64,000 bases of DNA, taken from assembly GCA_029319145.1 (NCBI GenBank), contig CP119753.1:744001-808000 (forward strand). Direction: 5' to 3'. The stretch comes from Microbacter sp. GSS18. Its GTDB lineage: Bacteria > Actinomycetota > Actinomycetes > Actinomycetales > Microbacteriaceae. The notes below the pieces were generated by a model that had not been told where the DNA came from, did not search any database, and was given only the letters and a program-made list of their open reading frames with translations. Positions 1-64,000 of the stretch are shown piece by piece. Within the stretch, counting starts at the first letter, position 1, and every line of letters begins with the position of its first letter. A program made the position numbers and the translations under genes.

Positions 1-335
1 TGATGCTCGTCACGGCGCTGCGAGACGGCATGAACCTCGTCGCCAAGGAGTATGTCGCGGCGCGCCTGGACAACCGGGGCGTCCTCGTCCTGAGCGAGTT
101 CGCCGGAGCCGCCGACGAGCTCGCCAGCGCGGTGCGCATCAACCCGCACGACATCGACGGCATGAAGGACGCCATCGTCCGCGCCCTCGAGATGCCGGCC
201 GGCGAACAGGGCCGGCGAATGCGGGCGATGCGCAAGAAGGTGCTCGAGAACGACGTCGCCCGCTGGTCGCGGGACTTCCTGGACGCCTTGCACCAGGCGC
301 GCGAGGCGAAGCTGCGGGAGCGTGGGACGGCATGA
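1..335 (+). CDS. otsA: Trehalose-6-phosphate synthase, C-terminal fragment (5' end outside window)
   Basis: The open frame enters from the left edge (first complete codon at base 3) and gives about 110 residues matching the C-terminal end of Ots[20 protein letters not shown], then a segment [13 protein letters not shown] and a helical tail. OtsA makes trehalose-6-phosphate from UDP-glucose (or another NDP-glucose) and glucose-6-phosphate in the cytoplasm. The ATG at base 3 is not a real start, because the [10 protein letters not shown] block is internal to family 20 glycosyltransferases. The stop overlaps the otsB start (ATGA), so synthase and phosphatase are translationally coupled. Identification is firm; only length and start are unknown. 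Confidence 0.93.
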
Positions 336-1129
336 GCGCCGACACCCCCGCGGGCGCCGTGGCCCTTCTCGCCGCCGTGCCCAGGCTGCTGGTCGCACTC
401 GATTTCGACGGCACCCTGTCGCCGCTCGTGGACGAGCCGATGACGGCGCGCATGCTTCCGGAGTCCCGGCGTGCCGTCGACGCCCTCGTCGAGGCGCCGG
501 GCACGGTCGTCGCGCTCGTGTCGGGTCGCAGCCTGCACGATCTTCGCGTCATCGCCGAGCACCGCGACGATTCGGGCATCTATCTGGCCGGCTCCCACGG
601 GGCCGAGCTGTGGGTGCCGGGCGAGGGGCCCGTCGGCGTGCTCGACGACGACGAGCACGTGCGGCTCCGCGACGCGCTGCGCACCCACGCCGAAGAGGTC
701 ACGTCGGCGATGGACGGGGTGTGGATCGAGCCCAAGTCGTTCGGCTTCGGCGTCCACATGCGCTTGGCGGATGCCGCGACGGCCCGCGCGGCGGGTGAGG
801 CGGTCGATGCGATCATCGCCGACGAGGCGCCCCACTGGCGCCGGCGCACCGGGCACAACATCGTCGAGTACGCGTTCCGCCACGAGGGCAAGGACTCTGC
901 GGTGGCGGACCTGCGCGGCATGACCGATGCCGACGCGGCGCTCTTCGCCGGCGACGACGTGACCGACGAGGATGCGCTGCGCAGCCTCGGCCCCGGCGAC
1001 GTGGGCGTGCACGTCGGCTCGCGCGCCGACACCGCGGCCACCGTCACGGTGCCCGACATCCCGGCGTTCGCGGACATGCTGTCCGCACTTGCGCGCGCGC
1101 GGGTCACACAGCAGGTCTCGGACGCGTGA
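332..1129 (+). CDS. otsB: Trehalose-6-phosphate phosphatase
   Basis: This 265-residue HAD-superfamily phosphatase removes phosphate from trehalose-6-phosphate to give trehalose, the second step after OtsA. Motif I is [12 protein letters not shown] near residues 20-31, with the nucleophile and acid/base aspartates in DFDGT. Motif II lies around VVALVSGRS, and the C-terminal metal-binding motif is [11 protein letters not shown] near residue 210. The start ATG at 332 overlaps the otsA stop, which fixes it. Length is normal for the family. Trehalose made this way is an osmoprotectant and, in some actinobacteria, an envelope glycolipid precursor; nothing here decides which role matters. Confidence 0.93.
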
Positions 1130-1147
1130 CGGGAATAGACTTCGAGA

Positions 1148-2854
1148 ATGCCTGAGTCCGACAGCACCATCGACATCAAGCCCCGCAGTCGCGTCGTCAC
1201 CGACGGGATCGAGGCGACCACGTCCCGCGGAATGCTCCGCGCGGTCGGCATGGGCGACGAGGACTGGGACAAGCCCCAGATCGGCATCGCGTCCAGCTGG
1301 AACGAGATCACCCCCTGCAACCTGAGCCTGGACCGCCTGGCGCAGGGCGCGAAGGAGGGCGTCCACTCCGGCGGCGGCTATCCGCTGCAGTTCGGCACCG
1401 TCTCGGTCTCCGACGGCATCTCGATGGGGCACGAGGGCATGCACTTCTCGCTGGTCTCGCGCGAGGTCATCGCCGACTCCGTCGAGACCGTCGTCATGGC
1501 CGAGCGTCTGGACGGCACGGTGCTGCTGGCCGGCTGCGACAAGTCGATCCCCGGCATGCTGATGGCCTCGGCGCGCCTGGACCTGTCGAGCGTGTTCCTC
1601 TACGCCGGCTCCATCGCGCCCGGTTTCGTCAAGCTGTCGGACGGAACCGAGAAGGACATCACGATCATCGACTCCTTCGAGGGCGTCGGCGCGTGCCTGG
1701 CCGGTCGCATGAGCGAAGAGGACCTCAAGCGCATCGAATGCTCGTTCGCGCCCGGCGAGGGTGCCTGCGGCGGCATGTACACCGCGAACACGATGGCCTC
1801 CGTCGCCGAGGCGCTCGGGCTCAGCCTTCCGGGCTCTGCGGCTCCGCCCTCGGCGGATCGCCGCCGCGACTACTTCGCGCACCGCTCGGGCGAAGCGGTC
1901 GTCAACCTGCTGCGCCAGGGGATCACGACGCGCGACATCCTCACCAAGGAGGCGTTCGAGAACGCCATTGCGCTGGCCATGGCGCTCGGCGGGTCGACGA
2001 ACGTCGTGCTGCACCTCCTCGCCATCGCGCACGAGGCCGACGTCGAGCTGAGCCTGCACGACTTCAACCGCATCGGCGACAAGGTTCCCCACATCGCCGA
2101 CATGAAGCCCTTCGGAAAGTACGTCATGAACGACGTCGACCGTCACGGCGGCATCCCGGTCATCATGAAGGCGATGCTCGACGAGGGGCTGCTGCACGGT
2201 GATGCGCTGACGGTCACCGGCAAGACGCTCGCCGAGAACCTGGCCGAGCTCGACCCGGATCCGATCGACGGAGAGGTCGTCCACACGCTCGACGACCCGA
2301 TCCACGCCACCGGCGGCCTGACGATCCTTCACGGCTCGCTCGCCCCCGAGGGCGCCGTCGTGAAGACCGCGGGCTTCGACGCCAGCGTCTTCGAGGGTCC
2401 TGCGCGCGTCTTCGAGCGCGAGCGTGGCGCCCTCGACGCCCTCGCCGCCGGTGAGATCGAGGCCGGCAGCGTCGTCGTCATCCGGTACGAGGGGCCCAAG
2501 GGCGGCCCGGGCATGCGCGAGATGCTCGCGATCACGGCCGCCATCAAGGGCGCTGGTCTCGGAAAAGATGTACTACTCTTGACGGACGGCAGATTCTCAG
2601 GCGGCACAACCGGCCTGTGCATCGGCCACATAGCACCCGAAGCGGTGGACGCAGGTCCGATCGCCTTCGTGCGCGATGGTGATCTGATACGGGTCGATAT
2701 CGCGGCTCGCACTCTCGACCTACTCGTCGACGACGCAGAGCTGAGCTCCCGCCGGGACGGCTGGGAGCCCCTTCCTCCGCGCTATACCCGTGGCGTCCTG
2801 GCCAAGTACTCCCGTCTCGTGCGCTCTGCAGCCCAGGGCGCCGTCACGGGCTGA
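1148..2854 (+). CDS. ilvD: Dihydroxy-acid dehydratase
   Basis: IlvD dehydrates 2,3-dihydroxy-isovalerate and 2,3-dihydroxy-3-methylvalerate to the 2-keto acids leading to valine/leucine and isoleucine. The 568-residue protein has the expected cysteines for an iron-sulfur cluster: Cys57 (TPCN), Cys130 (AGCDKSIPG) and Cys207 ([12 protein letters not shown]). The C-terminal half carries [17 protein letters not shown]. The start is supported by TAGACT at 1136-1141, exactly 6 nt before ATG, so the mRNA is probably leaderless. It opens the ilvD-B-N-C cluster. Oddity: codons between about 2560 and 2745 include GTA, CTA, TTG, AGA, TCA, ACA and ATA, which are almost absent from the rest of the gene. 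Confidence 0.95.
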
Positions 2855-2901
2855 CGGCCTTCCCCGAAACACACCTGCGACCTATCTCGAGGATCCTCAC
2901 C

Positions 2902-4707
2902 ATGCCTGCCGAACCGATGACGGCCGTGCCCCGGCCTCCCGCTCGCACCGCGTCCGCGCCCGTGCTCACGGGAGCCCAGGCGGTCGTCCGCTCGCTCGAG
3001 CTGCTGGGGGTGACCGACGTGTTCGGCATCCCCGGCGGCGCCATCATGCCCGTCTACGATCCGCTGCTGGACGACCCGGCGGTGCGCCACATCCTCGTGC
3101 GACACGAGCAGGGCGCCGGCCACGCCGCCGAGGGCTACGCCGCGGCGACCGGGCGCACCGGCGTCGCGATCGCGACGTCGGGCCCGGGCGCGACCAACCT
3201 CGTCACCGCGATCGCCGACGCGTACATGGACTCCGTGCCCCTGGTGTGCATCACCGGTCAGGTCTTCAGTCACCTGATGGGCACGGACGCCTTCCAGGAG
3301 GCCGACATCGTCGGCATCACGATGCCCGTGACCAAGCACTCGTTCCTGGTCAAGACCGCCGACGAGATCCCGGGCGCGATCGCCGCCGCCTTCGAGATCG
3401 CGAGCACGGGGCGCCCCGGCCCGGTGCTGGTCGACATCACCAAGGACGCCCAGCAGGCGTCGAGCCCCTTCGTGTGGCCCCCGAAGATCGACCTCCCGGG
3501 CTACCGGCCGGTCACGAAGGCGCACGGCAAGCAGATCCACGCGGCCGCGCAGCTGCTCGCCTCGGCGCAGAAGCCGGTGCTCTACGTCGGCGGCGGCGTC
3601 ATCCGCGCGAACGCCTCGGACGAGTTGCGCGCCCTCGCCGAAGCGACGGGTGCACCGGTCGTGACCACGCTCATGGCGCGTGGCGCGTTCCCCGACTCCC
3701 ACACCCAGCATCTGGGCATGCCCGGCATGCACGGGACCGTCCCGGCCGTGCTGGCGCTGCAGGAGTCCGACCTCATCGTCGCCCTCGGCGCGCGCTTCGA
3801 CGACCGCGTGACCGGCAAGTCCGAGCACTTCGCGCCGAACGCGAAGGTCGTGCACGTCGACATCGACCCGGCGGAGATCTCGAAGATCCGCTCCGCCGAC
3901 GTGCCGATCGTGGGCGACCTGAAGGACGTCCTGGTGGACCTCGCCACCGCGTTCTCCAGTGCGGCCGAACAGGGCCGTGCCGACCTCGATGGGTGGTGGG
4001 CGTTCCTCGACGGACTGCGCAACGAGTTCCCGCTCGGATACTCCCCGACCGAGGACGGCCTGCTCGCTCCGCAGTACGTCATCAAGCGCATCGGCGAGCT
4101 GACCGGACCGGACGCGATCTACGCGGCCGGTGTCGGGCAGCACCAGATGTGGGCGGCGCAGTTCATCTCGTACGAGCGCCCCAACGCGTGGCTCAACTCC
4201 GGCGGCGCCGGCACGATGGGCTACGCGGTCCCCGCCGCGATGGGCGCGAAGGTGGCCGATCCCGACCGCGTGGTGTGGGCGATCGACGGCGACGGATGCT
4301 TCCAGATGACGAACCAGGAGCTCGCGACCTGCGTCATCAACAACATCCCGATCAAGGTCGCGATCATCAACAACTCGTCGCTGGGCATGGTCCGTCAGTG
4401 GCAGACGCTGTTCCTCGAGGGGCGGCACTCGAACACCGACCTGAACACCGGGCACGGCACGGTCCGCATCCCCGACTTCGTCAAGCTCGCCGAGGCCTAC
4501 GGCTGCCTCGCGCTGCGCGTCGAGAAGGAGGAGGACGTGGACGCCGCGATCAAGACCGCGCTCGAGACGAACGACCGCCCCGTGGTGATCGACTTCGTCG
4601 TGAGTGCCGACGCGATGGTGTGGCCGATGGTTCCCCAGGGCGTCAGCAACAGCTACGTCCAGTACGCGCGCGACCACTCGCCCGCCTTCAACGAGCAGGG
4701 AGACTGA
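2902..4707 (+). CDS. ilvB: Acetolactate synthase large (catalytic) subunit
   Basis: This thiamine-diphosphate enzyme condenses pyruvate with pyruvate or 2-ketobutyrate, the first common step of branched-chain amino acid synthesis. The 601-residue protein shows the N-terminal TPP-activating glutamate in [14 protein letters not shown] (about residue 70), the central FAD-associated domain ([10 protein letters not shown]), and the C-terminal TPP/Mg motif beginning [14 protein letters not shown] and ending INN. The N-terminal extension of about 25 residues is proline- and alanine-rich and probably not part of the fold. ATG at 2902 lies 47 nt after ilvD. No leader peptide or attenuator is visible in that short gap. 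IlvN follows after 3 nt, as expected for a two-subunit complex. Confidence 0.95.
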
Positions 4708-4710
4708 GCC

Positions 4711-6317
<1,607 letters not shown>

Positions 6318-6360
6318 CCCCTCCCCACTGACCGCCGGCCCATAACGCTCGGCTTCACCG

Positions 6361-6397
6361 GCTCCCGCCCCCCGCACCAAGGGGGCGGGGGCCTTTT
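6361..6397 (+). terminator. Rho-independent terminator of the ilv cluster
   Basis: A 12-bp GC-rich stem (6361-6372 with 6381-6392, one G-U pair), 8-nt loop and TTTTT at 6393-6397. It lies 44 nt after the ilvC stop. From here to the first island promoter at 6634 I see no credible gene or site. Confidence 0.9.
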
Positions 6398-6633
6398 TCG
6401 TATCCCGAAGTCGCCGGGCGGTCGCCGTCACGAGAGCGAGGCGGAACTCCCCACCGCCATGGCAGAGGTCGCCGAGGCGTCCCGATCCGACCGACGACGG
6501 TCGCCGTCCCATCGCCGTCCCTCGCGGACGAGCCGGCACCCCTTCCGGCCTTTCCGAGTGTGAGCACCGTCACGGTGCGCGGGTGCTTCCCGCACCGGCA
6601 TGACGGCTGCCGCCCGCGCGGGCTGCAACGAAC

Positions 6634-6666
6634 GGATACCGGGCTGATACCGGGCGGTGTGACGGT
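6634..6666 (+). promoter_or_regulatory. SARP-type promoter A (11-bp-spaced direct repeats and -10)
   Basis: GGATACC at 6634-6640 and TGATACC at 6645-6651 repeat with an 11-bp period; the second is followed 9 nt later by GACGGT (6661-6666) as -10. The same layout occurs before the genes at 7477, 15114 (minus) and 21108. Repeats of this period placed 8-9 bp before -10 are the known target geometry of SARP activators. Binding is inferred. Confidence 0.6.
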
Positions 6667-6691
6667 CATGGCAGATCGAAGGGAGATTCCG

Positions 6692-6916
6692 ATGTCGAGA
6701 ACACACCATGGCACCGACGTGGTGCGCGGGTTGCTGCGGACGGTGGGCGTGACCGCCCTCATCGGCCTCGGCGTGGTCGCCGGGGCCGCCGCAGCCGATG
6801 CGCGCCCGTCGCCCCACGGATCGGTCGAGGAGGAGTGCGCGCGGATCGTGCTCTGGGATGGCAAGTCGATTCTCAGCTGCACCGACGAGCAGGGGCTCTG
6901 GCCGCCGCTGACATGA
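6692..6916 (+). CDS. Small secreted protein, function unknown
   Basis: This predicted 74-residue protein has a Sec signal peptide (TVGVTALIGLGVVAGAAAADA, cut after ADA near residue 37) and a mature part of only about 37 residues with two cysteines (EEECARIV and LSCTDE) that could form one disulfide. ATG 6692 is chosen over upstream ATGs because GAAGGGAG precedes it by 6 nt and promoter A lies just before. No family is recognised. It is the first of the short exported products in the island and is probably activated through promoter A. A longer in-frame start at 6668 is possible but would sit on the likely transcript start. Confidence 0.6.
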   Translation: MSRTHHGTDVVRGLLRTVGVTALIGLGVVAGAAAADARPSPHGSVEEECARIVLWDGKSILSCTDEQGLWPPLT

Positions 6917-7021
6917 GCGTGTCGACGCGCCCGCGCCAGGTCCGTGCGGACGCCCCCGACGTGCCGGTGTCCGCTGTCGGCGCGGATCCCGGCGGCGCCG
7001 GAATGGGAAACGAGGTGGACC

Positions 7022-7348
7022 ATGAGAACGCGAATCGCGTCCGCGTGGGGATCGGTCCTGGGAGGTGGTGCGGCCGTTCTCTCGGTCGCGCTGGTGCTCC
7101 CGGTGGATGCCTACCCGGAAGCACCCGTGGGTGAAAGGGCGGTCGCTGCGGTCTGCATGACCGATGCGCAGGACACCGCGTCGACGGGCGAGGGCCCACC
7201 GCATCCGCCCGCGGACCGTCTCGAGGCGATGGCCGAACGCGATCGGTCCGAGAGCGGCGAGGGCGAGCAGCAGGCCGGTCTCTCGCAGACCCGCGCGCGG
7301 TACTTCCAGCAGCGTGAGTCGCGCACCTGGCACATGGAGATCCGCTGA
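7022..7348 (+). CDS. Small secreted protein, function unknown
   Basis: The 108-residue product begins MRTRIASAWGSVLGGGAA and has a classical signal peptide ending near LPVDA (residue 31). The mature part is hydrophilic, with one cysteine (AVCMTDAQ) and a charged region rich in Glu, Arg and Gln (ADRLEAMAERDRSESGEGEQ). ATG 7022 is preceded by GAGGTGG. It lies 105 nt after the previous small gene with no separate SARP-type repeat between them, so cotranscription from promoter A is likely. No family is recognised. The frame is open from 6944, but that extension has no signal-peptide logic. Confidence 0.55.
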   Translation: MRTRIASAWGSVLGGGAAVLSVALVLPVDAYPEAPVGERAVAAVCMTDAQDTASTGEGPPHPPADRLEAMAERDRSESGEGEQQAGLSQTRARYFQQRESRTWHMEIR

Positions 7349-7403
7349 TCGGTGTGGTGGCTCCACAGGAGTGGCTCCGGCCGTACCGCGGCCGTAACGG
7401 CTC

Positions 7404-7436
7404 GGACACCCGGCTGATACCTGCGTCTGTCACGCT
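7404..7436 (+). promoter_or_regulatory. SARP-type promoter B
   Basis: GGACACC at 7404-7410 and TGATACC at 7415-7421 repeat with an 11-bp period; CACGCT (7431-7436) follows the second repeat by 9 nt, the same spacing as sites A, C and D. It directs the 51-residue membrane peptide gene starting at 7477. Confidence 0.6.
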
Positions 7437-7476
7437 GTGGTGCACGATCGGGGAGTCCCAGACCGAGGGGGTGCAC

Positions 7477-7632
7477 ATGGAAGACGTCGCAGGCACGGCG
7501 ATCGCCGTCGCCGTCATGGTGGCCGTCATCGGGATGCTTTCGGTGCGACCGCCATGGCTGGGGATTCCACCGGCAGCAGACCTGCCGCCTGGTGATGATC
7601 ACCTCGACGAGCTCGACGAGTTCTGGCCGTAG
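7477..7632 (+). CDS. 51-residue single-helix membrane peptide
   Basis: The product is a short membrane peptide: MEDVAG, one hydrophobic helix (TAIAVAVMVAVIGMLSV, about residues 7-23), then a proline-rich linker and an acidic tail PPGDDHLDELDEFWP. ATG 7477 is chosen because GAGGGGG precedes it and promoter B ends at 7436; the open frame from 7354 would start upstream of the promoter. It converges on the 3' end of SARP-STAND regulator 1 (80 nt away). A decayed copy of its tail lies at 11100-11177, at the matching position beside regulator 2, so this peptide and the regulator appear to form a duplicated unit. Function unknown. Confidence 0.6.
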   Translation: MEDVAGTAIAVAVMVAVIGMLSVRPPWLGIPPAADLPPGDDHLDELDEFWP

Positions 7633-7711
7633 GTCGGCACAGCGCGGACCGCGACCGTCCGGAGGCCAGGAGCCGTCACGGCAGTTGAACCGGTCGGCCT
7701 CCTCGATGAGA

Positions 7712-10700
7712 TCACGGCGACTCGGGGCACGTGGGCTCATAGGGTTCGTCGCCGAGATACGTCCTCCATTCGTCCTCGGTCAGCTGACGTCCCGCCATGG
7801 CGCAGAGCCGGTCATGCAGCTCCGCCGTGGGCAGGATGTAGATGTTGTCGGTCGCCCCGAGCCGCCATCGCGTGATGGCCGGCTCAATCTGGTCGACGAA
7901 GATCACAACCTCGTCACCCCCGGGGAGCGCGTCGACCACGAAGGCCGCAGGAGGGAGTCCGGTGAAGGTGACACCGGTGTGCTCCCCGGTGAGCACCTCG
8001 TGTTCTGAGAACACAGAAAGACTGCTGCCGCACATGAACCCGTCCGGGGTCATCGCGAGGGGGTACGGGCATTCCACGACTTCGCGCGGCTGGCGCCATG
8101 TTTCCTCGGTCGTGGTGAGGTCCACACGAACGCTTCCGTTGCCGCCGAACGAGAGGAGGCCGCCCGCCCCGTCGGAGGCGAGGGCAAAGCTCAGCCCCGA
8201 TGCCGACAGTGGAATGGTCCGTGTCACTTCGAGCGATTCGGCATCGTGCACGAGGATGCGATCATCCGCGCTCACATACAGATCGTCGCCCACCAGCACG
8301 ACACCATCGAGGATCCCCGGTTCGCCCACGAAGTCCTCGGGCTCATGCGCACGCAGGGACATGACGGTGCCCGTGTCCCGCTCGATCCACGACGGCGAAG
8401 CGGTGACGGAGTGGATGAAGTACGCTCGGCTGCCGTCGTCGGTCACCGCCATGGCCGCGCTCGTCCGCGCGTCGACGAGGACCGTGTCGGTCGTCTTGCG
8501 CCCGGTGACCAGGTCGACGATGGTGAAGAAATTGACGCAGCAGTCCAGGCCGCCGTCGCTCGTCTCGCGACCCGCAGAGGTCTGGATGTACGCGGTCGAT
8601 CCGTCGGGACTGACCTCGAGATAGTGCCCCCAGTACCCGTCGGGCAGGTCGGCATCGAGCGGTTCCCCGAGGTCCTTGGTCTCCAGGTCGACCACGTGGA
8701 GCGCTGAATCGGTGACGACATCATCAACGAGCGTCCCGACGGCCACGAGCGCGGTCCGCGTGCCGGGAATCAGCGCTCCCGAGATGCGCGCGTCGTGGGG
8801 AAACACAATGGTGTCGACCAGGCCGGTGCCCGCGATGACGGACGTCATCGCGTCGTGGACACGTGTGTCATCCGGCCAGCGATGTCCCGCCTCGGCGGCC
8901 AAGAGCGCGGCAACCGTGACGTTGTCATCGCGCAGGTTCGCGGATGTCGCCACCAGCGCGTCGAGACGTGCCAGGTCGGCCGCGGCGAGCGCTTCGGCAC
9001 TGCGGAGGACCGCGATGCCGGTCGCCGCGACCGCGGTCACGAGCAGGACGCCCGCGGCGGCCAGCGCGATACGCAGGGTGCGGTTGCGACGCTTCTCGTG
9101 CGCGGCGCGCTGCTCGAGGCTGCGAATCTCGTGCGCATGACGTTCCGCCGCGGCTTCGAGGAACGCCGCCTCGGTGGCGGTCACGTCCGGTGACGTGCTC
9201 TCACGCCATTCGAGCGCCGCGTGGAGCCGACCGCCGCGGAGCAGATCGTCATCGGGCCGCCCTGCGGAGTCCCATGCCGCGGCGGCGGCCTCGATCTGGC
9301 GCAGCATGCGCGCGTTCTCCTCGTCCTCGGTGAGCCAGGCGTCCAGTCGCGGCCACGTGTGCGCCACGGCCTCATGCGCGATCACAGCGGAGTCGCCGTC
9401 GATCGTGACCAGACGGGCAGCCACCAGCCTCTCGACCACCGAGCGACGGGTCGCGTCCTCGGTGAGTGTTCCCAGTGCGACCCTTCGGCGCAGTGTCGAG
9501 GCCTCGGCGGAGCGCTCGACCATGCGCATCATCACCGATCGGCACGCTTCCTGGGCTTCGGGAGGCAGGTCGCGGTACACCTGGTCGGCGGACTGTGCGA
9601 TCGCGCCTGCGATGCCGCCGCTCGATTCATATCCGGCGATGGTGAGCGTGTTGCCCTCGCGATGCGTCCACGTCGCGACGAGCGCGTGCGACAGCGCGGG
9701 GAGGATCCCTGGTCGGTCGCCGGCGTCGTGCAGGATGACTTCCTCGAGACCGGGTTCGACCTTCAGGCCCGCATCTTCTGCGGGGCCGGTGATCGCCCGT
9801 CGGATTCCCGCTTCGTCGAGCGGCGAGAGTGCGTAGGTGCCGCGCCCGATCGCCACCCCGATGCGGGGCAGGGCCGTGGCGCGGTCGAGGAAGTCCGACC
9901 GGAGGGTCAGCACGAGACAGCCGCCGGCCTGGAGCCAGGAGTCGGCCTCGGACGCGAGTGCGTCGACGGCGTCCCGTGAGGCTCCGAGCAGCTCTTCCGC
10001 CTGGTCGAGGACGACCACGCCGGTCTCAGAGTCGAACACACTCCGGTCGAGCGAAGCGCCGAGCTCGCTCGGGGTGACAACCGTCACCCGAGCGCCGCGG
10101 TCTTGGAGAAGCGGCACCAGGCCCGCGCGCACGAGCGAGGACTTGCCCGACCCGCTGGGGCCGACGACCGCGACGACGGCGCGACGCACACACCGTGCGG
10201 CCAGGGCCGATGCGTCTGAGTCGCGTCCGAAGAACAGATCGCGGTCCTCGACGCCGAATGCCGCGAGACCGCGGTAGGGGCACTCGCCCGACACCAGTGG
10301 TGAGGACGAGTCGTCAGTCGGCGCGGCGAGCGTCGGGTCCTGGCGCAGGATGGCTGCTTCGAGGTCGACGAGGGATCTGCTGGGGTCGATCCCGAGCTCC
10401 TCGACCAGGCGGCTGCGAGCAGAGCGGAGGACGGCGATGGCCTCGGCCTGGCGATCGGCGCGGTAGTTCGCCAGGGCGAGCGTCGCCCACCGGCGCTCAC
10501 GCAGCGGCTCGGCGCGAACGAGCTGCTCGGCATCCGGGATGACCGCCGTGGATTCGCCGGCACGGAGGCGACAGTCCTCGAGTTCCTCCTCGGCAGTCTT
10601 GCGCAGCTCGAGCAGGCGCATCGCCTCGCTCGCGCCGGGTGGCCAGGATGCGACATCCGCCAGCGGGTCGCCCCGCCACAGGTCCAGAGCCCGTCGATAT

Positions 10701-11047
10701 GCGGCGACAGCCCGGTCGTGCGCGCCCTCGAGGTCCCGGTGACGGGCCTCGGCGATGCGCGTCTCGAACTCGACCGAATCCAGCGACGAATCCGCGACCG
10801 CCAGACGGTAGTTCTCGCCGACGGTCCGGATGACATCGGCGCCCAACTGTGCACGGATCTTCGCGACCGCATTCCGGATCTGCTGGGGCCAGGTCTGCGG
10901 AGGAGCTTCGCCCCAGCAGGCGGCGGCGAGCTCGTCCGGCGTGACGGCGCTGCCGCGCCGGACGATGAGTGCCTCGAGGATCGTTCGCTCTCTCGGGCTG
11001 AGCGACCCGCCGCCGGTGTCCAGCGGCCCCAGAACCCGCATGGTCAT
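7712..11047 (-). CDS. SARP-STAND regulator 1: winged helix, BTAD, STAND NTPase, TM helix, propeller-like C-domain
   Basis: A 1111-residue AfsR-like regulator. Order: OmpR/SARP-type winged helix (1-95, LSPRERTILEALIVRRG), BTAD helical domain (100-240, ALDLWRGDPLADV), and STAND NTPase entered by CPYRGLAAF with Walker A GPSGSGKSS (296-304) and Walker B VVVLDQAEE (344-352). A single hydrophobic helix (657-681) precedes a C-terminal beta-rich domain of about 400 residues with a CC pair (LDCCVNFF) and an end LTEDEWRTYLGDEPYEPTCP. If the helix is inserted, the DNA-binding half is cytoplasmic and the cysteine-bearing half outside. There is no Shine-Dalgarno site; a conserved leaderless promoter precedes ATG. 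Targets are inferred to be the SARP-type repeats nearby. Confidence 0.85.
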   Translation of the reverse strand: MTMRVLGPLDTGGGSLSPRERTILEALIVRRGSAVTPDELAAACWGEAPPQTWPQQIRNAVAKIRAQLGADVIRTVGENYRLAVADSSLDSVEFETRIAEARHRDLEGAHDRAVAAYRRALDLWRGDPLADVASWPPGASEAMRLLELRKTAEEELEDCRLRAGESTAVIPDAEQLVRAEPLRERRWATLALANYRADRQAEAIAVLRSARSRLVEELGIDPSRSLVDLEAAILRQDPTLAAPTDDSSSPLVSGECPYRGLAAFGVEDRDLFFGRDSDASALAARCVRRAVVAVVGPSGSGKSSLVRAGLVPLLQDRGARVTVVTPSELGASLDRSVFDSETGVVVLDQAEELLGASRDAVDALASEADSWLQAGGCLVLTLRSDFLDRATALPRIGVAIGRGTYALSPLDEAGIRRAITGPAEDAGLKVEPGLEEVILHDAGDRPGILPALSHALVATWTHREGNTLTIAGYESSGGIAGAIAQSADQVYRDLPPEAQEACRSVMMRMVERSAEASTLRRRVALGTLTEDATRRSVVERLVAARLVTIDGDSAVIAHEAVAHTWPRLDAWLTEDEENARMLRQIEAAAAAWDSAGRPDDDLLRGGRLHAALEWRESTSPDVTATEAAFLEAAAERHAHEIRSLEQRAAHEKRRNRTLRIALAAAGVLLVTAVAATGIAVLRSAEALAAADLARLDALVATSANLRDDNVTVAALLAAEAGHRWPDDTRVHDAMTSVIAGTGLVDTIVFPHDARISGALIPGTRTALVAVGTLVDDVVTDSALHVVDLETKDLGEPLDADLPDGYWGHYLEVSPDGSTAYIQTSAGRETSDGGLDCCVNFFTIVDLVTGRKTTDTVLVDARTSAAMAVTDDGSRAYFIHSVTASPSWIERDTGTVMSLRAHEPEDFVGEPGILDGVVLVGDDLYVSADDRILVHDAESLEVTRTIPLSASGLSFALASDGAGGLLSFGGNGSVRVDLTTTEETWRQPREVVECPYPLAMTPDGFMCGSSLSVFSEHEVLTGEHTGVTFTGLPPAAFVVDALPGGDEVVIFVDQIEPAITRWRLGATDNIYILPTAELHDRLCAMAGRQLTEDEWRTYLGDEPYEPTCPESP

Positions 11048-11053
11048 GGCGCC

Positions 11054-11082
11054 AGTGTTCCGCGTCTTCCGCGGCGAATCAA
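11054..11082 (-). promoter_or_regulatory. Leaderless promoter of SARP-STAND regulator 1
   Basis: On the minus strand TTGATT (11077-11082), 17 nt, AACACT (11054-11059), then 6 nt to ATG at 11047. The same arrangement and 6-nt spacing precede regulators 2 and 3. Confidence 0.7.
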
Positions 11083-11099
11083 TGAGACCGGCGACAGGC

Positions 11100-11177
11100 C
11101 GACCAAGCCGTGGGAGCCGCTGAGCGGCGGACGTGCCGCCGGGCGACGATCACCTCGACCAAGCCGACGAGTTCTGG
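11100..11177 (+). pseudogene. Decayed copy of the 51-residue membrane peptide gene
   Basis: Bases 11130-11177 match 7579-7626 at 40 of 48 positions by hand count and encode DVPPGDDHLDQADEFW against DLPPGDDHLDELDEFW. Upstream, CGACC and GCCGTGG still match the RPPW codons of the intact gene, but the frame is broken and a TGA lies at 11121-11123. The membrane-helix part and start are missing. The remnant lies just before the 3' end of regulator 2, the same position the intact gene has beside regulator 1. Confidence 0.65.
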
Positions 11178-11193
11178 AAGGCGAGACGCCGAC

Positions 11194-14100
11194 TCATGCA
11201 ACATCCGGACAGGTGCGCTGGTAGGGCTCACCGGAGAAGAACCGGTCCCATTCCTCCCGCGTCAACTGACGTGACGCGACGGCGCACGCGGCATCGCGCA
11301 TCTGATCGGCGTTCCGGACTGAGAACTCGCCGCTCGGCCGCCACCGCTGCAGCACGGCGGGGCTCTCGGTCGTCATCGCTGCGATCTCGGACACGCCCCT
11401 GAACCACTCCATCGTCGTGCTGTCGCTGGGCAGGGGTTCGAGGATGCGACGGAGGGCTTCGCCCGTGTCGAGACTGTGCGACCACACGCCGTCCTCGCGT
11501 GCGCAGAGGAACATCGACGGGGACACGGCCAGGGCCGATGCACAGTCCAAGTCCTTCACCTCCCAGATCACCTCACCATCGGGGAGGCCGAGGCGAACTC
11601 CCTTGACGGTCGAGATCGACAGCAGCCCGCCGTCGCCATCGGGGCCGACGTGCAGCGACGTCAACGAGACAGCCCGGCGGGTCGGCAGATCGAGCCGGTC
11701 GACGAGGGCGAGCGTCGAGGCATCGTAGACGCGAATGTGGTCGCGGGCGCCGACGTAAAGGTGGTCCTCGATGAGGGCGGACTGCTGGAGTCCGGTGTCG
11801 AGGAAAGCCAATCGCTGCGCGTCGCTGTCATCGCCCGTCGCAAGGTGGTCGGGGGAGACGACGATGCGGCCGGTGCGAAGGTCGATCATGACCGGCGAGG
11901 CAGCATATCTGTAGACCACGTACGCGGTGCTGCCGTCCGCAGAAAGCGCAGGCCGATCGGCGAGCTCCCCGTCGAGGGGGATGGTGGCGAGGGAGGCGCC
12001 GCCGGGCTGCAGCGGCACCGCCGTGAGCCGGCGCTCACAGCAGGTGCCGGGGTCCGCCGACGAGGAGACCTCGGTGAGGATGAGGGCGGTCGCCCCGTCC
12101 CCGCTGACGATCACCTCGCGATGCGGCGCCTCGGCCCGGATGTTGCGGTCGGGATCGATGATGAGCGACGGCAGATCGACGTCCAGTTCACGGACGACCT
12201 TGCCGCTGGTGAGGTCGATCATCTGAACGGCGTATCCGGATGGGCCGGCTGTCCGGGACTCGGGGGTGTCGACGACGACGAGCACACTGCGTCGTCCGGG
12301 AATCATCGCGCCCGCCACGACCGCGTCCTCGGGGAACCTCACGGTGCGCACCAAGCCCGCTGCCTGGGCGAGGGCGCCTTCCAGGGCGGTGAGGGCCCGT
12401 GGGTCCTCGGGCCAGCGGCGGTAGACCTCGGCCGCGAGCAGCGCGGCCGTCTCCCGGCCGGTCGCCGTGCTCAGAACCGCCGTCGTCAGTGCTTCGATGC
12501 GGGCATCCTCGGCAGCCGCCTGCGCGTCCGCGCTTCGCAGGATCGCCAGGCCCGAGGCGAGGATCGCGGCGACCAGCAGACTCGCAGCGGCGGTGAGCGC
12601 GACGCGCAGCCGGCGGTTGTCCGCCCGCTCATGTGCGGCGCGCGCCTCCAGTTCCCGCAACTCGTCTCGATGCGCGGCCGTCGATGCCTCGAGATAGTCG
12701 GACTCCGTGTCCGTGAGCATGGGCGCAGTCCGCTCCCGCCACTCGACGACCGTCTGGAGCCGGGCGCCGCGCATCAGATCATCGTCGGGGCGCCCGGCGG
12801 CGTCCCAGGCGGCAGCGGATGCTTCGGTCCGGTGGAGGGTCTCGGCGTCTCCCGCGTCATCGGCCAGCCATGCGTCCAGCCGCGGCCAGGTCCGGCCGAC
12901 CGCCTCGTGCGCGATCGTCGCCGAATCGCGATCGATCGTCACCAGCCGGGCGGCCACCAGCGACTCGAGGACGTCGCGGCGAGTCGCCCCGGCGATCAGC
13001 GCTTCCAGCGGGACGCGGCGGCGCACGTTCGCGCCATCAGGCGTCCGCTCGACGAGTCTCATCATCAACGCCCGGCACACCTCCTGGCCGTGCTCACTGA
13101 GCGCCTGATACACCCGTTCGGCGGACTGGGCGATCGCGCCCGCGATCCCTCCCGTGGCTTCGTATCCGGCCAGAGTCAAGGTCGCACCCTCCCGGTGCGA
13201 CCAGGTGGTCGCCAGCGCGTGGGACAGCGCCGGAAGGATCGCTGTCCGCTCGCCCGCGTCACGGAGCATGATCTCGACCAAGCCGGTCTCGAGTGCAAGG
13301 CCGGCGGTCTCCGCCGGGCCGACGATGACACGGCTGAGGCGGTCGTCGTCCATGGGGGAGAGGGCGTATACGTTCTGTCCGATCGCGGTTCCGATCGCCG
13401 GGAACGCCGTCGCCCGATCGAGGAAGTCGGAGCGAAGGGCGAGGATGAGGGTTCCGTCGCGATCCAGCCACGACCGGACGAGCTCGCCCAGCTCGCTCAG
13501 CTCATCGCCGGGCAGGGACAGGAGCTCCTCGGCCTGGTCCACCGCGATCGTCGCGGTGCCGTCGGCCAGCGCTTCCCGCAGTTCGACCACACCCTCCGCG
13601 TCCGGGGTGATCACCGCCACACGACGTCCGTGCTCGCGCAGGCGGGGAACGAGACCGGCGCGCAGCACCGATGACTTGCCCGACCCGCTCGGCCCGACGA
13701 TCGTCACGACCGATCGGGCTCCGGTACGGGGGAGGAGGGCTCGGACGTCGGCATCACGACCGAAGAACATCGCCGAGTCCTCGACGTCGTAGGCGGCGAG
13801 CCCACGGTACGGGCACTCCGAGACGCCTCCGCGCGCCTGCGCGCCGGACGGCGGCGCAGGAGGATCGAGCGCCGGGTCCTGGCGGAGGATGCCGACCTCG
13901 AGGTCGCGCAGCTCCCGCCCGAGGTCCAGCCCGAGCTCATCTGCGATCCGGCCGCGCGCGGACCTCACGACGGCGATCGCCTCCGCCTGGCGCCCGGCAC
14001 GGTAGTTCGCGAGGGCGAGGGACGCCCACCGATGCTCGCGCAGCGGGGCTTCGCGCACCATCCGCTCCGCGTCCGGAACGACCGTCGCATCCTCGCCCAG

Positions 14101-14586
14101 CCGGAGCCGCGCGTCGAGGAGCTCTTCCTCCGCGTCCGCGCGGAGCTCGCCCAGTCGCATCGCCTCGGTCTGCGCGGGCGACCAGTCGGAGACGTCCGCG
14201 TAGGGATCGCCGCGCCACAGGTCGAGTGCGTGGCGGTACGCAGCGACGGCACGGTCGTGGGAGCCTGTCAGCCCGTGGTGGCGGGCACGCGACAGCTCCC
14301 GCTCGAACTGCACCGCGTCGACAGCGTCGTCAGGGATGCCGAGGCAGTACCCCGAGCCGACGGTGCGCACGGCTTCCCTGCCGAGAGATGACCTGATCTT
14401 GGCGATCGAGTTCTGGATCTGCTGCGCCCACGTCTGCGGCCGGTTCTCTCCCCAGCATGCATCCGCCAATTCGCCCGGTGACACGGATCGCGCTCGCCGG
14501 AGGACGAGCGCGGACAGGATCGTTCGCTCCCTGGGGCTGAGTGCCGGCCCGTCATTCTGGAGCGGACCGAGGACGCGCACGGTCAT
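11194..14586 (-). CDS. SARP-STAND regulator 2
   Basis: The 1130-residue paralogue of regulator 1 has the same order: winged helix (1-95), BTAD (100-240, LDLWRGDPYADV), ECPYRGLAAY entry, Walker A GPSGSGKSS (298-306), Walker B TIAVDQAEE (about 346-354), one membrane helix (about 659-683, ALTAAASLLVAAILASGLA), and a beta-rich C-domain with GTCCERRL and the end LTREEWDRFFSGEP...TCP. STAND NTPases switch between ADP and ATP states on ligand sensing, and BTAD/winged-helix parts activate transcription, by family knowledge. It lies 17 nt from the decayed peptide gene and is preceded by the conserved leaderless promoter. The ligand is unknown. Confidence 0.85.
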   Translation of the reverse strand: MTVRVLGPLQNDGPALSPRERTILSALVLRRARSVSPGELADACWGENRPQTWAQQIQNSIAKIRSSLGREAVRTVGSGYCLGIPDDAVDAVQFERELSRARHHGLTGSHDRAVAAYRHALDLWRGDPYADVSDWSPAQTEAMRLGELRADAEEELLDARLRLGEDATVVPDAERMVREAPLREHRWASLALANYRAGRQAEAIAVVRSARGRIADELGLDLGRELRDLEVGILRQDPALDPPAPPSGAQARGGVSECPYRGLAAYDVEDSAMFFGRDADVRALLPRTGARSVVTIVGPSGSGKSSVLRAGLVPRLREHGRRVAVITPDAEGVVELREALADGTATIAVDQAEELLSLPGDELSELGELVRSWLDRDGTLILALRSDFLDRATAFPAIGTAIGQNVYALSPMDDDRLSRVIVGPAETAGLALETGLVEIMLRDAGERTAILPALSHALATTWSHREGATLTLAGYEATGGIAGAIAQSAERVYQALSEHGQEVCRALMMRLVERTPDGANVRRRVPLEALIAGATRRDVLESLVAARLVTIDRDSATIAHEAVGRTWPRLDAWLADDAGDAETLHRTEASAAAWDAAGRPDDDLMRGARLQTVVEWRERTAPMLTDTESDYLEASTAAHRDELRELEARAAHERADNRRLRVALTAAASLLVAAILASGLAILRSADAQAAAEDARIEALTTAVLSTATGRETAALLAAEVYRRWPEDPRALTALEGALAQAAGLVRTVRFPEDAVVAGAMIPGRRSVLVVVDTPESRTAGPSGYAVQMIDLTSGKVVRELDVDLPSLIIDPDRNIRAEAPHREVIVSGDGATALILTEVSSSADPGTCCERRLTAVPLQPGGASLATIPLDGELADRPALSADGSTAYVVYRYAASPVMIDLRTGRIVVSPDHLATGDDSDAQRLAFLDTGLQQSALIEDHLYVGARDHIRVYDASTLALVDRLDLPTRRAVSLTSLHVGPDGDGGLLSISTVKGVRLGLPDGEVIWEVKDLDCASALAVSPSMFLCAREDGVWSHSLDTGEALRRILEPLPSDSTTMEWFRGVSEIAAMTTESPAVLQRWRPSGEFSVRNADQMRDAACAVASRQLTREEWDRFFSGEPYQRTCPDVA

Positions 14587-14592
14587 GGTGGC

Positions 14593-14621
14593 AGTGTGGG
14601 TCGGGGGCGCAGACGCGTCAA
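14593..14621 (-). promoter_or_regulatory. Leaderless promoter of SARP-STAND regulator 2
   Basis: On the minus strand TTGACG (14616-14621), 17 nt, CACACT (14593-14598), 6 nt (gccacc), then ATG at 14586. It overlaps the approach to the 3' end of the lipoprotein gene (stop at 14629). Confidence 0.7.
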
Positions 14622-14628
14622 GGGCACG

Positions 14629-15114
14629 TCATCGCTGGACGACGCCGATGGCCACCATGGGCGGGGGCCACGGCCCGGGCTGCATCTGAACGATGATCGC
14701 GTAGCTGTCGTCGAAGAAGGTCCACAGCGACCCGCCTTGCGCCTCGGGGTCAGGGGGCTGTTCTTCAGCCGGACCCGCGATCCGTCCAAGCGCCTCGAGA
14801 AGCTGCTGCGCCTGCTCCTCGGACTGGTCGGTCTCGAAGATCATGTCCCAGACGCCGGGTCCCGCCATCGAGTGAACCAGCTCTCCCTCCGGAAGCGGGA
14901 TCTCCGCGGGGAAGTCCTCGGCGACGCCGTCGATCTCGGTGAGGTTCTCCCAGTCCTCGCCCCATGCCTCGTCGAACGCCTCCTGCCACGTCGTGATCTC
15001 CGGATCGGGGCTCGACGCCTCCGCGGTGCAGCCGGTGAGCAGGAGCAGGGTCGCGGCGAGGCTGGCGAGACGCAGACGCGCCGCGCCGCGGGGATGGACG
15101 GTGGTCGCGTACAT
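14629..15114 (-). CDS. Lipoprotein, function unknown
   Basis: The 161-residue protein has a lipoprotein signal: positive N-terminus (RGAARLRLAS), hydrophobic run LAATLLLLTG and lipobox LTGC with the modified cysteine near residue 29. The mature part is acidic (TTWQEAFDEAWGEDWENL) and may hold an alpha/beta fold; no family is recognised. ATG 15114 is supported by GAGGAAAG five bases upstream. Promoter D with SARP-type repeats lies about 60 bp before the start, linking it to the other short exported products. It is transcribed toward regulator 2, whose start is 43 nt past its stop; that regulator has its own promoter. Confidence 0.75.
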   Translation of the reverse strand: MYATTVHPRGAARLRLASLAATLLLLTGCTAEASSPDPEITTWQEAFDEAWGEDWENLTEIDGVAEDFPAEIPLPEGELVHSMAGPGVWDMIFETDQSEEQAQQLLEALGRIAGPAEEQPPDPEAQGGSLWTFFDDSYAIIVQMQPGPWPPPMVAIGVVQR

Positions 15115-15176
15115 GACATCTTTCCTCTCTGTGTCCTGGAGGAGGAGGTGTGACGTCGTCCCCCTCTGATGTCCAG

Positions 15177-15229
15177 AGGCTGACGCGGGCCGCTATCCGT
15201 CCGCTATCCGTCGCGGAGATCCGGTATCC
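15177..15229 (-). promoter_or_regulatory. SARP-type promoter D
   Basis: On the minus strand: GGATACC (15223-15229), GGATAGC (15203-15209) and GGATAGC (15192-15198); the last two are 11 bp apart. The final copy is followed 9 nt later by CAGCCT (15177-15182), matching sites A, B and C. It drives the lipoprotein gene. Confidence 0.6.
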
Positions 15230-15264
15230 GGTGCGCTGCCCGGCCCCTCTCCGGGCGGCGCGGC

Positions 15265-16647
15265 TCAGCCGAGGGACATGGCGAGTTCGCCCAGCCTCGC
15301 GCGGCCGGCCCCGATGCTGGCCTTGAGGCGGGCGACGGCGTCGTGCACGGCGGGATCGTCGGTCCGGTCCTCGGGGATGCGCGCGGGATTGAGCGTCGTC
15401 GTGTTCGCCCAAGCCCGGATGTCCGCTTGGCGTGACATCCCCTGCGACGCATCGCCGCCGACGATCTGCATCGTCACCCAATCCTCGGGCGTGTCGGAGT
15501 ACGGCGACGGGCGGCAGACGTCGTTGCGCTCCTCATCGGTCGACCGCGTGGCCTCCACGTACCCGGTCAGCGCCGCGCCGAAGCACGGGAAGCCCACACG
15601 CACGGTGCGCGGCCGGATCGCGTCGGGTTCCCAGATGGGCACGAGCGGCTGTGACGGCAGACCGGCGGCGGCGCAGTGCACGATCACCGCATCCTCCGAG
15701 ATCGCGACGTCTCCGTCGTCGAAGGTGAGTCGGCCGCGCCCCACCGACCGCACATGCCCGCGCCGCACGACGTCGTCGACGCGACGCAGCAGGTCGAGCT
15801 CCCACGTCGCGATGGTGGGTGTCTTGGCCATCCTCGGCGTCACCGAGCGATCGATGCGCAGCATGATGTCGCGATCTTCCAGCCGGGCGAAGATGTCGTC
15901 GGCCGAGTCCGCGTCGCGCACGGCCTCCATCGTGTCGGCCGCCATCCCGAGGAAGATCGCCGGGTCGGGCTGCACGACGGCGCGGTTGAGGATCCAGGGG
16001 TCGCGGGGACGCACCCAGCAGATCGCCGCGGGGTCGACTCCCTGCTGCTGGAGCCACACGCAGGCATCCATGGCGGTCTTGCCCGCTCCCACGATGACGA
16101 ACTGCTCCGGCCCCTCCACCAGGTGCACCAGGTCGTTCACCGCGATCACATCGGCGAGGTCTTCGACGACGAACGGCGGAGGAGAGGTGGCCGGGATCTC
16201 GCCCGACAGGTAGGCCGCGTCGACGATCCGCGCTCGCGGTGCCGCATAGCGCACACCGCTGATGCGCGAGTGGAACATCCCGTCGCCGTCGTATTCGCAG
16301 CCGGGGAAGAACGTCACACGGCCGGTCGCCTCGAGCTTGTCCATGATGCGTCCGTAGTACGCGCACACCTCGGGTGCGGTCGCGCGCTCCTGCAGGCCCT
16401 TCTCGGGGCCGCGGGTCTGCAGCCGGCCGCCGCCGAGCAGCGTGGACGCCACCCCGTAGAAGGCGGATGCCTGATGCAGCCGCACGAACGGGTACGCGTC
16501 GAGCCAGTGCCCGCCCGCTGCGTGCCGCCGATCGACGATCGCGACGGTCACGTCGGCGTGATCGACCAGCGCGTCGGCGAACGCCATCCCCATGGCGCCG
16601 GCACCCACGACCAGATAGTCGACGTCGACCTCTTCGGCTCTCGCCAT
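15265..16647 (-). CDS. FAD/NAD(P)-binding oxidoreductase (flavin monooxygenase-like)
   Basis: The 460-residue flavoprotein has an N-terminal dinucleotide-binding motif VVGAGAMGMAFADAL (about residues 12-26) for FAD and a second motif FVIVGAGKTAMDACVWL (about 190) for NAD(P)H, the layout of flavin-containing monooxygenases and related reductases. The substrate cannot be told. The frame is open to 16869, but ATG 16647 is the only start that places the FAD motif at the N-terminus; AGGAG lies 12 nt upstream. It follows regulator 3 by 64 nt on the same strand and may be cotranscribed with it. Confidence 0.75.
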   Translation of the reverse strand: MARAEEVDVDYLVVGAGAMGMAFADALVDHADVTVAIVDRRHAAGGHWLDAYPFVRLHQASAFYGVASTLLGGGRLQTRGPEKGLQERATAPEVCAYYGRIMDKLEATGRVTFFPGCEYDGDGMFHSRISGVRYAAPRARIVDAAYLSGEIPATSPPPFVVEDLADVIAVNDLVHLVEGPEQFVIVGAGKTAMDACVWLQQQGVDPAAICWVRPRDPWILNRAVVQPDPAIFLGMAADTMEAVRDADSADDIFARLEDRDIMLRIDRSVTPRMAKTPTIATWELDLLRRVDDVVRRGHVRSVGRGRLTFDDGDVAISEDAVIVHCAAAGLPSQPLVPIWEPDAIRPRTVRVGFPCFGAALTGYVEATRSTDEERNDVCRPSPYSDTPEDWVTMQIVGGDASQGMSRQADIRAWANTTTLNPARIPEDRTDDPAVHDAVARLKASIGAGRARLGELAMSLG

Positions 16648-16711
16648 GGGCCCATCACACTCCTGCCGCGCAGGCGCGTCAAGACACCGCACGGCGCCCC
16701 GCGCGACCGCA

Positions 16712-19700
16712 TCACCCGGCGGCGACGGACGTCGCCTGGGCGGGACACGTCTGCGCGTCGCGTTCGTCGCCGAGATAGGTGCGCCACTCGAGATCCGTGA
16801 GTTCGCGACTGACCATCGTGCACACGGCATCCCGCAGCGCATCGGGCCTGAGGTCCCACACGAGCACACCGTCGTCGGACGACGTCACCATCGCCTGCCC
16901 GTCGTCGCGCAGGAAGCCGACCGGCCAGAAGTTGTCGGGGTCGAACGCTCCGATGATCTCGTCGCCGAGCCGCCGTCCGTCGGTGAGGTCGTACAGGGCC
17001 ATGCGCTGGTCGAAGCTCGCGGTCAGCAGCAGCCTGCCGTCGCCGCTCACGGTCATGTGCATGGGTGCCGTCCCTGCTTTGGCGAGCGCCTCCAGCGGCG
17101 AGAGGTCCGCATCGCTGCGCAGCATGCGCTCGGCGTTCGCGCTCAGAATCGTGCCATCGGGCAGGGCGATGGCGATGCTGTCGTGCTCGAGTCCGCGGGC
17201 GAGCTCCTCGCCGGTCCCGATGTCGAAGACGGCCGTCCGGTCGACGCCCTCCGTCCTGCTGCGCCACGTCACCAGAACGCGTCCGGTGCCGGGGATCTCA
17301 CTGACCGCGAGATGCTCGCGCGCACCGTCGAAGGGGAGCGCGATCGGGTCGGCGGACGCCTCGCCGGTCTCGGGATCGAAGGCGATCAGGCTGTCCGACG
17401 TGATCGCCCACGCGTGACCGCCCGGTCCGCCCGGCAACAGCCACGCCTCGTCGGATTCGGCGATCGCGGTCACCGGATGGCGATCGCCCGAAGCGACGTC
17501 TTCGAGAGTCCAGGTGACACCGCGGTCGAGCCGGGCGACGACCGTGTCGCTCAGCCAGATCATCCCGAACGCCGGCTCGCCGACCGGCGCGTCCGCCTCG
17601 AGGTCCCACAGCCTCATGTACTCCAGTTCCGGATCGGTATCGAGAACGGTGCCGCTGGGCAGGAGACCCATCACGACGTCGGCGCGGGGACGGATGATGG
17701 CCATCGAACCGGACGCCCCGAAGCCATCCGTGAGGTCGAATCCCTCAGCCACCGGCCGCGTGATCGCGGGGGCGCCGTCGATCCGCCACCGCTGCAGCGA
17801 TGGAGGGTTGAAGGGGACCACCGTGACGAACTCATCGCCGCCCGGAAGGACGTCGACGGTGTAGTTGTCCTCTGACAGTGTGTCGAAGTTGCGGCCCGTC
17901 TCCTGTCCGGTCTCCAGGTCGTGCTCCTTGACGAGTCCGATGCCGGTGGCGCAGAGGAAGCTCGAGGGAGGAACGGCGACGCCGCTGACGCAGCGGAGCG
18001 CGGCCCCCTGACGCCACAGCACCTCTGACGTCGCGAGGTCCACGCGCACGGCACCCGAGTCCCCGACGGCGATGAGCCCCCCCGAAGCGTCGTCCATGAT
18101 CAGGATCTCGGTCAGCGATTCGCCCGGCAGCTCGATCGTGTCGACCGGCCGCAGCGAGTCCGGGTCGTAGACGGCGATGTGGTCGTCCATGCCGACGTAG
18201 AGCCGCCCGTCGATCAGCGCGAGTCCGTTGTAGCGGCCCGGGATGTTCTCGAACTCCTCCGGATCGTGCTCTCGCGACGCGAAGACCTCTCCGGTGGTCA
18301 GATCGATCAGAGAAGGAGCGCCCGTGATCCAGTGCGCGACGTACGCGCGCGACCCGTCCGGCGAGATCGCCGGCTTCTGTCCTGTGCGGGCGTCGACGAG
18401 GACCGTGTCGAAGTTGAGCGTGCCGGAGGCCAGGTCGATCGCCGTCATGTGGTTCGCGCAGCAGGTTCCCTCCGGCCGGAGGGCGCCCGTCTGGATGAAG
18501 GCCGTGGAGGCGTCCTCGCTGATGACGATGTCTCGCCAGATCTGGAAGTCCGCCGCGGGAAGGGGAACATCCAGCTCCTCGATCACGGCGCCGGTGTCGA
18601 GGTCGACGACCGCGGTCATTGTGTCGCCGCCGTCCCGCGATCCTGGGGGCGCGTCGGTCACCACGAGTGCCGTGTCGGTGCCCGGTATCAGACGTGCGCT
18701 CGCGAGGGATCCCGCGTCGAACCGGATCGTCCGCATCAGCCCACCGCCGCCGGTGAGGCTCCCCAGCAGCGCCGAGCGCGCGCGGGGGTCGTCGGGGTGG
18801 CGGCGATACAGCTCTGCGGCCAGGAGCGCCGCGACATCGCGGTCGCTGTCGCGGATGCTCAGGGACGTCGCCGCGAGCGCCTCGATACGCGCATCCGACG
18901 CCGAGGCCTGTGCCTCCGCGCCCCGGAGCGCAGCGATCCCGGTCGCCACGAGGGCGGCGACCAGGAGCACAGCAGCGGCCGCCAGCGACAGTCGAAGGCG
19001 CCGGTTGTTCGCGCGCTCGCGTGTCGCGCGGGCGGCGAGCTCCCGCACTTCGTTCTGCTGCCGCTCGGCGGCGGCGTCGAGGAACGCCGCCTCGACCTCG
19101 GTCAGATCGGGCGACGAGTCCTCCCGCCACTCCAGGGCGGCATGCAGGCGACCGCCTCGCAGCAGATCCTCCTCGGGTCCTCCCGCCGCGTTCCAGGCGG
19201 CCGCGGCTTGTTCGATGCCCCGCAGGATCCGCGCATTGGCGGCGTCCTCGGTGAGCCAGCCGTCCAGCCGAGGCCACGTGCGACCGACCGCCTCGTGCGC
19301 GATCATGGCCGCGTCGCCGTCGACCGTGACCAGGCGCGCCGTCACGAGGCGCTCGACCACAGACCTGCGCAGCGGATCCGCCGTCAGCGTCGACAGCGGC
19401 ACCCGCCGCCGGACCGTCACGCCCTCGGGCGTTCGCTCTATCAGGCGCATCATGAGAGAGCGGCAGACGTCGCGCCCCTGAGCGGAAAAGCTGGCGTAAA
19501 CGTGCTCAGCCGACTGGGCGATCGCGCCGGCGATGCCGCCGGCGGCCTCGTAGCCGTCCAGCGTCAGCGTGGAACCCTCGCGCCGCGCCCACGTCGCGGT
19601 GAGCGCATGCGACAGGGCGGGCAGGATCCCGGCACGCTCGCCGGCGTCGCGAAGGACGACCTCGAGCAGTCCGGGCTCCAGCCGCAGGCCGGTCGCCGCG

Positions 19701-20962
19701 GCCGGCCCGGTGACCGCTTCGTGGAGCATCGCGGTGTCGAGGGGCGAGAGGGCGTACACGCCCCGTCCCAGCTCGGCGCCGACGTCGGGGAGCGCGGTCG
19801 CTCGGTCGAGCACGTCGGACCGCAGCGTCAGGATGAGGCATCCGCCCCGCTCCACCCACGTCGCGGCGCGCGCGCTGAGCTCGCGCATGTTCTCCGGCGG
19901 GAGGGCGAGCAGCTCCTCCGCCTGGTCGATCCCGATGACCGATGCCCGATCGTCGAAGACAGCGGAGGACGCGCCGTCGGGAGCGACCATCTTCACACCG
20001 CGACCCTGCTCACGAAGCCGGGGAACCACGCCGGCGCGCATCAGTGACGACTTCCCCGAGCCGCTGGGGCCCACGATCGTGACGATCGAGCGCGGACGGC
20101 ACCGCGCGAGAACGGCCCGGACGTCCTCATCCCGCCCGAAGAACAGGGAGTCGTCCGTCTCGTCGTAGGCGGCGAGTCCGCGCCACGGACACGCTGCAGC
20201 CGCGGCATCCGTCTGCGAGGTCAGATCGTGGGCGGGGGCGTCGAGCGAGGCGTCGTGGCGCAGGATCGCGGTCTCCAGCTCGACGAGTCCGCGGCTCGGG
20301 TCGACGCCGAGGTCCTCGGCGAGACGTGTCCTCGCGGCGCGGAGGACGGCCATGGCCTCCGCCTGACGGTCGGCGCGGTAGTTCGCCAGCGCCAGCAGCC
20401 CCCACCGCCGTTCACGCAGGGGGTCCTCGCGCACGAGCCGCTCCGCGTCCGCGATGACGCTCGCCTGCTCGCCACTGCGCAGCCGCGCATCGAGCAGCTC
20501 GTCCTCGACGCTCGCGCGCACCTCGCTCAGGCGAAGGGCCTCGATCTCGCCCGGTGGCCACGATGCGACGTCGGGGAGGGGTGTGCCCCGCCACAGCGCC
20601 AGAGCCCGCCGGAATGACGCGACCGCGCGCTCGTGCGATCCCTCGAGACCGAAGCGGCGGCCCTCCGCCACCAGCCGCTCGAAGACCACCGCGTCGATCG
20701 CGTCCGCGTCGATGCCGAGCACATAGCCGTCGCCGACGGTCGTGATCGCCTCGGCACCCAAGCGCGAGCGGATGCGCGCGACGGCGTTGCGCACCTGCTG
20801 AGGCCATGTCGCGGGGAACTCGTCGTGCCACAGGGCATCGGCGAGTTCGGCGCTGGTGACCACGCTTCCGCGCCGCACGATGAGGGTCGCGAGCACGGTG
20901 CGCTCGCGAGGGCTCAGCTCGGGCCCGCCGATGTCCAGCGGCCCCAGGATCCGCACGGTCAT
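16712..20962 (-). CDS. SARP-STAND regulator 3 (long form)
   Basis: At 1416 residues this is the largest of the three paralogues. It has the same winged helix, BTAD (LALWRGTPLPDV), STAND NTPase with Walker A GPSGSGKSS (298-306) and single membrane helix (about 655-682), then a C-terminal region roughly 300 residues longer with WD40-like repeats (PMHMTVSGDGRLLLTASFDQ). The GTCCANHM pair and the end LTDLEWRTYLGDE...TCP are conserved. The open frame runs to 21124, but the true start is ATG 20962 (MTVRILGPLD), matching the other two regulators and preceded by the same leaderless promoter. The SARP-type site at 21014-21067 lies directly upstream, so autoregulation is possible. Confidence 0.85.
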   Translation of the reverse strand: MTVRILGPLDIGGPELSPRERTVLATLIVRRGSVVTSAELADALWHDEFPATWPQQVRNAVARIRSRLGAEAITTVGDGYVLGIDADAIDAVVFERLVAEGRRFGLEGSHERAVASFRRALALWRGTPLPDVASWPPGEIEALRLSEVRASVEDELLDARLRSGEQASVIADAERLVREDPLRERRWGLLALANYRADRQAEAMAVLRAARTRLAEDLGVDPSRGLVELETAILRHDASLDAPAHDLTSQTDAAAAACPWRGLAAYDETDDSLFFGRDEDVRAVLARCRPRSIVTIVGPSGSGKSSLMRAGVVPRLREQGRGVKMVAPDGASSAVFDDRASVIGIDQAEELLALPPENMRELSARAATWVERGGCLILTLRSDVLDRATALPDVGAELGRGVYALSPLDTAMLHEAVTGPAAATGLRLEPGLLEVVLRDAGERAGILPALSHALTATWARREGSTLTLDGYEAAGGIAGAIAQSAEHVYASFSAQGRDVCRSLMMRLIERTPEGVTVRRRVPLSTLTADPLRRSVVERLVTARLVTVDGDAAMIAHEAVGRTWPRLDGWLTEDAANARILRGIEQAAAAWNAAGGPEEDLLRGGRLHAALEWREDSSPDLTEVEAAFLDAAAERQQNEVRELAARATRERANNRRLRLSLAAAAVLLVAALVATGIAALRGAEAQASASDARIEALAATSLSIRDSDRDVAALLAAELYRRHPDDPRARSALLGSLTGGGGLMRTIRFDAGSLASARLIPGTDTALVVTDAPPGSRDGGDTMTAVVDLDTGAVIEELDVPLPAADFQIWRDIVISEDASTAFIQTGALRPEGTCCANHMTAIDLASGTLNFDTVLVDARTGQKPAISPDGSRAYVAHWITGAPSLIDLTTGEVFASREHDPEEFENIPGRYNGLALIDGRLYVGMDDHIAVYDPDSLRPVDTIELPGESLTEILIMDDASGGLIAVGDSGAVRVDLATSEVLWRQGAALRCVSGVAVPPSSFLCATGIGLVKEHDLETGQETGRNFDTLSEDNYTVDVLPGGDEFVTVVPFNPPSLQRWRIDGAPAITRPVAEGFDLTDGFGASGSMAIIRPRADVVMGLLPSGTVLDTDPELEYMRLWDLEADAPVGEPAFGMIWLSDTVVARLDRGVTWTLEDVASGDRHPVTAIAESDEAWLLPGGPGGHAWAITSDSLIAFDPETGEASADPIALPFDGAREHLAVSEIPGTGRVLVTWRSRTEGVDRTAVFDIGTGEELARGLEHDSIAIALPDGTILSANAERMLRSDADLSPLEALAKAGTAPMHMTVSGDGRLLLTASFDQRMALYDLTDGRRLGDEIIGAFDPDNFWPVGFLRDDGQAMVTSSDDGVLVWDLRPDALRDAVCTMVSRELTDLEWRTYLGDERDAQTCPAQATSVAAG

Positions 20963-20968
20963 GGTGGC

Positions 20969-20997
20969 AGTCTCATCGACCCCACGCGGCGGGTCAA
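20969..20997 (-). promoter_or_regulatory. Leaderless promoter of SARP-STAND regulator 3
   Basis: On the minus strand TTGACC (20992-20997), 17 nt, GAGACT (20969-20974), gccacc, ATG at 20962. The 17-nt spacer begins CGCCGCG, as in regulator 1. Confidence 0.7.
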
Positions 20998-21013
20998 CCG
21001 TGCGGGCGACGAC

Positions 21014-21067
21014 GGATATCGGACGGATATGCCCCGATCCCGTCTGGATATCGCCGGTCGTGACGCT
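21014..21067 (+). promoter_or_regulatory. SARP-type promoter C
   Basis: GGATATC (21014-21020), GGATATG (21025-21031, 11 bp on) and GGATATC (21046-21052, 21 bp on); 9 nt after the last copy is GACGCT (21062-21067). It faces the secreted-protein gene at 21108 and lies 17 bp behind the -35 of regulator 3. Confidence 0.6.
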
Positions 21068-21107
21068 GTGAACAGGGCGGCAGAGCGTCGCCGAGAAGGA
21101 GCAGATC

Positions 21108-21446
21108 ATGGACACGCAGAGCACGACACCGTCGGGCCGACGGGGTGGGACCCTCCTCGTCCTGGCGCTCGCGACGGTCGTGGGATTCGCCGCCCCCGCG
21201 GCCGCCGCGGCGATCGGCCAGGCGGGCGGCGCGGCATCGGTCAGCGGATCGCGGTGGCTGCAGGTGGACGAGTCGGAATCGGTGACGATCCTCCAGCGGC
21301 CCGTCTACGTCGACCCGCAGGCGCCGGCGGACCGCGCGGAGCGGATCATCCGCACCGAGCTGGAGCGGCGCCGTCAGGTCGCGGCGGATCTGCGGGGGAT
21401 GACCGCCGACCGCCTCGAGCGCGAGATCGGCGCACCGGGGGAGTGA
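21108..21446 (+). CDS. Small secreted protein, function unknown
   Basis: The 112-residue protein has a basic N-terminus (SGRRGGT), a signal helix LLVLALATVVGFAAPAAAAA (cut near residue 35) and a mature part with a hydrophilic helical end (ADRAERIIRTELERRRQVAA). It has no cysteine. ATG 21108 follows AGAAGGAG at 21093-21100 and promoter C. It diverges from regulator 3. No family is recognised; its size, export signal and promoter group it with the small proteins at 6692, 7477 and 15114. Confidence 0.65.
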   Translation: MDTQSTTPSGRRGGTLLVLALATVVGFAAPAAAAAIGQAGGAASVSGSRWLQVDESESVTILQRPVYVDPQAPADRAERIIRTELERRRQVAADLRGMTADRLEREIGAPGE

Positions 21447-21550
21447 GACGGTTCGTCGCGGATCTCCGCATCCGCGATCGCGTGCGGATGTATCAGCGGT
21501 CTGTCAGGGTGCTCTCACACTGACAGGAACACGATGCTGAGGAGCATGCG

Positions 21551-22390
21551 ATGAACGTAAAGCCATGGAGCACGATCTCACCGGGCCACGACTGGTTCCC
21601 GGTCACGGGATTCCAGTACCTGCTGAAGGAGCACGGGCACCCGGTGCTCGTCGACGGGCTCTTCGGACCCGCGACGGAGGCCGCCGTCAAGGCCTTCCAG
21701 TCGTCGGCCGGGATCGCCGTCGACGGGATCGTCGGGCCGCAGACCTGGTCCAAGCTGGTCGTCACGACCAAGCAGGGAAGCACGGGCGATGCCGTCCGCG
21801 CCGTCCAGGCGTTCGGTCTGTCGCCTTCGCCGGGCGTTCCGCCGCTCGTGGTCGACGGCATCTACGGGCCGACCACCGCCGGGCACGTGCGCTTCTATCA
21901 GGAGTCGTGGGGGCTCACGCAGGACGGCATCGCCGGGCAGGAGACGTGGTCGTTCCTCAGCGCCGCGACCCCCGGCAGCACGACGTGGCCGCTCGTCAAG
22001 GTGGGTGCCACGCAGGCCACCAACTGGCGCGTGCTCGCCGCCCAGCACCTGCTGCGCGAACACGGCTCGGGCATCGTCGCCGACGGCATCTTCGGCCCGC
22101 TCAGCGGTGCAGCGGTCTCGGCCTTCCAGCAGACGCTGCGCACCGATGAGATCAGCACCACGATCGGCCAGCTCGACTGGCCGCATCTGATCGTCACCGT
22201 CAAGGCCGGCGACAACGGCGAGGCGGTGCGTGCGGTGCAGACCATGTTCGGGTCGCTCGCCGTCGACGGCGTCTTCGGGCCCCAGACGGACGCGGCCGTT
22301 CGCGACTACCAGCAGATGCTCGGGCTGACCGTCGACGGCATCGTGGGCCCGGTCACGTGGCACGTGCTCACGCTGCGCCTGTACGAGTGA
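21551..22390 (+). CDS. Peptidoglycan-binding repeat protein 1 (four repeats)
   Basis: The 279-residue protein consists of four PG_binding_1-type repeats, each with VDGxFGPxT, a helix containing FQ or YQ, and GIVGPxTW: about residues 20-65, 85-135, 165-215 and 230-275. Such repeats bind cell-wall peptidoglycan. There is no catalytic domain, and no signal peptide or membrane segment is visible (start MNVKPWSTISPGHDW), which is odd for a wall binder. ATG 21551 is preceded by AGGAG. A paralogue follows 88 nt downstream. A weak match to the SARP-type site (around 21486-21510) lies upstream, but its spacing is off by one. Confidence 0.8.
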   Translation: MNVKPWSTISPGHDWFPVTGFQYLLKEHGHPVLVDGLFGPATEAAVKAFQSSAGIAVDGIVGPQTWSKLVVTTKQGSTGDAVRAVQAFGLSPSPGVPPLVVDGIYGPTTAGHVRFYQESWGLTQDGIAGQETWSFLSAATPGSTTWPLVKVGATQATNWRVLAAQHLLREHGSGIVADGIFGPLSGAAVSAFQQTLRTDEISTTIGQLDWPHLIVTVKAGDNGEAVRAVQTMFGSLAVDGVFGPQTDAAVRDYQQMLGLTVDGIVGPVTWHVLTLRLYE

Positions 22391-22427
22391 GCGACGGATC
22401 CCATCCTCCCGGCGCCCGCCGGGTCCC

Positions 22428-22448
22428 GGTCCCTCGTGCCGAGGGACC
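22428..22448 (+). other. Intergenic hairpin between the peptidoglycan-binding genes
   Basis: Perfect 9-bp stem (22428-22436 with 22440-22448) and 3-nt loop, without a T-tract. It may stabilise or partly terminate the upstream message. Confidence 0.5.
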
Positions 22449-22478
22449 TGAGAAAGGCGAGAGAAGAGGAACGCACCC

Positions 22479-23336
22479 ATGAACGTCATGCCTTGGAGCA
22501 CGGTGCACGGCGGCCACGCGTGGACCGTCGGCGCCGGCATCCAGTACCTGCTGAAGGCCCGCGGCCACGCGCTGTCGGTGAATCCGATCATGCTGGATCC
22601 GGCGGCCGTCGCGGCTCTCACGGCCTTCCAGTCATCGGTCGGCGTCGCGCCGGACGGCGTGTGCGGCCCGGCCACCTGGTCGCAACTGGTGGTCACGACC
22701 CGTCAGGGGAGCAGCGGAGACGCGGTCAGGGCGGTCCAGCAGTTCGGGCTGCGCGGGATTCCGGGAGCGGATCCGCTGGTCGTCGACGGCATCTACGGGC
22801 CGATCACCGCCGAGTGCGTGCGCATGTTCCAGCGGGCGTGGGGCCTGACCGTGGACGGCATCGCAGGGCCCGAGACATGGTCGTTCCTGAGCACGCTGTT
22901 CCCGAGTCCGCAGCGCCCATGGCCGCTGGTGAAGGTCGGCGCGACGCAGGCGCACAACTGGCGGGTGGTCGCCGCCCAGCACCTGCTGCGCGAGCACGGC
23001 GCCGCCATCGCCGCAGACGGGATCTTCGGCCCGCTCAGCGGCGAGGCGATCAGGACCTTCCAGCAGACGCTGCGCGCCCTCTACATCAGCACCACCGTCG
23101 GCCAGCTCGACTGGCCCGCACTGATCACGACCGTGCACCTGGGCGTCTCGGGAGACGCCGTGGCGGCGGTGCAGCACCTGTTGATCGCGAACGGTCAGGC
23201 GATCACCGCCGACGGCGCTTTCGGACCCGCCACGGATGCCGCGGTGCGCGCGTATCAGGCGAGCTTCGGGCTCGCCGTGGACGGTGTGGTCGGCCCGAAC
23301 ACGTGGCACAGTCTCACCCTCCAGCCGTTCGACTGA
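22479..23336 (+). CDS. Peptidoglycan-binding repeat protein 2 (four repeats)
   Basis: The 285-residue tandem paralogue of the preceding gene starts [15 protein letters not shown] and has four matching repeats, including [17 protein letters not shown] and the end [18 protein letters not shown]. Its first repeat is less typical (no VDGxFGP). It too lacks a visible signal peptide, membrane helix or enzyme domain. Sequence between the pair is closely similar along the whole length, so it arose by duplication. GAGAGAAGAGG precedes the start. Function beyond wall binding is unknown. Confidence 0.8.
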
Positions 23337-23442
23337 CGACCGGCCGGTTGTGCAGCCAGCCATCCGCCCGCCCACGCACCCGCGGGCGGGCGGGCCGGCG
23401 TGCGCCCGGCGTTCGCGGTGCGTCTCCCGCTACGCTGGCGAC

Positions 23443-24012
23443 GTGACCAGCGACAGGGATGACGACGCCTTCCGGTGGGACGGCGACACGGACCCCACTC
23501 TCGACGCCCCCGCCCCGCGCGCGAAGCTGCCCCGGGGATTCACGCCGGTGGGCAAGGGTGCGGCCGAGGTCGACGAGGACGACGATGCGGCAGCGCCCGC
23601 GGGCGACGAGCCCGGGACCGAGCGCGCGGACGGGGAATCGGACGCCGAGGCGCCGGACGCCGAGGCGCCGGACGTCGAGGGCGAATCCGCGGAGGGTGCC
23701 GATGCGCAGCCGGAACACACCGGCAGCGCCATGCTCGTCACGGTCGGCGTCCTGGCCGGCATCGCGGCGATGTGGACGATCGGATGGGTCATCGGCGGCC
23801 TGCGTCTTCAGGGAACGGCCGAGTTCCTCGTCTCGCCTGCCGCCTACATCCCGAGTCTGTGGCTGGCGGCGCTGGCACCCGCGCTCTGGTTCGGCGCCGT
23901 GTGGGCGCTGACGCGCCGGTCGAAGGCCTGGGTGCGCGTGTCGTGGCTGGTCGCCGGAGTCGTGCTGCTCATCCCGTGGCCCTTCGTGATGACGGGGACG
24001 GTGGGCTCATGA
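23443..24012 (+). CDS. Membrane protein with acidic N-terminal region
   Basis: A 189-residue protein with an N-terminal half rich in Asp, Glu, Ala and Pro (including a tandem DAEAPDAEAPDVEGE) and a C-terminal half with three hydrophobic helices (MLVTVGVLAGIAAMWTIGW, LWLAALAPALWFGAVWAL, VSWLVAGVVLLIPWPFVM). The start is GTG 23443, with TACGCT at 23431-23436 exactly 6 nt before it, indicating a leaderless mRNA. The stop overlaps the next ATG. Function unknown. Confidence 0.7.
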   Translation: MTSDRDDDAFRWDGDTDPTLDAPAPRAKLPRGFTPVGKGAAEVDEDDDAAAPAGDEPGTERADGESDAEAPDAEAPDVEGESAEGADAQPEHTGSAMLVTVGVLAGIAAMWTIGWVIGGLRLQGTAEFLVSPAAYIPSLWLAALAPALWFGAVWALTRRSKAWVRVSWLVAGVVLLIPWPFVMTGTVGS

Positions 24013-24353
24013 GCGAGACGACGACCGGATCGGTGTCCCGCACCCCGACGTGGCTGGTCGCCACGGTCGCCGGCGGATTCGGGCTGCTCTACGCCTACTT
24101 CGTCTGGAACGCGCTGGCGTTCCTCATCAGCCAGGCGACCGGGGCCCTGGGCATCAACGGCTACGGCTGGTTCGTCCTGCTGGCGGCCGTCGTGTTCCCG
24201 GTCCTCGCCTTCGCAGGGGCCTTCGCGATCGGCCTGCGTCGTCGGGCCTGGGAGCTCGGCGTCTCGCTGCTGGCCGGCCTCGCCCTCACGGCCGTGTTCT
24301 GGCTGGACATCGTCGCCTACGCGGCCGTGTTCGGCGCCGGCATGCTCGGCTGA
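24009..24353 (+). CDS. Small membrane protein
   Basis: A 114-residue protein with three hydrophobic segments (WLVATVAGGFGLLYAYFVWN, WFVLLAAVVFPVLAFAGAFA, LGVSLLAGLALTAVFWLDIV). ATG 24009 overlaps the stop of the preceding membrane protein (ATGA), so the two are translationally coupled and may form a complex. No family is recognised and there is no signal for a specific function. Confidence 0.7.
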   Translation: MSETTTGSVSRTPTWLVATVAGGFGLLYAYFVWNALAFLISQATGALGINGYGWFVLLAAVVFPVLAFAGAFAIGLRRRAWELGVSLLAGLALTAVFWLDIVAYAAVFGAGMLG

Positions 24354-24484
24354 CGCGCGTCGTCACACGGTCCGGCGGGTCGCGCGCGCCGCGATAGGCT
24401 GGCTGAGGCCGCGCCCCCGAACACGTGCGGGCGCGGCATCCCGCACTGCACCGCGCCGTCGCGCCACGCCTCGAAGGAACTCCC

Positions 24485-26089
24485 GTGACGAAGCCCGTCG
24501 TTCTGATCGCCGAACAGCTCTCTCCCGCCACGATCGATGCACTCGGACCCGACTTCGACGTCCGCCACGTCGACGGCGCAGATCGGCCGGCGCTGCTGGC
24601 CGCCCTGGCCGAGGCCAACGCGGTGCTCATCCGCTCGGCCACCAAGATGGACACCGAGGCGATCGCCGCGGCGCCCGTCCTGAAGGTCATCGCCCGCGCC
24701 GGTGTCGGCCTCGACAACGTCGACATCAAGGCCGCCACCACCGCCGGCGTCATGGTCGTGAACGCGCCGACGTCGAACATCATCTCGGCCGCCGAGCTGA
24801 CCGTCGGTCACATCCTCAACCTCGCCCGGCACATCCCCGCCGCCCACGCGTCGCTGGCGAAGGGCGAGTGGAAGCGCAGCTCGTTCACCGGGACCGAGCT
24901 GTTCGAGAAGACGGTCGGCATCGTCGGCGTCGGACGCATCGGAGGTCTCATCGCCGAGCGCCTGCGCGCCTTCGGCGTGCGCGTCGTCGGGTACGACCCG
25001 TATGTCACGCCCGCCCGTGCGCAGCAGCTGGGCGTCGAGCTGCTCTCACTCGACGAGGTGCTGGCCCAGAGCGACTTCGTCTCCGTGCACATGCCCAAGA
25101 CCGCCGAGACGACCGGCATGATCGGCGCCGAGCAGTTCCGCGCGATGAAGTCGACGGCCTACGTCGTCAACGTCGCGCGCGGCGGCCTCATCGACGAAGC
25201 CGCCCTGAAGGTCGCGCTCGAGACGGGCGAGATCGCGGGCGCGGGACTCGACGTCTTCACCAGCGAGCCCCCCAAGGAGGGCGGTACGGCGGTCGAGCTG
25301 CTGAGCCTTCCCAACGTCGTCGTCACGCCGCACCTGGGCGCCTCGACCGACGAGGCGCAGGAGAAGGCCGGCATCTCGGTGGCGAAGTCGGTCAAGCTCG
25401 CCCTCGAGGGCGACCTGGTCCCCGACGCCGTGAACGTCGCCGGCGGCGTCATCGACCCGTTCGTGCGTCCGGGCATCGCGCTGGTCGAGATGCTCGGGCA
25501 GTTCTTCGCCGGCATCGCACACGGTGCGCTGACGAGCCTCGACATCGAGGTGCGCGGCGAGCTGGCGGCGTACGACGTCAGCGTTTACCGGCTGGCGGCG
25601 CTCAAGGGCATCTTCACGAACATCGTCAGCGAGAACGTCTCGTACGTGAACGCGCCGGTCTTCGCCGAGCAGCGCGGCATCGAGACGCGCATGATCGTCG
25701 AGGCCGACAGCCCCGAGTACCGCAACCTCACGGTGCTGCGGGGCACGCTCGCCGACGGGACCGTGCTCACGATCGCGGGCACGCTCGCCGGCACCCGCAT
25801 GGTGCCGAAGGTCGTGAGCATCAACGGCTACGAGATCGAGGTCGCGATCGCGCGTCACCACGTCGTGATGCGGTACGCCGACCGTCCGGGCATCGTCGCG
25901 ATCTACGGCAAGTACCTCGGTGACGCGAACATCAACATCGAGGCGCTGCAGGTCGCACAGCCGGACGCGAGCGGGCGTGCGCTGTCGGTGCTGACGGTGG
26001 ACTCCGCCGTGCCCGACGAGATCCTCGACGCGATGCAGGCCGCGACCAACGCGGATCTGTTCCAGCAGATCGAGATCACCGAGCCCTGA
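24485..26089 (+). CDS. serA: D-3-phosphoglycerate dehydrogenase (long ACT form)
   Basis: SerA oxidises 3-phosphoglycerate to phosphohydroxypyruvate with NAD, the first step of serine synthesis. The 534-residue protein is the long actinobacterial type: catalytic/NAD domain with VGIVGVGRIGGLIAERL (about 140-160) and the arginine loop VNVARGGLIDEAAL, an intervening domain (about 320-450), and a C-terminal ACT domain (RPGIVAIYGKYLGDANINIE) for serine feedback. GTG 24485 is preceded by AAGGAA; the open frame from 24425 lacks the conserved N-terminus VTKPVVLIAE. TAGGCT at 24395-24400 is a likely -10, giving a leader of roughly 80 nt. Confidence 0.94.
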   Translation: MTKPVVLIAEQLSPATIDALGPDFDVRHVDGADRPALLAALAEANAVLIRSATKMDTEAIAAAPVLKVIARAGVGLDNVDIKAATTAGVMVVNAPTSNIISAAELTVGHILNLARHIPAAHASLAKGEWKRSSFTGTELFEKTVGIVGVGRIGGLIAERLRAFGVRVVGYDPYVTPARAQQLGVELLSLDEVLAQSDFVSVHMPKTAETTGMIGAEQFRAMKSTAYVVNVARGGLIDEAALKVALETGEIAGAGLDVFTSEPPKEGGTAVELLSLPNVVVTPHLGASTDEAQEKAGISVAKSVKLALEGDLVPDAVNVAGGVIDPFVRPGIALVEMLGQFFAGIAHGALTSLDIEVRGELAAYDVSVYRLAALKGIFTNIVSENVSYVNAPVFAEQRGIETRMIVEADSPEYRNLTVLRGTLADGTVLTIAGTLAGTRMVPKVVSINGYEIEVAIARHHVVMRYADRPGIVAIYGKYLGDANINIEALQVAQPDASGRALSVLTVDSAVPDEILDAMQAATNADLFQQIEITEP

Positions 26090-26126
26090 CCCGGTCGGCG
26101 TCGCGGTCCCGTCATGACCGCGGCGC

Positions 26127-26146
26127 GGCCCGGCCGTGACCGGGCC
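26127..26146. terminator. Weak hairpin between convergent serA and tetR genes
   Basis: A 7-bp GC stem (26127-26133 with 26140-26146) and 6-nt loop in the 68-nt convergent gap, without a T-tract. A role as bidirectional terminator is only suggested by position. Confidence 0.4.
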
Positions 26147-26157
26147 CGGGCATCGCT

Positions 26158-26721
26158 TCAGCGCCGGACGGATGCCTCGACGCGCGCGATCAGCGCCGTG
26201 AGCGCATCGCCGCCGGGCACGGGCCCCGCCACGCCTTCCGAGGCGAGGGCGTTGTTGTAGTAGAGGCCATCGCTCAGCAGCAGGACGAGATCCAGTGCCG
26301 CTTCGTCGAGGACGTGAGGGCGCAGGGCCTCGGCCCACCTGCTCCGCATGCGGCGCAGGGCGTCGGCGGCGCGGTGGCTGCCGCCCTGAGCGAGCCGTGA
26401 GGTCGCGATGATCGCCCGGTCGAGCGGGTCGTCGGCCATGACGGACGTGCGCAGATAGAAGGCGACGGGTCCTTCCTCGGCGGCCTCCAGCGCCGCGACG
26501 TCCTCGTCCACGAGAGCGTCGAGCCGCTCCACGATCGCCGCTTCGAGGGCGTCCTTGGTGGCGAAGTGGTAGAGGAGCCCGCCCTTGGAGACGCCCGCGA
26601 CGCGCGCGGTGGCGTCCATGGTGGCGGCGCGCTCGCCGTCGGCGACGAGCAGCGACTCGAATGCGTCGAGCACGCTCTCTCGTGCACGCGGGGGACGGGC
26701 CATGTTCTCGATCGTACTCAT
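26158..26721 (-). CDS. TetR-family repressor of the adjacent efflux gene
   Basis: The protein is 187 residues from ATG 26721 (MSTIENMARPPRARES). The N-terminal helix-turn-helix reads DATARVAGVSKGGLLYHFATKD (in two parts: DATARVAGVS, KGGLLYHFATKD), typical of TetR proteins, followed by a ligand domain of about 130 residues with C-terminal similarity to TetR_C types. It is divergent from the MFS exporter gene, and a perfect palindrome lies between the two starts. ATG 26703 is an alternative start. It is inferred to repress both genes until a drug or metabolite binds; the ligand is unknown. Confidence 0.85.
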   Translation of the reverse strand: MSTIENMARPPRARESVLDAFESLLVADGERAATMDATARVAGVSKGGLLYHFATKDALEAAIVERLDALVDEDVAALEAAEEGPVAFYLRTSVMADDPLDRAIIATSRLAQGGSHRAADALRRMRSRWAEALRPHVLDEAALDLVLLLSDGLYYNNALASEGVAGPVPGGDALTALIARVEASVRR

Positions 26722-26741
26722 CGGTGTCTCTAATCCGCGTG

Positions 26742-26769
26742 TTACTATACCGGCTGGACGGTATAGTAA
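26742..26769. promoter_or_regulatory. TetR operator with overlapping divergent -10 elements
   Basis: A perfect inverted repeat: TTACTATACCG (26742-26752), 6-nt centre, CGGTATAGTAA (26759-26769). TATAGT occurs in each arm, at 26762-26767 for the exporter and at 26744-26749 on the minus strand for tetR. A repressor on this site would block both promoters at their -10 elements. Confidence 0.85.
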
Positions 26770-28328
26770 TGATGATGACACTCACACAGGAGATCGCACT
26801 GGCGGACCGGGGAGCCCGGCGCGCCGGACCGCGCGCATGGGCCGCGCTGGTCGTGCTGATGCTCCCCGTGCTCCTGGTCTCGGTGGACAACACCGTGCTC
26901 GGCTTCGCCCTGCCCGAGATCGCGCGCGACCTCCGACCGACGAGTGCGCAGCAGCTGTGGATCATCGACGCGTACCCCCTCGTGCTCGCGGGGCTGCTGG
27001 TGACGATGGGCGCCCTGGGCGATCGCTTCGGGCGGCGACGGATGCTGATGATCGGCGCCACCGGCTTCGCGGCGATCTCCGTCGTCGCCGCGTTCGCGCC
27101 GAGCGCGGGCATGCTCATCGGCGCGCGCGCGGCGATGGGCGTCTTCGGCGCCATGCTGATGCCCGCGACCCTCGCACTGCTGCGCAGCATCTTCACCGAT
27201 CGCGGCCAGCGCCGTCTCGCCGTCGCCGTCTGGGCGGCCGCGTTCTCGGCCGGAGCCGCCCTCGGCCCCGTCGCGGGCGGCCTGCTGCTGGAGCACTTCG
27301 CGTGGGGTTCGGTCTTCCTGCTGGCGGTGCCCATGCTTCTGCCGCTGCTGGTGGCGGCGCCGCTGCTGGTCCCCGAGAGCCGCAACCCCGCGGCCGGCCG
27401 AACGGACCCGGTGAGCATCGTGCTGTCGCTCGCGGCGATGCTGGCGGTGGTGTGGGCGATCAAGGACCTGGCCGTGCACGGGGTGGGCGCGACGGCGCTG
27501 GCGGTCATGGCGGTCGGCATCGCCTTCGGTGCGATCTTCGTCCGGCGCCAGCTGCGCGCTCCTGTCCCGATGCTCGACATGCGGCTGTTCGCGAACGCGA
27601 CGTTCAGCGGGGCGCTCCTGGTCAACTTCCTCAGTGTCATCGCCCTCGTGGGCTTCCTGTTCTTCGTCACGCAGCACCTGCAGCTCGTGGCGGGCATGAG
27701 TCCGCTTGACGCCGGACTCGCGCTGGTGCCGGGCCTGGCGGCGATGGTCCTGGCGGGCCTGACCGTCGTGCCCGTCTCGCGGCGCTTCCCTGCCGTCGTG
27801 GTGGTGCCCGCGGGCCTGGCGTTCTCGGCCGCCGGGTACGGGATCGTCGCGCTCGGGGCTCAGAGCGGATCGCCGGCCGTCATCGTCGGCGCGTTCGTGC
27901 TGCTGGGGATCGGGATCGGCGCGGCCGAGACCATGTCCAACGACCTCATCCTCTCGAGTGCTCCGCCGGCGAAGGCCGGTGCGGCCAGCGCGGTGTCCGA
28001 GACCGCGTACGAACTGGGCGCGGTGCTGGGCACAGCGGTCCTCGGCGGCATCCTGACCGCCCTGTACCGCGCGGGCATGCAGCCTCCGGCGGACATCCCC
28101 GCCTACGCCGCCGATGCGGCGCGCGAGACGCTGGCCGGTGCCATGGCGGCGGCCGAGACCCTGCCCGACGCTGCGGCTCAGGCGCTGCGGGAGGCCGCCG
28201 GCGCCGCGTTCGACGGCGGCGTCGCCGTCACGGCGCTGATCGGCGCGGCTCTGGTCGTCGTCGCCGGTGCGATCGCGGCCACTACGCTGGGAACATACCG
28301 CGCCGGCCGCGCGGACAGCCCGCGCTGA
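26769..28328 (+). CDS. MFS multidrug exporter, 14-helix DHA2 type
   Basis: About 519 residues with 13-14 hydrophobic helices and the DHA2 hallmarks: VSVDNTVLGFALPEIARDL in helix 1 and GDRFGRRRMLMIG (motif A) between helices 2 and 3, then PATLALLRSIF. Such proteins export drugs or toxic compounds using the proton gradient. The sequence starts ATGATGATGACA; TATAGT ends at 26767, so the third ATG (26775, MTLTQEIALADRG) best fits a leaderless transcript, giving 517 residues. The substrate is unknown. Expression is inferred to be induced through the divergent TetR protein. Confidence 0.88.
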   Translation: MMMTLTQEIALADRGARRAGPRAWAALVVLMLPVLLVSVDNTVLGFALPEIARDLRPTSAQQLWIIDAYPLVLAGLLVTMGALGDRFGRRRMLMIGATGFAAISVVAAFAPSAGMLIGARAAMGVFGAMLMPATLALLRSIFTDRGQRRLAVAVWAAAFSAGAALGPVAGGLLLEHFAWGSVFLLAVPMLLPLLVAAPLLVPESRNPAAGRTDPVSIVLSLAAMLAVVWAIKDLAVHGVGATALAVMAVGIAFGAIFVRRQLRAPVPMLDMRLFANATFSGALLVNFLSVIALVGFLFFVTQHLQLVAGMSPLDAGLALVPGLAAMVLAGLTVVPVSRRFPAVVVVPAGLAFSAAGYGIVALGAQSGSPAVIVGAFVLLGIGIGAAETMSNDLILSSAPPAKAGAASAVSETAYELGAVLGTAVLGGILTALYRAGMQPPADIPAYAADAARETLAGAMAAAETLPDAAAQALREAAGAAFDGGVAVTALIGAALVVVAGAIAATTLGTYRAGRADSPR

Positions 28329-28372
28329 GCGCGGGCGGGGAGCGCGCCGGCACCCTGTGAGCAAGGAGAGCA

Positions 28373-29425
28373 ATGTCGCGCGTCGTGAAGCTCGCCGTCA
28401 TCCCCGGTGACGGCATCGGACCGGAGGTCGTCGCTGAGGCGGAGAAGGTGCTCGACGTCGTCACCGCCGACAGCGGCGTGTCGTTCGAGAAGTCGCGCTT
28501 CTCGCTCGGCGCGGCGCGGTTCCTCGAGACCGGCGACACGCTGACGGACGCCGACCTCGAGGCGATCGCCCGGCACGACGCGATCCTTCTCGGCGCGGTC
28601 GGCGGCGTGCCGGGCGACCCGCGTCTGAAGGACGCGAACATCGAGCGCGGCCTTCTGCTGAAGCTGCGGTTCTCGCTGGACCACTACGTCAACCTGCGGC
28701 CGTCGAAGCTCTACGCGGGTGCTCCGGGGCCGCTCGCCGACCCGGGCGACATCGACTTCGTCGTCGTCCGCGAGGGGACCGAAGGCCCCTACGTCGGCAA
28801 CGGCGGATCGATCCGCACCGGGACCGCGCACGAGGTCGCCAACGAGACGAGCGTCAACACGGCGTTCGGCATCGAGCGCGTCGTGCGCTACGCCTTCGCC
28901 GCAGCGGAGCGTCGCCGCAAGAAGCTCACGCTGGTCCACAAGACGAATGTCCTCGTGCACGCGGGCGGAATGTGGAAGCGCATCGTCGACGAGGTGGCGA
29001 TGGAGCACCCCGCCGTGGCCGTAGACTATCTGCACGTCGACGCGGCAACCATCTTCCTGGTCACGAACCCGGGCCGATTCGACGTGATCGTCACCGACAA
29101 CCTCTTCGGAGACATCCTCACCGACCTGGCCGGCGCCGTCACCGGTGGCATCGGCCTCGCTGCTTCGGGCAACATCAACCCCGACGGCGCGTTCCCGTCG
29201 ATGTTCGAGCCCGTGCACGGTTCGGCGCCCGACATCGCGGGCCAGCAGAAGGCCGATCCCACGGCCGCGATCCTCTCGGTCGCCCTCATGCTCGATCACC
29301 TCGGGCTCACGGGCGAGGCGCAGCGCATCACGCGCGCCGTCGAGGCGGACGTCGCGGAGCGCGGGAGCGAGCCTCGCTCCACCGCACAGGTCGGCGACGC
29401 GATCCTCGCCCGTCTCCGGGCGTAA
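28373..29425 (+). CDS. leuB: 3-isopropylmalate dehydrogenase
   Basis: LeuB oxidatively decarboxylates 3-isopropylmalate to 2-ketoisocaproate with NAD and a divalent metal, the third leucine step. The 350-residue protein begins [20 protein letters not shown], has the metal-site sequence [19 protein letters not shown] and the NAD loop [14 protein letters not shown] near the C-terminus. AAGGAGAG precedes ATG 28373. It lies 44 nt after the exporter and 49 nt before ilvE, with which it is probably cotranscribed. leuC and leuD lie 16 kb away, so the pathway is split. Confidence 0.94.
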
Positions 29426-29474
29426 CCTGGATCCGGCCGTCGCCGCCACACCTCACCAGCCAGGACGTGAACAC

Positions 29475-30575
29475 ATGACCCTCACCGACGCAGACCCCGG
29501 CCTCGCCCCGCTCGAGTTCGCCGTCACGAAGAACCTCGCGGCCAAGAGCCCCGCCCAGCGCGAGGAGATCCTCGCGTCCCCGGCCTTCGGAACCGTCTTC
29601 ACGGACCACATGGTCGACATCTGCTGGTCGGCGCGCGGCGGCTGGCACCGCCCGCGCGTGCAGCCGTACGGGCCCATCTCGCTCGACCCGGCCGCTGCGG
29701 TCCTGCACTACGGACAGGAGATCTTCGAGGGGATCAAGGCCTACCGCCACGCCGACGGATCGATCCACACCTTCCGCCCCGACCAGAACGGCCTGCGCCT
29801 GCAGCGCAGCGCGCGTCGCCTCGCGCTGCCGGAGCTGCCGGTGGAGTACTTCATCCAGTCCCTGCGCGAGTTGATCGCCGTCGACGCCGACTGGGTGCCG
29901 TCGGGCGAGGACCAGAGCCTGTACCTGCGGCCGTTCATGTTCGCCAAGGAGGCGTTCCTCGGGGTGCGCCCCGCGCACAAGGTCGCCTACTACGTGATCG
30001 CCAGCCCCGTCGGCGCCTACTTCAAGGGCGGCGCGAAGCCGGTCACGATCTGGCTCAGCGAGGACTACGCCCGCGCGGGCAAGGGCGGCACGGGCGCGGC
30101 CAAGACCGGCGGCAACTACGCCGCGAGCCTGCTGCCGCAGGCGGAGGCGAACGAGAACGGCTGCGACCAGGTCGTCTTCCTCGACCAGGACCGCAACGTC
30201 GAGGAGCTCGGCGGTATGAACGTCGTGTTCGTGCACAAGGACGGCACGCTCGTCACGCCCCAGTCCGACTCGATCCTGCCGGGCATCACGCGCGATTCGC
30301 TCCTTCAGCTGGCCGCCGACCGCGGCCACACGATCGAGCGGCGGAGCGTCTCGCTCGAGGAGTGGCGCGAGGGCGTGGCATCCGGCGACATCGTCGAGGT
30401 GTTCGCATGCGGCACGGCGGCTGTCGTCGCCCCGATCGGCACGCTCAAGGGGCGCGACTTCTCCGACGAGCAGCCTCTCGGCCAGCTGGCTCTGTCGCTG
30501 CGCGAGGAGCTCACCGACATCCAGTACGGCCGCCGCGAGGACAAGCACGGCTGGCTCGTGCGCCTCGACGCGTAG
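29475..30575 (+). CDS. ilvE: Branched-chain amino acid aminotransferase
   Basis: This PLP-dependent class IV aminotransferase transfers the amino group from glutamate in the last step of valine, leucine and isoleucine synthesis. The 366-residue protein has HYGQEIFEGIKAYRHADG, the PLP lysine region in AAKTGGNYAASLLPQ, and the signature LEELGGMNVVFVH (read VEELGGMN...). The long open frame from 29145 is read through from leuB in another phase; ATG 29475 is the true start (MTLTDADPGLAPLEFAV). It is followed by a perfect 23-bp inverted repeat. Confidence 0.93.
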   Translation: MTLTDADPGLAPLEFAVTKNLAAKSPAQREEILASPAFGTVFTDHMVDICWSARGGWHRPRVQPYGPISLDPAAAVLHYGQEIFEGIKAYRHADGSIHTFRPDQNGLRLQRSARRLALPELPVEYFIQSLRELIAVDADWVPSGEDQSLYLRPFMFAKEAFLGVRPAHKVAYYVIASPVGAYFKGGAKPVTIWLSEDYARAGKGGTGAAKTGGNYAASLLPQAEANENGCDQVVFLDQDRNVEELGGMNVVFVHKDGTLVTPQSDSILPGITRDSLLQLAADRGHTIERRSVSLEEWREGVASGDIVEVFACGTAAVVAPIGTLKGRDFSDEQPLGQLALSLREELTDIQYGRREDKHGWLVRLDA

Positions 30576-30592
30576 CCGCCACACGCCCGCAG

Positions 30593-30651
30593 ACCGTGTC
30601 CCACTTTTCGCCGCCCGCCCTCGCGCGAGGCGGCGAAAAGTGGGACACGGT
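30593..30651. repeat. Perfect 23-bp inverted repeat
   Basis: Arms 30593-30615 and 30629-30651 are perfectly complementary with a 13-nt loop; each arm contains GTCCCACTTTTCGCC. It sits 18 nt past the ilvE stop. The lack of a T-tract after the stem makes a simple terminator unlikely; a dispersed intergenic repeat family or mRNA 3'-end protector is possible. Confidence 0.85.
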
Positions 30652-30672
30652 TCGCGTGGGTAGGCTGTGCGG

Positions 30673-31440
30673 GTGAGGATCGCGCGTTTCAGCCACAACG
30701 GAGCCATCACCTACGGAATCGTCGACGAAGGCGATCTGGTCGTCCTCTCGGGCGACCCGATGTTCGCGGGTTTCGAGACGACGGGCGAGCGTGTGCCGAT
30801 CAGCGACGTCGCGCTGCTGGCCCCGGTGATCCCGCGGTCGAAGGTGGTGTGCGTGGGCCGGAACTACCGTGACCACGCCGCCGAGCTCGGAAACGACGTG
30901 CCCGCCGAGCCGATGCTCTTCCTCAAGCCGAACACATCCGTGATCGGCCCCGGCGATGCCATCTCGCTCCCGCCGCAGTCCCAGCGCGTGGACTTCGAGG
31001 GCGAACTGGCGGCCGTCATCGGCAAGATCGCGAAGAACGTGCCGGCCGAGCGCGCGCTCGACTACGTGTTCGGGTACACGATCGGCAACGACGTCACCGC
31101 GCGCGACCTCCAGAAGACCGACGGGCAGTGGGCGCGCGCCAAGGGGTTCGACACGTTCTGCCCGCTGGGCCCCGCCATCGAGACGGACTTCGACCCGGCG
31201 GGGGATGCCGTCGTCACCACGCGCGTGAACGGCGAGGTCCGTCAGCAGGGTCCGATCAGCGACATGATCTTCTCGCTGGCCGACATCATCGCCTATGCGT
31301 CGGCGGCGTTCACGCTGCTGCCAGGCGACGTCATCCTCACGGGGACGCCCGCGGGCGTCGGCCCCTTCGTCGCCGGCGACGTCGTCGAGGTCGAGATCAC
31401 GGGGCTCGGCATCCTGCGCAATCCGGCACGTCATGCCTGA
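30673..31440 (+). CDS. Fumarylacetoacetate hydrolase-family protein
   Basis: The 255-residue protein has the FAH fold: [29 protein letters not shown], the metal-binding acid cluster in [13 protein letters not shown], and [14 protein letters not shown]. Family members hydrolyse or decarboxylate 3-oxo acids or related ring-cleavage products with a divalent metal; the true substrate is not deducible. GTG 30673 is chosen over GTG 30667 because TAGGCT (30661-30666) lies exactly 6 nt before it, implying a leaderless mRNA. It overlaps the next gene by 8 nt. Confidence 0.88.
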
Positions 31441-32722
31441 CGAGGACACCGGCTCCACCGTCGACCTCGCCCGCATCCAGCGGCGCACCGTGGCGGTGCT
31501 CGCGGCAGGCCAGGTGCTGGGCGGGCTCGCGTTCGGCGCGACCGTCTCGCTGGGGGCGGTGCTCGCGGCCGACATCTCCGGTGACGAGGCGCTGTCGGGC
31601 CTTGCGGCGGCCGGGGTGACCCTCGGCACCGCGCTCATCGCGATTCCGCTCGCGGCCCTCGCCCGCGGGCGCGGCAGGCGCCTCGCGCTGACCGCGGGAA
31701 TGCTGATCGCGCTGCTGGGCGTGGGGCTGGTCGTCGTCGCCGTGGCACTCGGGTCCTTCGTGCTGCTGCTGCTCGGCTTCGGTCTGATCGGCGGCGGCCA
31801 GGCGGCGAATCTTCAGTCGCGCTTCGCAGCCGCCGACCTGGCGACGGACCGCTCACGCGGCCGCGATCTGTCCATCGTCGTGTGGGCGACGACGATCGGG
31901 GCGGTGCTCGGTCCGAATCTCACCGGCCCCGGCGAGGCGATCGGGCAGGCCATCGGGATGCCGCCGCTCACCGGGCCCTATGTGTTCACGATCGTCGCGC
32001 AGCTGTTCGGCGTGACGCTGTACCTCGTCGCACTCCGGCCCGACCCACTGCTCCTGGCCCAGCAGGAGGTCGCGCGGGCTGCCGAACACCATCAGGCGGC
32101 GACGATCGCCAAGCCCGATCGCCCGAGCGTCGCACGCTTTGCGATCTTCGCGATCGCGGCGGCGCACGGGACCATGGTCGCGGTCATGGCGATGACGCCC
32201 GTGCACCTGCTCCACCACGGTGCGACCCTGACCATCATCGGCGTGACGATCAGCCTGCACATCGCGGGCATGTTCGCGCTCGCCCCCGTGTTCGGCATCC
32301 TCGCCGACCGCATCGGGAGGCTGCGCACGATCCTCGTCGGCCAGGCGATCCTCGCGCTGTCGCTGCTGACCGCTTCGTTCGGAGCCGACTCCACGGTCGC
32401 CGTCACGGTCGGCCTCGTCCTCCTGGGGCTGGGCTGGAGCGCTTCGACGGTCGCGGGATCCACGCTGCTGACCGAGGCCTCGAGCGAGCGGCTCCGCACG
32501 CGCCGGCAGGGACTGAGCGACTTCACCATGAGCATGGTGGGCGCCGCCGGGGCGATCCTCGCCGGAGTCGTGCTCGGATGGATCGGGTACGGGGGTCTCG
32601 CCCTCGTGGTCGGCATCCTCGTCGTCGCCGTCGTCGCGTTCGCCCCGTGGGGCCGCGATCGGCGCACCGAGGTGCCGGCGGAGGCCGTCGCCGGGCCCGA
32701 GGAGCCGGCGGCCCGCCCGTAG
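31433..32722 (+). CDS. MFS transporter
   Basis: The 429-residue protein has about 12 hydrophobic helices, with a short hydrophilic N-terminus ([19 protein letters not shown]) and loops of the major facilitator type: [11 protein letters not shown] between helices 2 and 3, and [17 protein letters not shown] after the central loop. The substrate cannot be told. Its ATG overlaps the end of the FAH-family gene by 8 nt, so the two are cotranslated; a shared metabolite is possible but not shown. gltX follows after 11 nt with its own -10. Confidence 0.82.
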
Positions 32723-32733
32723 ACTGGAAGGCG

Positions 32734-34248
32734 ATGTCTTCCACGCCTGACCCTCGCACCACCACCGCCACCGGAGCCGACGTCCGCGTCCGCTTCTGCC
32801 CGTCTCCGACGGGACTTCCGCACGTCGGCCTGATCCGCACCGCGCTGTTCAACTGGGCGTATGCACGGCACCACGGCGGCAAGCTGGTGTTCCGCATCGA
32901 GGACACCGACGCCGCTCGCGACAGCGAGGAGAGCTACCACCAGCTGCTCGACGCCCTGCGCTGGCTCGAGATCGACTGGGACGAGGGCGTCGAGGTCGGC
33001 GGCCCGCACGGCCCGTACCGCCAGTCGCAGCGGCACGACGTCTACCGCGACGTCCTCGCGAAGCTCGTGGAGTCCGGGGCCGTCTACGAGAGCTACTCGA
33101 CCGCCGAGGAGATCGACGCGCGCAACGAGGCGGCGGGCCGCGCCAAGCAGCTCGGCTACGACAACTTCGACCGCACGCTCACCGAGGAGCAGAAGGCCGC
33201 CTTCCGCGCCGAGGGCCGCGAGCCCGCGTGGCGCCTGAAGGTCCCCGACGAGGACATCACCTACGTCGACATGATCCGCGGCGAGGTCACATTCCCGGCG
33301 GGGTCGTTCCCGGACTTCGTGCTCGTGCGGGCCGGGGGCGTGCCGCTCTACCCGTTCACCAACCCGGTGGACGACGCACTCATGGGCATCACGCACGTCA
33401 TCCGGGGCGAGGACCTCATGCCCTCCACCGCGCGCCAGCTCACGCTCTACCGCGCACTCGTGGACGCCGGCGTCACCGATTTCATCCCGCGCTTCGCGCA
33501 CATGCCGCTCGTGCTCGGTGAGACGGGCAACAAGAAGCTCTCCAAGCGCGACCCCAAGGCCGACCTCTTCCTGCAGCGCGAGAAGGGATTCATCCACGAG
33601 GGCCTGCTGAACTACCTCGCCCTGCTCGGCTGGTCGATCGCCCCCGACCGCGACGTCTTCTCGCTCGACGAGCTCGTGTCGGCGTTCGACATCGCCGACG
33701 TCAACCCGAATCCGGCGCGGTTCGACCAGAAGAAGGCCGAGTCGATCAACGGCGACCACATCCGGATGCTGACTCCCGCCGACTTCGAGGCGCGCATCGT
33801 CCCGTACCTGACCGCCGCAGGCGTCATCGACGGCGACCCGACTCCGGAGCAGACGGCGATCATCGCCGCCGCGGCGCCGCTCGTGCAGGAGCGCGTCCAG
33901 ATGCTGGGCGATGTGCCGGGGCTGCTCGGCTTCCTGTTCACCAACGAGATCGACTACGCCGAGGACGCGCTGAAGTCGCTCCCTGCGAATGCCGACGAGG
34001 TTCTGGTCGCATCCGTCGCCGCCCTGGAGCTCGTCCCCGAGTCCGAGTTCACCGCGGCGGCGGTGCAGGAGGCGCTCACCGGCGCCCTCATCGACGGGCT
34101 GGGGCTCAAGCCGCGCGTGGCCTACGGTCCGCTGCGGGTTGCTGTGAGCGGTCGCCGCGTGTCGCCGCCGCTGTTCGAGTCGATGGAGCTGCTCGGCAAG
34201 CCCGAGACCCTCCGCCGGCTGGGCGCGCTCGTGGCGCGACACGCCTGA
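32734..34248 (+). CDS. gltX: Glutamyl-tRNA synthetase
   Basis: This class I aminoacyl-tRNA synthetase charges tRNA-Glu. The 504-residue protein has the HIGH-type motif in [20 protein letters not shown] (about 25-44), the KMSKS-type motif [15 protein letters not shown] (about 265) and an all-helical anticodon-binding C-terminus. TAGACT at 32720-32725 lies 8 nt before ATG 32734, with GGAAGG as a possible short ribosome site. The frame is open far upstream but only in the shadow of the MFS gene. tRNA-Gln follows 70 nt downstream; two tRNA-Glu genes lie 7 kb away. Confidence 0.95.
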
Positions 34249-34318
34249 GCGTCTCGGTTTGGCCGATCGGCCGACGTCGTCTAAGCTTGATCCTCGGCAC
34301 GACTTCGGTCGAACACCA

Positions 34319-34390
34319 TGGGGTATGGTGTAATTGGCAACACGGCTGATTCTGGTTCAGTTGTTCTTGGTTCGAGTCCAGGTACCCCAG
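34319..34390 (+). tRNA. tRNA-Gln (anticodon CTG)
   Basis: Cloverleaf of 72 nt: acceptor TGGGGTA pairs with TACCCCA, anticodon stem GCTGA/TCAGT with loop TTCTGGT, T-arm with GGTTCGAGTCC. CCA is not encoded (GCA follows). TAAGCT at 34282-34287 is a likely -10. Confidence 0.95.
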
Positions 34391-34400
34391 CAAGAGAAGA

Positions 34401-34430
34401 AACCCCCGCTCAGCGGGGGTTTTCTCTTTT
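34401..34430 (+). terminator. Terminator of tRNA-Gln
   Basis: Stem AACCCCCGC (34401-34409) with GCGGGGGTT (34413-34421), 3-nt loop, followed by TTCTCTTTT. It lies 10 nt past the tRNA. Confidence 0.9.
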
Positions 34431-34556
34431 GGCGCGCGTTGTCGGACGGTTGTCCGCCGTGTGGGCGGGTGGTAGCTTCTGGCACGTCGGAGCGAAGGCG
34501 CGGGCAGGGTGACGTCGAGCGCCGTGACCGCTCCGGAACCCTCGAGGATCGGGCCC

Positions 34557-35423
34557 ATGGATGCGCCGAAGCTGACGGCGGAGCAGTCGCGAGAACTGGA
34601 CGAATTGCGCCGCCGTGCGTACGGCGGCGCATCCGAGTCCGGTCTCGATGCACGCGAGAGCAGCCGGCTCGTGGAACTCGAAGACCTCGTGCGCGCACAC
34701 GCCTCGTCACGCGGGGACGACGACCGGGTGGACGACGACCGGGTGGACGACGACCGGGTGGACGTCCCCAGCGAACCCGCCGCGGTGGCTGCGGCATCCG
34801 TGCGGAACGATCCTGCCGTGTCGACGGACGTGGCGACCGACGGCCGGGCGGGTTCCGCCGTGCTCTCGGCCCCGCCCGCGGAGTCGGAGTCCCATTCCGC
34901 ATCGACGCCGCACTCGACGGGCGATGTCCCGTTCGCGTGGCTCAAGCGCCCCCGTACGACGGCGCAGCTCGCGCTCGGGGTTGCGGTCGGCATCGTCGTC
35001 GGCGTCGTGCTGGGCATGGTGCTGCCGTCGCCGACCTGGTCGAGCCCCGACATCTCCCTGGCGACGACCGACGAGGAGTGGGCTCCGCAGTGGGAGAGCT
35101 ACCTCACGAACTACGAGATCGTCCCCGAGACGATGCAGGGGTACGACCGGCTCTTCGAGGTGCTCATGGTGTGGACCGCCGACGGCGTCTACGGCGACCG
35201 CTGTCTGCTCGTCGGGCACGAGCCCACACTGCGCATCACCGTCGAGACGTGCACAGCGCGCGACCGCTACCCGACCTTCGATCTCATCGTCACGGCACAG
35301 CTGCGCGGCGTGCTCGACGGCGCGTACGCCGTGGGCACGACGCTGCGCCTGGAAGCGCGCGAGGACGCGGTGGACGTCCGGGTGCTTCCGCCGGGGGCCC
35401 AGGAGCGCGTCGCGGGCGCGTGA
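34557..35423 (+). CDS. Single-pass membrane protein, function unknown
   Basis: A 288-residue protein: N-terminal charged region (LTAEQSRELDELRRRAYGG), a DDDRV triplet repeat, a disordered Ala/Ser/Pro stretch, one membrane helix near residue 160 (LALGVAVGIVVGVVLGMVL) and a C-terminal domain of about 110 residues with two cysteines (DRCLLVG, VETCTARDRY), probably outside the cell. ATG 34557 follows GAGGATC; GTG 34509 in the same frame is an alternative. No family is recognised. TAGCTT at 34473-34478 may be its -10. Confidence 0.65.
   Translation: MDAPKLTAEQSRELDELRRRAYGGASESGLDARESSRLVELEDLVRAHASSRGDDDRVDDDRVDDDRVDVPSEPAAVAAASVRNDPAVSTDVATDGRAGSAVLSAPPAESESHSASTPHSTGDVPFAWLKRPRTTAQLALGVAVGIVVGVVLGMVLPSPTWSSPDISLATTDEEWAPQWESYLTNYEIVPETMQGYDRLFEVLMVWTADGVYGDRCLLVGHEPTLRITVETCTARDRYPTFDLIVTAQLRGVLDGAYAVGTTLRLEAREDAVDVRVLPPGAQERVAGA
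34716..34760 (+). repeat. Three perfect tandem copies of a 15-bp unit
   Basis: GACGACGACCGGGTG repeats three times without change inside the coding region, giving three DDDRV blocks. Copy number may vary between strains. Confidence 0.9.
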
Positions 35424-35498
35424 GGCCGACGGCCGGCTAGCGCGGATCGACGCCTCCGCCGAGTCCGGCGAGTGCGCACCGTCGGCCGCCGCCGGCGG

Positions 35499-36416
35499 CT
35501 ATCCGAGCTGGCGGAGCGTTCCCTCGGCGAGCGCGGCGTAGTCCGCGCGGTCGTCGCTGCGCACCGCGAGCATCGACGCGACGGCGGCGGCCCAGCCGCG
35601 TGCGCGCGCCCACAGCGCGTCGTCGGTGATCCCCGTCGCGGAGACGAAGTCTGCGCGACCGCCACGGTCGAACGCGAGCCATGCGGCGGCGAGGTCGTAG
35701 GCGGGGTCGCCCGCCGTGAGATCGCCGAAGTCGATGATCGCGGCGAGCCCCTCATCGCGTGCGATCACGTTCCCGGGATGCAGGTCGCCATGGATCCAGA
35801 CCGGCGCTCCGCTCCACTCGGGCTGGGCGAGCGCAGCGGTCCACGCCTCGCCGGCGGCGCGGACGAGCGCCGGGTCCAGGCGTCCGCCGGCGAGACGATC
35901 GAGGTTCTCGCGAACGCCGGCATCCCGCATCGCCAGAGGCACGCCGCGGAAGGGGTTGACGGGGTGGTCTGCGGGCGCGATCCGGTGAAGCGCGCCCAGA
36001 GCGCGGGCGAGGGGGACGGCCCAGGTCCGGCGGCCGGTCCGCGGCACCGCGAGCCCCGACGCCCCCGCGGTCCACGCCGCGACCGACCACGGCCACGGGA
36101 AGTCGGCCGAGGGGCGGCCCGCGACGACGGGAACCGGGACGGCGAGGCCCGAGGCCGCCGCGATCCGCGGGCCGAGCGTCGGCAGCCACCTCTGCTCGCC
36201 CTCGATGAGAGGCGCCGCGATCGCGCGCCGGGGGAGCCGCACCGTCCACGCGGTTCCGAGCCGCCAGATCCGGTTGTCCCAGCCTTCGTCCACCAGGCGC
36301 AGCGGCAGACGGGCGGCGCCGGGGATCGCCGACGCCTGGTGGGCGAGCAGCCGGCGCACGAGCGAGCGGTCTGCGGGGATCTCGGCGGCGGGCGCGTCGG
36401 GCACGACAGCGACCAT
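35499..36416 (-). CDS. Aminoglycoside phosphotransferase-fold protein (APH family)
   Basis: The 305-residue protein has a kinase-like fold: DNRIWRLG near the nucleotide loop, the catalytic motif VWIHGDLHPGNVIA (HGDxxxxN) around residue 215, and the metal-binding IDFGDLTAGDPAYDLA. These proteins phosphorylate aminoglycosides, macrolides, homoserine or other small molecules; resistance cannot be assumed. ATG 36416 gives a family-typical N-terminus; an in-frame ATG at 36437 is possible. It converges on the preceding membrane protein gene and diverges from fruR. Confidence 0.8.
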   Translation of the reverse strand: MVAVVPDAPAAEIPADRSLVRRLLAHQASAIPGAARLPLRLVDEGWDNRIWRLGTAWTVRLPRRAIAAPLIEGEQRWLPTLGPRIAAASGLAVPVPVVAGRPSADFPWPWSVAAWTAGASGLAVPRTGRRTWAVPLARALGALHRIAPADHPVNPFRGVPLAMRDAGVRENLDRLAGGRLDPALVRAAGEAWTAALAQPEWSGAPVWIHGDLHPGNVIARDEGLAAIIDFGDLTAGDPAYDLAAAWLAFDRGGRADFVSATGITDDALWARARGWAAAVASMLAVRSDDRADYAALAEGTLRQLG

Positions 36417-36462
36417 ACTCGCCCGTACTTTCGGCATTTATTCAGGAATGTGGATTCGGGTC

Positions 36463-36491
36463 TTGTTGTGTGTTGCTATCTGTTGTACTGT
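36463..36491 (+). promoter_or_regulatory. Promoter of the fructose operon
   Basis: TTGTTG (36463-36468), 17-nt spacer, TACTGT (36486-36491) in an unusually AT-rich patch. TGTTG-containing repeats (36465-36469, 36471-36475, 36481-36485) overlap it and could be the FruR operator. Confidence 0.6.
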
Positions 36492-36515
36492 GTGGGAAAT
36501 CCGAGGAGGGATGCC

Positions 36516-37295
36516 ATGTACGCGACGGAGCGCCAGCAGCACATCGAGGCACTGCTGCGCGATTCGGGCCGGGTGAGCGTCATCGATCTGGCGCAGCGGC
36601 TCGATGTCACAACCGAGACGATCCGTCGCGATCTCGGCGTCCTCGAGACCAGTGGCGTCCTGCGGCGCGTTCACGGCGGCGCCGTGACCGCCGAGCGGGC
36701 CAGCACCGCCGAGCCGACCCTCGCGGAGAGGCGCGTCGCCCACGGTGCGGCCAAGGAGTCGATCGCCGGCCGCGCGGCCGAAGCCGTGATCGAGGGATTC
36801 CACGGCTCGGTGTTCTTCGACGCCGGAACCACGACCGCGGCGGTCGCACAGCTGCTCGCCCCCCGGCTGCGCGACGGATCGATCGAGGTCGTGACCCACT
36901 CGATCTCGATCGCCGCCGACATCGCCTCGGCTCCCGGCGCCGCCCTCACCGTCATCGGCGGGAGGGTGCGCGGCGTCACCGGCGCTGCGGTCGGCGCCCG
37001 CACCGTCCGGACCATCGAGAGCCTGCGGCCCGACATCGCCTTCGTGGGCACGAACGGCGTGTCGGCCGCCTTCGGGCTGAGCACGCCCGATCCCGATGAA
37101 GCGGCCGTCAAGCACGCGATCGTGCGCTCGGCCCGGCGCGTGGTCGTGGTCGCCGCGGCGGACAAGCTCGGCGAGGAGCTGCTGGTCGGCTTCGCCGCGC
37201 TCTCGGACATCGATGTGCTCGTGACGGACACCGAGCCGGACGCCGACCTGGCGGCGGCCCTCGACGACGCAGGTGTGGAGGTATGGCGCGCATGA
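36516..37295 (+). CDS. fruR: DeoR-family repressor of the fructose operon
   Basis: The 259-residue protein has an N-terminal DeoR helix-turn-helix (RQQHIEALLRDSGRV, then SVIDLAQRLDVTTETIRRDL) and a sugar-phosphate-sensing domain of the DeoR_C type with FFDAGTTTAAVAQLL and VGTNGVSAAFGLSTPD. It is inferred to repress fruK-fruA-ptsH and itself, released by fructose-1-phosphate. ATG 36516 follows GAGGAGGG. Its stop overlaps the fruK start (ATGA). The frame is open well upstream, but the helix-turn-helix fixes the start. Confidence 0.88.
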   Translation: MYATERQQHIEALLRDSGRVSVIDLAQRLDVTTETIRRDLGVLETSGVLRRVHGGAVTAERASTAEPTLAERRVAHGAAKESIAGRAAEAVIEGFHGSVFFDAGTTTAAVAQLLAPRLRDGSIEVVTHSISIAADIASAPGAALTVIGGRVRGVTGAAVGARTVRTIESLRPDIAFVGTNGVSAAFGLSTPDPDEAAVKHAIVRSARRVVVVAAADKLGEELLVGFAALSDIDVLVTDTEPDADLAAALDDAGVEVWRA

Positions 37296-38239
37296 TCGTG
37301 ACACTGACCGCGAACCCGTCCCTGGATCGGACGGTGAGCCTGCCGGACGCGCTGCGACCCGGCGAGGTGCAGTCCGCGACGGCGTCGCGCGAGGATGCCG
37401 GCGGCAAGGGGATCAACGTCGCAGGCGTCATCCGCGCCGCCGGCATCCCGGTCCGCGCCGTGCTCCCGCTCGCCGCCGACGATCCGTTCGGCGCCGTGCT
37501 GGCTGCGACCGGCCTCGACGCCGTCACGGTTCCGGTCCGCGGGCACGTGCGGGCGAATCTGACGCTCGCGGATGCGCAGGGGACGACCACGAAGCTGAAC
37601 CTTCCGGGTGCAGCCCTCTCGGCGGCCGAGCAGGACGCGCTCATCTCGGCGACCGTCGCGGCCGGTGACGGAGCCGACTGGCTCGTGCTCGCGGGATCCC
37701 TGCCGCCCGGCGCCCCGGACGACTTCTACGTCGCCGTCGTGGAGGCCGTGCGGTCCGCGCACGGGTCGTCGGCGCCCCGCATCGCCGTGGACACCTCGGG
37801 CGAGGCCCTGCGAGCGGTCGTCGAGCGTGCGCGTCCCGATCTCATCAAGCCGAACGAGGACGAGCTCAGCGAGCTGGCGGGCATCGCGCTCGACCCCGAG
37901 GCCGGACTCGCCGAGGACGTCCTGCGGATCGCCGGCCACATCGTCCCGCAGCGTTCCGCGTCGGCGCTGATCACCCTGGGAGCGCACGGCGCCGTCTACG
38001 TCGACGCCGAGGGCGCCTGGCTCGGCACGCCGCCGCCGATCAGCGTCGCGAGCACCGTGGGCGCCGGCGACAGCTCGCTCGCAGGATTCCTCATCGGGGA
38101 CGCCGAGCGCCTCGCCGCACCGCAGCGCCTGGAGCGCAGCATCCGCTACGGAGCCGCCGCCGCCTCGCTGCCGGGGACCCAGCCCCCGCATCCGGAGGAT
38201 CTGCCCACCGGTCCCGTTCCCCTCACCCGTCTCGTCTGA
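37292..38239 (+). CDS. fruK: 1-phosphofructokinase
   Basis: FruK phosphorylates the fructose-1-phosphate delivered by the PTS to fructose-1,6-bisphosphate. The 315-residue PfkB-family protein starts MIVTLTANPSLDRTVSL, has the sugar-binding GGKGINVAGVIRAAG and the catalytic motif VGAGDSSLAGFLIGD near the C-terminus. ATG 37292 overlaps the fruR stop (ATGA) and is preceded by GGAGG at about 10 nt; an ATG at 37283 is in frame but too close to that site. Confidence 0.92.
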   Translation: MIVTLTANPSLDRTVSLPDALRPGEVQSATASREDAGGKGINVAGVIRAAGIPVRAVLPLAADDPFGAVLAATGLDAVTVPVRGHVRANLTLADAQGTTTKLNLPGAALSAAEQDALISATVAAGDGADWLVLAGSLPPGAPDDFYVAVVEAVRSAHGSSAPRIAVDTSGEALRAVVERARPDLIKPNEDELSELAGIALDPEAGLAEDVLRIAGHIVPQRSASALITLGAHGAVYVDAEGAWLGTPPPISVASTVGAGDSSLAGFLIGDAERLAAPQRLERSIRYGAAAASLPGTQPPHPEDLPTGPVPLTRLV

Positions 38240-38264
38240 ACCGCAACACCAACGGAGGTATCCA

Positions 38265-40289
38265 ATGTCCACCATCACGCCGGGGCTCGTCAGCCTCGAC
38301 ACACCGCTCGGCGGCGACAAAGCCGCTGTCATCAAGGCGCTCGCCCAGCGCGTCGTCGCCGAAGGCCGCGCGACCGACGCCGACGGCCTGTTCGCCGACG
38401 CCTGGGCGCGCGAGGAGAAGGATGAGACCGGTCTGCCCGGCGGCATCGCGATCCCGCACGCGAAGAGCGCGGCCGTCACCGAGGCGTCGCTCGCGTTCGC
38501 CCGACTGAAGCCGGGAGTCGACTTCGGCGCGGCCGACGGGCCGGCGGACCTCGTATTCCTCATCGCCGCTCCGGAGGGCGCGGCGGAGGAGCACCTGGCC
38601 GTGCTGTCCAAGCTCGCGCGCAGCCTCATGCAGGAGGACTTCACCGGCGGCCTGCGTGCCGCGACGAGCGACGACGACGTGGTCTCGATCGTCCGCCAGG
38701 CCATCGGCGAGGAGGAGGCCGCGCCCGCCGCTGCTACTCCGGCCGCGTCGGCGGCCGCGGACGCCGCGGGCGGCTCGCTCACCGTCGACGGTCGCCCCGC
38801 GCGCATCGTCGCCGTCACCTCGTGCGCCACCGGCATCGCCCACACGTTCATGGCCGCCGACGCGCTCACCGCCGCAGGCAAGAAGGCGGGCATCGACTTC
38901 GCCGTCGAGCCGCAGGGATCCAGCGGCTACAAGGCGCTGCCCGGCGACGTCATCGAGGCCGCCGACGCCGTCATCTTCGCCACCGACGTCGACGTGCGCG
39001 AGGTCGGCCGCTTCGCCGGCAAGCCCGTCGTGCGCTCGGGTGTCAAGCGCGGCATCGAGCAGCCCGGAGAGCTCATCGACGAGGCGGTCGCCGCGGCGAA
39101 CAACCCGTCGGCCACGCGCGTCACCGCGGCGGCCGCCGCGGCGGCCGCGACCTCGAACGAGAAGATCGGATGGGGTGCGCGCATCCAGCGCATCCTGCTC
39201 ACCGGTGTGAGCTACATGATCCCGTTCGTCGCCGGCGGCGGTCTGCTCATCGCCCTCGGGTTCCTGCTCGGCGGCTACAACGTCACCGACGAGGCCGGCA
39301 GCGTCATCGTCCAGAACTCGCTGTGGGATCTGCCCGCAGGGGGCATCGGCCAGTACCTCGGCTCCGTCGCGTTCATGATCGGTGCGACGTCGATGGGCTT
39401 CCTCGTCTCGGCGCTCGCCGGCTACATCGCCTTCGCGATCGCCGACCGCCCGGGCATCGCCCCCGGCTTCGTCGCCGGCGCCGTGGCGGTGCTCATGAAC
39501 GCCGGCTTCATCGGCGGCATCATCGGTGGTCTGCTCGCCGGGTTCGTGGCCTGGTGGCTCGGAAACCTCTCGGCACCGCGCTGGCTGCGCGGCCTCATGC
39601 CGGTGGTGATCATCCCGCTGGTCGGGTCCATCGTCGCGTCCGGTCTGATGATCCTGATCCTGGGCCGCCCGATCGCAACGCTCATGCAGTGGCTCACCGA
39701 CTGGCTGAACGGTCTCTCGGGCACGTACGCCGTGCTGCTGGGCATCGTGCTCGGCCTCATGATGTGCTTCGACCTGGGTGGTCCGGTCAACAAGGTCGCG
39801 TACGCCTTCGCGGTCGCCGGCCTCGGCGGCGCCGTGCAGGGCGACATCAACACGCAGATCATGGCGACGGTGATGGCCGCCGGCATGGTGCCGCCGCTGG
39901 GAATGGCGCTCGCCTCGACGGTGCTCGCCCGCAACGTCTTCACTCCGGTCGAGCGCGAGAACGGCAAAGCGGCCTGGCTGCTGGGTGCGGCGTTCATCTC
40001 GGAGGGTGCGATCCCGTTCGCGGCGGCCGACCCGCTCCGCGTCATCCCCGCCACGATGGCGGGCGGCGCCGTGACCGGCGCCCTGAGCATGGCGTTCGGC
40101 GTCGGTTCGCTCGCACCCCACGGCGGTATCTTCGTCTTCTTCGCGATCGAGCCGATCTGGGGCTTCCTCGTGGCCCTCGCAGCAGGTACCGTCGTGACCG
40201 CCCTGGTCGTGGTGGCTCTCAAGCGCTTCGTCGGTCGCAAGGAGCTCGAGCAGGCCGAGGCGCCGATGCAGGCGGCCGTCGCCGCCTGA
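38265..40289 (+). CDS. fruA: Fructose-specific PTS enzyme IIABC
   Basis: The 674-residue permease takes up fructose and phosphorylates it to fructose-1-phosphate. Domains: EIIA (1-150) with the phospho-histidine His65 in GIAIPHAKS; an Ala-rich linker; EIIB (about 178-275) with the phospho-cysteine Cys187 in VTSCATGIAHTFMAAD; and membrane domain EIIC (about 300-660) with 8-10 helices, ending at VALKRFVGRKELEQ. ACGGAGG precedes ATG 38265. HPr, its phosphoryl donor, is encoded 41 nt downstream. The A-B-C fused order is normal for actinobacterial fructose systems. Confidence 0.94.
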   Translation: MSTITPGLVSLDTPLGGDKAAVIKALAQRVVAEGRATDADGLFADAWAREEKDETGLPGGIAIPHAKSAAVTEASLAFARLKPGVDFGAADGPADLVFLIAAPEGAAEEHLAVLSKLARSLMQEDFTGGLRAATSDDDVVSIVRQAIGEEEAAPAAATPAASAAADAAGGSLTVDGRPARIVAVTSCATGIAHTFMAADALTAAGKKAGIDFAVEPQGSSGYKALPGDVIEAADAVIFATDVDVREVGRFAGKPVVRSGVKRGIEQPGELIDEAVAAANNPSATRVTAAAAAAAATSNEKIGWGARIQRILLTGVSYMIPFVAGGGLLIALGFLLGGYNVTDEAGSVIVQNSLWDLPAGGIGQYLGSVAFMIGATSMGFLVSALAGYIAFAIADRPGIAPGFVAGAVAVLMNAGFIGGIIGGLLAGFVAWWLGNLSAPRWLRGLMPVVIIPLVGSIVASGLMILILGRPIATLMQWLTDWLNGLSGTYAVLLGIVLGLMMCFDLGGPVNKVAYAFAVAGLGGAVQGDINTQIMATVMAAGMVPPLGMALASTVLARNVFTPVERENGKAAWLLGAAFISEGAIPFAAADPLRVIPATMAGGAVTGALSMAFGVGSLAPHGGIFVFFAIEPIWGFLVALAAGTVVTALVVVALKRFVGRKELEQAEAPMQAAVAA

Positions 40290-40330
40290 CCGGCGGCGCG
40301 TGAACAACCGACGACGATCAAGGAGAGAAC

Positions 40331-40600
40331 ATGGCAGAACGCAAGGCCACCATCGCGAGCAGCTCGGGGCTGCACGCCCGTCCCGCGAAGCTCTTCGTGC
40401 AGGCCGTGCAATCCAAGCCGGTGCCCGTGACGATCGCCGTCGAGGGCGGCGCAGACCTCAACGCCGGGAGCATCCTCTCGCTCATGGGTCTGGGTGCCTC
40501 GCAGGGGTCCGTGGTCACGCTGAAGGCCGAGGGCGACGGTGCCGAGCAGGCACTCGACGAACTCGTGGTCCTGCTCGAGACGGATCTCGACGCCGAATGA
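40331..40600 (+). CDS. ptsH: Phosphocarrier protein HPr
   Basis: The 89-residue PTS carrier shuttles phosphate from enzyme I to EIIA. The active histidine is His15 in SSGLHARPAKLF; the serine region is AGSILSLMGLGASQG near residues 45-59. AAGGAGAG precedes the start. Encoding HPr at the end of the fructose operon suggests that fructose raises general PTS capacity. Enzyme I is not in the window. Confidence 0.94.
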   Translation: MAERKATIASSSGLHARPAKLFVQAVQSKPVPVTIAVEGGADLNAGSILSLMGLGASQGSVVTLKAEGDGAEQALDELVVLLETDLDAE

Positions 40601-40615
40601 CCGATTGAGGTCACC

Positions 40616-40655
40616 AGACGGATGCCGCGGCCTGAGGGTCGCGGCATCCGTCTTT
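40616..40655. terminator. Terminator after the fructose operon
   Basis: Perfect 14-bp stem (40616-40629 with 40640-40653), 10-nt loop, followed by TT. It lies in the 66-nt gap between convergent ptsH and the metallo-hydrolase gene and may serve both. Confidence 0.8.
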
Positions 40656-40666
40656 CCCGGTCGTGT

Positions 40667-41305
40667 TCACAGGTCGGTGGAATCGCCCGGGTCGAGCTCG
40701 AGGAACTCTCCGCCGCCCTGCTCGACCGCCCACTTCAGCCGGGAGCGGTGCATGCCGCGGCCGGCCACCGAGAGCGTCATGTCGTGCGTGCCGAACGCCT
40801 GCTGCGGCGCGACGGCGAGGACGAAGTCCATGGCCTCGCCGATCTTGAGCCACGGCGCCCCCAGGGGTGCCGCGAGGAGGCGGACCGACGCGTCCTCGGG
40901 AACGGCGTAGGAGTCGCCGGGATAGTAGAACTCGTCGTTGACGAGCACCCCGACGTTGTCGACGATCGGCACGGACGAGTGGATCTCGTTGTGGCGGCCG
41001 CCGTGGAACGACAGCCGGAAGGGGCCGACCTGCACCGTGTCGCCGGCGCCGACCTCCGTGACCGCGAAGCGGTCGGCAGCGACGACGACACCGTGCGGTC
41101 CGAAGATCGGAGCGCGGGGGAATGCCCGGAGGATGCGGTCGAGATGCTCGGGCGTCCAATGATCGGGATGCTCGTGGGTCAGCACGATCCCCACGACGTT
41201 CTCGAGGTCGCCCAGAGGCGCGGTGAAGTTCCCGGGGTCGATGACGAGGGTCTTCCCGGCTTCGACGAGGGTCAACGTGGCGTGCTCGAACTTCGTGACT
41301 CGCAT
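40667..41305 (-). CDS. Metallo-beta-lactamase-fold hydrolase (UlaG-like)
   Basis: The 212-residue protein has the metal-site motif LTHEHPDHWTPEHL (HxHxDH type, about residues 45-58) and later histidine/aspartate residues in FHGGRHNEIHSS and YYPGDSYAVP. The short form resembles UlaG-like or YtnP-like metal-dependent hydrolases rather than true lactamases. ATG 41305 (MRVTKFEHATLTLVEAG) is chosen because the fold starts there; no ribosome site is evident. The substrate is unknown. Confidence 0.82.
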   Translation of the reverse strand: MRVTKFEHATLTLVEAGKTLVIDPGNFTAPLGDLENVVGIVLTHEHPDHWTPEHLDRILRAFPRAPIFGPHGVVVAADRFAVTEVGAGDTVQVGPFRLSFHGGRHNEIHSSVPIVDNVGVLVNDEFYYPGDSYAVPEDASVRLLAAPLGAPWLKIGEAMDFVLAVAPQQAFGTHDMTLSVAGRGMHRSRLKWAVEQGGGEFLELDPGDSTDL

Positions 41306-41366
41306 GGGATGAGTCAACCGGCTCGGCCTTCGCCGCGGCAAGCGCCAGGGCATCTCCGGGGTCGAT

Positions 41367-41396
41367 TTGGCCGGCGCGCGTGCGCCGTGGCATAAT
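41367..41396 (+). promoter_or_regulatory. Promoter of the tRNA-Glu pair
   Basis: TTGGCC (41367-41372), 18-nt spacer, CATAAT (41391-41396), ending 16 nt before the first tRNA. Confidence 0.6.
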
Positions 41397-41412
41397 CGAA
41401 CGGTTGTCTTCC

Positions 41413-41488
41413 GGCCCCATCGTATAGCGGCCTAGTACGCCGCCCTCTCACGGCGGTAACGCGGGTTCGAATCCCGCTGGGGTCACCA
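41413..41488 (+). tRNA. tRNA-Glu (anticodon CTC), copy 1
   Basis: Acceptor GGCCCCA pairs with TGGGGTC (one G-U), anticodon loop CCTCTCA, T-arm CGGGTTCGAATCCCG; CCA is encoded at 41486-41488. Confidence 0.95.
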
Positions 41489-41535
41489 CCGGAAGATTCT
41501 GCGGAAGCAGTTCCGCGGATCCGACGGCTGACGAC

Positions 41536-41611
41536 GGCCCCATCGTATAGCGGCCTAGTACGCCGCCCTCTCACGGCGGTAACGCGGGTTCGAATCCCGC
41601 TGGGGTCACCA
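41536..41611 (+). tRNA. tRNA-Glu (anticodon CTC), copy 2
   Basis: Identical to copy 1 over the whole gene including CCA, 123 bp downstream. The 47-nt spacer is not repeated, so the two are separate genes processed from one transcript. Confidence 0.95.
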
Positions 41612-41617
41612 CAGAGC

Positions 41618-41645
41618 GAGAGCCGGTCCGAACGGACCGGCTCTC
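41618..41645. terminator. Hairpin after the tRNA-Glu pair
   Basis: Perfect 12-bp stem (41618-41629 with 41634-41645) and GAAC loop in the gap before the convergent secreted-protein gene. No strong T-tract follows. Confidence 0.7.
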
Positions 41646-41668
41646 GCCGTCTTCGCGGGCGCGCAGCG

Positions 41669-42343
41669 TCAGTTCGCGACCCCTCCGCACAGCACCGGGA
41701 CGGTGGCCTCCAGCGGGATCCCGGCGCCCAGCGACGACGCGCGGGCCGCGAACGGGTCCGCCGCGTTGAAGGCGTAGGCGCCGTTCCCGTCGACGTCGAT
41801 GCCGTGGACGACGACCTGCACCGTGCCGGCGTCGGCGTACCCGGCGGCGCTGTCGAACGTGCGCTGATAGAAGAGGTGGCCGTCGCCGTCCGCCATCGCG
41901 AAGCGGTCCAGAGCCAGTGCGCTCGCGGCGGACACGTCTCCGGTGGTCGTGAGCGACGTGAGGATGCCCCCGTAGAACGGGATGCCGTCCACGACGGTCA
42001 CGACGCCGTCGTCACCGGCCTGGGCGGGACCGGGGCAGCCGGCGTCGAGCGCGTCGCCGGGGACACCGTGCAGGTGCATCGCGTGCGGCAGGTCGGGGGA
42101 CAGGCCCCAGGCCTCCACGGTGACCTGCAGCTTCCCGTTGGGGAGCGCCTTGACTCTCGTGGTGCCCGTCGCATCGCTCATCGGCACGCTGCCCGGCTGC
42201 ACCGCGTCGAGGCTGTAGCTGTAGCTCGCGACCCGCGGCGAGGGGTTGTCGTCGTGCGCAGCCGAGGCCGCACCTGCCGAGCCGAGGACCAGCGCGAGCG
42301 TCGCCGCGCCGGTGGCTGCGAGCCGGGTGGAGGTCTTCATCAT
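41669..42343 (-). CDS. Secreted CHRD-like domain protein
   Basis: The 224-residue protein has a signal peptide (MMKTSTRLAATGAATLALVL, cut near ASAA at residue 29) and a mature beta-rich domain like CHRD/SdtA-type proteins: YSLDAVQPGSVPMSDATG, LQVTVEAWGLSPDLPHAMHL and VVVHGIDVDGNGAY. Two cysteines (DAGCPGP and VLCGG) may form a disulfide. GGAG lies 6 nt before ATG 42343. The function of this domain in bacteria is unclear. Confidence 0.68.
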   Translation of the reverse strand: MMKTSTRLAATGAATLALVLGSAGAASAAHDDNPSPRVASYSYSLDAVQPGSVPMSDATGTTRVKALPNGKLQVTVEAWGLSPDLPHAMHLHGVPGDALDAGCPGPAQAGDDGVVTVVDGIPFYGGILTSLTTTGDVSAASALALDRFAMADGDGHLFYQRTFDSAAGYADAGTVQVVVHGIDVDGNGAYAFNAADPFAARASSLGAGIPLEATVPVLCGGVAN

Positions 42344-42440
42344 GATCTGCTCCGATTCTCTCGGCGCCGCGTCGACGACGGTCGTCGATGCGATGTGCGC
42401 CATCGGTTCTTCGGAGCCGGGGACGGATCGGATGGGAGCG

Positions 42441-43556
42441 TCAGTCCTCGATCGGTCCCGTCCGGCGGTCGCGGCGGCGTCGAACGAGCAGCACGACCGC
42501 CCACACGAGCCCGCCGACGACCACCGCCACGGCCAGCCACGGCAGCAGGAAGCCGACTGCGATGACGATGCCGTTGAGGGTCGCGACCAGTCCGTTCCAC
42601 CCGGCGGCGATGCCGTCGGTGAATCCGGCCGGGTCGGCTTCGACGGGCTCGAACGCCTGCGTGAGCGAGACGCTCAGGCTCGACATCGACACTCGGCTCT
42701 CGATCATCTCCAGCTGCTGCTGGTAGGACTCCAGCGTCGCCTGGCGCTCCGACAGCGCGCTCTCGGCGGCGATGAGGTCGCTGAGGTCGCCGGCCTGGCT
42801 CATCAGCTCGGTGAGCCGATCCACCGAGGCCTGGGCGGCCTCGATGCGGGCCTGCAGATCGATCGTCTGGTCGGTGACGTCCTGACGGCTGATGCTCGAC
42901 GCCGTCACCTCGCCGACGTCGCCGAGCTCGTCGATCACGGCCGAGAGCTCGTCCGAGGGGACGCGAACGGTCACCCATGCGCCGTAGGGCATGTACTCGT
43001 ACGACGTGTACGCGTCCTCGGCGATGCCCTCGTCGATCGCGCCCGACGAGCGCTGCTGCGCGGTGTCGACGTTCATCGACTCGACGTAGCCGCCGTGGGC
43101 CGTCGCGGAGTCTCCGATCTCGCGCGCCGCGACGGCGATGTCGTCGACGACGACCGTCGCCGCGGCGGACGTGATGATCGCCCGGTCGGCTGTCGCGCCA
43201 TCCCCTGCGATCGTCTCGGGAGCGGCCTCGTCCGCGGCGATCGCGGACTCCTGGCTCATGCCGCCCATGTCGGCGTCCTCGACCACGGCGCTGTCGGGAG
43301 CCGTCGCCGCGTCGATGCTCGACCCGGACGACCCGACGATCGTGCCCACGCCCGGTGCGATGATCGCGGCGACCGCGATGACCGCCGCGGCAGCGCCGCC
43401 GGCGATCCAGTACGTGCGACGGCGCGCGGTGCGTGCGCGGCCGGTCGCCCGCTCGCGGGCGATCCCGGCGAAGATCTCGCCCTCCATCGCCTCGATGCGG
43501 TCCTCACCCAGCTCGGGCAGGTCCCGTTCGGCGCCGGTGTGCGGGTCGGTGCTCAT
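42441..43556 (-). CDS. DUF4349 membrane protein, possible anti-sigma partner
   Basis: The 371-residue protein has a short cytoplasmic N-terminus (about 48 residues), a membrane helix (WIAGGAAAAVIAVAAIIAPG), an extracytoplasmic DUF4349-type region with coiled-coil (VSMSSLSVSLTQ after a Gln/Glu-rich helix), and one or two C-terminal helices (LVATLNGIVIAVGFLLPWLA) with a basic end. AAGGAGA precedes ATG 43556, which overlaps the sigma-factor stop by 4 nt. That coupling suggests it controls the sigma factor, but the zinc HxxxCxxC motif of many anti-sigma factors is absent. Confidence 0.75.
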   Translation of the reverse strand: MSTDPHTGAERDLPELGEDRIEAMEGEIFAGIARERATGRARTARRRTYWIAGGAAAAVIAVAAIIAPGVGTIVGSSGSSIDAATAPDSAVVEDADMGGMSQESAIAADEAAPETIAGDGATADRAIITSAAATVVVDDIAVAAREIGDSATAHGGYVESMNVDTAQQRSSGAIDEGIAEDAYTSYEYMPYGAWVTVRVPSDELSAVIDELGDVGEVTASSISRQDVTDQTIDLQARIEAAQASVDRLTELMSQAGDLSDLIAAESALSERQATLESYQQQLEMIESRVSMSSLSVSLTQAFEPVEADPAGFTDGIAAGWNGLVATLNGIVIAVGFLLPWLAVAVVVGGLVWAVVLLVRRRRDRRTGPIED

Positions 43557-44107
43557 GTCGTCTCCTTGGCGGTGGTCCGCAGACGCGTGCGGATGCGCGA
43601 GAGACGGTTGCGGACGGTCCCGTGCGGGACGCCGAGCTGCTCGGCCGCCGCGCCGTAGGCGTAGCCCTCTGCCGCGCACAGACGGAAGATGTCGCGATCC
43701 AGCGGCGTCATCCGTCCGACCTCCTCGAGGATGCGCTCCACGAGCAGACGGTCCACGACCTGGCTCTCGACGTCGACCGTCGCCGGGACCGACTCGTCGG
43801 CCTCGCCGGCGGTGTTCTCGCGATCGCGCCGTTGCCGGCGGATGCGGTTCGCCGCCTGGAACCGGCAGATCGTGACCAGCCACGGCAGCAGCGAATCCCC
43901 CTCCAGCGTCAGGTCCGGCAGCTTGCGCCACGCGGCCAGGAACGTCTCCTGGGTCACGTCCTCGGCATCGGCGGGGGTGCCCACCAGGCCGTGCGCCAGC
44001 CAGTACACCGGCCGGGCGTAGGCCCGGTACAGCGAGCGGAAGGCGTGCTCGCTCCCGCCGGCGGCGAGGGCCGCGAGCTCCCTGTCGTCGATCGGTTCGT
44101 CGGTCAT
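43553..44107 (-). CDS. ECF-type RNA polymerase sigma factor
   Basis: The 184-residue protein has sigma region 2 (AFRSLYRAYARPVYWLAHGL, then DAEDVTQETFLAAWRKL) and region 4 (MTPLDRDIFRLCAAEGYAYG, with helix-turn-helix AAEQLGVPHGTVRNRLSRIR). It lacks region 3, as ECF sigma factors do. It starts at ATG 44107 and is divergent from terC. Its stop overlaps the DUF4349 gene, so the two form a sigma/regulator pair. Targets and inducing signal are unknown. Confidence 0.88.
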   Translation of the reverse strand: MTDEPIDDRELAALAAGGSEHAFRSLYRAYARPVYWLAHGLVGTPADAEDVTQETFLAAWRKLPDLTLEGDSLLPWLVTICRFQAANRIRRQRRDRENTAGEADESVPATVDVESQVVDRLLVERILEEVGRMTPLDRDIFRLCAAEGYAYGAAAEQLGVPHGTVRNRLSRIRTRLRTTAKETT

Positions 44108-44250
44108 CCTCGTCCCCGGCTCACGTGCGCGCCCGTCGGCGGGTCGCCGTCCGGCCCATTGTCTCTCACCCTGCCAGTGTCGCCGCGCGGCGGATCGTCT
44201 CACATCGCCGGCGAATCGGCCGGCACACGTCGGCGGGGTATCCTGATCAC

Positions 44251-44363
44251 CGCGAGAGGGAGTATCCCGACCTCGCGCGTCCGTCACCACGAGCAGCGTC
44301 GAAGCGGCTCCGGGCGCGCGCCGCATCCGAGCGGGGGAGAGACTTTCGGCGTCCGTCCTCCCT
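44251..44363 (+). ncRNA. Candidate yybP-ykoY-type manganese riboswitch leader
   Basis: Between a likely -10 (TATCCT, 44239-44244) and terC lies a leader of about 125 nt with AGGGAGTATCCC (44257-44268), CGTCACCACG and GGGGGAGAGACTTTC (about 44334-44348). GGGAGTA near the 5' end and a paired 3' segment before a TerC-family gene are features of yybP-ykoY elements. The assignment rests on recall of the motif and context, not on a covariance search. Confidence 0.5.
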
Positions 44364-44376
44364 TCGAAAGGCTCAC

Positions 44377-45492
44377 ATGGGCTTCGAGATCCCCGTCTGG
44401 TTCGAGATCAGCGCGCTGGTCGTGCTGAGCCTCGTCCTCATCGCCGATCTGCTCCTGATCCTGAAGCGCCCGCACATCCCGTCGATGAAGGAGGCGAGCC
44501 TGTGGGTCGTCTTCTACGTCGGGCTCGCGCTGGTGTTCGCGGTCGTCATGCTGATGGTGACGGGAAGCCACGACGCGATGGGGCAGTTCATCGCCGGCTG
44601 GCTCACCGAGTACAGCCTCTCGGTGGACAACCTCTTCGTCTTCGTCCTGCTCATGAGCCAGTTCGCCGTGCCTCGGCGCTACCAGCAGGAGGTGCTGATG
44701 GTGGGCATCATCATCGCGCTCATCCTGCGCGCCATCTTCATCCTGCTGGGTGCCGCGCTCATCGAGAACTTCAGCTGGATCTTCTACATCTTCGGGCTGT
44801 TCCTGGTCTACACCGCGTGGCGCCAGGCGTTCCCCGGCTCGCACGAGGACGACGCGCAGAAGGAGACCGGCATCGTCCGGTTCCTCCGCCGCTTCATCGA
44901 CATCAGCGACGAGTACGACGGGGCGAAGCTGCGCACCGTCGTGAACGGCAAGAGGATCTTCACCCCGATGATCCTGGTGTTCATCGCCATCGGATTCACC
45001 GATCTCATCTTCGCGATCGACTCGATCCCGGCCATCTTCGGCATCACGCAGAGCCCGTTCATCGTCTTCACCGCGAACCTGTTCGCCCTCATGGGCCTGC
45101 GCCAGCTGTACTTCCTGCTCGGGGGGCTCCTCGACAAGCTCAAGTACCTGCACTACGGCATCGCGTTCATCCTCGCCTTCATCGGCGTGAAGCTGTTCCT
45201 CCATGCCCTGCATGTCAACGAGCTTCCCTTCATCAACGGCGGCGAGCACGTCGACTGGGCGCCCGAGATCAGCACGTGGGTGTCGCTCGGCGTGATCGTG
45301 GCGGCGATGCTCGTGGCGACCGTCGCCAGCCTCGCCTCGACCCGGCGCCCGCACCTGTCGGCGGGCCCCGACGCGGGCTCGCTGCCCGACGGGTCGGGGG
45401 GCACCGAGGCCGAGCGCGCAGCGGCGGAGGTCGCCGACCGCAAGGGCACTCCGCCCACGGTCGACCCCGGCGCGGGCGGCGACGAGCGCTGA
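44377..45492 (+). CDS. TerC-family integral membrane protein
   Basis: The 371-residue protein has nine or so hydrophobic helices with TerC hallmarks: EYSLSVDNLFVFVLLMSQF (about 75-93), LLGAALIENFSWIFYIFG and FTDLIFAIDSIPAIFGITQS. The acidic residues within helices (SVDN, FAIDS) are thought to bind metal. TerC proteins are linked to tellurium resistance and, more recently, manganese export and metal loading of exported proteins. ATG 44377 follows AAAGG. The C-terminal 60 residues are hydrophilic and variable. A possible Mn riboswitch precedes it. Confidence 0.88.
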   Translation: MGFEIPVWFEISALVVLSLVLIADLLLILKRPHIPSMKEASLWVVFYVGLALVFAVVMLMVTGSHDAMGQFIAGWLTEYSLSVDNLFVFVLLMSQFAVPRRYQQEVLMVGIIIALILRAIFILLGAALIENFSWIFYIFGLFLVYTAWRQAFPGSHEDDAQKETGIVRFLRRFIDISDEYDGAKLRTVVNGKRIFTPMILVFIAIGFTDLIFAIDSIPAIFGITQSPFIVFTANLFALMGLRQLYFLLGGLLDKLKYLHYGIAFILAFIGVKLFLHALHVNELPFINGGEHVDWAPEISTWVSLGVIVAAMLVATVASLASTRRPHLSAGPDAGSLPDGSGGTEAERAAAEVADRKGTPPTVDPGAGGDER

Positions 45493-45545
45493 CGCGCGAC
45501 GTCATGCCCGGATGGGGGCCGCCGGGCGGGTGATACCCTAACGAC

Positions 45546-45590
45546 GTGCGGATCGCTCGCCTTCTCCTTAGCGGCCGCGACGAGTCCTAG
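45546..45590 (+). CDS. Leucine leader peptide upstream of leuCD
   Basis: A 14-codon frame reads MRIARLLLSGRDES and ends TAG at 45588-45590, with three consecutive leucine codons CTT CTC CTT (45561-45569). GTG 45546 lies exactly 6 nt after TACCCT (45534-45539), so transcription should begin on the start codon. Its 3' end overlaps one arm of a perfect 10-bp hairpin. This is the layout of ribosome-mediated attenuation for leucine genes. Confidence 0.65.
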   Translation: MRIARLLLSGRDES

Positions 45591-45612
45591 TTCCCAGGCC
45601 TCACTCGTCGCG
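45576..45612 (+). promoter_or_regulatory. Attenuator hairpin in the leuCD leader
   Basis: CGCGACGAGT (45576-45585) pairs perfectly with ACTCGTCGCG (45603-45612). CGAGT occurs again at 45655-45659, touching the leuC ATG, so ACTCG could alternatively pair there and mask the start. TTCCCAGG is repeated at 45591-45598 and 45639-45646. No T-tract is seen, so control may be translational. Confidence 0.5.
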
Positions 45613-45659
45613 GAGATCGTCGCGGGCTTGATCCCCCTTCCCAGGAGAAACGACCGAGT

Positions 45660-47141
45660 ATGAACAGCACGTCCAACGACGCATCCGTCATCCCCGACCG
45701 CCCGCGCACCCTCGCCGAGAAGGTGTGGGACGACCACCTGGTGGTCAAGGGCGAGGACGGCCAGCCCGACCTGATCTACATCGACCTGCACCTCGTGCAC
45801 GAGGTCACCAGCCCCCAGGCGTTCGACGGGCTGCGGGCGGACGGTCGTCAGGTGCGGCGCCTCGAGCACACCATCGCCACCGAGGACCACAACACCCCGA
45901 CGCTGGACATCCACCTGCCGATCGCGGATCCGACCAGCCGGACCCAGATCGACACGCTGCGGCGCAACGCCGAGGAGTTCGGCGTCCGGCTGCACTCGCT
46001 CGGGGACAAGGAGCAGGGGATCGTCCACGTCGTGGGCCCGCAGCTGGGCCTCACGATGCCCGGGATCACCGTCGTGTGCGGCGACTCGCACACCTCGACC
46101 CACGGAGCCTTCGGCGCGATGGCCTTCGGCATCGGAACGAGCGAGGTCGAGCACGTGCTGGCGACCCAGACGCTGCCGCTGAAGCCCTTCAAGACCATGG
46201 CCATCACGGTCGAGGGCGAGCTGAAGCCGGGCGTGACGGCGAAGGACGTCATCCTGGCCGTCATCGCCGAGATCGGCACGAACGGCGGGCAGGGCTACGT
46301 GCTCGAATACCGCGGCAGCGCCATCCGCGCCCTCTCGATGGAGGGGCGCATGACGATGTGCAACATGTCGATCGAGGCGGGCGCCCGTGCCGGGATGGTG
46401 GCGCCCGACGAGACGACCTTCGCCTATCTCGAGGGCCGCGATCACGCGCCGAAGGGCGACGACTGGGACGAGGCCGTCGCCTACTGGCGGACGCTGCCCA
46501 GCGACGAGGGTGCCGTCTACGACGCCGAGGTGTTCATCGACGCCGGCGACCTGGAGCCTTTCGTGACGTGGGGCACGAACCCCGGCCAGGGCGTGTCGCT
46601 GAGCGACGTCGTGCCCTCGCCGGAGGACTTCGCCGACCCCAACGAGCGTGCCGCCGCCGAGCGGGCTCTGGAGTACATGGACCTCGAGGCGGGAACGCCG
46701 CTGAAGGAGGTCCCCGTCGACGCCGTGTTCATGGGCTCGTGCACGAACAGCCGCATCGAGGACCTGCGCGCATTCGCGTCGGTCATCCGCGGCCGGACGA
46801 AGGCCGACGGCGTGCGCGTCATGGTGGTCCCGGGGTCCGCGCGCGTTCGGCTGGAGGCCGAGGCCGAGGGCCTCGACAAGATCATCGAGGCCTTCGGCGC
46901 CGAGTGGCGCTTCGCGGGATGCTCGATGTGCCTGGGCATGAACCCCGATCAGCTCGCACCGGGCGAGCGGTGCGCCTCGACGTCGAACCGCAACTTCGAG
47001 GGGCGTCAGGGCAAGGGCGGGCGCACGCACCTGGTGTCGCCGCTGGTGGCGGCGGCCACGGCGGTCCGCGGCACGCTGTCGAGCCCGAGCGACCTGGAGC
47101 CGGCGCCCGAGCCGGCCGCGACGACCGGGGCGGAGGCCTGA
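45660..47141 (+). CDS. leuC: 3-isopropylmalate dehydratase large subunit
   Basis: LeuC with LeuD isomerises 2-isopropylmalate to 3-isopropylmalate using a 4Fe-4S cluster. The 493-residue protein has [19 protein letters not shown] (active site), and the cluster cysteines in [15 protein letters not shown] and [21 protein letters not shown] precedes ATG 45660, which lies about 115 nt after the transcript start, behind the leucine leader. leuD follows 1 nt after its stop. Confidence 0.95.
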
Positions 47142-47142
47142 C

Positions 47143-47739
47143 ATGGAGAAGTTCACCACGCACACCGGAATCGCGGCGCCGCTGAAGCGCTCGGCGGTCG
47201 ACACCGACCAGATCATCCCCGCCGTGCACCTCAAGCGCGTCACGAAGACGGGATTCCACGACGCCCTGTTCGACAACTGGCGCCAGGATCCCGACTTCGT
47301 CCTCAACCAGCCGGCCTACGAGAAGGCGAGCATCCTCGTCGCGGGCCCGGACTTCGGCACGGGCTCCAGCCGCGAGCACGCCGTGTGGGCGCTGCGCGAC
47401 TACGGCTTCAAGGTCGTGCTGAGCACGCGGTTCGCCGACATCTTCCGCGGGAACGCCGGCAAGCAGGGCCTCGTCACGGGCGTGATCGGTCAGGCCGACC
47501 TCGAGAAGATCTGGGCGGCGCTGGACGCCGAGCCCGGCACCCTGATGACGGTCGACCTCGAGTCGCGCACCGCCGCCGTCGGCGATATCCGGGTGGGTTT
47601 CGAGATCGACGATTACACTAGGTGGCGGCTTCTCGAAGGGCTCGACGACATCGGGCTCACGCTGCGCAACGAAGACAAGATCGCGCAGTTCGAGGCTCGC
47701 CGCGAGGCATGGCGGCCGCGGACGACACCCGTCCGCTAA
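47143..47739 (+). CDS. leuD: 3-isopropylmalate dehydratase small subunit
   Basis: The 198-residue small subunit holds substrate-recognition residues: [15 protein letters not shown] near the N-terminus and [20 protein letters not shown] (aconitase swivel domain), followed by [11 protein letters not shown]. It starts 1 nt after leuC, so subunits are made in step. Length is normal. murA begins 71 nt downstream on the same strand. Confidence 0.95.
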
Positions 47740-47810
47740 GCCAGCAGTCCGGCCACAACCCCGGCCGGGCGGTGTTCGCCACCCTCGATGACACAAGTGA
47801 GGTCCACCGG

Positions 47811-49178
47811 ATGAAGTCGCTTCTCAGCGCCAGCACCGACGACAAGGCAGAGCCGGACATGTCCGCTGAGACGCTCCGCATCCGCGGCGGACGGCCGCTG
47901 ACCGGCCGCGTCGAGGTCAAGGGCGCGAAGAACCTCGCCACCAAGGCGATGGTCGCCGCCCTCCTGGGCGAGACGCCCAGCATCCTGCGCGATGTCCCCG
48001 GCATCAGCGACGTCAACGTCGTCCGCTCGCTGCTGGACGTCCACGGCGTGACGGTCGAGGACGGCGACGAGCCCGGCTCGCTGCGGCTGGATCCCAGCGG
48101 CGCCGTCACCGCCCACTTCGAGGAGATCGACGCGCACGCGGGCGCCTCGCGCATCCCGATCCTGTTCTGCGGTCCGCTGCTGCACCTGCTCGGCGAGGCG
48201 CTGATCCCGGATCTCGGCGGATGCCGCATCGGGGACCGTCCCATCAACTTCCACATGGATGCGCTGCGCGCCTTCGGCGCGATCGTCGACAAGAGCTACG
48301 AGGGCATCCGCATCACGGCACCCGATGGGCTGACCGGTGCGGACATCGAGCTTCCCTACCCGAGCGTCGGGGCCACCGAGCAGGTCCTGCTCACGGCGGT
48401 CAAGGCCAAGGGCGTCACCGAGCTGCGCAACGCCGCGATCGAGCCCGAGATCATGGACCTGATCGCCCTCCTGCAGAAGATGGGCGCGATCATCTCCTAC
48501 GAGCCGAATCGCGTCATCCTCATCGAGGGCGTCGACGAGCTGCGCGGCTACGACCACCGCTGCATCTTCGACCGCAACGAGGCCGCGTCGTGGGCGTGCG
48601 CGGCGCTGGCCACCGACGGCGACATCTTCGTCGGCGGCGCCCGCCAGCAGGAGATGCTGACCTTCCTCAACGTCTTCCGCAAGGCCGGCGGCTGGTTCGA
48701 CGTCCGTGAGGACGGCATCCAGTTCCGCCGCGGCGGGCCGCTGAAGCCGGTCGTGGTCGAGACCGATGTGCACCCCGGCTTCATGACCGACTGGCAGCAG
48801 CCGCTCATCGTCGCGCTCACGCAGGCCGAGGGCACGTCCGTCGTGCACGAGACGGTGTACGAGAACCGGCTGGGCTTCACCCGGGCGCTGGTGCAGATGG
48901 GCGCCGACATCGTCGTGCACCCCGACGGCATCGACAGTCCGGATCGTCGAGTGCCCCGGCGCGCGCTCGAGCAGGCCGCGGTCATCAACGGTCCGACCCC
49001 GCTCCACGGGGCCGACGTCGAGGTGCCCGACCTGCGCGGCGGATACAGCTACGTCATCGCGGCCCTCGCGGCCGAGGGCGAGTCGATCGTCAGCAACGTC
49101 GGGATCATCCGCCGCGGGTACGAGAAGTTCTTCACGAAGCTCGACGCGCTCGGCGCCGACTTCGACGTCATCGGGTGA
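47811..49178 (+). CDS. murA: UDP-N-acetylglucosamine 1-carboxyvinyltransferase
   Basis: MurA transfers enolpyruvate from PEP to UDP-GlcNAc, the first committed peptidoglycan step. The 455-residue protein has the N-terminal block GGRPLTGRVEVKGAKN and the active cysteine Cys138 in PDLGGCRIGDRP. Mycobacterial MurA has Asp there and resists fosfomycin; the Cys suggests this enzyme is sensitive (inference). ATG 47811 (MKSLLSASTDD) follows GAGG; ATG 47859 (MSAETLRIRGG) is an alternative. Its stop overlaps the acyltransferase start (GTGA). Confidence 0.94.
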   Translation: MKSLLSASTDDKAEPDMSAETLRIRGGRPLTGRVEVKGAKNLATKAMVAALLGETPSILRDVPGISDVNVVRSLLDVHGVTVEDGDEPGSLRLDPSGAVTAHFEEIDAHAGASRIPILFCGPLLHLLGEALIPDLGGCRIGDRPINFHMDALRAFGAIVDKSYEGIRITAPDGLTGADIELPYPSVGATEQVLLTAVKAKGVTELRNAAIEPEIMDLIALLQKMGAIISYEPNRVILIEGVDELRGYDHRCIFDRNEAASWACAALATDGDIFVGGARQQEMLTFLNVFRKAGGWFDVREDGIQFRRGGPLKPVVVETDVHPGFMTDWQQPLIVALTQAEGTSVVHETVYENRLGFTRALVQMGADIVVHPDGIDSPDRRVPRRALEQAAVINGPTPLHGADVEVPDLRGGYSYVIAALAAEGESIVSNVGIIRRGYEKFFTKLDALGADFDVIG

Positions 49179-49954
49179 GTCCTGTGGCGACACCCCGCCT
49201 GCGCGCGTCTCGCGAGAAGACGCGCCCCAGCATCTTCTGGCCGCTCGCGGTCATCGTCATCCCGCTGATGAGCATCGTGGCCAAGCTCGAGATCAGCGGC
49301 GCGGAGAAGCTCCCCCGCGAGGGTGCGTTCGTCCTCGCTCCCAACCACGCCAGCGAGCTGGACCCTGTCCTCGTCGCGTGGGCGGTGTGGCGCATGGGCC
49401 GCGCTCCGCGATTCATGGCGAAGGAGAGCCTGTTCCGCATCCCGGTCCTGGGATGGGTGCTGCGGGCGTCCGGCATGATCCCCGTGGCCCGCGCGAGTTC
49501 GGCGAGCGCGGCGAAGCAGACCATGGCCGCGGCCACCGAGCTCACCGAGCACGGGCGGGGCGTCATCGTCTACCCGGAGGGCTCGCTCACGCGCGACCCG
49601 GAGCTGTGGCCCATGCGCGGCAAGACGGGAGCCGTCCGACTGGCTCTGGCCGGCGACATCCCGGTGGTGCCTCTCGCGCACTGGGGAGTCCAGCAGATCC
49701 TGCCGCGCTACGGCAAGCTCAGCCTGTGGCCGCCGCGCAAGCGGGTGCGCATCAGCGTGGGCGAACCGGTCGACCTGAGCGAGTTCGCCGACCGCAGGAC
49801 GCAGCCCGCGGCCCTCGCGGAAGCGACCGAGCGCGTCATGACGGCGATCACGAGCGAGCTCGAGAAGCTGCGCGGCGAACCCGCGCCCCGGACGCGCTGG
49901 AACCCGTCCGAGCACGGGCAGAAGGAGACGGGGCGCCTTGAGTCGGAGAAGTGA
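49175..49954 (+). CDS. plsC: 1-acylglycerol-3-phosphate acyltransferase-family protein
   Basis: The 259-residue protein has an N-terminal membrane anchor (FWPLAVIVIPLMSIVAKL), the acyltransferase motif PNHASELDPVLVAW (HxxxxD, about residue 57) and the substrate motif VIVYPEGSLTRDP (EGS). It should acylate lysophosphatidate to phosphatidate. GTG 49175 overlaps the murA stop; GTG 49184 is an alternative. It overlaps gpsA, which makes the glycerol-3-phosphate backbone, so both act in phospholipid synthesis. Confidence 0.85.
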   Translation: MSPVATPRLRASREKTRPSIFWPLAVIVIPLMSIVAKLEISGAEKLPREGAFVLAPNHASELDPVLVAWAVWRMGRAPRFMAKESLFRIPVLGWVLRASGMIPVARASSASAAKQTMAAATELTEHGRGVIVYPEGSLTRDPELWPMRGKTGAVRLALAGDIPVVPLAHWGVQQILPRYGKLSLWPPRKRVRISVGEPVDLSEFADRRTQPAALAEATERVMTAITSELEKLRGEPAPRTRWNPSEHGQKETGRLESEK

Positions 49955-51068
49955 CCGTCCGCGCGTCGCCGTGCTCGGCGCCGGGAGCTGGGGAACCACG
50001 TTCGGCAAGATCCTCGCCGACGGGGGCGCCAACGTCGTGATGTGGGCGCGACGTCCCGAACTCGCGCACGAGATCGGCGAGGCCAAGCGCAACAGCCAGT
50101 ACCTGCCGGGCATCAACCTGCCGCGGGCGATCACGGCCACGCATCACCTCGCCGAGGCCGTCGAGGGCGCCGAGCAGGTCTACCTGTCGATTCCGAGCCA
50201 GGCCGTGCGCCAGAACCTCAAGGCCGTGCGCGCGCTCGTGGCCACGACGGACGTTCCGATCGTGTCGCTCATGAAGGGCGTCGAGCGACGCACGGGGCTG
50301 CGCATGAGTCAGGTGATCGAGCAGGAGCTGCACTGCGACCCCGCGCGCATCGCCGTGGCGTCCGGCCCCAACCTCGCCCTCGAGATCGCGCGCGAGCAGC
50401 CGACGGCCGCGGTCATCTCATCGACGAGCGAGGAGACGGCGGATGCCGTCGCACGCCGAGCCCGCAACCGCTACTTCCGCACCTTCGTGAACACCGACGT
50501 CATCGGCACCGAGTTCGGCGGCGTGCTGAAGAACCTGATCGCCGTGGCCATCGGCATCGTCGACGGCGTCGGCTACGGCGAGAACACGAAGGCTTCGATC
50601 ATCACGCGCGGCCTGGTGGAGATGACCGACTTCGCCGTCGCGCAGGGTGCGCAGTCCGAGACGCTCCAGGGGCTGGCGGGCCTCGGCGACCTCATCGCGA
50701 CGTGCCAGTCGCCGCTGAGCCGCAACAACACGGCCGGGCGCCTGCTGGGGCAGGGCTACGGCTTCCAGGACGTCGTGAAGCAGATGCAGCAGACCGCCGA
50801 GGGGCTCGCGTCCGTCGCGCCCGTGCTCCAGCTGGCCCGAGAGGTCGGCGTCGAGATGCCGATCGTCGAGCAGGTGAAGATGGTGCTCGACGGCACGATG
50901 GACCCGCGGGACATCGCGCCCCACCTGACAACCGACGACGACACCCCGAAGGGGGAGAGGACGCAGAATGAACAAGCCGGCGGTGGCGGTGCTCTTTGGC
51001 GGTCGCTCGAGCGAGCATTCGATCAGCTCCGCAACCGCGGGCGGGGTGCTGCGGGCGATCGACCGTGA
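49938..51068 (+). CDS. gpsA: NAD(P)-dependent glycerol-3-phosphate dehydrogenase
   Basis: GpsA reduces dihydroxyacetone phosphate to sn-glycerol-3-phosphate for membrane lipids. The 376-residue product has the Rossmann motif VAVLGAGSWGTTFGKILADG, the conserved SLMKGVERRTG, and the substrate-binding block GTEFGGVLKNLIAVAIGI plus GLAGLGDLIATC. The start appears to be TTG 49938, overlapping the upstream gene by 17 nt; the family N-terminus begins only 8 residues later. The frame runs 101 nt into ddl, giving a C-terminal extension (LWRSLERAFDQLRNRGRG) that most GpsA proteins lack. Confidence 0.9.
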   Translation: MSRRSDRPRVAVLGAGSWGTTFGKILADGGANVVMWARRPELAHEIGEAKRNSQYLPGINLPRAITATHHLAEAVEGAEQVYLSIPSQAVRQNLKAVRALVATTDVPIVSLMKGVERRTGLRMSQVIEQELHCDPARIAVASGPNLALEIAREQPTAAVISSTSEETADAVARRARNRYFRTFVNTDVIGTEFGGVLKNLIAVAIGIVDGVGYGENTKASIITRGLVEMTDFAVAQGAQSETLQGLAGLGDLIATCQSPLSRNNTAGRLLGQGYGFQDVVKQMQQTAEGLASVAPVLQLAREVGVEMPIVEQVKMVLDGTMDPRDIAPHLTTDDDTPKGERTQNEQAGGGGALWRSLERAFDQLRNRGRGAAGDRP

Positions 51069-52059
51069 CCGGTTCCGCGTCATCCCCGTCGGCATCACCC
51101 GCGACGGCGCCTACGTCCTCGAGGACGACGATCCCGAGAAGTTCGCGCTGAACCCCGACCGGCTGCCCGAGGTCGTCGACAACGGCACGCGAGTGGTCTG
51201 GCCCGAGTCGACGCTCACGCGTGAGCTGAAGGTCGTCGACGCGTCGGGCGAGCGCTCGCTGGGCGATGTCGACGTGGTGCTGCCGATCCTGCACGGGCGG
51301 TTCGGCGAGGACGGCACGATCCAGGGCTTCCTCGAACTGCTCGGCATCCCCTACGCGGGGGCCGGCGTGCTCATGTCGGCGATCGGCATGGACAAGCACA
51401 CCACCAAGAGCGTGCTGAAGGCGGCGGACGTGCCGGTCGTCCCCTGGGTCACGGTCACGCGCGCCGGTCTCGAGCGCAATCGCGCTCTGTGGGAGCAGCG
51501 CATCCGCGCCCTGGGCCTGCCCGTGTTCGTCAAGCCCGCGCGCGCCGGGTCGAGCGTCGGCGTGTCGAAGGTCGCCGACTGGAGCGAGCTGGATGTCGCG
51601 CTCGAAGTCGCGTTCGCGGAGGACTCCGCGGTTCTGGTCGAGCAGTCGGTCGTCGGCCGGGAGCTCGAGTGCGGCGTGCTGCAGTCACGGGACGGCGGGC
51701 TCCCGCGGGTCAGCCTCGCCGGCGAGATCGTGGTCTCGGGACGCGACTTCTACGACTTCGAGGCGAAGTACCTCGGCGCGGACGGCATCGATCTGGTGTG
51801 CCCCGCCGAGCTCGGCGACGGCGAGCTCGGTGAGATGCAGCGGATCGCGGCACGCGCCTTCGAGGCGGTCGGCGGTGAGGGGCTGGCACGAGTGGACTTC
51901 TTCTTCACCGGCACGGAGTTCTTCGTCAACGAGGTCAACACGATGCCCGGATTCACACCGATCTCGATGTTTCCGACGTGCTGGATCGCGAGCGGCATGA
52001 CGTACCCGGAGCTGGTGACCGAGCTGATCGACATGGCGCTGGAGCGCGCCGGGGCCTAG
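50968..52059 (+). CDS. ddl: D-alanine--D-alanine ligase
   Basis: Ddl joins two D-alanines with ATP for the peptidoglycan stem. The 363-residue ATP-grasp protein has VAVLFGGRSSEHSISSATAG at the N-terminus, the binding loop PVFVKPARAGSSVGVSKV (about residue 190), and the catalytic end FVNEVNTMPGFTPISMFPTC. ATG 50968 follows GGGGAGAGG; it lies inside the 3' part of the gpsA frame, so the two messages are tightly coupled. It converges with and overlaps the DUF3515 gene by 4 nt. The residue set does not by itself show vancomycin-type (D-Lac) activity. Confidence 0.93.
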   Translation: MNKPAVAVLFGGRSSEHSISSATAGGVLRAIDRDRFRVIPVGITRDGAYVLEDDDPEKFALNPDRLPEVVDNGTRVVWPESTLTRELKVVDASGERSLGDVDVVLPILHGRFGEDGTIQGFLELLGIPYAGAGVLMSAIGMDKHTTKSVLKAADVPVVPWVTVTRAGLERNRALWEQRIRALGLPVFVKPARAGSSVGVSKVADWSELDVALEVAFAEDSAVLVEQSVVGRELECGVLQSRDGGLPRVSLAGEIVVSGRDFYDFEAKYLGADGIDLVCPAELGDGELGEMQRIAARAFEAVGGEGLARVDFFFTGTEFFVNEVNTMPGFTPISMFPTCWIASGMTYPELVTELIDMALERAGA

Positions 52060-52547
52060 CCCTCTCCGCCGTCCTCGGGCAGTCCCTCCGGATCGGTGCA
52101 CGCGCCGATCTCGGGCAGCGTCCCGACAGAGACGCTCAGGGTGTCCAGGACCACGTTCGGCGACACGACCTCGTTGTCGAGGTACACCTCGACCGCGGGC
52201 GATCGCCCGTAGGTCGTGAGCCGGAAGCGGGGGGACTCGGATTCGTCGACGAGCCAGTCGACGCCGCCGAGCGTGATGCAGCGCAGCGTCGACGGCGCGG
52301 GCGGTTCGAGTCCGCACGTCAGCAGCACCGAGGCGGGGTCGCCCCACGCTCCCGTCGCCTGGGCATCGGTCCAGCGACGCGGTTGGCCGTCCACGGCATC
52401 CGGCAGGCGGACGATCACGTCGGCGCACGCCGGGTCGTTCGCGTTCGAGGCAGGCTCCATGGGAACCGTCGACGAGCATGCGGCGAGGCCGGCGGTCAGC
52501 GCTCCGGCGGATGCGATCGCGATCAGGCGGCGGAGCAGACGGGGCAC
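52056..52547 (-). CDS. DUF3515 lipoprotein
   Basis: The 163-residue protein has a lipoprotein signal (RLLRRLIAIASAGALTAGLAAC, split here: RLLRRLIAIASAG and ALTAGLAAC) with the modified cysteine near residue 24. The mature part has paired cysteines (DPACADVIVRLP, LLTCGLEPP, LRCITLGG, GACTDPEG) and fits the DUF3515 family found near ddl and thiL in actinobacteria. The function of the family is unknown. It converges with ddl. Confidence 0.82.
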   Translation of the reverse strand: MPRLLRRLIAIASAGALTAGLAACSSTVPMEPASNANDPACADVIVRLPDAVDGQPRRWTDAQATGAWGDPASVLLTCGLEPPAPSTLRCITLGGVDWLVDESESPRFRLTTYGRSPAVEVYLDNEVVSPNVVLDTLSVSVGTLPEIGACTDPEGLPEDGGEG

Positions 52548-52601
52548 TCCTCCAGGCTAACCCGCGCGGCGGGACGACTCGGTCGCACTACCGTGGAGAG
52601 C

Positions 52602-53597
52602 GTGACCGGTTCCGATCCAGATCCCACCGTCGGCTCCCTCTCGGAGGGGACGATCCTGCGCAGGATCCTCGAGGTGCTCGGGCCGTCGTCGGCACCGGTG
52701 GGCCCGGGTGACGACGCCGCCGTGCTCTCGGTCGCGGACGGGCGCGTCGTCGCCACCACCGACACGCTCGTGCACGGGCCGGACTTCCGGCTGTCATGGT
52801 CCAGCGCCTACGACCTGGGCTGGAAGTCCGCCGCGGTGAACCTCGCCGACATCGCCGCGATGGGGGCCCGGCCGGTGGCACTGCTGGTGGCACTGGCGAT
52901 GCCCGACGACACACGGCTGTCCTTCGTGGAGGGCCTCGCCGACGGGCTGCGCGACGCGTGCACGGCGCTCGCTCCGGGATGCACCGTCGAGGGCGGCGAC
53001 CTCACGGTCTCGGACACCCTCACCATCGCGGTGACCGCGCTGGGGTCTCTGGACGGGCGCGCACCCGTGCTGCGCTCCGGGGCGCGGACCGGGGACGTCG
53101 TCGCGCTCGCCGGCGATCTCGGGCGGGCGGCCCGGGGGCTCGCCGTGCTCTTCGACCGCTTCACGGATGACGCCGGCCGTCCCGTCGCGATCGCGCACGG
53201 GCAGCTCTCGGAGACGGATGCGGCAGCCGTCGCGACACAGCTGCGCCCGCATCCGCCCCTGGCCCTGGGGCCCGCGGCGGCCGAGGCGGGAGCGACCGCC
53301 ATGATGGACGTCTCGGACGGGCTCGCGCTGGACGCCACCAGGATGGCCGACGCCTCGGAGGTCACGATCGACATCGACCGGGATGCCCTGGGCGACGACA
53401 CCGCGCTCGCGCTCGGCGGCGGTGAGGACCACGGGCTGCTGGCGACGTTCCCGGCCTCGCGCGCGCTGCCCCACGGCTTCCGCGAGATCGGGCGCGTCCG
53501 CCCTCGCGCGCAGGCGCCGGTCACGGTGGACGGCGAGCCGGTCCTGGGCCGGGCCGGCTGGGACCCGTACCGGGACTGGGACGCCGGACGCGGCTGA
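52602..53597 (+). CDS. thiL: Thiamine-monophosphate kinase
   Basis: ThiL phosphorylates thiamine monophosphate to the cofactor thiamine diphosphate, which IlvB needs. The 331-residue protein has GPGDDAAVLSVADGRVVATT (the metal-binding aspartates), VNLADIAAMGARP and the later MMDVSDGLALDATRMADAS. TACCGT (52589-52594) precedes GTG 52602 by 7 nt, with GGAGAG in between. The open frame upstream is a shadow. It converges with rsmD with a 3-nt gap. Confidence 0.91.
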   Translation: MTGSDPDPTVGSLSEGTILRRILEVLGPSSAPVGPGDDAAVLSVADGRVVATTDTLVHGPDFRLSWSSAYDLGWKSAAVNLADIAAMGARPVALLVALAMPDDTRLSFVEGLADGLRDACTALAPGCTVEGGDLTVSDTLTIAVTALGSLDGRAPVLRSGARTGDVVALAGDLGRAARGLAVLFDRFTDDAGRPVAIAHGQLSETDAAAVATQLRPHPPLALGPAAAEAGATAMMDVSDGLALDATRMADASEVTIDIDRDALGDDTALALGGGEDHGLLATFPASRALPHGFREIGRVRPRAQAPVTVDGEPVLGRAGWDPYRDWDAGRG

Positions 53598-53600
53598 CCC

Positions 53601-54155
53601 TCAGTCGGCCTCGGCCCACCACAGCGTCGTGTCGCCGTAGCGCTTGGAGCGGAGCGGCGTCAGGCCCGCCGGGAGGGCCGGCTCCGGCGACCGCGCGCCG
53701 CGCTCGATGACGACGAGGGCGGCGGCGGCCAGGTGCGGAGCGAGCAGCGACAGCGTCGCGGCGAGCTCGGTCTCGCCGACGTCGTAGGGAGGATCGAGGA
53801 ACACCAGGTCGAACGGACCCGCAGCGGTGCGCAGGAAGGCGTCGGCCGCCGTGCGGTGCACGCGTGCGGGTCGACCCGCGGCGGCACCGACCTTGCGGGC
53901 GTTGCGCTCGGCGACCGAGGCCGCTCGCGGGGCTTTCTCGACGAGGTCCGCACTGGCCGCGCCGCGGCTGAGCGCCTCGAGCCCCAGGGCGCCCGAGCCC
54001 GCGTAGAGGTCGAGGACGGCGGCGTCCGCGATGGCATCGGCCGACTCGAGCGAACCGAACAGGGATTCGCGGACCCGGTCGCTCGTGGGACGCGTGCCGC
54101 TGCCGGGAACGTCGAGGGTGAGCGAGCCTGCGGAGCCGCCGATGATGCGCGTCAC
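53601..54155 (-). CDS. rsmD: 16S rRNA (guanine-966-N2)-methyltransferase
   Basis: RsmD methylates G966 of 16S rRNA. The 184-residue protein has the family start TRIIGGSAGSLTLDVP, TRPTSDRVRESLFGSL, the SAM motif VLDLYAGSGALGLEALSRG and the catalytic FLDPPYD. GTG 54155 is supported by TATCGT 6 nt upstream (leaderless). It starts 4 nt after the stop of the upstream acyltransferase on the same strand. Confidence 0.92.
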   Translation of the reverse strand: MTRIIGGSAGSLTLDVPGSGTRPTSDRVRESLFGSLESADAIADAAVLDLYAGSGALGLEALSRGAASADLVEKAPRAASVAERNARKVGAAAGRPARVHRTAADAFLRTAAGPFDLVFLDPPYDVGETELAATLSLLAPHLAAAALVVIERGARSPEPALPAGLTPLRSKRYGDTTLWWAEAD

Positions 54156-54159
54156 ACGC

Positions 54160-54753
54160 TCACGATAGTCCGGCCGACGTCGCATCCGGCGCCTCGTCGC
54201 GCAGGCGCGGCTCGGTGCGCAGGTGCGGGCGCAGGCCGGACTTGTCGGCGTAGAACGCGCGGATGCGATCCATGTCCGCCGCGACGTCGCCCGTCAGCTC
54301 GATCGTGGGGCCGAGGCCGGTGGTCATGGTGGTGCGGTCGACGTAGCCCAGCGTGACCGGCATCCCGGTGTCCCGCGCGATCCGGTAGAACCCCGACTTC
54401 CAGTGGCTGCCGCTGCCGCGCGTGCCCTCGGGCGTGACCACCAGCCCGAAGACCTCGCCGTCGTGGACGCGCCCGACGACGTCCGCCACGACCCCGCGCG
54501 GGTCGCGTCGGTCGACCGGGATGCCGCCCAGAGCGCGCATCACGGGGCCCCGCCAGCCGCGGAACAGAGAATCCTTGCCCAGCCAGCGAACGTCGATCCC
54601 CAGCCGCCACGCGATGGCGAGCATGAGCACGAAGTCCCAGTTCGAGGTGTGCGGCGCGCCGATGAGGACGGTCGGGCGCGTGGGGGCGGGCTCGGTCGTC
54701 AGGGTCCAGCGGCTGAACATCCAGTAGACGCGGGCGAGGAGGGATCGGATCAC
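54160..54753 (-). CDS. Lysophospholipid acyltransferase-family protein
   Basis: The 197-residue protein has the acyltransferase motif IGAPHTSNWDFVLML (HxxxxD) near residue 40, GKDSLFRGWRGPVMRALG, and VVTPEGTRGSG (EGT). It lacks a long N-terminal anchor. It resembles short PlsC-type enzymes; the substrate is not clear. GTG 54753 follows TACGGT by 6 nt, pointing to a leaderless mRNA. A second acyltransferase lies 4.8 kb away. It diverges from recG. Confidence 0.83.
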   Translation of the reverse strand: MIRSLLARVYWMFSRWTLTTEPAPTRPTVLIGAPHTSNWDFVLMLAIAWRLGIDVRWLGKDSLFRGWRGPVMRALGGIPVDRRDPRGVVADVVGRVHDGEVFGLVVTPEGTRGSGSHWKSGFYRIARDTGMPVTLGYVDRTTMTTGLGPTIELTGDVAADMDRIRAFYADKSGLRPHLRTEPRLRDEAPDATSAGLS

Positions 54754-54827
54754 CCCTCCACCGTAGGCGGGCCCGCTGTGCGTCCGCCCCACGGCCCCGC
54801 GTCCGCGGCGATGCCTAGACTCGTGTC

Positions 54828-56984
54828 ATGGCGTCGTTCACCCTCGATTCCCGCCTCGACGGCGCGGTCGGCGGCAAGACGGCGGCCGCTCTCGAGCGTG
54901 CGTTCGGCCTGCGGACGGTGGGGGAGCTGCTCTCCCACTACCCGCGTCGCTATGCGCGCCGCGGTGAACTGACCTCCATCGTGTCGCTGCCGGTAGGGGA
55001 GGCTGTCACCATCGTCGCCGATGTGCGACGCGTCAACGAGCGCCGGATGCAGAACCGCAAGGGGACCCTCCTCGAGGTGCTCATCGGCGACGGTCACGGA
55101 GAGCTGTCGCTCACCTTCTTCAACCAGTCGTGGCGCGCCAAGGATCTGCGCCCGGGGCGTCGGGGGATCTTCGCCGGCAAGGTGGGGGAGTACCGCGGTG
55201 CGAAGCAGCTCGCGCACCCCGACTACGAGCTGTTCGACGACGAGCTCGAGGCGCAGGTGAACGCGGCGAGCTACGCGACGGTGCCCATCCCGATCTACCC
55301 GGCGACGTCGACGATCGCGAGCTGGCAGATCGCCAAGATCGTCGATCTCGTGCTCGACGGCCTGGGGGAGGTGCCCGACCCGCTTCCCGACGACCTGCGG
55401 GCACGAGAGGGACTGCTCGACGCACGCACCGCGATCGAGCGCATCCATCGGCCCGAGGGGCTCGATCAGGTCGAGCCGGCGCGGGCGACGCTCCGCATGC
55501 ACGAGGCGTTCCTCCTCCAGACGGCGCTTCTGCAGCAGCGCGCATTCGTGCGTGCGCTCTCGGCGACCTCGCGTCCGCCCGGCGGGCTTCTCGAGCGCTT
55601 CGACGCCGCGCTGCCGTTCTCGCGCACCCCCGATCAGCGATCGGTGGGCGACCAGATCGAACGCGACCTGCAGGGCGATTGGCCGATGAACCGCCTCGTG
55701 CAGGGCGAGGTCGGCTCGGGGAAGACCCTCGTCGCGCTGCGGGCGATGCTCCAGGTCGCGCAGAGCGGTGGCCAGTCCGCACTCATCGCGCCGACCGAGG
55801 TGCTCGCGGCGCAGCATCTGCGCTCCATCGTGCGCATGCTCGGGCCCGAGCTGGCACCCGAGCTCATGCCGACGCTGCTGACCGGGCAGCTCCCTGCGGC
55901 CGAGAGACGTCGATCGGCCCTGCGTGCGGCGTCCGGGCAATCGCGCATCGTGATCGGAACCCATGCCCTCCTCAGCGAGTCGACGACGTTCGCAGACCTC
56001 GGTCTCGTCGTCGTCGACGAGCAGCACCGGTTCGGGGTCGAGCAGCGCGAACAGCTGCGGTCCAAGGGGGCGTCGCCGCACGCGCTCGTGCTGACCGCGA
56101 CGCCCATCCCGCGCACGGTGGCGATGACCGTCTTCGGCGATCTCGACGTCTCGACGATCCGCACCCTCCCCGCCGGCCGAGCGGGGATCCAGACGCATGT
56201 GGCGCCTCTCGCCGAGAAGCCGGCCTGGTTCGCGCGCGTGTGGGATCGCATCGCCGAAGAGATCGCCGACGGCCGACAGGCCTTCGTGGTCTGTCCCGCC
56301 ATCGACTCCGAGGCGCTCAGCCGCGACGACACCGACGACGATCTCGTCGAGCCCGGCGACGGCCGGCGCACGCGCTGGGGTGTCGTGCAGGTGGCCGACC
56401 TGCTGTCGCGCCATCCGGCGTTCGACGGCATCCGCGTCGAGATCCTGCACGGCAAGATGCCGGGCGAGCAGAAGGACGCCGTGATGCAGGCCTTCTCGCG
56501 CGGCGATGTGGATGTGCTGGTGGCGACGACGGTGATCGAGGTCGGCGTCGATGTGCCGAACGCGTCCACGATGGTGATCCTCGAGGCCGACCGGTTCGGA
56601 GTGTCCCAGCTGCATCAGCTGCGCGGGCGCGTCGGGCGGGGATCCTTCGCCGGACTGTGCCTGCTCGTCACCGAGGCCGAAGCCGGCTCGCTCGCCCGAG
56701 CGCGCGTGGACGCCGTGGCCGAGACCGCCGACGGCTTCGCGCTGGCCGAGCGCGACCTCGAGCTGCGCGGCGAAGGCGACGTCCTCGGCGACGCGCAGTC
56801 GGGCGCGCGCTCCTCGCTGCGTCTGCTGCGGGTCGTCACGGACGCCGACATCATCGCCCGGGCCCGCGTCGCGGCCGAGTCGGTGCTCGGGGAAGATCCC
56901 GCGCTGATGCGACACACCGCGCTCGCCGCCGCGCTCGAGAGGCGCGTCGGCATGCAGGAGCGCGCGGCCCTGGCCAAGACCTGA
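54828..56984 (+). CDS. recG: ATP-dependent DNA helicase
   Basis: RecG reverses stalled forks and branch-migrates Holliday junctions. The 718-residue protein has the N-terminal wedge (OB) domain, Walker A QGEVGSGKTLVALRAM (about 300), the DExH motif VVVDEQHRFGVEQREQL, and C-terminal helicase motifs LVATTVIEVGVDVPNAS and QLHQLRGRVGRG. TAGACT (54816-54821) is exactly 6 nt before ATG 54828, so it is leaderless. It precedes coaD by 33 nt. Length is normal. Confidence 0.94.
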   Translation: MASFTLDSRLDGAVGGKTAAALERAFGLRTVGELLSHYPRRYARRGELTSIVSLPVGEAVTIVADVRRVNERRMQNRKGTLLEVLIGDGHGELSLTFFNQSWRAKDLRPGRRGIFAGKVGEYRGAKQLAHPDYELFDDELEAQVNAASYATVPIPIYPATSTIASWQIAKIVDLVLDGLGEVPDPLPDDLRAREGLLDARTAIERIHRPEGLDQVEPARATLRMHEAFLLQTALLQQRAFVRALSATSRPPGGLLERFDAALPFSRTPDQRSVGDQIERDLQGDWPMNRLVQGEVGSGKTLVALRAMLQVAQSGGQSALIAPTEVLAAQHLRSIVRMLGPELAPELMPTLLTGQLPAAERRRSALRAASGQSRIVIGTHALLSESTTFADLGLVVVDEQHRFGVEQREQLRSKGASPHALVLTATPIPRTVAMTVFGDLDVSTIRTLPAGRAGIQTHVAPLAEKPAWFARVWDRIAEEIADGRQAFVVCPAIDSEALSRDDTDDDLVEPGDGRRTRWGVVQVADLLSRHPAFDGIRVEILHGKMPGEQKDAVMQAFSRGDVDVLVATTVIEVGVDVPNASTMVILEADRFGVSQLHQLRGRVGRGSFAGLCLLVTEAEAGSLARARVDAVAETADGFALAERDLELRGEGDVLGDAQSGARSSLRLLRVVTDADIIARARVAAESVLGEDPALMRHTALAAALERRVGMQERAALAKT

Positions 56985-57017
56985 ATCGGTCCGCGGGAGT
57001 ACCGATAGGCTGGCCGG

Positions 57018-57515
57018 GTGAACCCACGGATCGCCGTCGTCCCCGGATCCTTCGACCCGCCGACCCTCGGGCACCTGGACGTCATCCAGCGCGCTGCATC
57101 GCTCTACGACGAGCTGCACGTGCTGGTCGTGCACAATCCCGACAAGGAGGCGATGCTGCCGATCGCCCAGCGTCTGTCGCTGCTCGAGCAGTCGGTCGCC
57201 GACGCCGGCATCGACGGCAACGTCGTGGTCGCGTCGTGGAGCATGGGGCTGCTGGTCGACTACGCGGTGGACGTCGACGCCGGGGTGCTCGTCAAGGGCA
57301 TCCGATCCCAGGTCGATGTCGCGTACGAGACGCCGATGGCGATCGTGAACCGGCACCTCGCCGGGATCGAGACGGTGTTCCTGCTGCCCGATCCGGCCCA
57401 CGCGATGGTCTCGAGCTCGCTCGTGCGCCAGGTCGCCGCGCTCGGCGGTGACGTGTCGGCGTTCGTGCCGCCCGCCGTCGCGCGCTTCCTCGACTCCGGT
57501 TCCACTGCCGGCTGA
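57018..57515 (+). CDS. coaD: Phosphopantetheine adenylyltransferase
   Basis: CoaD adenylates 4'-phosphopantetheine in coenzyme A synthesis. The 165-residue protein has [18 protein letters not shown] (TxGH nucleotide motif), and the C-terminal motif [26 protein letters not shown] (57006-57011) precedes GTG 57018 by 6 nt (leaderless). It follows recG in a common actinobacterial order (recG-coaD-yceD-rpmF-rnc-mutM). Confidence 0.94.
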
Positions 57516-57550
57516 GCCGTCGCGGCGCTACGCCGGTACGATGGGGGACC

Positions 57551-58120
57551 GTGGTCAGGAAGCACATGACGGGTCCGTTCGTCCTCTCCGTCCGAGACAT
57601 CGAAGGCCGCCCCGGCGACTCCCGCGAGGTGACCCTCGAGGTCCCGGCGCCCGCGAAATGGGGTGAGGGTCTCGTCGTCGTGGAAGAGGGCGAGCCGGTG
57701 TCGGTGGACGCCCGGCTCGAGTACGTCCACGAGGGGATCCTCGTCACGGCCGAGATCGACACGACCTACCGCGGCGTGTGCGGGCGGTGCCTGACGGACA
57801 TCGCCCGGCCCGTCGAAGTCGAGTTTCAGGAGCTTTTCGCGTATCCTGGTTCGGAAGCAACTGACTTCGAGGTTCAAGACGACCACGTGGATCTTGAAAC
57901 TCCCGTCAGGGATGCGATCGTCCTGTCGCTTCCGTTTCAGCCGGTGTGTCAGCCGGATTGCCTCGGCCTCGATCCGGCCACGGGCGAAAGACTGACCGAG
58001 AGCACCGACACGCAGAAGGGCTCGCCCATCGATCCGCGCTGGGCCGCGCTCCAGGACTACACCCCAGACCACGACGACGATGCGCCGCGCACCGACGTCG
58101 AGAACACAGAAGAGAGCTAG
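57551..58120 (+). CDS. YceD-family (DUF177) protein
   Basis: The 189-residue protein belongs to the family linked to 23S rRNA accumulation and always found next to rpmF. It has paired cysteines that may bind metal (GVCGRCLTD and PVCQPDCLGLDP). GTG 57551 follows TACGAT by 8 nt. It precedes rpmF by 2 nt and is cotranscribed. An in-frame ATG at 57566 is possible. Confidence 0.85.
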   Translation: MVRKHMTGPFVLSVRDIEGRPGDSREVTLEVPAPAKWGEGLVVVEEGEPVSVDARLEYVHEGILVTAEIDTTYRGVCGRCLTDIARPVEVEFQELFAYPGSEATDFEVQDDHVDLETPVRDAIVLSLPFQPVCQPDCLGLDPATGERLTESTDTQKGSPIDPRWAALQDYTPDHDDDAPRTDVENTEES

Positions 58121-58122
58121 CC

Positions 58123-58332
58123 ATGGCAGGTAACCCCCCGAAGCGCAAGGTCTCCCGTTCCAACACGCGTTCGCGCCGTGCGCAGTGGAAGGCCGAGGCC
58201 CCCGCGCTCGTCAAGACCGTCGAGAACGGCAAGACCGTCTACAGCCGTCCGCACCAGGCGAAGGTCGTCACCGACTCGCAGGGCACCGAGCTGTTCCTCG
58301 AGTACAAGGGCCGCAAGGTCGCCGACGTCTGA
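58123..58332 (+). CDS. rpmF: 50S ribosomal protein L32
   Basis: A 69-residue basic protein matching bL32: MAGNPPKRKVSRSNTRSRRA and LFLEYKGRKVADV. It has no cysteines, so it is the zinc-free (C-) form. ATG 58123 follows AGAGAG at about 8 nt and starts 2 nt after the YceD-type gene. This is the smallest housekeeping gene in the window. Confidence 0.93.
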   Translation: MAGNPPKRKVSRSNTRSRRAQWKAEAPALVKTVENGKTVYSRPHQAKVVTDSQGTELFLEYKGRKVADV

Positions 58333-58351
58333 TCCCCGGAAACGGCGGATC

Positions 58352-59071
58352 GTGACCGAGGTCACATCAGCGGATCGCGCCGGCGTCACGCCCGCGACCG
58401 TGCTTCACCTTTCACAGAAGCTCGGGGTCGACATCGACCCCGAGCTTCTGCAGCTCGCGCTCACGCACCGGTCCTGGGCGTACGAGCACGGTCAGGCGCC
58501 CCACAACGAGCGCCTCGAGTTCCTCGGCGACTCCGTGCTCGGTCAGGCCGTCACCGTGCGGCTCTACCGGGAGTATCCCGACCTCGATGAGGGCGTGCTG
58601 GCCAAGCGCCGAGCAGGCGTCGTGTCGACGGTGGCTCTCGCCGAGATCGCCCGCGGCATCGGCCTGGGCGACTATGTCCGCCTCGGTCGTGGCGAAGAGC
58701 TCACGGGCGGCCGGGGCAAGGACTCGATCCTCGCCGACACGATGGAGGCCGTCTTCGGCGCGACGTTCCTGTCCGCCGGACCGGATGCCGCCACGGCGCT
58801 CGTGCTGCGCCTGGTCCAGCCGCTGCTGGACGACCCCGAGCGCGTCGGCGCCGCGGTGGACCCCAAGACCACGCTCCAGGAGCTCGTCGCGCATCTGGGC
58901 GCGCCGCCGCCCCACTACGAGGTGACGGCGGCCGGGCCCGACCACGACCGCGTGTTCACGGCCACCGTCGCGGCGGCGGATGTGAGGACCACGGGTACGG
59001 GGACGAGCAAGAAGCAGGCCGAGATGGCCGCGGCATTGGCCGCCTGGCGCGAGCTCAGCGGGCGTGCCTGA
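58352..59071 (+). CDS. rnc: Ribonuclease III
   Basis: RNase III cuts double-stranded RNA in rRNA and mRNA maturation. The 239-residue protein has the catalytic motif NERLEFLGDSVLGQAV (about 50-65), a second acidic site DTMEAVFGATFL, and a C-terminal dsRNA-binding domain (KTTLQELVAHLG and GTSKKQAEMAAALAAW). GTG 58352 lies 19 nt after rpmF. A perfect 17-bp palindrome lies in its early coding region. Its stop overlaps mutM. Confidence 0.93.
   Translation: MTEVTSADRAGVTPATVLHLSQKLGVDIDPELLQLALTHRSWAYEHGQAPHNERLEFLGDSVLGQAVTVRLYREYPDLDEGVLAKRRAGVVSTVALAEIARGIGLGDYVRLGRGEELTGGRGKDSILADTMEAVFGATFLSAGPDAATALVLRLVQPLLDDPERVGAAVDPKTTLQELVAHLGAPPPHYEVTAAGPDHDRVFTATVAAADVRTTGTGTSKKQAEMAAALAAWRELSGRA
58415..58450 (+). 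repeat. Perfect 17-bp hairpin inside the rnc coding region
   Basis: Arms 58415-58431 and 58434-58450 are fully complementary around a 2-nt centre (CA). The hairpin begins 63 nt after the start codon. A stem this long in the message of RNase III could be its own substrate. Confidence 0.9.
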
Positions 59072-59972
59072 GCTTCCCGAGGTCGAGGTCGTCCGCGTCG
59101 GCCTCGAACCGGCGGTCGCGGGTGCACGGGTGTCCGATGTCGAGGTCCTCGACGAGCGCGCGCTGACCCGGCACACCGGGTCAGGCGCCGACTTCGAGGC
59201 GGCACTTCGCGGACGGTCGATCTCGGCCGCGGTGCGCCGCGGCAAGTTCCTGTGGCTCCCCCTCGTCGCGCAGGACGATCGGTGGGATGAGGCGGCGGTC
59301 GTGGCGCACCTCGGGATGAGCGGTCAGCTGCTGCTGCGCGAGCCCGGTGCGGATCGTGAGCGTCACGAGCGGGTGCGGATCGGCATCGAACATCCCGTTC
59401 ACGGCGAGCTCGCGGTCGTGTTCGCCGACCAGCGGACCTTCGGCTCGCTGGCGCTGGACGCGCTCGTGCCGACGCCCGATGACGCGGCGGGGGGATTCGG
59501 ATCCCCCGAGCCGCGCGTGCCCACGCAGGTCGCCCACATCGCCCGCGATCCGCTCGACCCCGCCTTCTCGGAACGCGCGTTCCGCGCGACGCTCGCCCGC
59601 AAGGAGTCGGCGATCAAGCGCGTGCTGCTCGACCAGACGGTCGTCAGCGGCGTCGGCAACATCTACGCCGACGAGGCGCTGTGGGCGGCGCGCATCCATC
59701 CCGAGACCGTCTCGCGTTCGCTCTCGACCCGCGCGGCGAACCGTCTGCTCGCGGAGGTGCGCGCCGTGCTCGAGAAGGCCCTCGCCGAGGGCGGCACGAG
59801 TTTCGACGCCCAGTACGTCAACGTCAACGGGCAGGCGGGGTACTTCGCGCACTCGCTCAACGCGTACGGTCGCACGGGCAGTCCCTGCCCCCGCTGCGGC
59901 CGGCCGATCGTGCGCGTGTCGTTCACCAACCGTTCGAGTCACTTCTGCGCGCGGTGCCAGAGGATCCGGTAA
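59064..59972 (+). CDS. mutM: Formamidopyrimidine-DNA glycosylase
   Basis: MutM removes oxidised purines such as 8-oxoguanine and nicks the abasic site. The 302-residue protein begins MPELPEVEVVRVGLEP (the proline nucleophile and catalytic Glu are at residues 2-3), has SGVGNIYADEALW (helix-two-turn-helix) and ends with a four-cysteine zinc finger CPRCGRPI...HFCARCQR. GTG 59064 overlaps the rnc stop by 8 nt. Length is normal for actinobacterial Fpg proteins. Confidence 0.94.
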   Translation: MPELPEVEVVRVGLEPAVAGARVSDVEVLDERALTRHTGSGADFEAALRGRSISAAVRRGKFLWLPLVAQDDRWDEAAVVAHLGMSGQLLLREPGADRERHERVRIGIEHPVHGELAVVFADQRTFGSLALDALVPTPDDAAGGFGSPEPRVPTQVAHIARDPLDPAFSERAFRATLARKESAIKRVLLDQTVVSGVGNIYADEALWAARIHPETVSRSLSTRAANRLLAEVRAVLEKALAEGGTSFDAQYVNVNGQAGYFAHSLNAYGRTGSPCPRCGRPIVRVSFTNRSSHFCARCQRIR

Positions 59973-60025
59973 ATTGTCCGGAGGCGACGGCGCGACCGTC
60001 GTCGCCGTCGTCTTGAGGGGGCTCC

Positions 60026-60556
60026 ATGGATTCCGAGAAGCACGGTGCCGACCGCGTCGTCGGCCGACGCACGGTGGCGAAGGCAGCAGCGTGGGCGGTT
60101 CCCGTCATCGCCGTGGCCGCGGCCGTGCCCGAGGCGGCGGCGAGCGTCCCGCCCGAGGGCGGAGCGGGCGCGACCGGCAACGTCTCGGTTCAGGGCTCGT
60201 GCAACGGCTCGGGCGTCACCGGCACAATCACCGTCAGCATCGGCCCCTTCCCTCTCACAGCCAAGGTGGCGATCACGCTCACCCACTCCGGCGGCGGCTC
60301 GTTCACCGCGACCCCGGGCTTCCCGGTCGAGAGCGGCAGCGGCACCGTGGCCGACCCGTACATCGTCGCCGCCCCCGGTGGTCCGTTCGTGGGCGTGATC
60401 TCGGTCCACTTCACCCTCGGCACGAACCAGCAGGGCACCGTGAACGCCACCGTGGCCGCGGTGGCGCCGTATTCCGTCGTCGGCGACCTGACGGGGTACA
60501 TCACGAAGCGCCGCGACGGCAACAGCAGCAACTACAACCAGTGCTCGGCCGGCTGA
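60026..60556 (+). CDS. Exported protein with Tat-like signal
   Basis: The 176-residue protein starts MDSEKHGADRVVGRRTVAK, with a twin-arginine motif, and a moderately hydrophobic segment AAAWAVPVIAVAAAVPEAAA, cut near residue 40. The mature part is a Gly/Thr/Val/Ser-rich beta protein with two cysteines (VQGSCNGSG and YNQCSAG). GAGGGGG precedes ATG 60026. No family is recognised. It is convergent with the GNAT genes. Confidence 0.7.
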   Translation: MDSEKHGADRVVGRRTVAKAAAWAVPVIAVAAAVPEAAASVPPEGGAGATGNVSVQGSCNGSGVTGTITVSIGPFPLTAKVAITLTHSGGGSFTATPGFPVESGSGTVADPYIVAAPGGPFVGVISVHFTLGTNQQGTVNATVAAVAPYSVVGDLTGYITKRRDGNSSNYNQCSAG

Positions 60557-60557
60557 T

Positions 60558-61655
60558 TCACCCCTCGTCGATCCGCTTCTGCCACGCCCCGGCGTAGGAG
60601 GCCGGCACGAACCCGATCGCTTCGTTGACGTCGAGCATGTAGCGGTTCTCCTCGGCGTTGAACGTCGACACGCGCGGCGATCGGGGCGCGACCGAGCGCC
60701 AGCGCAGCAGGTTCTCGCACTTGACGAGCATGCCGAGGCGGTGTCCGCGGTGCTCGCGCAGGACGAGGGTCCCGAGTTGCTGCGTCGCCGCGCCCGGGTC
60801 CTCCCCGATGGCGAGCTCGGTGTACGCGGCGACGTCCCCGGTGGGGACGTGGATCGCGCACGTGACGCCCACGGTGAGACGCGCGGCCGCGAGCCGGGCT
60901 TCCCGGCGATCCACGCGCGCGGCGTCCCAGACCTCCTCGGTGATGTCGAGCCCGCCCATCGGCACATCGGTCGACATCCTCGACAGGGCGTACGCGAATC
61001 CGCCCTTGAGCTCGGCCGGGGTCGGGCCCGTCCAGCTCACGGTGCGGTAGGACGGGGCCGAGGCTGCCGCCGCGCGATCCCGCAGCACGGAGAGTCGTCC
61101 GGCATCCGCGGCGAGATCGAGGGTGCTGTTGCGCTCGACCTGCTGCAGGCCGTAGCCGTGGTCGAGCATCAGCCGGGTCTGCCGGTCCCCGGCGGGGATC
61201 GATCCGCTGCCGGTGGGCGCCGGCAGCCGGGCGCCGGCGGTGTCCGGGCGATGCAGCGTGTAGATCTGGAGCGTCGTGCGGCCGTGTTCCGCGGCGACCC
61301 GCTCGACTGCCGCCAGCAGGCGGCCCGCGACGTTCTCGTCCCATCGGGCGGGGTCGACGAACAGATCGAACTCCACCGTGTCCGCGCCCTCCTCGAGCGG
61401 CACCGTGGCCGTGGCCGCGCCGATGGCCTGCGGGCCGTCGAGAGCCAGGAAGCCGACGGTGAGGCGGTTCGTCCGGTCGGTCCAGGCGGGGACGATCTCG
61501 TGCGCCGTCGTGTCGAAGTGGGAGTGCCCCGAATCGTGCCGGCATGCGGCGTTCCAGAGGCGGGCCAGCTCTCCGAAGGCCTGCAGGTCCGCCGTCTCGA
61601 ACGCGGCGGGGACCGGGATCGGGGCGATCGTGATGCCGGTCGCGGTGTCGAGCAT
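60558..61655 (-). CDS. GNAT acetyltransferase-family protein (double GNAT fold)
   Basis: The 365-residue protein has two GNAT-like halves; the C-terminal acetyl-CoA motif is LGTLVLREHRGHRLGMLVKC and the end carries NEAIGFVPASYAGAWQKR. It resembles actinobacterial proteins of unknown acceptor, often annotated GNAT family N-acetyltransferase. ATG 61655 overlaps the stop of its upstream paralogue (TGATG), so the two are coupled. The substrate is unknown. Confidence 0.85.
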   Translation of the reverse strand: MLDTATGITIAPIPVPAAFETADLQAFGELARLWNAACRHDSGHSHFDTTAHEIVPAWTDRTNRLTVGFLALDGPQAIGAATATVPLEEGADTVEFDLFVDPARWDENVAGRLLAAVERVAAEHGRTTLQIYTLHRPDTAGARLPAPTGSGSIPAGDRQTRLMLDHGYGLQQVERNSTLDLAADAGRLSVLRDRAAAASAPSYRTVSWTGPTPAELKGGFAYALSRMSTDVPMGGLDITEEVWDAARVDRREARLAAARLTVGVTCAIHVPTGDVAAYTELAIGEDPGAATQQLGTLVLREHRGHRLGMLVKCENLLRWRSVAPRSPRVSTFNAEENRYMLDVNEAIGFVPASYAGAWQKRIDEG

Positions 61656-62737
61656 CACGACAGCACCTTCTTCCAGGCTCCGTTGTACGCGATGGGAGCG
61701 AATCCGATCGCCTCGTTGATGGCGAGCATCGGGCGGTTCTCCTCGGCGTTCCAGGTGAGCACACGGGGCGACTCCGGCGCGATGTCACGCCAGCTGATCA
61801 GGCCCGCGCACTTCACGAGCATCCCCAGGCGGTGTCCGCGGTGCTCCTTCAGCACGAGCGTGTCCTCCTGGTGCGAGGCGCGCGCGCGGTCCTTTCCGAT
61901 GACCAGTTCGTTGAAGGCGACGAGCTCGCCCGTCGCGATGTGCTGAGCCGCGGTGACCTGCAGCAGACGTCCGCCGTCGAGGTAGACGGCGTCGTGCCGT
62001 GCGACGCGCGCAGCGTCCCAGTCCTCCTCGTCGAAGTCCAGACCGGCGGCGGGCGCATCGGTGACCATGCGCGACTTCATCCACCCGTACGAGCGCACGT
62101 GCTCGGCCGGGGTCGGGGGCGACCACTGCACGATGCGGTAGCCGGATGCCAGCGTCTGCGCGTCGTCGAGCAGCCGCTCGACGGTGTCGAAGGAGCCCTG
62201 CAGATCGAACGCGCTGTTGCGCTCGATCTGTTCGAGGGCGTAGCCGTGCCGAAGGTAGAACCGCGCCGCGTGGTCGTGCGGGATGTGGCCGAAGCCCGTG
62301 GGCGCGCTCAGCTGCGGACCGGGCGCGGCCGGGTGCTCGGCCCACGACTGCAGAACGGTCCGCCCGCGATCGCGCGCGGTGCGCTCGACCAGGTCGTAGG
62401 CCGCCGAGCCGATGCCGCGCCCTCCGGCCGCGCTGAGCAGCTCGATGAGCCAGAAGGCGACGGTCGAGTCGTGCTCGAGCGGAAAGTCGAGGCCGATGCG
62501 GCCGACGACGTCTCCGCGATCGAGCACGATCCACATGCGGCGCTCGGTGTCGGGCGTCGACGGCAGGTACGGAAGCAGCTCGTCGGCCGCGATGGCGTGA
62601 TCGTCGTGGCCGGAGATCTCGCGGTACACGGCGTTGCGCACGCGCACCATCTCGAGGTAGTCGCCCGCGTCGGCGGCATCGACGGTTGCGGGGAGGACGA
62701 GGGGACGAAGCTCCACGTCGGTGAGGGTGTCAGGCAT
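61655..62737 (-). CDS. GNAT acetyltransferase-family protein, tandem paralogue
   Basis: The 360-residue paralogue shares the same two-domain layout, with DTLVLKEHRGHRLGMLVKC and NEAIGFAPIAYNGAWKKV near the C-terminus, and GRIGLDFPLEHDSTVAFWLI in the first half. ATG 62737 follows AGGAC. It lies 81 nt after a short gene and may be cotranscribed with it. Similarity to the downstream protein along the whole length indicates tandem duplication. Confidence 0.85.
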   Translation of the reverse strand: MPDTLTDVELRPLVLPATVDAADAGDYLEMVRVRNAVYREISGHDDHAIAADELLPYLPSTPDTERRMWIVLDRGDVVGRIGLDFPLEHDSTVAFWLIELLSAAGGRGIGSAAYDLVERTARDRGRTVLQSWAEHPAAPGPQLSAPTGFGHIPHDHAARFYLRHGYALEQIERNSAFDLQGSFDTVERLLDDAQTLASGYRIVQWSPPTPAEHVRSYGWMKSRMVTDAPAAGLDFDEEDWDAARVARHDAVYLDGGRLLQVTAAQHIATGELVAFNELVIGKDRARASHQEDTLVLKEHRGHRLGMLVKCAGLISWRDIAPESPRVLTWNAEENRPMLAINEAIGFAPIAYNGAWKKVLS

Positions 62738-62818
62738 GTCCTGAAGTCCGATTCGTTCGTGTGGTCGATGGGGGAGGGTCAGGCCTGGGATCGGGGCCCG
62801 CCGGCGGCGGGCCCCGTC

Positions 62819-63070
62819 TCAGTGCAGCGGTGCGCGCAGTGCGAGCGACTGCCAGTGCTGCTCGCGTGCTGCTCGGGCGTCGTGCTGCTCGCGGCTGAGC
62901 CGATGGCGTGCGCGGTCGGGCTCGGGCCGCGACCGGGCGCTCCACAGCAGCAGGCGCAGACCGATCGCGAAGGCGAAGCGGTCCAGCGCGGACGGACGGC
63001 GGCGGGACGGTCGGTCGGGCAGCTCGCTCGGCAGTGCCGGGCTGCGCTGCGGCGCGATCAGGATGTTCAT
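62819..63070 (-). CDS. Small basic protein, function unknown
   Basis: An 83-residue Arg-rich protein (MNILIAPQRSPALPSELPDR) with one short hydrophobic segment (FAFAIGLRLLLW, about residues 32-43) and a charged C-terminal half. ATG 63070 is preceded by AGGAAG at a good distance. It is on the same strand as, and between, the 37-residue gene and the GNAT pair. No family is recognised. Confidence 0.6.
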   Translation of the reverse strand: MNILIAPQRSPALPSELPDRPSRRRPSALDRFAFAIGLRLLLWSARSRPEPDRARHRLSREQHDARAAREQHWQSLALRAPLH

Positions 63071-63231
63071 GATGTCGCTTCCTTGTGGGAGGTGGGTGCC
63101 CGGAGCACATGCCGGGCGGTGAGACCGTGCCGCAGCACGGAGAGAGGTGCGAGAGCAGCCCGAGGGGCGCTTCTCAGCGGGGGCACGGGGACGTCACGCC
63201 CGGGTGCGGGCAGAGTCCTCCTGTGCGCAGG

Positions 63232-63345
63232 TCAGATGGCGGTGTGAACGCGGCCGTTCTGACGCACTCCGAAGGAGACGGCCCCCGTCGACGTGACGAA
63301 CTCGAGCATCGTGGGAACGAGCTTGTGCGCAGTGTGAATGAACAT
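63232..63345 (-). CDS. 37-residue peptide with near-perfect ribosome site
   Basis: A short frame from ATG 63345 encodes MFIHTAHKLVPTMLEFVTST and 17 further residues ending GRVHTAI. AAAGGAGG lies 8 nt before the ATG, the strongest Shine-Dalgarno match in the window, and a clear promoter lies at 63384-63413. The peptide is mildly amphipathic and not obviously exported. It is probably expressed; function unknown. Confidence 0.65.
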   Translation of the reverse strand: MFIHTAHKLVPTMLEFVTSTGAVSFGVRQNGRVHTAI

Positions 63346-63383
63346 TCGGAGGCCTCCTTTCTCGACTTCGGTTGCGGGAATGA

Positions 63384-63413
63384 ACAATATCCGCGCGGAT
63401 GACCGGGCGTCAA
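63384..63413 (-). promoter_or_regulatory. Sigma70-type promoter of the 37-residue peptide gene
   Basis: On the minus strand TTGACG (63408-63413), 18 nt, TATTGT (63384-63389). It sits in an AT-rich patch; the leader is about 33 nt. Confidence 0.7.
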
Positions 63414-63541
63414 GCCTTTTCTCAGATTCGGCAGCGGACGGGCGTGTCGCCCGATGCGCCCGAGTGTCGGCCCGCCGTGACGGCGACCGCGGAACACTCG
63501 GGTAGCGTAGTGCGGTAATCGATCGGGCGGGGGGCGCGGAT

Positions 63542-64000
63542 ATGCACCTGAAGAGCGTGACGCTCAAAGGGTTCAAATCGTTCGCCCAGCCGACCACGTT
63601 CGCGCTGGAGCCGGGCGTGACCTGCATCGTCGGACCGAACGGATCGGGCAAGTCCAACGTCGTCGACGCGCTCGCATGGGTGATGGGCGAGCAGGGGGCC
63701 AAGACCCTGCGCGGCGGCAAGATGGAGGACGTCATCTTCGCGGGCACCGCGACGCGCGGGCCGCTCGGCCGCGCCGAGGTGCAGCTCACGATCGACAACT
63801 CCGACGGCGCGCTGCCGATCGAGTACACCGAGGTCACGATCAGCCGCACTCTGTTCCGCAACGGGGCCAGCGAGTACGCGATCAACGGCGAGGGGTGCCG
63901 CCTGCTCGACGTCCAGGAGCTGCTGAGCGATTCCGGGCTGGGGCGCGAGATGCACGTGATCGTCGGCCAGGGTCGCCTCGACGCGGTGCTGCAGGCCACC
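63542..64000 (+). CDS. smc: Chromosome segregation protein SMC, N-terminal part (3' end outside window)
   Basis: The first 153 residues of SMC are present: [20 protein letters not shown], Walker [21 protein letters not shown] (about 30-49), [11 protein letters not shown] and the Q-loop region [14 protein letters not shown] at the edge. SMC with ScpA/B compacts and separates chromosomes. ATG 63542 starts the conserved N-terminus. TAGCGT near 63503 may be the -10. It is divergent from the 37-residue peptide gene. The gene runs off the window. Confidence 0.93.

Follow-up and report, generated by a model that had tools for sequence, protein, structure and literature searches.

Tandem-repeat promoter elements beside predicted membrane-anchored SARP regulators in Microbacter sp. 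GSS18, with a candidate two-residue recognition code

The region analysed is a window of 64,000 nt, the whole stretch CP119753.1 744,001-808,000 (forward strand), from Microbacter sp. GSS18, whose genome of 4.03 Mb is Microbacterium-like. Three genes for SARP-type regulators, four promoter-like sites (A to D) and several small genes are found at the following window positions:

6634..6666, plus strand: site A, with GGATACC (6634-6640) and TGATACC (6645-6651) 11 bp apart, then 9 nt and the -10 hexamer GACGGT (6661-6666)
6692..6916, plus strand: gene A1, 74 aa, with an N-terminal hydrophobic signal-like segment (by eye) and no Pfam match
7022..7348, plus strand: gene A2, 108 aa, secreted-like (by eye), with a PADRLE motif
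7404..7436, plus strand: site B, with the imperfect copy GGACACC (7404-7410) and TGATACC (7415-7421) at an 11-bp period, then 9 nt and CACGCT (7431-7436)
7477..7632, plus strand: gene B, 51 aa, with one hydrophobic segment (by eye)
7712..11047, minus strand: SARP1, with wHTH, BTAD, nSTAND1, predicted TM segment and propeller; helix residues R58 and N59
11194..14586, minus strand: SARP2, resembling SARP1 by sequence; helix residues Q58 and N59
14629..15114, minus strand: gene C, a 161-aa lipoprotein-like protein directly upstream of SARP2
15177..15229, minus strand: site C, with GGATACC (15229-15223), GGATAGC (15209-15203) and GGATAGC (15198-15192) at steps of 20 and 11 bp, then 9 nt and CAGCCT (15182-15177)
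16712..20962, minus strand: SARP3, 1416 aa, R58 and N59, with a predicted TM segment at about 661-679 followed by a predicted ectodomain
20786..20791, minus strand: codons of SARP3 residues 58 and 59 (X1 and X2), the proposed specificity pair
20969..20997, minus strand: promoter-like sequence of SARP3, TTGACC, 17 nt, GAGACT and 6 nt to the start codon; its transcript would be leaderless
21014..21067, plus strand: site D, with GGATATC (21014-21020), GGATATG (21025-21031) and GGATATC (21046-21052) at steps of 11 and 21 bp, then 9 nt and GACGCT (21062-21067)
21108..21446, plus strand: gene D, 112 aa, secreted-like (by eye), with PADR and TADR motifs

Inspection of the four sites confirmed what an earlier note on this DNA had described, and each was found in place with its 9-nt spacer and poor -10 hexamer. 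All of them consist of GGATAnC-type tandem repeats with an 11-bp period, followed after exactly 9 nt by a hexamer of the form xAnnnT. The accompanying claim that the genes behind the sites are unrelated is imprecise, as genes D and A2 have an ADR motif in common. Between A1 and A2 lies a gap of 105 nt in which no repeat array was seen by eye, and these two genes are perhaps co-transcribed.

The pattern GATAnC-N9-SAnnnT occurs exactly four times in the window, at sites A to D, against a mean of 0.76 in dinucleotide shuffles (n = 100); one of the 100 shuffles also attained four matches, which makes the single half-site no more than moderately unusual. Tandem forms, with patterns picked after the sites had been seen, were observed two to three times; 100 order-2 Markov simulations put the expectation at 0.00-0.04 per 64 kb. 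Across the whole genome GATAnC-N5-GATAnC gave four matches and none in the reversed control, and the single half-site with its -10 hexamer gave 30 and six, respectively. Genome-wide occurrence at random frequency, which the earlier note named as the finding that would refute its reading, is excluded here for the tandem motif but not for the single half-site. Seven of the 30 single-form matches have an additional copy (six or seven of seven letters) 11 or 21 bp upstream and an eighth, L170, has a six-of-seven-letter copy at 22 bp; with no other copy at 11 or 20-22 bp in the remaining 22, the single form was rejected as a definition of the regulon. A scan of a set of genome contigs gave two weak loci only. 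Sites A and C account for two of the four tandem places, sites B and D each being one letter of a copy away from the exact pattern. The other two lie beyond the window, where each precedes a gene and again has xAnnnT after 9 nt:

1701470: mixed half-sites, preceding a protein of 754 aa that has tachylectin repeats by Pfam and, by eye, an HEVLH stretch
2880211: preceding a protein of about 200 aa, secreted-like and with no Pfam match

All three SARPs of the window exceed the cut-offs of PF00486 and PF03704 (an OmpR-type wHTH followed by BTAD), and score 303-321 bits against PF20703 (nSTAND1; cut-off 27.1). SARP3 matches the AfsR chain with an E-value of 1e-28; against the AfsR orthologue model NF053617 the three reach 130-145 bits, below its cut-off of 1430. 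Eight BTAD matches are found in the genome, six of which make up two clusters of three. Of 366 congeneric genomes, 30 contain relatives of SARP3 residues 1-600 (E ≤ 1e-60); among 398 genomes taken from the family, 11 do so, and these belong to eight of 85 genera (own genus included). The AlphaFold2 model of SARP1 (mean pLDDT 88, pTM 0.54) contains wHTH-BTAD, an NTPase, a long helix and a propeller, the mutual arrangement of which is not fixed because of the pTM value. Its Foldseek matches to solved structures include AfsR, EmbR, Apaf-1 and WD40 propellers.

The neighbouring SARPs appear to be single-pass membrane proteins, predicted to have one strong TM segment and a β-propeller beyond it. 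Among the best 120 of 3245 homologues, the strongest hydrophobic segment begins at residues 603-709 in all 120 and at 640-700 in 115, with a second, weaker segment in 42. It is unlikely, though less so than the other alternatives considered below, that the proteins are soluble, with the stretch near residue 660 as a buried helix and the propeller sensing a cytoplasmic ligand in the manner of Apaf-1. Apaf-1 is indeed among the structural matches, the hydrophobic stretch of the SARP1 model has a pLDDT under 50, and the conserved Cys 256 and Cys 502 fall in the supposed inside part. Against this, all 118 homologues compared, from the same best 120 of 3245, have more Lys and Arg before the segment than behind it, and six of the eight Cys columns conserved across 39-40 of 40 sequences lie beyond the segment. 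The predicted membrane topology recalls the one-component regulators of the CadC/ToxR type, which have a wHTH inside, a TM helix and a sensor outside; those are not known to contain BTAD or a STAND NTPase, whereas both are present here.

Comparison of the regions upstream of 52 SARP genes extended the analysis beyond the window. A helix motif was parsed in 37 of these proteins, and 33 of the 37, SARP3 included, have an operator; the covariation count leaves out the 15 without a parsed motif and the four without an operator, among which are SARP1 and SARP2 at their own starts. In 31 of the 33 loci the first repeat begins at a distance of 51-53 nt from the SARP start codon, with the second 11 bp away, as located by a repeat finder that favours TA[CT][CG] cores, a choice made after looking; likewise post hoc, the half-site of two loci was read from the second repeat. 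A third copy (at least five of seven letters) follows 21 or 22 bp past the second at 30 of the 33. Exactly 9 nt after it stands xAnnnT in all 30 testable loci, whereas no other spacer between 3 and 17 has it in more than one of the 30. The first base of this hexamer is G in 21, C in six, A in three and T never. Towards the SARP gene, a TTGAC-like hexamer (TTGAC, TTTAC or TTGCG accepted) starts 35-36 nt from the start codon in 32 of the 33. Seven long-form loci from five other genera have the 9-nt spacing in 7/7, and the short-form SARP clade has xAnnnT at this distance in 1/10. Judging from these upstream sequences, the tandem-repeat element is genus-wide with half-sites that differ among loci, which the earlier note had not anticipated. 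By eye, seven short-form loci (L094, L096, L143, L144, L151, L162 and L163) have up to four copies (steps of 11, 20-21 and 11 bp) and, 9 nt past the last, TnnACT, a -10 hexamer weakened at another base. Upstream of position 8284 of L091, a KT-type SARP gene adjoining a large unrelated reading frame, no repeat array was found.

The array usually faces a small gene at the 33 loci. The repeats might alternatively be the site of a SARP-bound repressor, or a purely autoregulatory site of the SARP gene, with the small divergent gene being incidental. The distance from array to SARP start codon is fixed, as given above; between the -10 hexamer and the start of the small gene, by contrast, loci that have a third copy show anything from 12 to about 105 nt (starts chosen by script), and some loci, such as L013 at 12704 and L140 at 3411, have no clear small divergent gene. 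That alternative is nevertheless quite improbable, given that 9 nt invariably separate the array from the -10 hexamer towards the small gene (30/30) and that sites A and B, as well as the two places outside the window, do not stand at a SARP start.

Among 696 alignment columns, residue 59 (X2) ranks first for half-site position 2, for position 3 and for both jointly, and residue 58 (X1) ranks first for position 6; position 1 is best tracked by residue 192, outside the helix. Residues 58 and 59 are adjacent in the recognition helix and align without gaps with R87 and T88 of AfsR. The residue pairs and half-sites at the 33 loci are as follows:

RN: GGATATC (10 loci) or GGATATG (one) as first repeat
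KT: [GC]AGTACC at 10 of 11 loci; GGATACC at the exceptional one
KK: GGGTACC (two loci), one of which exceptionally has a GGGTATC copy
QQ: GAATACC (three loci)
QA and HA: xCATACC in at least one copy (three loci)
PQ: GAATATC/GAATACC
KV: GGATACC
RT: GAGTATC

Two residues of the activator seem, on this covariation, to spell which DNA repeat is read. Ancestry alone does not easily explain their rank, because the other columns have the same tree. The best nSTAND1 tree has RN in three places, joined by branches without resolution; independent pairs number one to two on well-supported branches and two to five on all branches, too few to reach 0.05. The seven long-form loci from other genera had not been used in deriving the relation. 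At the six with a pair already known, the half-site is as expected in 6/6 (KT in three, one of them with a mixed first repeat, and QA in three). The seventh has QI with GGATACC; its pair is absent from the 33 loci, and the locus resembles only L092, which was left out.

The GATAnC pair was also tried on 149 congeneric genomes and rejected: 88 had a match, the reversed control matched in dozens too, and most of the listed places are not next to listed SARP places; in G082, G110, G045, G087 and G130 the coordinates put a match about 100 bp or less from a SARP start. The many matches far off SARP genes would suit a non-SARP regulator or a special sigma factor reading GGATAnC, an explanation rendered very improbable by the covariation of half-site and SARP recognition helix and by a geometry that is that of AfsR.

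SARPs bind direct heptamer repeats, classically with an 11-bp period, and the review PMC10972967 portrays them chiefly as antibiotic-cluster activators. At the afsS promoter of Streptomyces coelicolor, two 11-bp repeats overlap the -35 region ahead of the weak -10 hexamer CACTGT, and T88 of AfsR contacts a base (PMC10936776). Sites A to D resemble this afs box in having 11-bp direct repeats over the -35 region and a weak xAnnnT next to SARP-domain proteins, and T88 aligns with the position that covaries here. A difference is the third copy that the arrays here often have, 21-22 bp away from the pair; in the proteins, nSTAND1, a propeller and a predicted TM segment stand in place of the NOD and the TPR region found in AfsR. 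EmbR of Mycobacterium tuberculosis is similar in the fold of the N-terminal 250 residues but has an FHA domain (PMC10936776) in place of the STAND-TM-propeller part. PimR and other SARP-LALs, as well as small and medium SARPs, share the SARP domain and the direct heptamer repeats; they are distinguished by domain layout and by targets that are named in PMC10972967 as antibiotic genes, as opposed to the small secreted proteins here.

The SARP interpretation of sites A to D is well supported at the level of sequence, and the activation proposed in the earlier note agrees with the AfsR/afsS-like geometry, the SARP genes adjoining the sites, the covariation of half-site and helix, and the loci from other genera. 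The sites are probably SARP-activated promoters, and the neighbouring, apparently membrane-anchored SARPs the activators that would connect an outside signal to small secreted or lipoprotein genes. Each site would be an activator-dependent promoter at which SARP-domain protomers bind the tandem repeats, the gene-proximal repeat sitting 9 nt from a -10 hexamer without the usual first T; for that reason RNA polymerase would need the activator, as with AfsR at afsS. The DNA-binding part and STAND NTPase would lie inside and the β-propeller outside, so that a signal could be relayed by the STAND module to the DNA-binding part, with the small genes being switched on as a result. X2 would go with half-site positions 2-3 and X1 with position 6.

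Sites A to C may answer to a different paralogue than site D. By the residue relation, site D (GGATATC) would be that of SARP3 (RN), possibly that of SARP1. Sites A, B and 2880211 (GGATACC) should be read by SARP2, whose QN pair has no operator at its own start for comparison, and site C (GGATAGC) perhaps belongs to SARP2 as well. A wider proposal, which we put forward only tentatively, is that these are transmembrane STAND receptors, which convert a signal from outside directly into transcription, that this signal is perhaps the induced lipoproteins themselves, and that a two-residue/three-base code readable from sequence keeps the paralogues separate. The roles of SARPs would widen with a branch that is predicted to be membrane-anchored and to target small secreted proteins, and a simple recognition code would permit SARP regulons to be predicted from sequence. 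The main text of the review PMC10972967 contains the words 'membrane' and 'WD40' nowhere. Neither a membrane SARP nor such a code is described among the matches listed in one open-access library, an absence that is weak evidence because the search covered abstract openings with partly broad terms.

The small genes opposite the operators differ with operator type. A small ADR-motif protein is encoded opposite RN-type operators in 11/11 cases, nine of them with a lipobox, as against 3/22 (ADR) and 4/22 (lipobox) for non-RN operators, with gene starts picked by script and some of them doubtful. The ADR-type small lipoprotein family has matches in 13 of 366 genomes at 16 places, 12 of which are rows of the query alignment; the other four genes, outside arrays, have no repeat array within 330 nt upstream. 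The small lipoproteins were accordingly rejected as exclusive partners of SARPs, and the family is not tied to SARPs alone. A relationship of gene A1 to this family through a Cys-Cys module, suspected by eye, gained no support from profile comparison, which gave no match for gene B and, for gene C, a match over the signal-like start only. Between SARP1 and SARP2, the plus strand at 11130-11180 encodes PPGDDHLDxxDEFW, resembling by eye the end of the gene B protein, and is perhaps the remnant of a B-like gene formerly divergent from SARP1. Behind gene D lie two adjacent similar-looking genes (21551-22390 and 22479-23336), neither with an obvious signal peptide by eye and the first with four peptidoglycan-binding stretches (Pfam). 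At L207 (about 7000) and L208 (about 4850), ADR-type lipoprotein genes are located, by eye, downstream of an inverted repeat near TTGGTC/GACCAA and adjoin a possible GntR-like regulator.
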